The translations under genes were made by a program, and so were the position numbers. 36,480 nt of DNA. Origin: Candidatus Eisenbacteria bacterium. GTDB taxonomy: Bacteria > Eisenbacteria > RBG-16-71-46. Below are positions 1 to 36,480 of the stretch, piece after piece. Position 1 is the stretch's first letter. The number at the start of each line of letters is the position of its first letter. Under the pieces are notes generated by a model. It saw only the letters and a list, made by a program, of their open reading frames with translations, had not been told where the DNA came from and did no database searches. Where the stretch lies: NCBI GenBank assembly GCA_013140805.1, contig JABFRW010000135.1, positions 1 through 36,480 of the forward strand. Reading direction: 5' to 3'.

Positions 1-676
1 GTGCAGCGCCGCCCGCGCCAGCAGGCGCGACGAATCGAGCGTCGGCAGCGGCGAGTTCGCATCGTTCACGATCAAGGGGAAGCTCCGTGCATCCGAGGAC
101 GACGGCATCGGCACCGTTCGCTTTCAGGCGTGCGATCGCTTCCCGCAGGCAATCTCTCGCCTCGGCCGTAAACACTCCGGCCACCAGCTCGTCCATGATG
201 AGGCGATGGATGCGCTCGCGTGCATCCATGTCGGGCCGCAGACATTCGAGTCCGAGTGCGGCGAGCGCTTCCGGATAGGTGTCGCTCTCGACGAGCCAAC
301 GCGTGCCGAGCAGCCCGAGCCGGTGAAATCCGCGTTCGACGGCGCGCGCTGCGACCACCTCGGCGATGTGCAGGCAGGGGCGTGGCAGTCGTGCACGGAT
401 GTGCGGCAACGCCTGGTGGATGGTGTTGTCTGGAACGATGAGGAAGTCCGCACCGATTTGCGCGAGCTTGTTCGCGGAGGCCAGCATCAATTCGCTGACT
501 CCGCGCCAGTCGTCGCGCTCGATGCGCTCGACGTAGTCCGCGAGCGAGTGCGTGTGCATCGAGACCTCGGGATGCGCGTGAGTGCCCAAGTGCCGGGGGC
601 CCTCCTCGCAGATCGTCCGATAGCAGAGCGCCGCCCCCTCGGCGGAGCAGGCCACGATTCCGATGTGCCGGGGCAT
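1..676 (-). CDS. Aspartate/glutamate racemase family protein (3' end outside window)
   Basis: Cofactor-independent amino-acid racemase of the Asp/Glu/hydantoin racemase superfamily, interconverting L- and D-amino acids in the cytoplasm. Translation from ATG 676 gives MPRHIGIVACSAEGAAL at the start and a LGCTELPLIV motif near residue 196. The two catalytic cysteines of the family are therefore visible as Cys10 and Cys196, each in its usual context, and a PDNTIH-type segment lies between. The start is fixed by an AGGAGG Shine-Dalgarno seven bases upstream. About 225 residues are visible; the family is usually 230-250, so only a short C-terminal tail is missing. Substrate (aspartate, glutamate or another) cannot be told. 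It stands alone, downstream of and co-directional with the protease gene but separated by a likely terminator. Confidence 0.88.
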   Translation of the reverse strand, partial: MPRHIGIVACSAEGAALCYRTICEEGPRHLGTHAHPEVSMHTHSLADYVERIERDDWRGVSELMLASANKLAQIGADFLIVPDNTIHQALPHIRARLPRPCLHIAEVVAARAVERGFHRLGLLGTRWLVESDTYPEALAALGLECLRPDMDARERIHRLIMDELVAGVFTAEARDCLREAIARLKANGADAVVLGCTELPLDRERCELAAADARFVAPAGAGGAA

Positions 677-727
677 TCGAACCTCCTCGCCTGATACCCC
701 ACCTTGCTCGTGGGACTCCAAACGAAC

Positions 728-755
728 GGGGGCGAGCCCCATGGGGCCCGCCCCC
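728..755 (-). terminator. GC-rich stem-loop after the protease gene
   Basis: Arms GGGGGCGAGCCCC (728-740) and GGGGCCCGCCCCC (743-755) are complementary except for one position, giving a very stable hairpin about 50 bases past the protease stop codon. On the minus strand it is followed only by a weak T-rich run (GTTCGTTTGG), so intrinsic termination is plausible but not certain. It lies between the protease gene and the racemase gene on the same strand and probably separates their transcripts. Confidence 0.5.
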
Positions 756-804
756 TCGCATAGCTCTCGTGTTGCGCTCGTGGCGCAGCGGTCACCGATT
801 CGAA

Positions 805-3800
805 CTACTTGAGCGACACCACCCGCGAACGGAACGTCGCACCCGGCACCGTCAAGCGCACCAGGTAGACGCCGGCGCCGAGCTTGGAGCCGCGATCGTC
901 ACGTCCGTCCCAGGTCGCCGAGTGCTGGCCGGCGGCGAGCGAACCGTTCGTGAGCGTGCGCACGCGACGGCCCTGGGTGTCGAACAGTTCGAGCGTGGCG
1001 AAGCCCGGCTTGGCCAGGCCGAACCGCAGCGTCGTCACGTCGACGAACGGGTTCGGACGACCGGTCGCGAGGAAGTTGATGGAAGGAGTCGGAGGCACTC
1101 CCACCTGGCTGTCCCCGTTGACCGTGACCTCGAGCGGCGTGGCAGGACCCCAGTTGCCGGCGGCGTCCTGGCCGCGCACCCACAACGTGTTCAACCCGCT
1201 CGAGAGCGAGTTGGTCGGCACACTGGCGGTGACCGCCACCTGCGTGGTTCCGAACGCACCGCTCATCGCGGTTCCGCTGCCGGCCGCGGCAGGTGCCGCA
1301 CCGACCGACCACTCGGCCGCGACCACGGTTCCGCCGCCGGTTTCGAGATCGCTGATCGAAGCCGAGAGCGTGGCGGCATTCGGAATCAGCATCGGTGCCG
1401 GGTTGGCGTTCGGCGAGCCCGCCAGCACCACCGGTCCGGCCGCATCGCCGGCGGCACGGTTGATCGTGAACACCGCGTTGCACTGATCACGGCCGGTGAG
1501 ACCAGGCGTTCCGTTATCGGTCGCGGCGAGCCGCAGCAGCACGCGCGTCGAGTTCGGAATCGCCGAGATGTCCCAGTTGTAGGACGTCGCACCCGGCACG
1601 TTGTTGTCGATCAGGATCCAGCTCGAGCCGGCGTCCAGCGAGTAGTGGAGCGTGCGGTTCGCGACCGAGAAGCCACCGGCCGGCGTGACCGTGTAGTTCA
1701 CCGTGATGCTGCTGCCGGTGAACACTTCGCCGCCGTTCGGCGCGCTGATCACGACGGACGGACGCGAACGACCGAGCAGGTACTCGATCGACTTGCCGAG
1801 CACGTCGGTACGCGACGCGTTGTTCGTCGTCGCCGCGGTGCCGAGGCGGCTCCACTCGTAGAACATGCCGACCAGACGCGAGTTCGCGCCACCCCAGAAC
1901 GCGTTGCCCGCGGCTCCCTTGGGCAGCGTGCTCTCCCAGCGAATGGCGTCGTTGTCGGGCGGCGCGAAGTTGCTGCGCCACGTGAATGCACCGGTACCGC
2001 CGCTGCCGGCCGCGAGGCCGACGTGATCGCCGGCGCCACCGTCACGCAGCGACACGTAGGTGAGGCCGCCAGTGTAGGCACCCGAGATCGGATCGGCCGC
2101 GATGCCGTTCTCGAGTGTCCAGTTGAGCGGATCGCTCAGATACGTGGCCTTGAGTCCGGTCGAGAACCACGTCTCGCGCTCCGGGGTGTAGGACGGAGAT
2201 GCCGGGTCCGCGAGACCCCAGCCGAGATCGTGGCCGCTGATCAGGAAGCGACCGCCGCCTTCGACGAGCGAGTCGATCGCTGCGCGCTGCGTGTCGGAGA
2301 CCGGAGGGTAGTTGTCCGGACCGGCCTGGAACAGCACCGCGCTGTAGGCGCGCAGGCCGGCCGAGGCATTGCCGACCGTCGGCGGCTCGATGGCGTCGTC
2401 CGAGAGGACGTCAAACTCGTAGCCGAGTGTCGTGAGCGCCGTGGTCCACGCCCCGTTTCCGGCGAAGCCCGCGTCACCCAGCATGAGCAATACGTCGCCC
2501 GCGCCCTTGGCGGTGAACTGACGGTGCGCCCCGCCGAGGCTGTCGCGGGTCGCACCACCGGTGATCGGCGCCGACTCGACGTCGTAGTTGTAGGTCACGC
2601 CGGCCGCGAGTCCGTTCAGCGTCACCGAGTGCGAGGTGCCGTAGCCGGGCGAGGTCGCCGAGGTGAGCAGCGGCGGGCTCACCGAGTACCACACCTTGGA
2701 GCTCGCGGCGCGGTCGGTGGTCCAGTCGATGCGCGTCGTGCCAGCCGCCGTCGGCGTGGCGCTGACGTTTGTGATCACCACGTTGCTGCCCGACACCGAC
2801 GCCTGAGCGTTCAGCGTGGCGGCCGGTGAAGCATCGTTGTAGGTCGCGGTCAGCAGATCGCCCGAGGACACCGACAGCACGCCGTCTGAGGGAGTCGAGA
2901 GCGTCGGTGCGATCGGCAGCGTGCCGCGGAAGACGCCGTTCGAACCAGTCAGCGTCGCGACTTCGCCCGCCCCTTCGGTGGTGCTCGAGACGGTGACCGA
3001 GATCGGTCCCGACTCGTTGGTGTCGATGACTTCGAGCTCGAGCGTGTCGGTCAGCGCGTACTCGCTGCGATCGAGCGCCAGTGCGCCGGCCGCCTGGCCG
3101 ACTCCACCGGTGATCACGAGCGCGAACGCCTGCGGACCGAGCGGCACGTTCGGAGCCGCCACGCGCACCGTCCACACTCCGGTCGGCGGCGCGGCAAGGC
3201 GGATGTTCTCCTCGACGTTGATCGAGTCACGCGAGCCGCCGGTGGTCGAAGCGCCGGCCGACCACACGTTGCCCTTGTAGCTCGTGACGCCCTGCATGAG
3301 CGTCAGGTCGAGGTCGTTGACGATCTGGCGCGCCGAGGCCGGGTGACCCGCGACGTCGGTCCACACCAGCGTGACCTCGAACGGCACCGCGCCATCGACG
3401 ACGTTGATCTGGTACTCGATGTACTGATCGTCCACAAGGCCTTCGGTCTGATCGACCAGCAGCAGGCGCCGCGTATCGGTGTTGAAGTAGAGCACGTTGT
3501 CGGTGTTGATACGGCCCCAGCCCACGTTGTTGTCGGGGGTGGTGAAGCCGGTCACCGCGTTGTCCGCCGAGTTGATCGCCATCGCCTTGAGCAGCGCGGC
3601 AGACGGCGAGAAGCCGTTCGCCGGCACCGCGGCACCGGTCGGGTACCAGCCGTCGGCGAGGTACTGGCGCATCAGCGCAATCGCGCCGGTCGTGCTCGGC
3701 GTCGCCATCGAGGTGCCGCTCAGCGCCTGATAGGTCGTGTTCGAGGCGCCGTTGGCTGAGAACAGTGAAACGGCCGGAGAGCACAGCGTCGGCTTACGGC

Positions 3801-5577
3801 GACCGTCCTGCGTCGGTCCGCGACTCGTGCTGGCGTAGATGTTGCCCTGGCTCGCGCCGTTGCCGGTACCGCCGACCGACACGATGTTCTTGGCGCTGGC
3901 CGGCGAGCCGACCGATCCCGCGGTTCCCGCGTTGCCGGTCGCGAACATGATCAGGTAGTCCGGGTGAGCCGACATGAACTGATCGGTCTGCATGCAGTTC
4001 AGGTCGTACACGCCGCCGTTGGCCGAGCCCCACGAGTTCGAGCTCAGACGCGCCGCGCCACCGGCGTTACCGGTGTAGGACGGCAGAAACAGGTCGTTCA
4101 GATCGAGGAACGTTGAGACGCCGTTCGCGAGTGCCGCGCCCGACAGGTCCATGAAGTAGAGCTTGGCGTTCTTCGCCATGCCGTCGCGCGCGGACGCCGC
4201 GACCGGATCGTCGCTGCCGACGACCGTGCCGGCGGTGTGCGTGCCGTGGTACGAGGCGCCGGCGTGATCGCCAAACACCACGTTCAAATCGTCCGAGCCA
4301 AGCTTGTACGCGATGATCTTGCGGTGGGTCGGGAAGTCGCCGAAGGCCGACAGCGGCACCGCGTTGTCGCGGAACTGATCGTGCGAAGGACGCACGCCGC
4401 TGTCCGAGGTCATCACGACCTGGCCGTCACCGCGAATGCCCTGGTCCCACACCCGGCGGCTGTTCGTAACACCGGTCTGCACCACCCACTGCGCGTTGTC
4501 ATTGAAAAGCTCGAAGCGCGGCGCGTGCTCGATCCACACCAGCTCACCGCGTGCGGCGACCGACGCGATCGACTGATTCGCGATCTCGAAGCTCACGAGT
4601 CGGTTCATGCCGTTGTCGCTGGTCTGAACTGAGGTCGCGCCGAGCAGCGCGAGTTCGGTGCTCAGCTCGGCGAGGTTGGCGTCCGGGAACACCTGCGCCT
4701 GGAACTTTGCGCGCTCCGGCGAGGTGCGATCGATGCGGGCGCTGACCTTGTAGGCCGGCTCCCAGTCCTGCACCCACGCGGCATTCGTGGCCGGCGCGCG
4801 TTCGAGTTCGGCACGCGCCGCTTCGCTCGCGCGTACCAGATACGCGCGCTCGGGCAGGTGCGCGATGATCGCGCCGCCCACCGCGGCGATTCGCGCGCGC
4901 GACGCCTCGGCATCGAGTGCGCCGAACTGCACGACGATCGCCTGATTGGCGTTCAGACGCCGGCCACCGAGCGTGCCTGCGATGGTCAGTTCGGTCGGAA
5001 GCGAGGGTCTCGCCTGGCCCGGCGTCAGCGTGTAACCGGCCGCCAGCTCGACCGGCCGCAGCCCCAGCGCCTCGGCGCGCTCGAGCCGGCCCATCTGGGA
5101 CGGCAGCGGACGAGCCGCCGGTGCCACGCGGTTCTGGAAGCGCGGCAGCGGAATGAAGCGACGCACCTCGCTCGAGCGCAGCGCGCCCGTGACGGCGTCG
5201 CGAGCGACCACCGCCCAGTACATCGGCTGGTCGCTCTCGACTCGCAAGCCGGTGGCTGCGAACGTCATGCCCTCGCGTCCGGCATTCATGACCGTGAGCC
5301 CCTCTTCCGAGGGAATCGCGGTCCAACCGCTGGTCTCGAACGGACGCGTGGACACCACCAGGTTGGCCTGGCCCGCGTCGCGCGGCAGTTCATAGATGAA
5401 GCGGATCGAGGATTCGACGGCGCGCTGGCCGTCGAACGGTGCCATGAGTCGAGGGGCAGCCGTCAGATTGGCGCGGTTCGGATTAACCGCCGCGAGGGAC
5501 GGGGTTCCGAAGGAACTCGCGGCCAACGTGAACGCGAGCAGCGACAGGACGATACGGAGCGGGAGGCGAGGACGCAC
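805..5577 (-). CDS. Secreted S8 family serine protease (Kp43-like subtilase), multidomain, FlgD-like C-terminus
   Basis: Extracellular endopeptidase of the subtilisin family, 1590 residues. The GTG at 5577 is preferred to the upstream ATG 5634: AAGGA lies eight bases before it, and it puts the signal peptide (RPRLPL then a hydrophobic core to about residue 30) right at the N-terminus. Order: fibronectin-like domain (~35-130), propeptide-like region (~170-350), catalytic domain (~360-650) with triad Asp392 (SDSG), His447 (HGTHTAG) and Ser623 (GTSMATP), and oxyanion Asn in FATGNAG. Then come a beta-sandwich domain as in Kp43 proteases (~670-820), a fibronectin-like domain, a segment resembling a class I glutamine amidotransferase/ThuA fold (VLLMLGDAGF to LISGHDLGWGL), further Ig-like domains, and a terminal FlgD-like Ig domain (ELFDTQGRRVRTL, WDGRDDRG, GVYLVRL). 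The last is known in FCB bacteria as a sorting module. Substrate unknown. Confidence 0.9.
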   Translation of the reverse strand: MRPRLPLRIVLSLLAFTLAASSFGTPSLAAVNPNRANLTAAPRLMAPFDGQRAVESSIRFIYELPRDAGQANLVVSTRPFETSGWTAIPSEEGLTVMNAGREGMTFAATGLRVESDQPMYWAVVARDAVTGALRSSEVRRFIPLPRFQNRVAPAARPLPSQMGRLERAEALGLRPVELAAGYTLTPGQARPSLPTELTIAGTLGGRRLNANQAIVVQFGALDAEASRARIAAVGGAIIAHLPERAYLVRASEAARAELERAPATNAAWVQDWEPAYKVSARIDRTSPERAKFQAQVFPDANLAELSTELALLGATSVQTSDNGMNRLVSFEIANQSIASVAARGELVWIEHAPRFELFNDNAQWVVQTGVTNSRRVWDQGIRGDGQVVMTSDSGVRPSHDQFRDNAVPLSAFGDFPTHRKIIAYKLGSDDLNVVFGDHAGASYHGTHTAGTVVGSDDPVAASARDGMAKNAKLYFMDLSGAALANGVSTFLDLNDLFLPSYTGNAGGAARLSSNSWGSANGGVYDLNCMQTDQFMSAHPDYLIMFATGNAGTAGSVGSPASAKNIVSVGGTGNGASQGNIYASTSRGPTQDGRRKPTLCSPAVSLFSANGASNTTYQALSGTSMATPSTTGAIALMRQYLADGWYPTGAAVPANGFSPSAALLKAMAINSADNAVTGFTTPDNNVGWGRINTDNVLYFNTDTRRLLLVDQTEGLVDDQYIEYQINVVDGAVPFEVTLVWTDVAGHPASARQIVNDLDLTLMQGVTSYKGNVWSAGASTTGGSRDSINVEENIRLAAPPTGVWTVRVAAPNVPLGPQAFALVITGGVGQAAGALALDRSEYALTDTLELEVIDTNESGPISVTVSSTTEGAGEVATLTGSNGVFRGTLPIAPTLSTPSDGVLSVSSGDLLTATYNDASPAATLNAQASVSGSNVVITNVSATPTAAGTTRIDWTTDRAASSKVWYSVSPPLLTSATSPGYGTSHSVTLNGLAAGVTYNYDVESAPITGGATRDSLGGAHRQFTAKGAGDVLLMLGDAGFAGNGAWTTALTTLGYEFDVLSDDAIEPPTVGNASAGLRAYSAVLFQAGPDNYPPVSDTQRAAIDSLVEGGGRFLISGHDLGWGLADPASPSYTPERETWFSTGLKATYLSDPLNWTLENGIAADPISGAYTGGLTYVSLRDGGAGDHVGLAAGSGGTGAFTWRSNFAPPDNDAIRWESTLPKGAAGNAFWGGANSRLVGMFYEWSRLGTAATTNNASRTDVLGKSIEYLLGRSRPSVVISAPNGGEVFTGSSITVNYTVTPAGGFSVANRTLHYSLDAGSSWILIDNNVPGATSYNWDISAIPNSTRVLLRLAATDNGTPGLTGRDQCNAVFTINRAAGDAAGPVVLAGSPNANPAPMLIPNAATLSASISDLETGGGTVVAAEWSVGAAPAAAGSGTAMSGAFGTTQVAVTASVPTNSLSSGLNTLWVRGQDAAGNWGPATPLEVTVNGDSQVGVPPTPSINFLATGRPNPFVDVTTLRFGLAKPGFATLELFDTQGRRVRTLTNGSLAAGQHSATWDGRDDRGSKLGAGVYLVRLTVPGATFRSRVVSLK

Positions 5578-5691
5578 TGGACAGGTCCTTTCCGTCTTGG
5601 GGATCGAGAATCGGCAAGATGCGAAGGCACCCATTGAACCGCGAAATCGTGGCGAAATCTACAGAGAACTGACAGGCGAAGCCGCGGCGGA

Positions 5692-5706
5692 GTCTCAACT
5701 TGAGAC
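5692..5706. promoter_or_regulatory. Perfect palindrome in the divergent intergenic region
   Basis: GTCTCAACTTGAGAC is a perfect 7-bp inverted repeat around a single central base. It sits between the divergently transcribed protease gene (start 5577) and the membrane-protein gene (start 5770), a position typical of an operator. No regulator is identified; it could also be chance. Confidence 0.35.
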
Positions 5707-5769
5707 ACTCGTCGGCCGATGCCCCTCGCGACCTCCTGATTCGACCGCTGGAGGTTCACGGGAGGCGGG

Positions 5770-6651
5770 TTGTTTCGAGGCGATGAAATCAGGGCCTTGC
5801 AGCGCGCGGCGGACGACCAATTCGTGGGTCGCACGCTGAAAATCAGCGGTGTTGCGGGCCTCGGCTTCGGGGCGCTCGCACTTTGGGCCGGCGTCGTTCC
5901 ACCCGCCGAAAGCGCGCTGTTGGTCGTTGGAGCGGTGCTGGCTGCGGTCGGGCTATGGAATCTCACCGTCCGAGGGCGGATCGGGCTGCTCCTGGCGGCA
6001 CTCGCCCTCATGGTGGTTGGTCTCTACAACCTGGCGGGCGGTCTGACCGGGGCAGAGGATGCCGCCGGCGCTCCATTGATGTGGCTGGTGGTCGGCTCCC
6101 TGCAGATCGCCTGGGGAGTGCGGGGCATCAGGTGGTGGCGGCGCTTTCGCGACCCGCGGGGTGCGCCGTCTACGCCCGAGCTTCGCGCACGAGTCGTCGA
6201 GTTGGCGAAAGTGCTGCGCGCAGCGAATCCCGCCACCGAGGCGTGCGTGGTCGTGCTGCGCGTGAGTGGCCTGATTCCTCGCACGCTTCGCATGTGGCTC
6301 ACGCCCTCGGGGGTGCTGTGCTGCTCGAGAGCGGGCGAGGACCTGATGTTCGCTGAGCGCGATCGCGTGAGCTTCGAGGTCGGCGGGGCCGGTGCAGGCG
6401 CCCGCCGCGACGCACGCTCGCGATCCGGTGAGCTGCTCGGCACATTGCGCGCGGAGAGTCGGATCTGGGTCGGGGCGTTGACGGTGGAACACGCGGAGCG
6501 TTTGCGGCACTGGCAGGCGCGCGACGTGAGCCCGGCGGCTACTTGGCCCTCATCCGATTGTTCTTCGGGTTGTGCTCGAGCTCTGCGAAGCCCAACACTT
6601 CCATCACCGGAGGCACGTAATTCGCGAACCGGCCGCGCAGCCCTTTCTTGA
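5770..6651 (+). CDS. Multi-pass membrane protein of unknown function
   Basis: 293 residues from a TTG start preceded by GGGAGG. No family is recognised. The N-terminal part has four hydrophobic stretches that look like membrane helices: about residues 25-43, 47-66, 69-90 and 101-118. A basic, arginine-rich soluble region follows (WWRRFRDPRG onward). The region to about residue 250 has the codon-position bias of a real gene. The final ~40 residues (rich in Ser, Pro, Arg) have the character of antisense read-through and lie over the end of the convergent gene at 6539-7006. Either the genes overlap by 113 bases or the original stop codon has been lost. Confidence 0.6.
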   Translation: MFRGDEIRALQRAADDQFVGRTLKISGVAGLGFGALALWAGVVPPAESALLVVGAVLAAVGLWNLTVRGRIGLLLAALALMVVGLYNLAGGLTGAEDAAGAPLMWLVVGSLQIAWGVRGIRWWRRFRDPRGAPSTPELRARVVELAKVLRAANPATEACVVVLRVSGLIPRTLRMWLTPSGVLCCSRAGEDLMFAERDRVSFEVGGAGAGARRDARSRSGELLGTLRAESRIWVGALTVEHAERLRHWQARDVSPAATWPSSDCSSGCARALRSPTLPSPEARNSRTGRAALS

Positions 6652-7006
6652 GTCCGTACCAGCCTTTCACCGGATTCGAACGAGAACGGCCCCACGCTTC
6701 GACGGTTTCGTCTGCAGCGGGCTTGCCTTCGTCGGCGCTGCCCAACAGCATCCAGTCATTGCGCTTCTTCAACATAGTTCTCAAATCTTCGAGGCATCGT
6801 AGGTGGTAGCGCAGCTGAGTGGAACCGACCTGCACCACGAGCGCGGGGGGATCGGCCGCGGGATCCCGGTAGGCTTCGAATGAAGAGCTGCCGGGTGGCG
6901 TGGTGAGTATCCACGGGTCGTCTGACGTACCACTTCCTTTCGCTTTGCGGCTGGTGGGCTGCGGCTTCTTCGCGATCGCGGATGCTGGCTTTCTGGTGAT
7001 CGTCAC
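6539..7006 (-). CDS. Conserved hypothetical protein (small, soluble)
   Basis: 155 residues from GTG 7006, with GAGGAG eight bases upstream. The N-terminus is a lysine-rich, probably disordered tail (TRKPASAIAKKPQPTSRK). It is followed by a compact domain with GTSDDPWILTTPPG, a TQLRYHL segment and a C-terminal GRFANYVPPVMEVLGFAEL block. This arrangement belongs to a widespread bacterial family without known function (I recall it as a domain of unknown function, but cannot verify the accession). It starts 26 bases after the SRPBCC lipoprotein gene on the same strand and is probably cotranscribed with it. No catalytic motif or membrane segment is visible. Confidence 0.8.
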   Translation of the reverse strand: MTITRKPASAIAKKPQPTSRKAKGSGTSDDPWILTTPPGSSSFEAYRDPAADPPALVVQVGSTQLRYHLRCLEDLRTMLKKRNDWMLLGSADEGKPAADETVEAWGRSRSNPVKGWYGLKKGLRGRFANYVPPVMEVLGFAELEHNPKNNRMRAK

Positions 7007-7032
7007 GGGATGTCTCCTCTTGCGCCCGGCGA

Positions 7033-7593
7033 TCAGTACGCCGGAGCTGCGGAACGGCTCTCGGCTTCTCGTTTGACGTCGCTCGCGAACGCTTCGAAAT
7101 CGTGCGTGAAGTCAGGCAACCGGCCGGCGATCATTCTGAGCATGCCGCCTGAAAACGTCTCTGACATGGCGAAGGTCGTCGAATCCGCCGACGCCTCGAG
7201 GGTGAACGTCCGCACGCCAAGAAACATCGAATTGCCGTCCTCCCACACCATGCGGTGAGGGGCGTCAAACGTGCTGACCTTCAGATTGAACGCACGCTTG
7301 GGTGCGACCCTCGAGACCAGTTTCAGCCGCGAACCTTCGGCAATCGTGCCGCCAAGGCTCACGACGGTGCTATTCCATCGGGTGTACTGCGGCGCCTCGG
7401 TGAGCACCTGCCAGACAACCTCGGGGGTGGCGGCGATTCGGATCGCGACGCTGTAGTCGAGCGCCCGACTCGACCGTGTCCGCTCGGCCCGACCCGTGAC
7501 GGGGAGCGTGCCTGGTTCACGAAGCAGTCGGACCGTCGAACAGCCGGAGAGAGACAGCACGAGTAGCGTGAGCACGGCGATACGCGTCTTCAT
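7033..7593 (-). CDS. SRPBCC (START/Bet v1-like) domain lipoprotein
   Basis: 186 residues. ATG 7593 is chosen over ATG 7605 because GGGAGGA sits just before it. The N-terminus is a lipoprotein signal (KTRIAVLTLLVLSLSGC) with the lipidated cysteine at position 18, so the protein should be anchored to a membrane on the periplasmic side. The rest is a polyketide-cyclase/SRPBCC-type fold that forms a hydrophobic ligand pocket: the typical opening (YSVAIRIAATPEVVWQVLTEAPQYTRWN) and the closing helix (FTHDFEAFASDVKREAE) are both present. The ligand is unknown. Its promoter region holds a strong inverted repeat, and the divergent neighbours are an ArsR repressor and another SRPBCC protein, so all may be one regulated unit. 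Confidence 0.82.
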   Translation of the reverse strand: MKTRIAVLTLLVLSLSGCSTVRLLREPGTLPVTGRAERTRSSRALDYSVAIRIAATPEVVWQVLTEAPQYTRWNSTVVSLGGTIAEGSRLKLVSRVAPKRAFNLKVSTFDAPHRMVWEDGNSMFLGVRTFTLEASADSTTFAMSETFSGGMLRMIAGRLPDFTHDFEAFASDVKREAESRSAAPAY

Positions 7594-7606
7594 TGATCCT
7601 CCCATA

Positions 7607-7628
7607 TTGGTAACGTAATACTTACCAA
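7607..7628. promoter_or_regulatory. Inverted repeat, likely operator of the SRPBCC lipoprotein gene
   Basis: Perfect 7-bp arms TTGGTAA (7607-7613) and TTACCAA (7622-7628) with an 8-base spacer that contains a TATTAC element on the minus strand, a possible -10 box. It lies 14-35 bases upstream of the lipoprotein ATG. The ArsR-type regulator encoded at 7715 on the other strand is the obvious candidate to bind it, but this is inference. Confidence 0.55.
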
Positions 7629-7679
7629 ATGTGCGGCGATCAGGTCAATTTGGATTGTGATATGACTGAAAAGCATTGC

Positions 7680-7703
7680 CGTTACGCTCAATCGAATGTA
7701 ACG
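7680..7703. promoter_or_regulatory. Second inverted repeat upstream of the ArsR gene
   Basis: Arms CGTTAC (7680-7685) and GTAACG (7698-7703) flank 12 bases and end 11 bases before the ArsR start codon. The right arm repeats the GTAACGT string of the operator candidate at 7607-7628, which suggests a second binding site for the same regulator (autoregulation). Confidence 0.35.
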
Positions 7704-7714
7704 TTTCGGTTGCC

Positions 7715-8014
7715 ATGACTTCCGTCCTCCACCCCCTCGATGCGCTCGGCAGCCCGGTTCGCCGCGAGATCCTCAGGCGGCTCAGCAGCGGCCCGCTCGC
7801 CGTCCATGAACTCGCCTCGCGGTTTTCCGTGAGTCGGCCGGCCATCTCGCGTCACTTGCGCGTTCTGCAGGACGCGGGACTCGTCGAGGTGCGCAGCGCG
7901 GGGACCCGCAGCCTCTACTCGGTTCGGCTCAAGGGATTCGAGTCGGCGCGTGCCTACCTCGACGACTTCTGGGGGATCGCGCTCCGCAGACTCGAGGAAC
8001 GTTCTCGCCGATGA
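7715..8014 (+). CDS. ArsR-family winged-helix transcriptional regulator
   Basis: 99 residues from ATG 7715 (upstream in-frame TTG 7676 would add 13 residues that do not look like the family). The protein opens with the ArsR signature HPLDALGSPVRREILRRL. It continues through a helix-turn-helix (LAVHELASRFSVSRPAISRHLRVLQDAGLVEVRS) and a wing ending in LYSVRLKGFE. No cysteine metal-binding motif is visible, so it is not a metal sensor of the ArsR/SmtB kind. It belongs with the ArsR regulators that partner SRPBCC/AHSA1 proteins. Its stop codon overlaps the next start (ATGA), giving translational coupling to the SRPBCC gene. It probably represses itself and the divergent lipoprotein gene through the inverted repeats between them. 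Confidence 0.9.
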   Translation: MTSVLHPLDALGSPVRREILRRLSSGPLAVHELASRFSVSRPAISRHLRVLQDAGLVEVRSAGTRSLYSVRLKGFESARAYLDDFWGIALRRLEERSRR

Positions 8015-8433
8015 TCCGCAAGTCGGTGGTATTGCCGTGTTCGCCCGCACGGGCTTTTGACCTGTGGACGCAGGCCATTTCAGATTGGTGGCCGCTGGAG
8101 CGACGCCATACGAATGATCCGAACAGCGAGATCTTCGTGCTGGAGACCGGCCGGTTCTACGAGCGTGCTCGCGACGGGCAGGAGGTGGAACTTGGTCGCG
8201 TTCGGAGCTGGCGCCGCGCCGAGGGACTGGATCTCGACTTCTATCCCGGCACCGATGTCGAGCATCCCACTCGCGTCACAGTGACCTTCGCGGCCGAAGG
8301 CGAGGCGACGCGAGTTACGGTGGAACATCGGCCCACCGCGGAGAGCGAGGGACTTTGGGATCGACGCTCGCCGCGCTACGCGGAGTCGTGGGACCAGGTG
8401 CTGCACTCGCTACTCGGGGCGAGCAAGCCTTAG
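8011..8433 (+). CDS. SRPBCC / AHSA1-like domain protein
   Basis: 140 residues, cytoplasmic, overlapping the ArsR stop codon by four bases. The sequence has the AHSA1/activator-of-Hsp90-like version of the START fold: opening strand (IRKSVVLPCSPARAFDLWTQ), the W-W pair (ISDWWPLE), central strands with VTVTF and TRVTVEHRP, and the terminal helix (YAESWDQVLHSLL). ArsR-AHSA1 gene pairs are common in bacteria. The SRPBCC member is thought to bind a small hydrophobic ligand, but the ligand and reaction are generally unknown. No signal peptide. Confidence 0.88.
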   Translation: MIRKSVVLPCSPARAFDLWTQAISDWWPLERRHTNDPNSEIFVLETGRFYERARDGQEVELGRVRSWRRAEGLDLDFYPGTDVEHPTRVTVTFAAEGEATRVTVEHRPTAESEGLWDRRSPRYAESWDQVLHSLLGASKP

Positions 8434-8508
8434 GTCTCTCTCACGATTCGGGCCGTGCGCACCACTGTCGCTCGCGGTTCCCGGCCTCTGTCAGGTTCAG
8501 CGCAAGTA

Positions 8509-8535
8509 CGTCCAGGCTGGACGAGAAACCTGGAC
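8509..8535. terminator. Possible weak stem-loop between convergent genes
   Basis: GTCCAGG (8510-8516) and CCTGGAC (8529-8535) form a 7-bp stem; an overlapping alternative, CGTCCAG-G-CTGGACG (8509-8523), is also possible. It lies in the 169-base gap where the SRPBCC gene (plus) and the LamG gene (minus) end facing each other, where a bidirectional terminator is expected. There is no T-tract, so the call is tentative. Nothing else is seen in this gap. Confidence 0.25.
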
Positions 8536-8602
8536 TTGATCGATGCACGTCCATTGGTGCCAGCTCCCGGCGCTGGCTCAAGTGATTGGCTCGGGCGCTT
8601 CG

Positions 8603-9826
8603 CTACTCGAGCACCAGCGTGGCGGTTGCCCTTCCCGCACCCGTGCTCACTTGCGCGAATACGATGCCCGCGGGAACGCGACGCCCCGCCTCGTCGCGCC
8701 GGTCCCACACGAATTCGGCGCGGCCGTCGATCGCGCGCAATTCGATGCGGCGCAGCACACGGCCAGCGACATCGTGCAACCGCAACCTGATCGGGTGAGC
8801 GTCGTGGGTTCGGCCGCCCGCATGCTCGAGTGTGGCGTCGAGCTCGACCGCCAGACGGATCAGGCCGAGCGCGGGCGTCGGCCACGCCGTGACGCGTGGC
8901 GCAGCCAGCGCGCGCGAACCTGTGCCGGGAACCGAGACCGCCGAGAACGGCGTCTGGATCGACCACTCGGGGCCGGCCGGCCGCGCGCCACCGGTGCCGA
9001 ACTTGCGCACGCCGCCGCTCGCACCCCCGCCGGCACTGTCCAGGATCGTGTCGCCTGCGGCTTCGTCGAAGTGCCACAGCGCCGCGGTCGCGGCATCCGC
9101 GACGAACGGCGCGACGGGCCGCGCGAATGCACTCGGGTAGCGGAGCACGGTCGAGAAGCGCACCTCGTCGAGCCAGCCGGTGAAGGGCGGATACTGCGCT
9201 GCGTCGGCATCGTGCTTCTCGGCGCCGAACACGATGAACGGATCGCTGTTCACACACGGCCCGCCGCAGAAATTTCCAGGCACCCCGTTGTCGGGGTAAG
9301 AGAGCAGGCCGTCGGGGCCGTCCTCGTCTGCGACCGGCACGCCGTCCACGTACATCCACAGGTGGCCATCGCTCGAACGCCGCTGCACCGCGATGTGGTG
9401 CCACGACCCGTCGAGCACGCTCGCCGCACCGCAGATCGAGCTGCCGCCGAGCGTGGTGCTCACGCCGAAAACCGGAATGCCGGCGCCGATCGCGAGGCCG
9501 AACTTGCGGTTCTGCGAGTAGCGATCACGATCCAGCACGATGTTGCCGACGATCCACGCCAGTTCATCGCCGCACGCGGGCGCGGCGGCGGGATTGTCCG
9601 CGGCGAATCCGCGCAGCCACAGCTCGATCGTCCAGTCCGAGTCGCCGATGTCGGCCGGCGGGCCGGGCAGACTGGTCGCCGGATCATCGATGCGGACCTT
9701 CACGCGATCGATGTCGCCGACCCCGTTGCCATGGAAGCGCAGCGACGAGGCGGCTGCGCTTCCGTGAGGGAGCGTCGCTTCGAACGCGAGCAGCATCACC
9801 GCGTGTATGGCGAGTCGGCGGAACAC
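8603..9826 (-). CDS. Secreted LamG/concanavalin A-like lectin-fold protein with FlgD-like C-terminus
   Basis: 407 residues from GTG 9826, with a signal peptide (MFRRLAIHAVMLLAFEATLP to about residue 25). Residues ~30-285 show the LamG/laminin-G-like jelly roll: an opening SLRFHGNG strand, DWTIELWLRG, SWHHIAVQRR and LWMYVDGVPV strands, then GWLDEVRFSTVLR and AALWHFDEAAGDTILDSAG. This is the standard pattern of LamG domains in bacterial surface proteins. Four cysteines suggest disulfides outside the cytoplasm. The last ~90 residues resemble the FlgD-like Ig domain seen in two other proteins here (RLHDVAGRVLRRI, WDRRDEAGRRVPAG). It begins 16 bases after the ABC permease stop and may be the last gene of the efflux operon, although a role in efflux is not obvious. 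Confidence 0.8.
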   Translation of the reverse strand: MFRRLAIHAVMLLAFEATLPHGSAAASSLRFHGNGVGDIDRVKVRIDDPATSLPGPPADIGDSDWTIELWLRGFAADNPAAAPACGDELAWIVGNIVLDRDRYSQNRKFGLAIGAGIPVFGVSTTLGGSSICGAASVLDGSWHHIAVQRRSSDGHLWMYVDGVPVADEDGPDGLLSYPDNGVPGNFCGGPCVNSDPFIVFGAEKHDADAAQYPPFTGWLDEVRFSTVLRYPSAFARPVAPFVADAATAALWHFDEAAGDTILDSAGGGASGGVRKFGTGGARPAGPEWSIQTPFSAVSVPGTGSRALAAPRVTAWPTPALGLIRLAVELDATLEHAGGRTHDAHPIRLRLHDVAGRVLRRIELRAIDGRAEFVWDRRDEAGRRVPAGIVFAQVSTGAGRATATLVLE

Positions 9827-9842
9827 GGCCGCAAGTCTAGCG

Positions 9843-10970
9843 CTACCCGAGCTTCTTCTGGAACCGCACGGTCGCGAAGCTGAAAAACATCACAGCGAAT
9901 CCGACCAGCGCGAGCAGTTGCGGCCACAGTTCGGCGAGGCCCACGCCCTTCAGCACCACGCCGCGGATCACCCACAGGAAGTGCGTGAGCGGGAGCAGAT
10001 TGCCGAGCCAGTTCGCCAGCGGCGGCATGGCCTCGCGCGGGAACATGAAGCCCGAAAGCAGCACGTTCGGCAGCAGGAAGAAGAACGACGACTGCATCGC
10101 CTGCGCCTGGGTCTGCGAAAGGGTCGAGATGAAGAGCCCGAGACCGAGACTCGCGACGATGAAGATGAGTGAAGCGCCGTAGACCAGCAGGATGCTGCCG
10201 CGAATCGGTACGTGGAACAGCAGATGGCCGAGCCCGAGGATCGCGGTGATCTGCACCACGCCCACGAGCACGTAGGGCGCGATCTTTCCGATCATGATCT
10301 CGGCGCGCTGCAGGGGCGTGACGATCAGCTGCTCCATGGTGCCGTGCTCGCGCTCCCTCACCATCGACAGTGCCGTCATCATGATGAGGATGTTCGAGAG
10401 GATCATGCCGATGATGCCGGGCACGATGAACAGCGCACTCGCGAGTGCCGGGTTGTAGAGCGGTCGGACCCGCACCTCGATCGGCGTGGTGGCGAGCAGC
10501 GAGCCCCCGGCCGAGCGCTCGCGAAGGATCTGAAGACTCGCGCGCTGACCCACCAGTTGCGCGGCGCCGATCGCGGCCTGCGCGGCGGTCGGGTCGCTGG
10601 CGTCGACCAGCACCTGGATCGGCGTCGAGCGCCCGCGCTTCAAGTCGTGGGCGTAGTCGCGCGGGATGACGATCGCAGCCCGCGCATGGCCGGCATCGAC
10701 GCTGCGCTGCGCCGCTTCGTAGGAGCCGACCTGGCCGCGCAATCGGAAGTTGCCGGTGCCGGTGAACTGCTGGACCAGCGCGCGGCTCTGCTGCGTCGCG
10801 CTCTCGTCGTAGACCACGGTCGGCAGGTTGCGCACTTCCTGACGGATCGCGAAGCCGAACAGCAGCAGCTGGAACACCGGAATGCCGAGCAGCATCGCGA
10901 GCGTGTGGCGATCGCGACGCATCTGGATGAACTCCTTGCGCATGATCGAGCCGAGCCGTTCGCGGTTCAC
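9843..10970 (-). CDS. ABC-2 type transporter permease (YhhJ/YbhR-like)
   Basis: 375-residue inner-membrane permease of an ABC-2 exporter. A short cytoplasmic N-terminus (RKEFIQMRRDRHTLAMLL) leads to the first membrane helix (~25-43). A large periplasmic domain (~45-175) follows, then five hydrophobic segments beginning with ALFIVPGIIGMILSNILIMM. The cytoplasmic loop between helices carries the family sequence REREHGTMEQLIVTPL. Length matches YhhJ/YbhS/YbhR proteins. Only one permease gene is present, so a homodimer with the neighbouring ATPase is expected. The GTG start overlaps the ATPase stop (GTGA), showing tight coupling. Confidence 0.93.
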   Translation of the reverse strand: MNRERLGSIMRKEFIQMRRDRHTLAMLLGIPVFQLLLFGFAIRQEVRNLPTVVYDESATQQSRALVQQFTGTGNFRLRGQVGSYEAAQRSVDAGHARAAIVIPRDYAHDLKRGRSTPIQVLVDASDPTAAQAAIGAAQLVGQRASLQILRERSAGGSLLATTPIEVRVRPLYNPALASALFIVPGIIGMILSNILIMMTALSMVREREHGTMEQLIVTPLQRAEIMIGKIAPYVLVGVVQITAILGLGHLLFHVPIRGSILLVYGASLIFIVASLGLGLFISTLSQTQAQAMQSSFFFLLPNVLLSGFMFPREAMPPLANWLGNLLPLTHFLWVIRGVVLKGVGLAELWPQLLALVGFAVMFFSFATVRFQKKLG

Positions 10971-11707
10971 TGCCCCTTCTCCTGCAGCTCGACGAAGATG
11001 TCCTCGAGGTTCGCGGCGCGCGGGAATCCGGCCCGCACTTCGGTCGGAGTGCCGAGCGCGATCAACTTGCCGGCCGACAGGAACGCCAGCCGGTCGAAGC
11101 GTTCGGCTTCATCCATGTAGTGCGTGGTCACCACGATCGTGGTGCCGTCCGCCGCGAGGCCGCGAATGATCTGCCAGAACAGTCGCCGCGCGGCCGGATC
11201 CACACCCGCGGTCGGCTCATCGAGGAACACGACCGGGGGGCGGTGCATGATCGCGCACCCGAGCGCGAGTCGTTGCTTCTGCCCGCCCGACAGCGGCGCT
11301 GCGAGTCGCGGTCCCAGTTCCGCCAGATGCATGCGATCGCGCGCCCACGCGATGCGGGCTTCGAGTTCGCGACCGAGTCCGTAGAGCCCGCCATAGAAGC
11401 GCAGGTTCTCGTCGACCGTGAGGTCGCGATACAGGCCGAACGCCTGCGACATGTAGCCGATCGAACTCTTGACGCGATCCGGGTCGCGTGCGACATCGAA
11501 CCCGGCCACCGTCGCTTCGCCCTCGGTCGGCACGAGCAGCGCGCACAGCATGCGGATCGTGGTGGTCTTGCCGGATCCGTTCGGTCCCAGGATGCCGAAG
11601 ATCTCGCCGGCGTGGATGTCCAGATCGACGTGATCGACCGCGGTGAACGTTCCGAAGCGCCGTACCAGCCCGCGAGCGGAGATCACGACCGGGGCGTCGA
11701 CGTTCAT
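10967..11707 (-). CDS. ABC transporter ATP-binding protein
   Basis: 246-residue nucleotide-binding subunit powering the adjacent ABC-2 permease. Walker A GPNGSGKT (41-48), Q-loop Gln88, signature LSGGQ (139-143), Walker B VVFLDEP (159-165) and switch His196 (VTTHYMDEAE) are all intact. The C-terminus ends in the NLEDIFVELQ motif typical of drug/lipid-export ATPases of the ABC-2 class. The start is ATG 11707, overlapping the stop of the upstream adaptor gene (ATGA). The same frame stays open further upstream, but that part is antisense-like sequence inside the adaptor gene and is excluded. Confidence 0.95.
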   Translation of the reverse strand: MNVDAPVVISARGLVRRFGTFTAVDHVDLDIHAGEIFGILGPNGSGKTTTIRMLCALLVPTEGEATVAGFDVARDPDRVKSSIGYMSQAFGLYRDLTVDENLRFYGGLYGLGRELEARIAWARDRMHLAELGPRLAAPLSGGQKQRLALGCAIMHRPPVVFLDEPTAGVDPAARRLFWQIIRGLAADGTTIVVTTHYMDEAERFDRLAFLSAGKLIALGTPTEVRAGFPRAANLEDIFVELQEKGQ

Positions 11708-12705
11708 CGCGTGGCCCGATCCGCGGCGCCGGGAGGCATGAGCGACTGGATGATCGCATCGGCCGGGAGCCCGGCCTTGAGTTCCCCACCGCTCGGGTCG
11801 AGCGCGATCTTGACCGCGAACACGATGTTCGCGCGCTCCTCTTCGGTGAGCGCGGCGCGGGGCGTGAACTCGGCGCGACTGCCGATCTCGACCACCCGGC
11901 CCGCGTAGCGACGGGGATTCGTGCGGCCGAGCTGGATCTCGGCGGCTGCGCCGCGCCGCACGCGCGTGATGTTCGGAGCCGCGACGTAGACTCGGATCCA
12001 CAGGCTGTCGGGATTGCCGAGCGTCACGACCGGTTGCCCGGCCTGAACCAGTTCGCCGCGCTCGAAGTTCTTGAGCAGCACCACACCCGAGATCGGTGCG
12101 GTGAGCACCAGCTCGTCGACCCGGCTGCGCGCCGCGGCCGCAGTCTCTCGCGCCGCCTGCATGGAGCTGGCGGCGGCCGCGATCGCGTTGCGGCGACTGC
12201 CCTCCTCGAGCAGTGTCAGCGCGTGCTGAGTCGAGCCCTCGGTCGCCAGCGCCGCCTCGTAGTTCGAGGACAGGCGTTCGAACTCGGCGGCGGGAATCAC
12301 GCGATCGGCGAACAGCGTCTTGCCGCGCTCGAACTCGCGCTGCGCCAGATCGCGCCGCGCGGTCGCAGCCGCAGACTGTGCGCGCGCGATGCGGATCTCC
12401 TCGGCGCGCGGCCCCACGCTCACGTCGCGCGACTGCGCGGCGGCACGATCGGCGTTCGCGAGCTGGGCGCGAAAGTCGGCCGTGATCTCGCCGCGGTCGA
12501 GCACCGCGAGCGTATCGCCGACCGTGACCGAATCACCCTCGTTGACGGTGAGGCGCTTCAGCCGGCCGCCGACCAGCGAGGCCACGTCGGTCTCGTCCAT
12601 CTCGATCGTGCCGCTGGCATGAACGGCGGCGCCACGATTCTCGCAGCCGGCCGCGACGACACCGAGAGCGAACAGCAGGGCGACTGCGATGCGACGAGCA
12701 ACCAC
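11704..12705 (-). CDS. HlyD-family periplasmic adaptor lipoprotein of the ABC exporter (YbhG/YhiI-like)
   Basis: 333 residues from GTG 12705 with AGGAGG six bases upstream, overlapping the RND stop codon region. Signal peptide with lipobox ends at Cys21 (VVAAGC), so it is inner-membrane anchored in the periplasm. The biotinyl-lipoyl half-motif (GGRLKRLTVNEGDSV) is followed by an alpha-helical hairpin of ~130 residues (many Ala/Arg/Glu heptads). The second half-motif (LTAPISGVVLLKNFERGELVQAG) and a beta-barrel domain ending near KAGLPADAII come after it. Order and length match the adaptors of YbhFSR/YhiH-YhhJ type ABC pumps. It would connect the ABC permease to an outer-membrane channel. Confidence 0.93.
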   Translation of the reverse strand: MVARRIAVALLFALGVVAAGCENRGAAVHASGTIEMDETDVASLVGGRLKRLTVNEGDSVTVGDTLAVLDRGEITADFRAQLANADRAAAQSRDVSVGPRAEEIRIARAQSAAATARRDLAQREFERGKTLFADRVIPAAEFERLSSNYEAALATEGSTQHALTLLEEGSRRNAIAAAASSMQAARETAAAARSRVDELVLTAPISGVVLLKNFERGELVQAGQPVVTLGNPDSLWIRVYVAAPNITRVRRGAAAEIQLGRTNPRRYAGRVVEIGSRAEFTPRAALTEEERANIVFAVKIALDPSGGELKAGLPADAIIQSLMPPGAADRATR

Positions 12706-12714
12706 GCAAGCCTC

Positions 12715-15700
12715 CTAGAGGGTCTCGAACGGTGACGGAACCGGCTGGTTCGCGGATTCCGCGTGCGGTTCGGCGGCCGGCGTCGGCCGGTGTTCGGGAT
12801 GCGGATGCGTCGCGTCGGCGACCGCCGGCGCGCTCGTGAAGCGCTTGATCAGCGCGGTCGAACGGGTGCCAAGATCGTCGAGGAACGTGTAGACCACCGG
12901 CACCACCACCAGCGTGAGCAGCGTCGAGGTGATGAGGCCGCCGATCACGGCATGCGCCATCGGTGCACGGAACTCGGCGCCCGAGCCGAGTGCCAGCGCG
13001 GTCGGCAGCATGCCGAAGATCATCGCGAGCGTGGTCATGACGATCGGGCGCAGTCGCATCTCGCCGGCGTCGACCAGTGCTTCCTCGCGACTCTGACCGC
13101 GTTCGCGGGCCGCGTTGACGAAGTCGACGAGCAGGATCGCGTTCTTGGTGACGAGTCCCATCAGCATGATGATGCCGATCATGCTCATGATGTTGAGCGT
13201 GCCGCGCGTGAGCGCGAGCCCCATCATCACGCCGATCAGCGACAGCGGGAGCGACAGCATGATCGCGAGCGGCTTGAGGAAACTGCCGAACTGGCTGGCG
13301 AGAATGATGTAGAGGAACACCACCGCGAGCGTCAGCGATTCGACCATGAAGCCGATCGTCTCGACGAAGTCGGCCTGCTCGCCACCGAAGTCGAAGCGAT
13401 AACCGGGTGGCAGCTGCATGGCGCCGAGCCGATCCTGAATGTCCTTCACCACGTCGGTCAGCGGCCGTCCCTGGTAGTTGCCCTCGATCGTCACCACGCG
13501 CTCGAGCTGCTGGCGATCGATCTGAGCCGGCGCACCGTCGCGACGCAGCCGCGCGACCTGCTGCAGCGGCACCATCACCGGCGCACCGCTGCGCGGATCG
13601 ATCTGAGAGGTCGCGATCGGAACGCGCGCCAGATCGTCTCCTGAGCTGCGGAACTCGGGCGCCAGCCGTACTCGCACGTCGTGCGAGAGTCCGGTGGGAT
13701 CCTCCCAGTCGCCGGCCTTCTCGCCCGAGAGAATCGGCCGCAAGGCAGCACCGATCTGCCCGACCGACAGGCCGACCTCGGCCGCGAGGCCGCGATCGAC
13801 ATCGATCACGAACTCGGGTTTGCGACCCTCGAGCGAAGACTTGAGCTCGACGAGGCCTGGCACGTCGCGCACCTTGGCGAGCGCCTGGTCCGAGATCTTC
13901 TGCAGCGTCGCCAGGTCGGGCCCGTTCAGATTGAGCACGATCGGCGCCTGCGATCCGCCGACTGCGCCGAGCTGAAGGATGCGCCCCGTCACGCCCTGCA
14001 ACGTGACGAGCGTCTTGCGCAGGTCGGTCTCGAACGCTTGCTGCGACAGCTTGCGTTCGTGCTTGGGTTTCATCTGCACGTAGACCTGGCCGCGATGGAT
14101 CGCACCGTTCTGCTGCGATCCACCGACACTCAGATAGGTGCGCAGCACCTCGGGACGCGCATCGAGCAGCTTCTGGATCTCGAGTCCGCGACCGATCGTG
14201 TAGTCGATCGACGAGCCGACCGCTGTCTCGAAGCCGACCAGCGTGCGCTCCTCGTCGGACTTGGGCATGAACTCACCGCCGACCAGTCCGACCGCCGGCA
14301 TCACGAACGCACCGATCAGCGCGAGTGCCGCGATCCCGAGTGTGACCATGCGGTGGCGCAGCGCCCACTGGATCACTCCACGGTAGCGCCGACCGAGTCC
14401 GTGGAAGCCGTCGTTGAAGCGTTTGAGCAGCTTGCCGACCGGTCCGGTCGGGGGATGGCCCTCGGCCTGCGGGTCGTACCACTTGCTCGAGAGCATCGGA
14501 TCGAGCGTGAACGAGACGAACAGCGACACCATCACGGCGAATGCGACCACGATGCCGAACTGGTAGAAGAACTTGCCGACGATGCCACCCATGAACGCGA
14601 CCGGCACGAACACCGCGACGATCGAGAGCGTGGTCGCGATCACCGCGAAGCCGATCTCGGCGGTACCGCGACTCGCGGCGGTCAGGTGGTCCTCGCCGCG
14701 CTCGACGTGGCGCACGATGTTCTCGCGCACCACGATCGCGTCGTCGATCAGGATGCCGATCACCAGCGACAGCGCCATGAGCGTCATGGTGTTGAGCGTG
14801 AATCCGAACGCGTAAAACGCCAGGAACGACGCGATCACCGAGACCGGCAGCGTGAGGCCGGTGATCACGGTCGAGCGCCACGAGTTGAGGAAGATGAAGA
14901 CGATCAGCACGGTGAGGATCGCTCCCTCGACCAGCGTCTTCTGCACATCCTCGACGGAATTGCGGATCCACACCGAGTTGTCCTGGATCGGTGCGAGCTG
15001 AGCACCGCGCGGCAGCTCCGAGTTGAGCCGCGCTACCCGCTCGGCGAGGCCGTCGGCGATCTCGACCGTGTTGCCACCCGAGACCTTGCGGATTTCGATC
15101 GCGACCGCGCGCTCGCCGTTCACGAACGCGGCGTCGCGCACCTCTTCCTGTGCGTCCTCGATGCGCGCCACCTGTCCGAGTCGCACCGGGATGCCGCCAC
15201 GCACCGACACCACGATGCGCTCGAAGTCCTTCGGATTGGCGATGCGGCCCTTCACGCGCACCAGGTCCTCTCGCGACCCGCGCTCGACGCGGCCCGCCGG
15301 CATGTCGGTGTTCTCGCGCTGTACGGCCGCCACCACCATGTCGGGAGAGACCTGCAGCGCCTGCATGCGATCCGGCAGGAGCAGCACCTGGACCTCACGC
15401 CGCACCCCGCCGACCACCGAAACGCTGCCGACCCCCGGCACGTTCTGAAGCCGCCGACTCACCGTCTCCTCGGCGAGCGTGGTGAGATCGCGAAGCGTCC
15501 AGCCCGCACCGCGCAGCGAGTAGGTGAGGATCGGCGTGGCGCCGGCATCGAAGCGGTCGATCACCGGAGCTTCGATCGCGGCGGGCAGTTCGGGCCGCAC
15601 GCGATCGATGCGCGAGCGGACGTCGGCGACCGCGTCCATGACCTTGGTCTTGAGCTGGAATTCGATGTAGATGGACGAGAAGCCTTCGTTCGAGACCGAG

Positions 15701-15942
15701 GTGATCTTCTTGACGCCTTCGATCGAGTTGACCGACTCCTCGATCTTCTTGGTGACCTCGCGCTCGACCGCCTCGGGCGAGGCTCCGGAGTATTCGGTCG
15801 AGATGCTGACGAACGGGAACTCGACCTCGGGCCACAGGTCGACCGACAGGCGCCGATACGAGAACACCCCGAGCGTCACGAGCGCCACGATCATCATGGT
15901 CGCGAGCACCGGACGCTTGATGGAGAGATCGCTCAGGAACAT
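12715..15942 (-). CDS. Efflux RND transporter permease (HAE1/AcrB-MdtB-like)
   Basis: 1075-residue proton-driven exporter of the resistance-nodulation-division family; it works as an inner-membrane trimer. The N-terminus is the standard first helix ([19 protein letters not shown]). A large periplasmic loop precedes helices 2-6, which carry the proton-relay aspartates Asp400-Asp401 ([13 protein letters not shown], equivalent to Asp407/408 of AcrB). The second periplasmic loop starts near residue 560 and the final helices include [15 protein letters not shown]. The sequence looks intact. An unusual C-terminal extension rich in Pro/His ([19 protein letters not shown]) is likely cytoplasmic and disordered. 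It begins three bases after the adaptor stop codon and is cotranscribed with it. Confidence 0.96.
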
Positions 15943-15945
15943 GGC

Positions 15946-17067
15946 TCAGTGCCCCCCTGCGGCCGCCGGGCCGGCCGGCTGCGCCGCATTCGAATCCGCA
16001 GCGTCGCCGCCGACTCCCGAGAGCGTCACGCGCGCACCCGGGATCAGGCCCCCCAGCGGGCCGATCACCACGCGCGCGCCGGCGGCCAGACCCGAGACGA
16101 TCTCGACGCGGTCCTGTGCTTCGTCGCGCACTCCGGTCCGCACCGCGTGGCGCGCCAGCGTTCCGTTCGCGACCGTCATCACCCACAGACTGTCGCCGTC
16201 GCCGCGAACCGCCGCGAGCGGCACCGCGAGTGCCCGCTCGACGCGCTCGGTCACCACCGCACCGCTCGCATACAGGCCGCCGACCAGCTTTCCGTTTGCG
16301 TTCGGCACCCGTACGTAGATCTTCAACTGGCGCGTCGCCGGATCCACCGCGGCATTCACGCGCGCGACCTTGCCCTCGATCGGCGCGCCGCTCCAGCCGC
16401 TTACCGACAGCCGCACGGTCGAGCCCGGACGTACGCGCAGCGCGGTCTCGCTCGGCACCGTCGCCTCGAAGTCGAGTTCGGACGTGTTGACGACGTGGAA
16501 CATCGGATCGCCGTCGGCCGGCCGATCGCCGGCCTCGACGAAGCGCTGCGACACCACGCCCGAGACCGGCGCCCGCACCACCGACTCCTCGAGCTGCTTG
16601 TTCGCGTGCGCCGCCTGCGCCTCGGCCGAACGCCAGTTCGCGAGTGCCGCTTCGACTTCACGCTTTGCGACAGCACCCGCTTTGTAGAGGTTCTCGTAGC
16701 GTTCGTGATCGGCGCGGCTCATCTCGAGCGCCGCGCGCGCGCTCGCCGCCGCGGGGGCCAGCGTGCCGGTGCGAAAGCGCGCCAGCACGGCGCCGCGAGC
16801 GACCGACTGACCCTCGCGCACCGGCACCGACTCGATCACCTCGGTCAGCGGCGCGGTGATGTTCACGTCGACGGCGGGCTGCAACGTTCCCGAGACCGGC
16901 ACCCCGGCCGTGAGCTCGATGAGTTCGGCGCTCGCGAGATCGGCGTCCGAGAGCCGCAGCGGCGTCGCGGCGTCGACGCCGGATGAGGAGCTGCCGCCGT
17001 GGCCGCAGCTGGTGAGCAGCAGCCCGGCGAACAGCGCCGCGATCGGAATCGAGAGGCGGGAAGTCAT
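15946..17067 (-). CDS. Efflux RND transporter periplasmic adaptor (membrane fusion protein) lipoprotein
   Basis: 373 residues from ATG 17067, which overlaps the last base of the upstream OMF stop codon (TGATG). Lipoprotein signal with lipobox ending at Cys21 (LLLTSC). Domains in order: barrel-sandwich strand (VDVNITAPLTEVIESVPVREG), a short helical hairpin (~115-175), second lipoyl half (VVRAPVSGVVSQRFVEAGDR), beta-barrel (FEATVPSETALRVRPGSTV), and a membrane-proximal domain with a C-terminal GARVVIGPLGGLIPGARV strand. This is the MexA/AcrA-type partner of the RND pump encoded immediately downstream. The substrate of the pump cannot be read from sequence. Confidence 0.94.
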   Translation of the reverse strand: MTSRLSIPIAALFAGLLLTSCGHGGSSSSGVDAATPLRLSDADLASAELIELTAGVPVSGTLQPAVDVNITAPLTEVIESVPVREGQSVARGAVLARFRTGTLAPAAASARAALEMSRADHERYENLYKAGAVAKREVEAALANWRSAEAQAAHANKQLEESVVRAPVSGVVSQRFVEAGDRPADGDPMFHVVNTSELDFEATVPSETALRVRPGSTVRLSVSGWSGAPIEGKVARVNAAVDPATRQLKIYVRVPNANGKLVGGLYASGAVVTERVERALAVPLAAVRGDGDSLWVMTVANGTLARHAVRTGVRDEAQDRVEIVSGLAAGARVVIGPLGGLIPGARVTLSGVGGDAADSNAAQPAGPAAAGGH

Positions 17068-18421
17068 CAGGGAGTCTCCTCGAGCAGGCGGGGCAGATCG
17101 TCGATCGAAGCCTCGCGGGTCGCAATCGGGCGGCCAAGCGCGTGCTCGAGCCCCGCCAGAGCGACGCGGTAGTCGCGCAGTGCCTCGGCCTCGTTGGCGC
17201 GGCTCTGAAGCATGCGCAGGCGGGCGTCCGAGACTTCGAGCTGGGTCGAGAGCCCGTTCTCGTAGCGCACTCGCGCCAGCTCGTGTGCACGGGTCGCGAG
17301 CGCCACGGTGCCACGCCGCGCCGCGAGTGCCGCGAGCGAACGCGCCACTTCGTCGCGCGAGCGTTCGAACTCGATCGCGACCGACTGACGGGTCTGATCG
17401 CGCTCGATCTCGGCCTGGCGCAGCTCGGCGCGCGCGCGGTGCACCGCGCCGAACACTCGCCCGCCGAGGAAGATCGGGAACTCGAGCTTGGCGCTCGCTT
17501 CCACGTTGCGGGCGAACTGATCGCGGTCGGGCCACGGATCGGTCGGGAACGCCTGATGCGAGACGGTGCCGGACGCACTCAGCGTCGGCCATCCGGCGCC
17601 GACCTCGAAGCGCTCACAGATCCCGCGCGCGCGCCGTCGAAGTCGAGCGGGCTCGTGAGCCGCACGCGACGGGCGGGGGAGATCTGAAGCTGGCGGCCCA
17701 GCTCGAGCAGCGCGGCAGCGTGCGAGTTGCGCGCACCGACCAGCGTGGGCTCGGCATTGCGCGCATCGACGCGGGCCTGCAGCAGGTCGTACTCGGCGCG
17801 CTGGCCCTGGCGCTGGCGCAGCTCGACGTCGCGCTCGTAGGCGCGCGCCTGCGTGAGCCCTTCGGTCGCGATCGTCACGAGTTCCGCTCGATAGGCCGCC
17901 TCGAAGTAAGCACGGTGCACCGACAGGCGAACGTCCTCCTCGGTCTGGCGGCGCGACGCATCGTTCGAACGCTCGAATGCGCGCGCGGCGCGCAGGGCAC
18001 CCCACACACGCGGCGAGAACAGGATCTGCGAGCCCGTCACATCGAGGTTCCAGCTGTGGACCGCGGCGAACGAGCTGTTGCGGAACAGATCGCCGAACGT
18101 GGTGTCGGTATCGAGCCCGCGAAAGATCGAGTCGAAGCGCCGCGTGTAGCCGGCCGCGGCCGAGATTTGCGGCAGCGCCTGACTGGTCGCTTCGCGCACC
18201 TGTCCGCGGGCCTGTTCGAGCCGTGCCTTCGCGAGTGCCAGCTCGGGCCCGTTCGCGAGCGCGATTCGCACCGCCTCCTCGAGCGACAGCGCGAGCGAGT
18301 CGGTACGGGCGAGTGCTTCGTCGGCGCGCACGGGCAGCGCGACTTCGAGGCCGCCGATGGCGAACGCCGCGCCGAGCACCAGCGCACCCGCCGTGACGCG
18401 CTTGCCGCGCGCCGCGCTCAT
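17067..18421 (-). pseudogene. TolC-like outer membrane efflux channel (OMF), broken by frameshift plus small deletion
   Basis: Outer-membrane channel gene of the efflux operon. From ATG 18421 the frame gives a signal peptide and the first OEP repeat (LSLEEAVRIALANGPELALAKARLEQARGQV; SWNLDVTGSQILFSPR) to LTSPLDFDG. It then turns into nonsense (SVSASRSAPDGRR) and stops at 17579. The second OEP repeat continues in another frame from about 17625 (FEVGAGWPTLSASGTVSHQAF; GLSTQLEVSDARLRML) to the stop at 17067. Between the halves only ~14 residues are found where TolC proteins have ~40, so roughly 75-80 bases plus the frame seem lost at a GC-repeat tract (17624-17635). Start overlaps the tetR stop (ATGA). 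Sequencing or assembly error at the GC tract is a real alternative to a true pseudogene. Confidence 0.78.
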
Positions 18422-19026
18422 CGCGCGCCCGCCGCGAGTCCGTCGAGCGCGATCGACATGCGCGCCTGGATCTCGGTCTTGAAGTCGAACAGCTCGGGAC
18501 AGTGCAGCCACACTAGCATGGTCATGAAGAACACGCCACGCAGCACGTAGGTGAGCCGCTCGACCGGAACGTCGGAGCGGAACTCGCCGCGCTCGCAACC
18601 CTGCTGCACCAGTCGCCCGACCGAGCTTTGCACCCGCTCGTTGATGTTGATCGCGTCCTCGAGCGAGCCGCGCAGCAGTTCGACGATCGAGTGACGGTGG
18701 AGCGCGGGATCCGCGGCATGTTGCTGCGCGCCGAACGCGAAGGTGTCGAGCAGCTTCTCGCGCACCGGGCGCGCGTCGTCGATCAGACCGTCGACGAACT
18801 GTTCGAGCCCTTCGACCTGGCGTTCGCAGATCACCGCGAGCGCGGCTTCCTTGCGCGGGAAGTAGTTGAAGAAGGTGCCCTTGGCGACGTCAGCCGCGGC
18901 GACGATCTCGTCGACCGTCGTGGCGTCGAAGCCCTTCTGATCGAACAACTGCAATGCCGCCTGATTGATGCGCTCGCGAGTTTCGTCCTTCTTGCGCTCG
19001 CGGCGTGAGATCTCGACCGGGTTCAT
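18418..19026 (-). CDS. TetR/AcrR-family transcriptional regulator of the efflux operon
   Basis: 202 residues, first gene of the efflux operon, ATG 19026 with GGAGAA upstream. N-terminal TetR DNA-binding domain: RERINQAALQLFDQKGFDATTVDEI, then the helix-turn-helix AADVAKGTFFNYFPRKEAAL (residues ~25-65). The C-terminal helices form the ligand-binding and dimer domain (to AALDGLAAGAR). Such regulators repress drug-efflux operons and release DNA when they bind the pump substrate. Two near-identical palindromes directly upstream (19071-19116) are the likely operators. Its stop overlaps the OMF start, so repressor and pump are co-expressed. Confidence 0.93.
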   Translation of the reverse strand: MNPVEISRRERKKDETRERINQAALQLFDQKGFDATTVDEIVAAADVAKGTFFNYFPRKEAALAVICERQVEGLEQFVDGLIDDARPVREKLLDTFAFGAQQHAADPALHRHSIVELLRGSLEDAININERVQSSVGRLVQQGCERGEFRSDVPVERLTYVLRGVFFMTMLVWLHCPELFDFKTEIQARMSIALDGLAAGAR

Positions 19027-19070
19027 GCGCTTCTCCGGGGTTCGGATTGAAGAGTGACCGGCCCCATTTA

Positions 19071-19116
19071 TGACTGAAGTCGCAGTTTTGTTGCATGAAA
19101 TTTCTGACCTAAGTCA
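19071..19116. promoter_or_regulatory. Tandem TetR operator candidates (TGAC-N4-GTCA twice)
   Basis: Site 1 TGACTGAAGTCG (19071-19082) and site 2 TGACCTAAGTCA (19105-19116) share the half-sites TGAC and GTCA with a four-base centre. Site 2 has perfect half-sites and site 1 differs at one end base. Start-to-start distance is 34 bp. They lie in the only AT-rich stretch between tetR (start 19026) and the preceding gene's stop (19146), so they overlap the tetR promoter. Binding by the adjacent TetR protein is inferred. Confidence 0.6.
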
Positions 19117-19145
19117 TAGTTTGCAAATTCATGACCATAGCGACT

Positions 19146-22100
19146 TTAGAAACCGAGGCTCAACTCCACCGACCAGGCTCGGGTCGCACCCACGATCAGA
19201 TGAGGCACGAGCGCTCCGGCGGCGTCGTAGTCGAGATAGCCCGAGGTCGAGTAGCGCCTGTCGAGAAGGTTTCGCACCTGCAGTCCGACCGAGACCCAAG
19301 AGCCGCCTCCGCGTTCGAAGCGTCGCGCCGCGCTGGCATCGAGCAGCGTGCACGGCTCGATCGAAACGGCGCGCGACTCGGTGTTGTCGACGAAGATTCG
19401 CCCGACGTGCTGCGCAGCCAGAGACACGCTCGCGCCGGCCCATTCGGCCCGCAGCTCGGCGTGGGCGGTGGTCGAAGGCTGAAAGCCGATCGCATTGCCG
19501 TCGTAGCGCAGCGTGTCGCCGGGTGCCGTGCCGTAGACCTCGCGGTACTCGTCGAAGTGATGGTCGGCGACCGAGAGGTTCGCCGCGGCGACCAGCGCGA
19601 GCGGCCGGCCGGCCGGCCGCGCCGGAGTCGTCCAGGCTCCGTGCGCTGCGAGTTCGACGCCCTGATGAACCGAGCGCGCGGCATTGCCGATCGTCGAGTA
19701 GCCGAGATCGGTGTTGAACTGCCCGGCGAACACCAGCTCGTCTTCGAAGTCCATTCGGTAGAGGTTCGCGCTCAGTTCGAGCGCGGCGCCCGGCCGCCAC
19801 CGTGCACCGGCCTCCCAGTCGGTGACGCGCTCGGGCCTGACGAGCGGATCGCGGTAGACGCCATTCGAGATGTCGATCGTGCCGTAGAGGGGCACGCTTC
19901 CGACGCCCTCGGCGTCGAACAGATCGCGAAGTGCCGGCTCGCGGCGCGCGTGCGCGGCACTGGCGAACAGGTCGAGCCGGGGTGTAACCCGCCAGTGAAC
20001 ACCGGCGCGCGGGATCGCGAAGTCGTAGGGTTGATCGAAGCGGATGCCGTCGAATCGATCGCCGCGCATGGCGTAGTCGGCATGCCGCCACGCGAGGTCG
20101 AAGGTCGCATCGAGTTGCGCGTTCACCGTCCATTCGGTGCGCGCGAACACGCCCGCGGCGAGCGTGCGCGGGTGGTAGTCGTAGTACGTGTGGCCCGGAG
20201 CGAAGCCCGGAACGCCGCCGGCGGACAGCAGCGAGCCTACATGCCGACCGTCGTGCGCGCGCAGCTCGCCACCCACGGTCACCGCGACGCGGCCACGCTC
20301 GATGCGTGCGCGTGGCACCCACCCGTAGTGGCGGTTCTTCACCTCGCGCCGCCTCACCAGGTCGAAGCGTTCGACGCGGAAGCGGCCGAGCGAGTCCTGC
20401 ACCAGCGTGCCGCCGCCGTCCTGCGCGTAGTAGTCGCGCGGCGCGAGCGTCGAGTCCGAGGTGCTCCAGGGCGCCAGGCGATAGTCGGCCAGCGAGCGCC
20501 CGAAGCGCTGCTCGTCGTAGTAGCCCTCGCCGTCGAAGTAAAAGAGCGTTTGTGTGAACGAGGTTCGAGGCGTCGGAGTCCAGGTGTGAATCAGCTCGTA
20601 GTGGGGCTCGAAGAAGTGATCGCGCTCGCCCGCGAAGCGGATGGGATTGAAGCGCCGATCGCGTTCCACATCGCCGCTCACCCGCCCTTCGAGATAGTCG
20701 GCGGGAACGCCGAGATAGGCGAGATGCGTCTGTTCGGGGCCGCCGTAGACGCTCGCTCGCAGCGTGTGATGGCCCGCGGTACGGCGCGCGGCGAACAGGA
20801 ACGACCACAGCTTCGAGTCACTCAACTCGCGATAACCGGCGGTCTCGATTCGCGAATAGCGGCCATAGAGATTCCAGCCGCCGTCGAGTTCTCCCGAACC
20901 CATTTCTGCCGAGACGCGACGCGTGTCGAACGAACCGAGTGCGGCGCGCAAGCCGAGTGTGCGCTCGATCGTGAACGGTGAGGTCTCGAGGTGGACGCTG
21001 CCGCCCATCGACGCAGCGCCGTAGAGTGCCGAGCCGACGCCGCGCTGCACCTCGACGCGTGAGGTGGAAGCGAGCAGGTCCGGATGATCGATCCAGTAGA
21101 CCTCGTGCGACTCGGGGTCGTTGAGCGGCACACCATTGACGAGCACGCTGATGCGGCGCTGCGGAAAGCCGCGGATCGACAGGTAGGAGTAACCAATGCC
21201 GTTGCCGGCATCCGAGTACGCGTAGACGCCCGGCAGGTGCGCGAGCTGCATCGGTGTGTCGAGCCCCTGATTGCGGCGCCGGATCTCGTCGCGCGTCATG
21301 ATCGAGCGAGCCTGGGGTGCCCGGTCACCGGGTGAAGCGGTGCTGACTTCGATACCCGGCAGCGGCACCACACGGTCGAGCGTGTCGGGGGAGTCGGCGC
21401 GTGCGGCAGTCGCCCCGCCGAGCGCGAGCACGCATCCGATCAGCATCGCGACGCGCGGCGCCATTCGCGCCGAGGTGAGGCGGCGCACGACATGCCCGAC
21501 GAGATAGCAGAGCAGCGAAGTGCCGAGCCCGGCGTAGATCGGCTCGAGACCCAACGGATAGCGCGCGCCGGGACCGCTCAGGTTGTGCACCAGCACCCAC
21601 ACGGTCGTGACCACCAGGGGTGCGGCCATCGCGAACGCGGTCGCACGCGGGCCGAGCCGCCAGCGTCCGAGCAGCGCGGTGCCGACCGGCGCGAGCATCG
21701 CCGGAGCGGTGATCGAGCCGAGGTCGCGCCACAAGTCGATCACGCTGCGGCTCGCGATCGCGAGCGCGGTCGCGAAGCCGGCCGCGAGCCACAGTCCGAG
21801 GTTGCTGTAGAACGGAATCCGCGACTCGTCGCGCTCGCCACGCAGCCGCCACATCACGTCGCGCCCGATGGTGGTGGCGGCGATGAAACCGTAGGAGTCG
21901 ATGGTGCTCATCACGGTCGCGATCATCGACAGGAAAAACAGGCCGAGCAGGCCCGGCGGCAACACGAGCTTCGCGAGTTCCGGAAACGCCAGCACCGGGT
22001 TGGTCAGGTCGGGCAACAGAGCGCGCGCGTAGATCGCGCAGAACGTGGTCATGAAGTCGAACACGGCCCAGCACCCGATCGAGATCAGAACGCCATTGCG

Positions 22101-22862
22101 CGCCACGCCGGGGTCACGGGCTGCATAGGCGCGTTGCCAGAACGCCGGCTCGACCAGGGTTCCGAGCGCGATCACGTACCACACGAAGATCGCGCTGGGT
22201 GGATTGCCGCCGTGCCACGTGAAGTGTTCGACCGGAACGCGCGACGGCAGCGAGGCGAGTCCGCCGTGACGTGCCACCAGCGTCACGAGCAGCACCGCGA
22301 AGCCCGCGAACATGAGGCCGAACTGGACCTGGTCGGTCAGCACCACGGTGCGCAGTCCGCCGCGCTGGATGTAGAACAGTGAGGTGAGTGCCGCCGCGAT
22401 GATGCATGGCACCACGGGAAGGCCGAACATCGCGGAGTAGAGGGTGCCGAGCATCAGCACGTAAGCCGCCGGCGCCGAGCCGACGAACACGGCGAGCGCG
22501 CCGATCAGCGACGGGGTTCGCCCGTACGTGCGCTCGAGCAGATCGGGCAACGTGAAGAGTTCGGTCTGTCGTGCGCGCTTCGCGAACCACAATGCGAACA
22601 GCAGCGCGCCGATGTAGTACGGCACGCCGAACACCAGCCAGTTCGAGATGCCGAAGCGAAATCCGTACTCGCCGACGCCCAGGATGCCGCCGTACCAGGT
22701 CGCGACGAGGGTGGCGACGAACGCGGGAAGCGTGACGCGGCGTCCCGCGACCAGATAGTCGAGCGTGCCGCGTGCGCGCCCTTCGGGACGCAGCCACACC
22801 ACGACGAGAAATGCGACGTAGGCCGCCAGCAGCGCCCAGTCCACCCAGTGGGTGCTGAACAA
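19146..22862 (-). CDS. Sodium:solute symporter fused to TonB-dependent receptor, TPP-riboswitch controlled (putative thiamine uptake)
   Basis: One frame of 1238 codons with no stop between two transport proteins. Residues 1-466: SSS-family inner-membrane symporter (YLVAGRRVTLPAF, TWYGGILGVGEYGFRFG and about 12-13 hydrophobic helices), a normal full length. Residues 467-1238: complete TonB receptor. It begins MAPRVAMLIGCVLALGG, with a signal-peptidase site after Ala489 (ARA|DS). Next come a TonB-box-like segment (PGIEVSTA, ~502-509), a plug domain (IMTRDEIRRRNQGLDTPMQL; LSIRGFPQRRISVLVNGVPL), and a 22-strand barrel ending in the usual C-terminal Phe (VELSLGF). TTG 22862 is chosen as start because GGAGAG precedes it and both are paired in a hairpin after the riboswitch; an upstream TTG (22895) would add 11 arginine-rich residues. 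Substrate inferred from the TPP aptamer: thiamine or a precursor. Confidence 0.85.
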   Translation of the reverse strand: MFSTHWVDWALLAAYVAFLVVVWLRPEGRARGTLDYLVAGRRVTLPAFVATLVATWYGGILGVGEYGFRFGISNWLVFGVPYYIGALLFALWFAKRARQTELFTLPDLLERTYGRTPSLIGALAVFVGSAPAAYVLMLGTLYSAMFGLPVVPCIIAAALTSLFYIQRGGLRTVVLTDQVQFGLMFAGFAVLLVTLVARHGGLASLPSRVPVEHFTWHGGNPPSAIFVWYVIALGTLVEPAFWQRAYAARDPGVARNGVLISIGCWAVFDFMTTFCAIYARALLPDLTNPVLAFPELAKLVLPPGLLGLFFLSMIATVMSTIDSYGFIAATTIGRDVMWRLRGERDESRIPFYSNLGLWLAAGFATALAIASRSVIDLWRDLGSITAPAMLAPVGTALLGRWRLGPRATAFAMAAPLVVTTVWVLVHNLSGPGARYPLGLEPIYAGLGTSLLCYLVGHVVRRLTSARMAPRVAMLIGCVLALGGATAARADSPDTLDRVVPLPGIEVSTASPGDRAPQARSIMTRDEIRRRNQGLDTPMQLAHLPGVYAYSDAGNGIGYSYLSIRGFPQRRISVLVNGVPLNDPESHEVYWIDHPDLLASTSRVEVQRGVGSALYGAASMGGSVHLETSPFTIERTLGLRAALGSFDTRRVSAEMGSGELDGGWNLYGRYSRIETAGYRELSDSKLWSFLFAARRTAGHHTLRASVYGGPEQTHLAYLGVPADYLEGRVSGDVERDRRFNPIRFAGERDHFFEPHYELIHTWTPTPRTSFTQTLFYFDGEGYYDEQRFGRSLADYRLAPWSTSDSTLAPRDYYAQDGGGTLVQDSLGRFRVERFDLVRRREVKNRHYGWVPRARIERGRVAVTVGGELRAHDGRHVGSLLSAGGVPGFAPGHTYYDYHPRTLAAGVFARTEWTVNAQLDATFDLAWRHADYAMRGDRFDGIRFDQPYDFAIPRAGVHWRVTPRLDLFASAAHARREPALRDLFDAEGVGSVPLYGTIDISNGVYRDPLVRPERVTDWEAGARWRPGAALELSANLYRMDFEDELVFAGQFNTDLGYSTIGNAARSVHQGVELAAHGAWTTPARPAGRPLALVAAANLSVADHHFDEYREVYGTAPGDTLRYDGNAIGFQPSTTAHAELRAEWAGASVSLAAQHVGRIFVDNTESRAVSIEPCTLLDASAARRFERGGGSWVSVGLQVRNLLDRRYSTSGYLDYDAAGALVPHLIVGATRAWSVELSLGF

Positions 22863-22912
22863 TCGTCTCTCCGCACGAGGGCGGCGTGAAGGCAAGCGGA
22901 GAGTCCCGATTG
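22860..22912 (-). promoter_or_regulatory. Expression-platform hairpin sequestering RBS and start codon
   Basis: Minus-strand arms CAATCG + CTCTCCGC (22912-22907 and 22903-22896) pair with GCGGAGAG + CGATTG (22874-22867 and 22865-22860): 14 base pairs with one small internal loop and a 21-base terminal loop. The 3' arm contains the Shine-Dalgarno (GGAGAG) and the TTG start codon (22862) of the symporter-receptor gene. Located just 3' of the TPP aptamer, this is the layout of a translation-blocking riboswitch. The alternative antisequestering pairing was not identified. Confidence 0.7.
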
Positions 22913-22917
22913 TCTTC

Positions 22918-23004
22918 GCCGTTTCCCTACGCTGGTTTGAGCCAGATCAGGTTCGAAGGGTGTCATCTCAGGCCGGCATGTCTCCGCCGACCACCCCCAA
23001 CGAC
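22918..23004 (-). promoter_or_regulatory. TPP (thi-box) riboswitch aptamer
   Basis: Reading the minus strand, the aptamer core is present in order. P1 5' strand is CGTT followed by GGGGGTG; P3 pairs GGTCGGC with GCCGGCC; then come the conserved CTGAGA, the ACCCTTCGAACCTGATCTGG block, CAAACCAGCG and the closing TAGGGAAACG, whose AACG pairs with the CGTT of P1. These are the diagnostic conserved strings of the thiamin pyrophosphate riboswitch. It lies in the leader of the symporter-receptor gene and ties that gene to thiamine supply; TPP binding normally switches expression off. Confidence 0.95.
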
Positions 23005-23136
23005 GATGCCGCTTTCGCGGACGCGCGCAGTCTGCTCCGAGGCGGGCTGCGAGATCAAGTGCGCTGTGGCATTCTCGCCGCGCGCCATCGCATCGACGTG
23101 ATGGTCCAACGCTTCGGTCCCACGGAAGGAGACCTC

Positions 23137-25572
23137 ATGCGCGCCCCCGCTTCGCTTCGCTGTTCCGTCGCACTCGCGACGCTGCTGTTCGCGCTCGCGA
23201 CGCTGCTGCTCGCGCTCACGCCGCTCGCAGCGCGCGCGTGGCCGCACGGCCCGACGAATAATCTCCATCTCGAAGGTGCGTTCTTCATCAAGGAGCGCCC
23301 GGTCGCGGCACCCGATGGCGCCGGCGGCGTGTACGTCGCGTGGGCCGAACAGCACGCGACGTGGGACATCTATGCGCAGCGCGTGGACGCGAGCGGCGAA
23401 GTGTTGTGGACGAGCGGCGGAGTGGCCGTGTGTTCCGCGGCAGGGGACCAGCGCGAGCCGGTGATCACGGCGCTCCCGCAAGGCGGATGCGTCATCGGCT
23501 GGGTGGATCGCCGCAACACGGACGCCGACGTCTATGCACAGCGCCTGTCGGCGACCACGGGAGCCGCGCTGTGGACCGCCGATGGCGTCTCGGTGAGCAA
23601 CATCGTCAGTCTCGACGAAGTCGCGGTACAGATCGCGTATCAGTTCGACGGAATCTATTTCGTGTGGCAGGACGGCGGTCCCGGAAATTGGGACATCTAC
23701 GGGCAGCGACTCGGAATGAACGGCGCCCGGCTCTGGAACGCGACTGGACTGCCGATCGCCGTTGCCGCCTCCGAGCAGACCGCTCCGCAGATGGCCATCA
23801 ACGATCCGTCGCTCGAGTTCCAGGTGGTGTGGACCGACGCTCGTGGTGGCGCTGCGACCGATCTCTACGCGCAGCGCGTGCTGTTCGGCGGCACGGTGGG
23901 TCTGGCGGTCAACGGGGTGGTGGTCTGCAACGCCGCCGGCGAGCAGTCACAGCCGCGCATCGCGCTTCTGAACGGCGGTGAGTTTGGAATGGTGTGGCGC
24001 GACGAGCGTTCGGGCACGGCCGATCTCTACGCGCAGCGCTTCGGACAATTCGGAGCCGCCGTCTTCGGACTCAACGGCATCCCGATCATCACCGGAACGA
24101 ATGATCCTTCGCAGCCGCGGATCCTGTACGACGGCGCCGGCGGATTCTTCACCGCGAGCCTCGATGCCGAGGGCTTCGGTTTCACCGGCATTCGCTTTCA
24201 GCACATCGGCCCGACCGGGGCGATCCTGTGGGGTGCGCAGGGGACGCCGAACAACTCCGCGTTCGTCGTCGGCGCTCAGATACCGCAGCTGGTCTCGGAT
24301 GGGGTCGGCGGGGTGATCGCGTTGTGGCAGGACCATCGCGAACGCGGCAACGGGCAGATCTGGGCGACGCACTTCAATTCGCTCGGCAACTCGATCTGGG
24401 CGGGAGACCTGCTGGTCGCCGAGCTGCCCGTTCAGAACACCGCGACCATGGCCGCCGTCACCGATGCGCGCGGCGGTGCCATCGTTCCGCTCTCGCAAGT
24501 CTCCCTGTACCAGGTGCTCGTGAAACGCCTGGATCGCTTCGGCATGACCGGCGCCGAACCGCAGGTCACCTCGGTGCGCGACGTGGCGAACGACCAGGGC
24601 GGACAAGTGAAGGTGAGCTGGAACGCGAGCCCGCTCGATGTCGATCCGCTCTACGAGAGCATCGAGGAGTACTGGCTGCTGAGAGACGTGCCGACCTCGC
24701 TGATCGCCGAAGCGAAGGCCGACGCGTTCGTGCGCCTGAAGCCCGGCGACCCGAAGCCGGCTGACGACCAGCGCGCGTTGGTCGAGATCGAAGCCGCGCC
24801 CGGAAACTGGGAGTTCGTCGCGGCGGTCCCGGCCGCGCATCTCGCGGCCTACAGCAAAGTGGTCGCCACCACCGGCGACTCGGTTGCGGCCGGCAATCCA
24901 CGCACGCGCTTCATGGTGCAGGCACGCGGGACCGCGATTGGCACCAACGCATGGTGGGACTCCGAGCCCGACTCGGGCTACTCGGTCGACGATCTGGCGC
25001 CCGCGATGCCGGCGCCGTTCACGGGTACGCATGCGCCGGGTGTCGGCACGTTCCTGTCGTGGGGCGCCAATCTCGAAACCGATCTCGCCGGCTATCGGCT
25101 CTATCGCGGCTCGAGCCTGGGCTTCGTGCCGAGTCTCGCGAATCGCGTCGCCTCGACGGCACTCACCCATTTCGAACACGCGACCGCGGGTCCGGTCTAC
25201 AAGCTCTCGGCGGTCGACACTCACGGCAATGAATCGGCGTACAACGTGCTGGTGCCGGGCGGCATCGTGGACGCGCCGGGTGTCTCGACCCCGGTCGAGT
25301 TCGCGCTCGCAAGTCCGTCGCCGAATCCGAGCCGCGACGCGATCTCCGTGCGCTATGCGCTACCGCGCGCGTCCTCGGTGCGCCTGTCGGTGGTCGATGC
25401 GCAGGGCCGTCGGGTGCGCTTGATCGAATCGAGCGAGCGAGCGGCGGGGGAGTGGAACGTGCGTTGGGACGGTCGCGATGAGTCGGGGGCCGCGAGTTCC
25501 AGCGGGCTCTACTGGCTGCGGCTCGAGGCCGGGGGCCGCGTGATGTCGCAACGGTTCGTGCGACTGCGATAG
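23137..25572 (+). CDS. Secreted repeat protein (putative beta-propeller) with fibronectin-like and FlgD-like domains
   Basis: 811 residues from ATG 23137, with AGGAG five bases upstream. A signal peptide (RAPASLRCSVALATLLFALA to the ARA|WP site, ~34) exports it. Residues ~40-475 contain eight imperfect repeats of ~54 residues, each with a W/D-x-YAQR-type strand followed by G-x-x-LW (WDIYAQRVDASGEVLW, ADVYAQRLSATTGAALW, TDLYAQRVLFGG and so on), suggesting a beta-propeller. After that come a fibronectin type III-like region with SWNASPLDVDPLYES and LSWGANLETDLAGYRLYRG, and a C-terminal FlgD-like Ig domain (VVDAQGRRVRLI, WDGRDESG, GLYWLRL), as in the protease at 805-5577. No catalytic motif is recognised; function unknown, probably cell-surface or released. 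It is transcribed divergently from the riboswitch-controlled gene. Confidence 0.85.
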   Translation: MRAPASLRCSVALATLLFALATLLLALTPLAARAWPHGPTNNLHLEGAFFIKERPVAAPDGAGGVYVAWAEQHATWDIYAQRVDASGEVLWTSGGVAVCSAAGDQREPVITALPQGGCVIGWVDRRNTDADVYAQRLSATTGAALWTADGVSVSNIVSLDEVAVQIAYQFDGIYFVWQDGGPGNWDIYGQRLGMNGARLWNATGLPIAVAASEQTAPQMAINDPSLEFQVVWTDARGGAATDLYAQRVLFGGTVGLAVNGVVVCNAAGEQSQPRIALLNGGEFGMVWRDERSGTADLYAQRFGQFGAAVFGLNGIPIITGTNDPSQPRILYDGAGGFFTASLDAEGFGFTGIRFQHIGPTGAILWGAQGTPNNSAFVVGAQIPQLVSDGVGGVIALWQDHRERGNGQIWATHFNSLGNSIWAGDLLVAELPVQNTATMAAVTDARGGAIVPLSQVSLYQVLVKRLDRFGMTGAEPQVTSVRDVANDQGGQVKVSWNASPLDVDPLYESIEEYWLLRDVPTSLIAEAKADAFVRLKPGDPKPADDQRALVEIEAAPGNWEFVAAVPAAHLAAYSKVVATTGDSVAAGNPRTRFMVQARGTAIGTNAWWDSEPDSGYSVDDLAPAMPAPFTGTHAPGVGTFLSWGANLETDLAGYRLYRGSSLGFVPSLANRVASTALTHFEHATAGPVYKLSAVDTHGNESAYNVLVPGGIVDAPGVSTPVEFALASPSPNPSRDAISVRYALPRASSVRLSVVDAQGRRVRLIESSERAAGEWNVRWDGRDESGAASSSGLYWLRLEAGGRVMSQRFVRLR
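23355..24540 (+). repeat. Eight in-frame ~54-residue protein repeats
   Basis: Repeat units begin near 23361, 23524, 23690, 23856, 24019, 24181, 24352 and 24505, a spacing of 153-171 bases. Shared core in the translation: (W/A/T)D-(I/V/L)-Y-(A/G)-Q-R followed by a G-rich turn and a hydrophobic strand ending LW. The first five units are well conserved (DIYAQR, DVYAQR, DIYGQR, DLYAQR, DLYAQR); the last three are degenerate (GIRFQH, IWATHF, VLVKRL). Confidence 0.75.
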
Positions 25573-25602
25573 CCGATCGAGGTCCGTGAGGAGCGCGAGT
25601 CG

Positions 25603-27027
25603 TCAGTCGCGATGCCACACCGTGAGCGAGTCGCGCTCCCACACGACGCGTGCGCCGATCGAGTACGCCCAGCCGGCGGTGCGAAGACTCGACACTCCGC
25701 CGTGTCGCAGCCGCACCATCCAGAACGGCGCTTCGCTCACTGAGTACGCATGCAGCTGCTCGCCGCGCAGGACCCAGCTCGGGTCGATCACCGCCGTGCC
25801 CTCGTAGTAGGGCATCGGCCCGGCCCGCCACACGAGCCGCGGTGGGCTCGGAGCGCCGTAGTGACGCAGTGCGAGCAGCGTGTGCGTGTCGGCGCACAGG
25901 ATCGCCTCGCCGGGCAGCGCGCGCTCGAACAGCACCGCGCGCGCCTCGAGGATGCGCGATGACTCCTGATTCGGCGGTCGAATGATCACCAGCCGCGCCG
26001 CCGCCACGATCAGCAGCAGAGTCACGGCACTCGAGAGCATCCGCCACTTCGCATGCGAGAGCCCCGCGGCGACCAGCAGGCAGAGGCCCGGGATCAGGTA
26101 GTACTGATAGCGCACCGTGAAGAGGTGAGCACCCATCACCGTGAGCGACAGCGTCACCAGCGTCGGGATCACCAGCACGATCACGATCAGCATGGCGACG
26201 CCGCGATGCTCGCGGCGCGTGAATGCTGCCGCGACGCAGGCGGCGACGACCGGGACCAGGTAGAGCGCACCAAAGCTCATGCGCCGCGCCAGGTCGAGCA
26301 GATGTTCGGGATGCGGGCGCCGGATCCAGTGGGTCTCCGAGTTGCGCATCACCTGCGCAACGAAGGTCGCGAGCAGCGGCGCGAACAGCAGGGCGGTCGC
26401 GACGTGAAGCCCCAGCCACAGTCGCGCACGGCGCGGATCGCTCCACAACACGAACAGCCCCCACGCGAAGATCACGGCGAAGGCGAGCGCCGACAGGTAT
26501 TGCGTGTAGAGCCCGCACGCTTCGGCTGCGATCAGCAACACCGCGTCGCGGGCGAGCCCGAACGTGACCCATCGCCACGCGGCGAAAACCGCGAGCCACA
26601 CCCACAGGGAGAGCCACGGATAGAAGCGCAGATCCTGAGAGAGCGAGAGGTGTGTGGTGTGAACGGCGAGCAGTACGCCCACGATTCCGGCCGCGCGCTT
26701 GCCGAACGCGTCGCGCGCGAACCCCATCGCCACCGCGATCGACGCGACGCCCGCGACCACCGACGAGGCGCGCAGCGCCACGTCGCCTTCGCCGAACGCG
26801 CCACGCCACAGCTTGATGATCGCGTAGTGCAGCGGCGGATGGATGTCGATCGCGAGTGCTCGGGTCAGCTCGGGCCACGACATGCGGGCGACCCACAGCG
26901 TATAGATCTCGTCGAACCACAGCGGTGCGCGGGAGGCCTCCCACACGCGGAGCCCCGCCGCGGCGAGCAGCACCACGGCAACGAACGCCCACTCGCGGCG
27001 TGTCACAGGTTGGATTCGAGCCTCCAT
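25603..27027 (-). CDS. ArnT/PMT-like membrane glycosyltransferase (GT39/GT83 type)
   Basis: 474-residue polytopic inner-membrane protein of the GT-C fold, which transfers a sugar from a polyprenyl-phosphate donor onto lipid or protein outside the cytoplasm. After the first helix (FVAVVLLAAAGLRVWEAS) comes the acidic motif of the family in the first periplasmic loop (PLWFDEIYTLW, Asp39-Glu40), then DIHPPLHYAIIKLW, another signature of these enzymes. About ten further hydrophobic helices follow (AVMGFARD, LSLWVWLAVFAAW, VYQYYLIPGLCLLVAAG-type regions), and a soluble C-terminal periplasmic domain of ~130 residues. Donor and acceptor are unknown. Monocistronic; ATG 27027 has no clear Shine-Dalgarno. 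Confidence 0.85.
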   Translation of the reverse strand: MEARIQPVTRREWAFVAVVLLAAAGLRVWEASRAPLWFDEIYTLWVARMSWPELTRALAIDIHPPLHYAIIKLWRGAFGEGDVALRASSVVAGVASIAVAMGFARDAFGKRAAGIVGVLLAVHTTHLSLSQDLRFYPWLSLWVWLAVFAAWRWVTFGLARDAVLLIAAEACGLYTQYLSALAFAVIFAWGLFVLWSDPRRARLWLGLHVATALLFAPLLATFVAQVMRNSETHWIRRPHPEHLLDLARRMSFGALYLVPVVAACVAAAFTRREHRGVAMLIVIVLVIPTLVTLSLTVMGAHLFTVRYQYYLIPGLCLLVAAGLSHAKWRMLSSAVTLLLIVAAARLVIIRPPNQESSRILEARAVLFERALPGEAILCADTHTLLALRHYGAPSPPRLVWRAGPMPYYEGTAVIDPSWVLRGEQLHAYSVSEAPFWMVRLRHGGVSSLRTAGWAYSIGARVVWERDSLTVWHRD

Positions 27028-27110
27028 GCGGCTGCGAACATAGTCCGTCCGAGGCCGCCGCGAAATGCACGCGGGCGCCCGATCCCGTTGGCAGCCAGCG
27101 CGATCGGGCT

Positions 27111-27137
27111 GGAACCCCGCACTCAGTACCGCTAAAG
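27111..27137 (+). promoter_or_regulatory. Possible ECF-type promoter upstream of the sigma gene
   Basis: GGAACC (27111-27116), the common -35 element for ECF sigma factors, is followed 15 bases later by CTAAAG (27132-27137). It lies ~100 bases before the sigma gene start, where an autoregulated promoter is expected. Spacer and -10 match are imperfect, so this is tentative. No other signal was seen in the 213-base gap 27028-27240. Confidence 0.25.
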
Positions 27138-27240
27138 TACGCCCGACTTTGCGGGCGGTTGAGCCGCAGCCTCGTCCGAGGAGCGCCGCGCCCCGTAGTG
27201 GCTTTCAGAGTGATCGCGAATACGGAGAACTTCCCCCTCG

Positions 27241-27804
27241 ATGACTTTCCAGGAACTCGATCTGAGCTGTATCCGGAGAGTCCGGGAGGGGGATCCGTCC
27301 GCTCTCGAGGAGCTCTACGACCGCCACACACCGCTGTTGTATTCGGTGGCGCTGCGCATCGTGCGCAGTGCGACCGATGCCGAAGACGCGGTGCAGGCGG
27401 CGTGGGTCCAAGCGTGGAAAAGTGCCGCGTCCTACGACGCGTCGCGTGGTGCGGTGATCGCGTGGCTGCTGAACATCGTTCGCAGCCGGGCGCTCGACGC
27501 CTACCGGAGTCTGGCCTCGCGACGCCGCGCGGAGGATCGCGCGGAGGCGCAAGTCGACGTCGGTCCGACTCCCGCCGATCCCGCCGCCGACACCACGCGC
27601 GGTGATCTGGGCCAGCGCGTACGAACCGCGCTCACCCAGCTCGGACCGCAGCAGCGGCAGGTGATCGAGATCGCTTATTTCGAAGGGTTGTCGCAGAGCG
27701 AGATCGCCGAACGTCTCGGCGCTCCGCTCGGTACCGTCAAGTCGTGGACGCGTCAGGGACTGATGAAACTGCGCGAGATGTTGCCCGAGGAGGAGTGGGT
27801 TTGA
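27241..27804 (+). CDS. ECF-type RNA polymerase sigma factor (SigK-like group)
   Basis: 187 residues. Region 2 spans about residues 10-95 (SALEELYDRHTPLLYSVALRIV, ATDAEDAVQAAWVQAWKSA, GAVIAWLLNIVRSRALDAYRS). Region 4 spans about 125-178 (LGPQQRQVIEIAYFEGLSQ, EIAERLGAPLGTVKSWTRQGLMKLRE), with its -35-recognising helix-turn-helix. Region 3 is absent, as in all ECF factors. The following gene encodes an RskA-type anti-sigma factor and overlaps its stop codon (TTGA), so sigma and anti-sigma are translated together. The inducing signal is unknown. Confidence 0.95.
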   Translation: MTFQELDLSCIRRVREGDPSALEELYDRHTPLLYSVALRIVRSATDAEDAVQAAWVQAWKSAASYDASRGAVIAWLLNIVRSRALDAYRSLASRRRAEDRAEAQVDVGPTPADPAADTTRGDLGQRVRTALTQLGPQQRQVIEIAYFEGLSQSEIAERLGAPLGTVKSWTRQGLMKLREMLPEEEWV

Positions 27805-28697
27805 GCCAGCATTCGGAGGAGTTCCTGGATCTGTGCGCGGGTTACGCGCTCGGGAATCTGGATCCGGAACAGCGTGCGCGTCTCGAGGCGCATCTCGCCT
27901 CGGGCTGCGACGCGTGCGAAGCGGCGCTCGCCGAGATGTCGGTGGCGAGCACGCTGCTCGCTCGCTCCGCACCCGAGCAGCGACCCTCGCCGGCTCTCAA
28001 ATCGCGCGTGATGGATGCGATTCGCGCCGAGGCGCTGCCCACCGTGATTCCGGCGGCTCCGCGCCCGGCGATGGTTCGAAACGGCGCGGCGCGCGGCGAG
28101 GCATCGGGGCCGGCGCGTGACGCCGGTGCGGAACGTCGTGCGCCGCTCGCGTTCCCGGGCTGGCTCACGTTTGCGCCGTTGGCGGCCGCCGCGGCACTGG
28201 CGGTGACCACGGTGCTCGCGTACCGGAGCGCCGAACAACTGCGCGGCGAGCTGCAGGCTCGCGGCGAAGAGTTGAAGAGCCAGCAGGCGCAGGTGCAGCA
28301 GCTCGAGCGCGATCTGTCGATCGAGCGACATTGGGCGGCGGTGCTGTCGGCACCCGGCGCGCGCTTCGCCGAGCTGCAGATCACGCCCGGCGGCGCCGCC
28401 GCGCTGCGCGCGCGCGCAACCTTCGACCCCGCGACCAAGAGCGCGGTCGTGGTGTTCGAGAACTTCACGCCGCCTTCCGGCTCCGACTACGAGCTGTGGC
28501 TGCTCAAAGGCGCCGGAGTCGCGAGCCTCGGCGTGATCAAGGTCGACGAGGAGGGCCGCGCGGTGCTGAGACTGGACGACCTCGGCGATCCGGCGTTGGT
28601 CGGAGGCTTCGCGATCTCGCTCGAGCCCGCCGGCGGTTCGCCGTTCCCCGATCGCCCGACCGGCCCGGTCGTGATGGCGGGCAAGCTCGGGGTGTGA
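27801..28697 (+). CDS. Anti-sigma factor, RskA family
   Basis: 298 residues. Start TTG 27801 is supported by GGAGGAG six bases upstream and by the TTGA overlap with the sigma stop. The N-terminal cytoplasmic anti-sigma domain has a zinc-binding pattern His-x3-Cys-x2-Cys (AHLASGCDACEAAL). A linker leads to one membrane helix (~120-142, WLTFAPLAAAAALAVTTVLA), then a coiled-coil stretch (EQLRGELQARGEELKSQQAQ). The C-terminal periplasmic RskA domain (ATFDPATKSAVVVFENF, YELWLLKGAG, PTGPVVMAGKLGV) is typical. The protein holds the ECF factor at the membrane; release normally follows regulated proteolysis. Confidence 0.94.
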   Translation: MSQHSEEFLDLCAGYALGNLDPEQRARLEAHLASGCDACEAALAEMSVASTLLARSAPEQRPSPALKSRVMDAIRAEALPTVIPAAPRPAMVRNGAARGEASGPARDAGAERRAPLAFPGWLTFAPLAAAAALAVTTVLAYRSAEQLRGELQARGEELKSQQAQVQQLERDLSIERHWAAVLSAPGARFAELQITPGGAAALRARATFDPATKSAVVVFENFTPPSGSDYELWLLKGAGVASLGVIKVDEEGRAVLRLDDLGDPALVGGFAISLEPAGGSPFPDRPTGPVVMAGKLGV

Positions 28698-29278
28698 GCA
28701 CGCGCATCGGAGTCGTCGAAGGCGGCATGCGAGTGCCGCTCAAGGGCGAGAACTTCGAGCTGCTCGCGTCGGACTTCGAGGCCGCGTTCGACGAACTGCT
28801 GCGCGTCGCTGACGATGACACGTCGCAGTGGACGCGGGGACGCCCCGGCAAGTGGACGCTCGGCCAGCACGTGGATCACGTCCGCGTCGCACTGGGGCAT
28901 GGGCTGCGTTAGTTCGAGGAACGAGCCATGCAGCTGAGAGCCGGCACGCTGCCGCCCGTTCCGCGGCGCGGAGTGGTGGAGTGGCTGTTCGTGCGGTTCG
29001 TGGTGGTGCGCGGGCAGATTCCGCGCGGCGCGCCTGCACCGAAGTCGATGCACCCCACGAGTACGCCCGATCGCGACGCGGTACTGGCGCAAGTTCGCCG
29101 CGACGTCGCACGCTATCGAGCGATCGGCGACACGCTGGGGGCGAGCGAGCGCGATCGACTCTGGGTGCCGAACCCGTTCCGACCGGCGTGGCGCTACACC
29201 TACCCGGAGTCGCTGCGGATGCAGGCGGTGCACGCGAGGCATCATGGGGCGCTGGTGGGGGAGTTCATGAACAAGTGA
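28694..29278 (+). pseudogene. DinB-like protein gene interrupted by an in-frame TAG
   Basis: From GTG 28694 (overlapping the anti-sigma stop, GTGA) or ATG 28727 the frame reads a DinB-type N-terminus (FELLASDFEAAFDELLRVA, GKWTLGQHVDHVRVALGHGLR). It then meets TAG at 28910-28912. The same frame stays open past the stop to TGA 29276-29278, giving FEERAMQLRAGTLPPVPRRG and a DinB-like C-terminus (YPESLRMQAVHARHHGALVG). The joined product would be ~194 residues, a normal length, and no frame change is needed, so this looks like one gene with a nonsense mutation. DinB/YfiT-fold proteins bind a metal with three histidines. The second half alone could start at ATG 28928 but would lack the first helices. 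Confidence 0.75.
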
Positions 29279-29372
29279 GGCGAATGCCGCTCGGAACTCT
29301 CGGCGAGCAGCGATCATCTCGAGATGTTTGAGTCCTGACCTCCTCCCGCTCCATCGCGTATTCTCCCGCCCC

Positions 29373-30206
29373 ATGCGCCAAACCTCCGGCTCCATGCTGT
29401 GCCCGTCGTGCCGCAAGCTCATCTCGGTGAGCGAGCCCAAGTGCCCCTTCTGCGGCACTCCGAACCCCAGCCTGTTCGGCTATGCGCCTGGGATCCAGCG
29501 CCTGGTGACGCAGCACCTCGACTTCACCCGCATCATCACGATCACGTGCGTCGGGCTCTACGTCGCGGCGCTGGTGCTGCAACCGGAGGCGATCGCCGAA
29601 GGCTTTCAACGCCTGCCGTTCGGCCTGCTGGCGCCCGGTTCACGTGCGCTGGTGCAGCTCGGTATGACGAGCGGCGAGATCATGCGGGCCGGCTGGTGGT
29701 GGACGCTGCTCACTGCGATCTACCTGCACGGCGGGCTGCTGCACATCTTCTTCAACCTGATGTGGGTGCGGGATCTCGGCCCGGCGGTCGGCAACGTCTT
29801 CGGGCCGGCGCGTGCGTTCCTGATTTTCTCGTTCGCGGGCGCAATCGGCTTCGTGGTCTCGAACCTGGCCTCGGGCAATCCCACCGTGGGTGCATCGGGC
29901 AGCATCTTCGGGTTGCTCGCGGCGCTGATCGTCTACAGCCGCCGCACCGGGTCCCCGATGTCGACGCAGCTGTGGCAATGGGCGGGGCTGATGTTCGTGA
30001 TGGGCTTTCTCATGTCGAGCGTGAACAACTGGGCGCACGCCGGCGGCTTTGCCGGAGGCTGGATCATGGCCACGGTGATGCCGGCCTCGCACGAGAAGCG
30101 CGAGTCGCTGTGGATCCAGATCGCAGCGCTCGCGCTGCTCGCCATCACGCTGCTCGGATTCGTGATGTCGTTCATCAACGTCACCCGGATGCTGCTTGGG
30201 AGCTGA
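29373..30206 (+). CDS. Rhomboid family intramembrane serine protease with N-terminal zinc ribbon
   Basis: 277 residues from ATG 29373. The N-terminus is a rubredoxin-like zinc ribbon (CPSCRKLI...CPFCGTPNP) on the cytoplasmic side. It is followed by six to seven membrane helices. Rhomboid hallmarks: HGGLLHIFFNLMWV in helix 2, the catalytic Ser175 in GASGSIFG, and His222 in NNWAHAGGFAGG. The protein would cleave single-span membrane proteins within the bilayer. The gene lies two genes after a membrane anti-sigma factor. Whether it acts on it is open, because anti-sigma release is usually done by site-1/site-2 proteases rather than rhomboids. Confidence 0.92.
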   Translation: MRQTSGSMLCPSCRKLISVSEPKCPFCGTPNPSLFGYAPGIQRLVTQHLDFTRIITITCVGLYVAALVLQPEAIAEGFQRLPFGLLAPGSRALVQLGMTSGEIMRAGWWWTLLTAIYLHGGLLHIFFNLMWVRDLGPAVGNVFGPARAFLIFSFAGAIGFVVSNLASGNPTVGASGSIFGLLAALIVYSRRTGSPMSTQLWQWAGLMFVMGFLMSSVNNWAHAGGFAGGWIMATVMPASHEKRESLWIQIAALALLAITLLGFVMSFINVTRMLLGS

Positions 30207-30220
30207 CCCCACTGATTATC

Positions 30221-30244
30221 TGTGTACAAGATTTTTGTATACAA
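30221..30244. promoter_or_regulatory. GntR-type operator candidate
   Basis: Perfect palindrome TTGTATACAA (30235-30244) preceded by a related TGTGTACA (30221-30228); the G-T-x-T-A-C core is typical for FadR-subfamily GntR operators. It sits 68-91 bases before the GntR gene start and overlaps a possible -10 box (TATACA, 30238-30243), so autorepression is likely. Confidence 0.55.
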
Positions 30245-30311
30245 AATCCCGACAAGCATGCTAGCGTTGGCAACCGGCCGATTTGAACCCAACCCACGAG
30301 GGCCCAAGCGA

Positions 30312-30968
30312 ATGGCCATCCTGATCGCTCGTTCGCCGCTGCGCCGGCAGGTCCGTGATCGGCTGGTCTCGAGCTTCACTCGTGGCATTCCGGCCCCCGG
30401 TAGCGGAATCAACGAGGCCGAGCTGGCCGCCGAACTGGGGGTGAGCCGCACTCCGCTTCGCGAGGCGCTACACGCGCTGGAGCGCGAGGGTCTGGTTGGC
30501 AGCCAGCCGGGCCGCGGGTTCTTCGTGCGCCCCTTGAGCCGGCGCGAGGCGCAGGAGCTGTACCCGATCATCTGGACGCTCGAGTCGCTCGCACTACGCA
30601 GCGCCGCGTTGCGCCCGGCCAGCGACTTCGATGCGCTCGATGCCCTCAATGCCGAGCTGCGCGCCGCGGATGCCGATGCCGACCAGGCGCTGGTGCTCGA
30701 TGCGCGCTGGCACCGCGGGCTCGTGGAGCCGTGCGACAACCGTCGGCTGCTCGAAACCCTCGAGAGCCTCAAGCTTCAGGCGTTCCGCTACGAGTACGCG
30801 TTCATGAAAGACGCCGGCCGCGTGTTCCAGTCGGTCGAGCAGCACGAGGCGATCACGGCCTCGCTGCGTTCGGGCCATCTCGCGGCGGCGCTCGAAATGC
30901 TCGAGCGCAACTGGCGCATCAGCCTCGACTTTCTTTCGCCATGGCTCGAGCAGGCGGGGCACGAGTGA
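30312..30968 (+). CDS. GntR family transcriptional regulator (FCD/FadR subfamily)
   Basis: 218 residues from ATG 30312 (an upstream in-frame ATG 30258 is possible). The winged helix-turn-helix is at the N-terminus (NEAELAAELGVSRTPLREALHALEREGLV, then the wing QPGRGFFVRPLS). The C-terminal all-helical FCD ligand-binding domain begins near residue 85 (LYPIIWTLESLALRSAAL). It includes LDARWHRGLVEPCDN and QHEAITASLRSGH, which carry candidate metal-binding residues (Asp and His). FCD members sense small organic acids. Its stop overlaps the start of the M20 peptidase gene, so that enzyme's substrate or product is the likely effector. Confidence 0.92.
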   Translation: MAILIARSPLRRQVRDRLVSSFTRGIPAPGSGINEAELAAELGVSRTPLREALHALEREGLVGSQPGRGFFVRPLSRREAQELYPIIWTLESLALRSAALRPASDFDALDALNAELRAADADADQALVLDARWHRGLVEPCDNRRLLETLESLKLQAFRYEYAFMKDAGRVFQSVEQHEAITASLRSGHLAAALEMLERNWRISLDFLSPWLEQAGHE

Positions 30969-32092
30969 GTGTCGCGGTCGAGCTGCTCGCGTCGCTGATC
31001 CGCGTGCCGTCGGTCAACCCCTCGATCGCTCCCGACGAAGCCGGCGATGAGCGCGCAATCGCCGCGTTCGCCTGCGAATGGCTCGCGTCGCACGGTGTCC
31101 GCGCATGGCAGGAAGAAGCCGCGCCCGGGCGCTCCAACGCAGTCGCCGAGGTGCGCGGGGGAGAGGGACCGACGCTGGTGCTGTGCGGTCACATCGACAC
31201 GGTCGGGACACCTGGCATGCCGGCGCCGTTCGAGCCGCGCATCGAGACTGGCCGCATGTACGGCCGTGGCGCCTACGACATGAAGGGCGGCGTGGCCGCG
31301 TGCATGGCAACCGCCGCGGCGCTGGCGGGGGAGCAGTTCGGTGGAACGCTGATGCTGGCGCTGGTCGCCGACGAAGAACACGCGAGCCTCGGCTCGCAGG
31401 CCTACGTCGCTCGGCATCGCGCGGACGCCTGCATCCTCACCGAGCCGAGCGAGGGCGACCTGATGTTCGCGCACAAGGGTTTCGTGTGGCTCGACGTGGT
31501 GGTGCGAGGTCGCGCCGCGCACGGCAGCCGCTGGGACCTGGGCGACAGCGCCAACGCCCGCATGGGTCACGTGCTCGCGGCCCTCGATCGCTTCGACGCC
31601 GAAGTGCTGCGCGGTCGTCGCGACCCGGTGCTCGGCCCGGCCTCCATGCACCCGGCGCTGCTCAAGGGCGGCGTAGGACTCTCGACCTATGCCCCCGAGT
31701 GTTGCCTGCAGATCGAGCGTCGCACACTGCCGGGCGAGACGCCGGACCAGGTGCGCGACGAACTCGCGGCGGTGGTGCACGCGAGCGCACCCGACGCCGA
31801 GGTGGCGATCACGCTGGTGCGACCCGCCATGCATTGCGACGAGTCGCAGCCGATCCGCCGCATGGTGCGCGACGCGATCACCCAGGTCACCGGCACCGCG
31901 CCTCGCGAGATCGGGGTGGGGTTCTGGACCGACGCCGCATTGTTCGCGGCCGCAGGCATCCCGACCGTTGACTATGGCCCGACTGGCGCCGGCGCCCACG
32001 AGCCCGAAGAGTGGGTCGAGATTGCCTCGGTCGAACGCACCGCGCAGGTGCTGCTGCAGGCGGCGCGTGACTTCTTCGCGCGCCGACGCTAG
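30965..32092 (+). CDS. M20 family metallopeptidase (ArgE/DapE-like deacylase or carboxypeptidase)
   Basis: 375-residue two-zinc hydrolase of the M20 family, cytoplasmic (no signal peptide). GTG 30965 overlaps the GntR stop (GTGA). Zinc and catalytic residues are present: His76 and Asp78 in GHIDTV, bridging Asp105 in YGRGAYDMKGG, general base Glu137 and ligand Glu138 in DEEHAS, and His345 in GAGAHEPEEW near the C-terminus. The dimerisation domain (VVRGRAAHGSRW to about residue 285) is inserted as usual. It would hydrolyse an amide bond of an N-acyl amino acid or small peptide; the exact substrate is undetermined. Confidence 0.92.
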   Translation: MSVAVELLASLIRVPSVNPSIAPDEAGDERAIAAFACEWLASHGVRAWQEEAAPGRSNAVAEVRGGEGPTLVLCGHIDTVGTPGMPAPFEPRIETGRMYGRGAYDMKGGVAACMATAAALAGEQFGGTLMLALVADEEHASLGSQAYVARHRADACILTEPSEGDLMFAHKGFVWLDVVVRGRAAHGSRWDLGDSANARMGHVLAALDRFDAEVLRGRRDPVLGPASMHPALLKGGVGLSTYAPECCLQIERRTLPGETPDQVRDELAAVVHASAPDAEVAITLVRPAMHCDESQPIRRMVRDAITQVTGTAPREIGVGFWTDAALFAAAGIPTVDYGPTGAGAHEPEEWVEIASVERTAQVLLQAARDFFARRR

Positions 32093-32329
32093 CCCAATCC
32101 GACCTCACGGTTCGACGATCAGCGGTTCGCCGCGCTTCATTCGCAGCCGGAACGCGCCGATACTCGTGCAAACTGCATCCCTGCGGCGCGGCGCGACTCT
32201 GCTATGCTTCCTGCCGCTTCACCCAACACTGTTGAGCGGGTTCCACGCGGGTACGTCTCGCGCGGGACTCCATTCCCCCTCGATCCGTCCGGGTTCACGC
32301 TCTGCCGGGTTGTCGAAAGGAGACAGTTC

Positions 32330-34555
32330 ATGAGTGCTTTGTCGCGTCATTCCGCCCGTCTCTCCCCGAACCGTCGCGAGCCACGCGCCTTCTCGGCGCC
32401 GCGTCAGCCCGACGGAAATCGCGCGCCGGTCAGCTCGTACTTCGCGAGCCACGTCCTCGATCTGATCAAGCTCAAGGAACGTCTGCCGCGCGAGGCCTAT
32501 CAGGCGCTGCTGGTCACGCTCAAGAACGGCGGACCGCTCGCGCGTGAGACTGCCGAGACCATCGCGTCGGTGGCGCGCGAATGGGCAACTTCGCAGGGCG
32601 CCACGCACTTCACGCACTGGTTCCAGCCCATGACCGGCCTCACGGCCGAGAAGCACGACGCGTTCATCGACCTGAACTTCGGCATGCGCGGCGAGCTCAA
32701 GGTGCTGGAGCGGTTCTCGGGCTCGATGCTGCTGCAGGGCGAGCCGGACGCCAGCTCGTTCCCGTCGGGCGGCATCCGCAGCACCTTCGAAGCACGCGGC
32801 TATACCGCATGGGATCCCAGCTCTCCCATGTTCCTGATGGAGAGCACCAATGGCCGCACGCTGTGCGTGCCGACCGTGTTCATCGCGTATCACGGTGAAT
32901 CGCTCGATCACAAGACGCCGCTGCTGCGATCACTCGACGCGCTCGACAAGCAGGCGCTCGAGTTCCTGAAGCTGCTCGGTGACGTCGACGTGCAGTCGGT
33001 GTCGGCCACCCTCGGTGTCGAGCAGGAGTATTTCCTGATCGATCGCGATCACTTCGTCCTGCGACCCGATCTCGTGATGTGCGAGCGCACGCTGCTGGGC
33101 GCGGCGTCGGCACGCGGTCAGCAGTTCGAGGACCACTACTTCGGCTCGATCCCGCCGCGAGTGCTCGCGTTCATGGAGGAGATGGAGTTCGAGCTGCATC
33201 GACTCGGCATCCCGATCAAGACGCGGCACAACGAAGTGGCTCCGATGCAGTTCGAGTTCGCGCCGATTTTCGAAGACGCGAACATCGCGAACGACCACAA
33301 CGCGCTCGCCATGGACGTGGCGCGCCGCGTGGCGATGCGCCATCACCTGGCGATCCTGTTCCACGAGAAGCCGTTCGACGGGCTGAACGGCAGCGGCAAG
33401 CACTGCAACTGGAGCCTCGGCACCGATCGCGGCGACAACCTGTTCGATCCCGGTCGCACGCCGCACCAGAACCTGCGCTTCCTGGCGTTCCTCGCGGTGT
33501 TCTTGAAGGCCGTGCACGACCACGCCGACGTGTTGCGCTACAGCATCGCGTACGCCTCGAACGACCTGCGGCTCGGCGCCAACGAAGCGCCGCCGGCGAT
33601 CCTGAGCGTGTTCATGGGCGATCAACTCACCAACGTGATCGAGAAGATCACCTCGGGCGCCAGGATCGAGGATCCGCAGAACTTCGTGATCCAGCTCGGC
33701 GTGGGGCGGCTGCCGCAGCTCATGAAGGACAACACCGACCGCAACCGCACCTCGCCGTTCGCGTTCACCGGCAACAAGTTCGAGTTCCGCGCGGTCGGAA
33801 GCAACGCCAACTGCGCGGGGCCGCTCACGATGCTCGCGGCCGCGGTCGCGGACTCGCTCCGTCAGCTCTCGCCGCGCCTGAACGAAAAGGTCAAGAAGGG
33901 CGGCGAGCGCGACAAGGCGGTGCTCGAGCTGCTGCGCGAGGTTTATGCCGAGACCGCGGCGGTTCGATTCGAGGGCAACGGCTACAGCGACGAGTGGAAG
34001 ACCGAGGCGGCCAGGCGCGGGCTGCCGAACCTGGTCGACACGCCCTCGGTGCTGGCGGCGCTGCAGGATCCGAAGCGCACCGCGTTCCTGAACGAACTCG
34101 GGATCTTCACCGAGCGCGAGCAGAAGGGCCGCATGATGATCGCGCTCGAGCGCTACCTGAAGACGGTGGAGCTCGAGGCGGACACCCTGATCGAGATGCT
34201 CAACACGTTCGTGATCCCGGCCGGTGAACGGCAGCTGTCGGTCAGCCTCGACGTGCTGCGGCGGCTCGAGGACGGCAGCGGGCGACCCGGCGGCGTGGCG
34301 CGTCCGGCGATGCAGGCGCGGACCGATCGCATCGCGATGGTGCTCGGTGAGGTGATCGACGCCACCGAGAAGCTGAGCGGCGAACTGGACAAGGTCGATT
34401 CCGTTCATGACGAGCTCGACAAGGCTCGCAAGCTCGCGGATGCCGTGCGCCCCGGCATGGCGGCGGCGCGCTCGGCGGCCGACCGGCTCGAGCACCTGGT
34501 CGACGATTCGTTGTGGACGCTGCCCAAGTATCGCGAGATGTTGTTCGTGAAGTAG
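32330..34555 (+). CDS. glnN: Glutamine synthetase type III
   Basis: 741 residues, ATP-dependent synthesis of glutamine from glutamate and ammonia; type III enzymes form large double-ring dodecamers. Start ATG 32330 has AGGAG eight bases upstream; the frame is open further upstream without family similarity. Motifs: metal-binding VEQEYFLID (Glu231), NEVAPMQFEFAPIFE, the ATP/glutamate-binding NGSGKHCNWSLGT (His358), and NRTSPFAFTGNKFEFRAVGS, the type III hallmark. The C-terminal GSIII extension (ERYLKTVELEADTLIEMLNTFVIPAG onward) is present and ends LPKYREMLFVK. A possible -10 box (TATGCT, 32203-32208) lies ~120 bases upstream in the otherwise featureless gap 32093-32329. A strong terminator follows. 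Confidence 0.96.
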   Translation: MSALSRHSARLSPNRREPRAFSAPRQPDGNRAPVSSYFASHVLDLIKLKERLPREAYQALLVTLKNGGPLARETAETIASVAREWATSQGATHFTHWFQPMTGLTAEKHDAFIDLNFGMRGELKVLERFSGSMLLQGEPDASSFPSGGIRSTFEARGYTAWDPSSPMFLMESTNGRTLCVPTVFIAYHGESLDHKTPLLRSLDALDKQALEFLKLLGDVDVQSVSATLGVEQEYFLIDRDHFVLRPDLVMCERTLLGAASARGQQFEDHYFGSIPPRVLAFMEEMEFELHRLGIPIKTRHNEVAPMQFEFAPIFEDANIANDHNALAMDVARRVAMRHHLAILFHEKPFDGLNGSGKHCNWSLGTDRGDNLFDPGRTPHQNLRFLAFLAVFLKAVHDHADVLRYSIAYASNDLRLGANEAPPAILSVFMGDQLTNVIEKITSGARIEDPQNFVIQLGVGRLPQLMKDNTDRNRTSPFAFTGNKFEFRAVGSNANCAGPLTMLAAAVADSLRQLSPRLNEKVKKGGERDKAVLELLREVYAETAAVRFEGNGYSDEWKTEAARRGLPNLVDTPSVLAALQDPKRTAFLNELGIFTEREQKGRMMIALERYLKTVELEADTLIEMLNTFVIPAGERQLSVSLDVLRRLEDGSGRPGGVARPAMQARTDRIAMVLGEVIDATEKLSGELDKVDSVHDELDKARKLADAVRPGMAAARSAADRLEHLVDDSLWTLPKYREMLFVK

Positions 34556-34588
34556 TCGTGGGTCCGACGCCGCCTGCGGGTGGCGATG

Positions 34589-34628
34589 GAAAACGCGGGG
34601 ACCGCGCTACGGCGTGGTCCCCGTTTTC
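34589..34628. terminator. Strong rho-independent terminator after glnN
   Basis: Arms GAAAAC-GC-GGGGACC (34589-34603) and GGTCCCC-GTTTTC (34616-34628) with a 12-base loop; the T run follows the GC stem on the plus strand. A-tract and T-tract on both sides make it able to work in both directions. It lies 34 bases after the glnN stop and just before the Shine-Dalgarno of the next gene. Confidence 0.85.
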
Positions 34629-34643
34629 TCGAAGGGAGTCGAG

Positions 34644-35123
34644 ATGGGCGAGAAACAGCGAGTCCTGGATCTGCTCGATCGCGCGTACCGCGCGCAAGCC
34701 TGGCACGGGCCCTCGATCCTCGAAACACTCGAGGGTGTGAGTGCGGCGACCGCCGCGAAGCATCCGCTCAAGGGCGTTCACTCGATCTGGGAGCTGGTCG
34801 AACACATGGCGAGCTGGAACGAGATCGTGGCGCGGCGGCTTGCGGGCGAGAAGCCCGTGGTGACGCCCGAGCTCAACTTTCCGCCGGTGGTCAAGACCAC
34901 GCCCGCCGCCTGGAAGGCGACGCTCAAGCGCCTCGCACGCGCGCACGCGCGCTTCCGGCGCGAGGTTGCGAGCTTTCCGGTGACGAAGCTCGGCCGCAGG
35001 CGCCCGCGAGTGGATCAGACCTGGAACGTGCTCATCCACGGACAGATCCAGCACGGGCTCTATCATGCCGGCCAGATCGCCATGCTGCGCCGAGCACTCG
35101 GCAAGCCCGTCCCGTCGCATTGA
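34644..35123 (+). CDS. DinB-like / YfiT-fold protein
   Basis: 159 residues from ATG 34644, AGGGAG six bases upstream. Four-helix DinB fold: first helix ending in a WHGPSILETL turn, second helix with the metal-binding histidine in SIWELVEHMASWNEIVARRL, and the C-terminal pair of histidines in LIHGQIQHGLYHAGQIAMLRRAL. The three-histidine metal site is therefore complete. Members include bacillithiol- or mycothiol-dependent transferases and many uncharacterised hydrolases; which applies here is unknown. It resembles the interrupted gene at 28694-29278 in fold only. Confidence 0.88.
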   Translation: MGEKQRVLDLLDRAYRAQAWHGPSILETLEGVSAATAAKHPLKGVHSIWELVEHMASWNEIVARRLAGEKPVVTPELNFPPVVKTTPAAWKATLKRLARAHARFRREVASFPVTKLGRRRPRVDQTWNVLIHGQIQHGLYHAGQIAMLRRALGKPVPSH

Positions 35124-35146
35124 AGTCAATCGGAGGAATCGCACTC

Positions 35147-36088
35147 GTGTCGACTTCGAATCTCAGCGTCGCGCGCAAGGTGGAGGCCGCAGACTCGGGA
35201 GCGCATCCCGAGCTCGGCGCAGTACGCTGGGGACGCGACTTGAACGCGGCACTGGCGCAAAGCCGCGCGAGCGGCAAACCGGTTGCCGTGCTGTTCGACG
35301 AGGTCCCGGGCTGCGCGAGGTGCGTGGGGTTCGGTGAGCAGGTCCTCTCGCAGCCCCTGATCGTCGACGCGATCGAGTCCGAGTTCGAGCCGGTGTTCGT
35401 GCACAACAATCGAGAAGGTGCGGATGCCGCGATGCTCGCGCGTTTTCACGAACCGGCATCGAACAATCCGGTGCTGCGATTCCTCGACGCCGAAGGGCGC
35501 GACGTGATTCCGCGCCGCGATGCGCTTTACGCTCCGCACGAGATTGCGGCGCGACTCGCGGAAGCGCTGCGCGCGACCCGGCGGCCTGTGCCGGCCTACC
35601 TCGACGTGGCGATCGAGGAGACGCACCTCGCGGGCCACAAGCAGGCGGTGTTCGGCATGTCGTGTTTCTGGGAGGGCGAGGCCGCACTCGGCCGACTCGA
35701 CGGCGTGGTCGCGACCGAAGCGGTGTGGCTCGACGGAAAGGAAGCGGTCGAGGTCACCTTCGACTCGACGCGGCTCTCGTTCGCCGCGCTGACGCGGGCG
35801 GCGGTCGCGCAGCAGGCCGCGAGCCACGTGTTTGCGCGCGACGATCGCCAGCTCGCCGATGCGCACGCGGTCGTCGGGACCCATGGCGTGCGTACGAACG
35901 AGCGCGGTCGGCCGGCGCCCGAGGCGGATCGCAAGTTCTACCTGTCTCGCTCACCGCTGCGCGCGTTGCCGCTCTCGCCACTGCAGGCGACGCGCATCAA
36001 CGCCGCACTTCACGAAGGCTCGGACGCATTGCGATGGCTGAGCCCGCGGCAGCGCGAACGGGCGAAGCGCTTGACGGCGTCGCGGTGA
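35147..36088 (+). CDS. Thioredoxin-like protein with C-terminal MsrA-like domain (VPGC motif)
   Basis: 313 residues from GTG 35147 (GGAGG 10 bases upstream). Residues ~25-140 form a thioredoxin-like domain with active-site Cys56-x-x-Cys59 in DEVPGCARCVGFG, then a conserved NN-x-EG-x-DA and EPASNNPVLRFLD block. This matches a family I recall as VPGUxxT thioredoxin-like (seleno)proteins, with cysteine here at the selenocysteine position. Residues ~165-245 resemble methionine sulfoxide reductase A: FGMSCFWEGEAALGRLDG (catalytic-type Cys173 in the place of GCFWG) and VEVTFDSTRLSF. No resolving cysteine follows Cys173, so the thioredoxin half might recycle it. Cytoplasmic; exact substrate unknown. 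Confidence 0.75.
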   Translation: MSTSNLSVARKVEAADSGAHPELGAVRWGRDLNAALAQSRASGKPVAVLFDEVPGCARCVGFGEQVLSQPLIVDAIESEFEPVFVHNNREGADAAMLARFHEPASNNPVLRFLDAEGRDVIPRRDALYAPHEIAARLAEALRATRRPVPAYLDVAIEETHLAGHKQAVFGMSCFWEGEAALGRLDGVVATEAVWLDGKEAVEVTFDSTRLSFAALTRAAVAQQAASHVFARDDRQLADAHAVVGTHGVRTNERGRPAPEADRKFYLSRSPLRALPLSPLQATRINAALHEGSDALRWLSPRQRERAKRLTASR

Positions 36089-36480
36089 GCACCGCCGGTA
36101 AGGCCGCGAAACGGGCGCCTCGCGCGCGGGTCCGATGCGGCTGGGCGCGACTCGGGAATCCGCTCTACGTGGAGTACCACGACACCGAGTGGGGAGTGCC
36201 GCAGCACGACGATCGCCATCTGTTCGAGATGCTGATCCTCGAAGGGGCGCAGGCGGGCCTGAGCTGGGAGACGATCCTCAACAAACGCGCCGCCTACCGG
36301 CGTGCGTTCGCGCGCTTCGACCCGCGCAAGGTCGCGCGCTTCGAGGCCGCCGACGTGAGGCGGCTCATGGCGGACGCCGGCATCGTGCGCAATCGGCTCA
36401 AGATCGAGTCGGCGATCTCGAACGCCCGCGCGCTTCTCCAGGTACAGCGTGAGTTCGGCAGCTTCGATGCGTATCTGTGG
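36085..36480 (+). CDS. tag: DNA-3-methyladenine glycosylase I (3' end outside window)
   Basis: First 132 codons of a base-excision repair enzyme that removes 3-methyladenine from DNA. GTG 36085 overlaps the previous stop (GTGA). Comparison with E. coli Tag: zinc-ligand cysteine in RCGW (Cys18 here, Cys4 in E. coli), the HDTEWGVP motif with zinc-ligand His32, and LEGAQAGLSW containing Glu53 and Trp61, equivalent to the substrate-pocket Glu38 and Trp46. A 14-residue basic N-terminal extension precedes the family start. The C-terminal zinc ligands lie beyond the window edge. Confidence 0.95.
   Translation, partial: MSTAGKAAKRAPRARVRCGWARLGNPLYVEYHDTEWGVPQHDDRHLFEMLILEGAQAGLSWETILNKRAAYRRAFARFDPRKVARFEAADVRRLMADAGIVRNRLKIESAISNARALLQVQREFGSFDAYLW

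Follow-up and report, generated by a model that had tools for sequence, protein, structure and literature searches.

Bacterial polyproteins are rare. One of them is the cytochrome b/c1 precursor encoded by fbcH in Bradyrhizobium, which joins a polytopic inner-membrane protein, an internal signal peptide and an exported domain in one chain that is cut after synthesis. The fbcH products stay together in one inner-membrane complex, and we know of no bacterial polyprotein that yields an inner-membrane and an outer-membrane transporter from a single chain. An export signal that follows transmembrane helices has also been described in the Sec/Tat dual-targeted polytopic proteins, where an engineered signal-peptidase site released an attached reporter (PMC5449189). 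In the field of vitamin B1 uptake, the Bacteroides OMthi and PnuT-Tnr3 systems comprise a TonB receptor linked to a TPP riboswitch together with an inner-membrane transporter (PMC5613172). In SAR11, ThiV is an SSS symporter encoded downstream of a TPP riboswitch in a host unable to make B1 unaided, and it has been proposed to import HMP (PMC11452348).

The locus described here lies in a window of 36,480 nucleotides from a Candidatus Eisenbacteria bacterium (contig JABFRW010000135.1, here C135, part of a 3.8-Mb genome), and its relatives are metagenome-assembled genomes (MAGs) of Candidatus Eisenbacteria. Like fbcH, its frame consists of a polytopic membrane domain, an internal signal peptide and an exported domain, with cleavage being predicted in this case. 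Unlike the fbcH products, its two halves belong to different membranes and to different transport steps. The likeness is in working only: Pfam finds no cytochrome b/c1 homology, which rules out membership in the fbcH family. OMthi and PnuT differ from the window locus in being separate genes, and PnuT takes the inner-membrane place that an SSS symporter has here (PMC5613172). As with ThiV, the SSS symporter of the window stands under a TPP riboswitch (RF00059, directly upstream), the two being alike in protein family and in regulation; contrary to ThiV, HMP alone would be useless to a family nearly devoid of ThiE, and no fused receptor has been reported for ThiV (PMC11452348). Finally, the Sec/Tat dual-targeted proteins carry Tat signals within polytopic proteins, whereas the window frame holds a predicted Sec-type peptide with an AxA site (PMC5449189). 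A literature search of limited coverage found no account of a fusion between symporter and receptor, and this absence carries little weight.

One frame for two membrane proteins

The frame runs on the minus strand from 22862 to 19146 and encodes 1238 amino acids, its first stop in translation being the TGA at 19146-19148. The original prediction held that no stop separates the symporter from the receptor; the translation is open throughout, and both the coordinates and the join proved correct. At the junction, RRLTSAR is followed by MAPRVAMLIGCVLALGGATAARA and then by DSPDT. Pfam places SSF (36-348), Plug (514-621) and the TonB barrel (755-1199) on the single chain and no domains besides these three, in keeping with the earlier claim of a full symporter and a complete TonB receptor in one frame. 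Codon-frame scoring prefers one frame across the entire junction, in the window as well as in the second fused locus described below, the hosts being two soil or groundwater bacteria. The TTG start codon (22860..22862, minus strand) has GGAGAG ahead of it, with a Shine-Dalgarno energy of -6.6 kcal/mol, and the protein start aligns with that of split symporters (MFSxSPLDW). An internal ATG (21464-21462, minus strand) stands in frame exactly at the start of the signal peptide; the 20 nucleotides upstream of it pair with the anti-Shine-Dalgarno sequence at -1.7 kcal/mol, which agrees with the predicted lack of a Shine-Dalgarno there. A genome search finds no second copy of either the symporter half or the receptor half in the window's genome.

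Around the frame, the downstream genes (15946-19026, minus strand) encode a TetR regulator, an outer-membrane efflux protein and an HlyD-type adaptor, that is, an efflux cluster. A divergent 906-residue frame (22852-25572, plus strand) carries a C-terminal FlgD Ig-like domain, and a 616-residue open frame antisense to the receptor (19131-20981, plus strand) is probably a by-product of high GC.

The first half, residues 1-466 (21465..22862, minus strand), is a sodium:solute symporter of the SSS/SSF family (PF00474, 9.3e-30, 104.2 bits for a cut-off of 22.8). Its AlphaFold model has a mean pLDDT of 89, with low confidence past residue 482, and shows a LeuT-type fold with 13 predicted transmembrane helices, counted from the secondary structure of the model; Foldseek matches it to CHT1, SGLT2, SiaT and vSGLT (TMq 0.66-0.80). 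When the C-terminus is placed inside, 14 lysines and arginines face the inside and 4 the outside, and the positive-inside rule thus predicts a cytoplasmic C-terminus.

Next comes the internal signal peptide, residues 467-489 (21396..21464, minus strand), recognized by its sequence, positive-inside count and hydropathy, and matching the N-terminal signal peptides of split receptors. In the window, RRLTSARMAPR precedes a hydrophobic stretch that ends in a predicted AxA-type cleavage site, ARA-DS (the hyphen marking the cut), which reads AAA-DE in the second fused locus. The topology check called for by the original prediction suits an internal signal: after 13 helices and an inside C-terminus, the predicted N-in signal peptide would have the orientation required by signal peptidase I. 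The remainder, residues 490-1238 (19146..21395, minus strand), corresponds to the mature TonB-dependent receptor, with a TonB-box-like IEVST, a plug (PF07715, 7.8e-18) and a beta-barrel (PF00593, 2.3e-30). Its AlphaFold model has the plug in the barrel (mean pLDDT 86), and its best fold matches are PqqU/YncD, then FecA. The signal peptide usual at the N-terminus of a TonB receptor is internal here, and would be N-terminal only if Met467 were the start. Judged from sequence, barrel and plug mark the second half as a TonB receptor; the whole gene product is no ordinary one. About 25-30 residues separate the predicted cleavage site from the ordered plug, a spacer too short, by estimate, to span the periplasm; the receptor would thus seem to need cleavage before it can insert into the outer membrane.

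Split relatives and a second fusion

Is the fused frame a property of the whole family? The junction is readable in 19 loci, and 17 of these, from 16 Candidatus Eisenbacteria genomes with identity up to about 69%, carry separate genes. The original prediction asked whether close relatives share the fused junction. Most do not: a stop or a frame change, which the original prediction named as grounds against it, divides the halves in 17 of the 19 loci; a fusion conserved family-wide is thereby ruled out. In 15 of the 17 split loci the two genes overlap in an ATGA or GTGA that holds both the symporter stop and the receptor start, the exceptions being G002 with a 5-nt gap and G011 with an 8-nt overlap. 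With a stop and a Shine-Dalgarno of its own for the receptor in the split loci, the fused frame must be regarded as derived. The way to it is short: all split relatives measured have 48 nt or more of stop-free receptor frame ahead of the start codon, and in several this reaches through the whole symporter, so that a small indel is enough for an in-frame fusion. DNA of such high GC content often holds long open frames. A search of the wider phylum (47 genomes) found no further fusion. Other families of the class and a Zixiibacteriota MAG show the reverse gene order, receptor then symporter (L022, L023, L025, L026, L027, L048).

The second fusion was found in G005 (L003/L032, JACOSV010000033.1), where one frame covers nearly all of the 1238-residue query at 61% identity. 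In place of the ATG AAG ACG ATC that begins the receptor in the split locus of G014, G005 reads GCG CGC ACG ATC. No ATG, GTG or TTG there would yield a whole signal peptide, and the sole nearby in-frame ATG would truncate it. The receptor start codon having been lost, only the fused product makes sense in this genome. G005 and the split G014 share a genus code and are sisters in the two-protein tree (100/98), and the window's genome is placed elsewhere. The simplest reading is that the window and G005 fused independently. A single origin of the fused alleles appears less likely, since the sister of G005 is split; yet the symporter-receptor locus tree, on which two changes are needed, is compatible with it by the AU test (p 0.34). 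A search for rpoB, intended as a species marker, gave no match in the assemblies of G005 and G014.

This second case bears on whether the window frame could be a sequencing or assembly error, with a base missing or extra at the junction of two overlapping genes. Each split relative is about one indel away from the fused state, and MAG frames may hold indels, related receptors in G002, G014 and G027 being frame-broken. However, the longest homopolymer at either junction, in the window or in G005, is of 3 bases at most, and a frame shift alone does not account for the loss of both the ATGA overlap and the Shine-Dalgarno. Moreover, the fusion recurs at the same position in a MAG of a different genus, which has lost the start codon too. 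With the same junction fused in a second lineage, the window fusion is not a lone error, and we hold an artefact to be quite improbable. The broken frames mentioned above are located mid-barrel (L039 ~6930, L040 ~5475, L028 ~3036) and are either assembly indels or pseudogenes.

Could the receptor then be made mainly by internal initiation at ATG 21464, through re-initiation or a leaderless-like start, with the fused chain as a tolerated by-product? The window does hold that in-frame ATG at the start of the signal peptide, and split receptors start at the matching position, apparently by coupled translation. The pairing of -1.7 kcal/mol is however far from the -5.2 to -12.8 kcal/mol seen at the receptor starts of the 16 split loci measured, and no stop lies close by for termination-coupled re-initiation. 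The fused G005 has no usable start at all, and the free symporter would still require cleavage. As the main source of receptor, internal initiation is thus unlikely; some of it is possible in the window, where the ATG has been kept.

The TPP riboswitch and vitamin B1

Directly upstream of the fused frame lies a TPP riboswitch aptamer (RF00059; 22907..23008, minus strand), which scores 66.4 bits, above the gathering score, and is the only one found in the 3.8-Mb genome. In the order, 19 of 21 genomes have a TPP riboswitch at the symporter-receptor locus, one each except for two in G017. This last genome holds two copies of the riboswitch-symporter-receptor locus on contigs C125 and C222 (L044, L045), its contamination being listed as 6%. 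Between aptamer and start in the window, a putative expression-platform hairpin (22867..22903, minus strand) pairs the arms CTCTCCGC (22903-22896) and GCGGAGAG (22874-22867) in an 8-bp helix of the predicted fold, covering the Shine-Dalgarno of the TTG start. The leader as a whole folds no better than shuffles (z-score 0.44), and the hairpin rests on this specific Shine-Dalgarno pairing, spotted post hoc. Most split leaders contain a GC-rich hairpin, in many cases with T-rich sequence after it; the window lacks this arrangement, and no terminator T-run is present in its leader. By coordinates, the distance from aptamer to start is shortest in the fused loci, at 45 nt (window) and 46 nt (G005) versus about 69-145 nt in split loci, a comparison made post hoc on two fused cases. 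In both fused lineages, hairpins overlap the start region. The short leader is put forward as a lead, in that one translational switch would then control both halves.

The genes found elsewhere in the order give the riboswitch its context. ThiC is absent from all 21 genomes, ThiE gives a weak match in one, and TPK occurs only in G020, a genome from outside the family, where it adjoins the locus. The window's own genome has no match to ThiC, ThiE or TPK, and it encodes 6 TPP-enzyme domains. With ThiC absent and ThiE and TPK almost absent, the symporter-receptor locus is probably the sole B1 supply of the family. Its regulation and the missing pathway genes make thiamine uptake the likely role of the window locus, and what the family takes in is probably thiamine, thiamine monophosphate or TPP. 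Plain salvage from thiamine with TPK is unlikely in this family, TPK and ThiE being missing. ThiL scores above cut-off in 15 of the 21 genomes, the window's genome having only an incomplete match where a contig ends; its retention in most genomes despite the missing ThiC and the almost missing ThiE and TPK makes an unusual B1 salvage set, which suggests either that thiamine phosphates are taken up or that a kinase has escaped recognition.

These data also bear on whether the fusion, though real, might be broken, that is, a lineage-specific degraded allele which no longer supplies both proteins. Fusion is rare among the relatives, and frame-broken receptors are known in the family. Against this, the symporter domain (466 residues) and the receptor domain (about 750 residues) are each intact and conserved along their length, the riboswitch is intact, and the genome, which has no ThiC, ThiE or TPK matches, holds no other copy. 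We give degradation hardly any credence.

A proposed route from one chain to two membranes

Synthesis as a polyprotein, proposed in the original prediction, is well supported at the sequence level: the frame is free of stops, the internal start is without a Shine-Dalgarno, second copies are absent, and the second fusion has no usable receptor start. Since no stop lies between the halves, ribosomes that start at TTG 22862 enter the receptor unless they drop off, and with no second symporter copy a free symporter could come only from a cut or from a frameshift. We consider it likely that the window holds a polyprotein gene for B1 uptake, which arose when two overlapping genes of an operon fused in frame and whose receptor would be released by signal peptidase I.

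For this gene we infer single-chain translation, cleavage, localisation and substrate as follows. The TPP riboswitch would govern a single start codon, TTG 22862, from which ribosomes would make one chain composed of the 13-helix SSS symporter, a short positive turn, the former signal peptide and the TonB receptor. The symporter, ThiV-like in role, would end in the cytoplasm. The internal signal peptide would enter the membrane N-in, making fourteen segments in all, and the remainder of the chain would pass through Sec. Signal peptidase I would then cleave after Ala489. The symporter would remain in the inner membrane, keeping the signal peptide as an added C-terminal helix, while the receptor would reach the outer membrane by the Bam pathway.

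Against the polyprotein reading, all other relatives examined are without the fusion, so that selection for it is not demonstrable. The wider proposal, that a coupled transporter gene pair became on two occasions a two-membrane polyprotein split by signal peptidase I, with one riboswitch-controlled start setting the halves of a vitamin route at 1:1, is a tentative one, and some doubt attaches to it.

If the polyprotein reading is true, Sec and signal peptidase I can naturally resolve a fusion between a polytopic protein and a beta-barrel. Operon coupling could then become fusion repeatedly, and split sister species would provide ready controls. As for the organisms themselves, the lineage appears to depend on this one locus for its vitamin B1.
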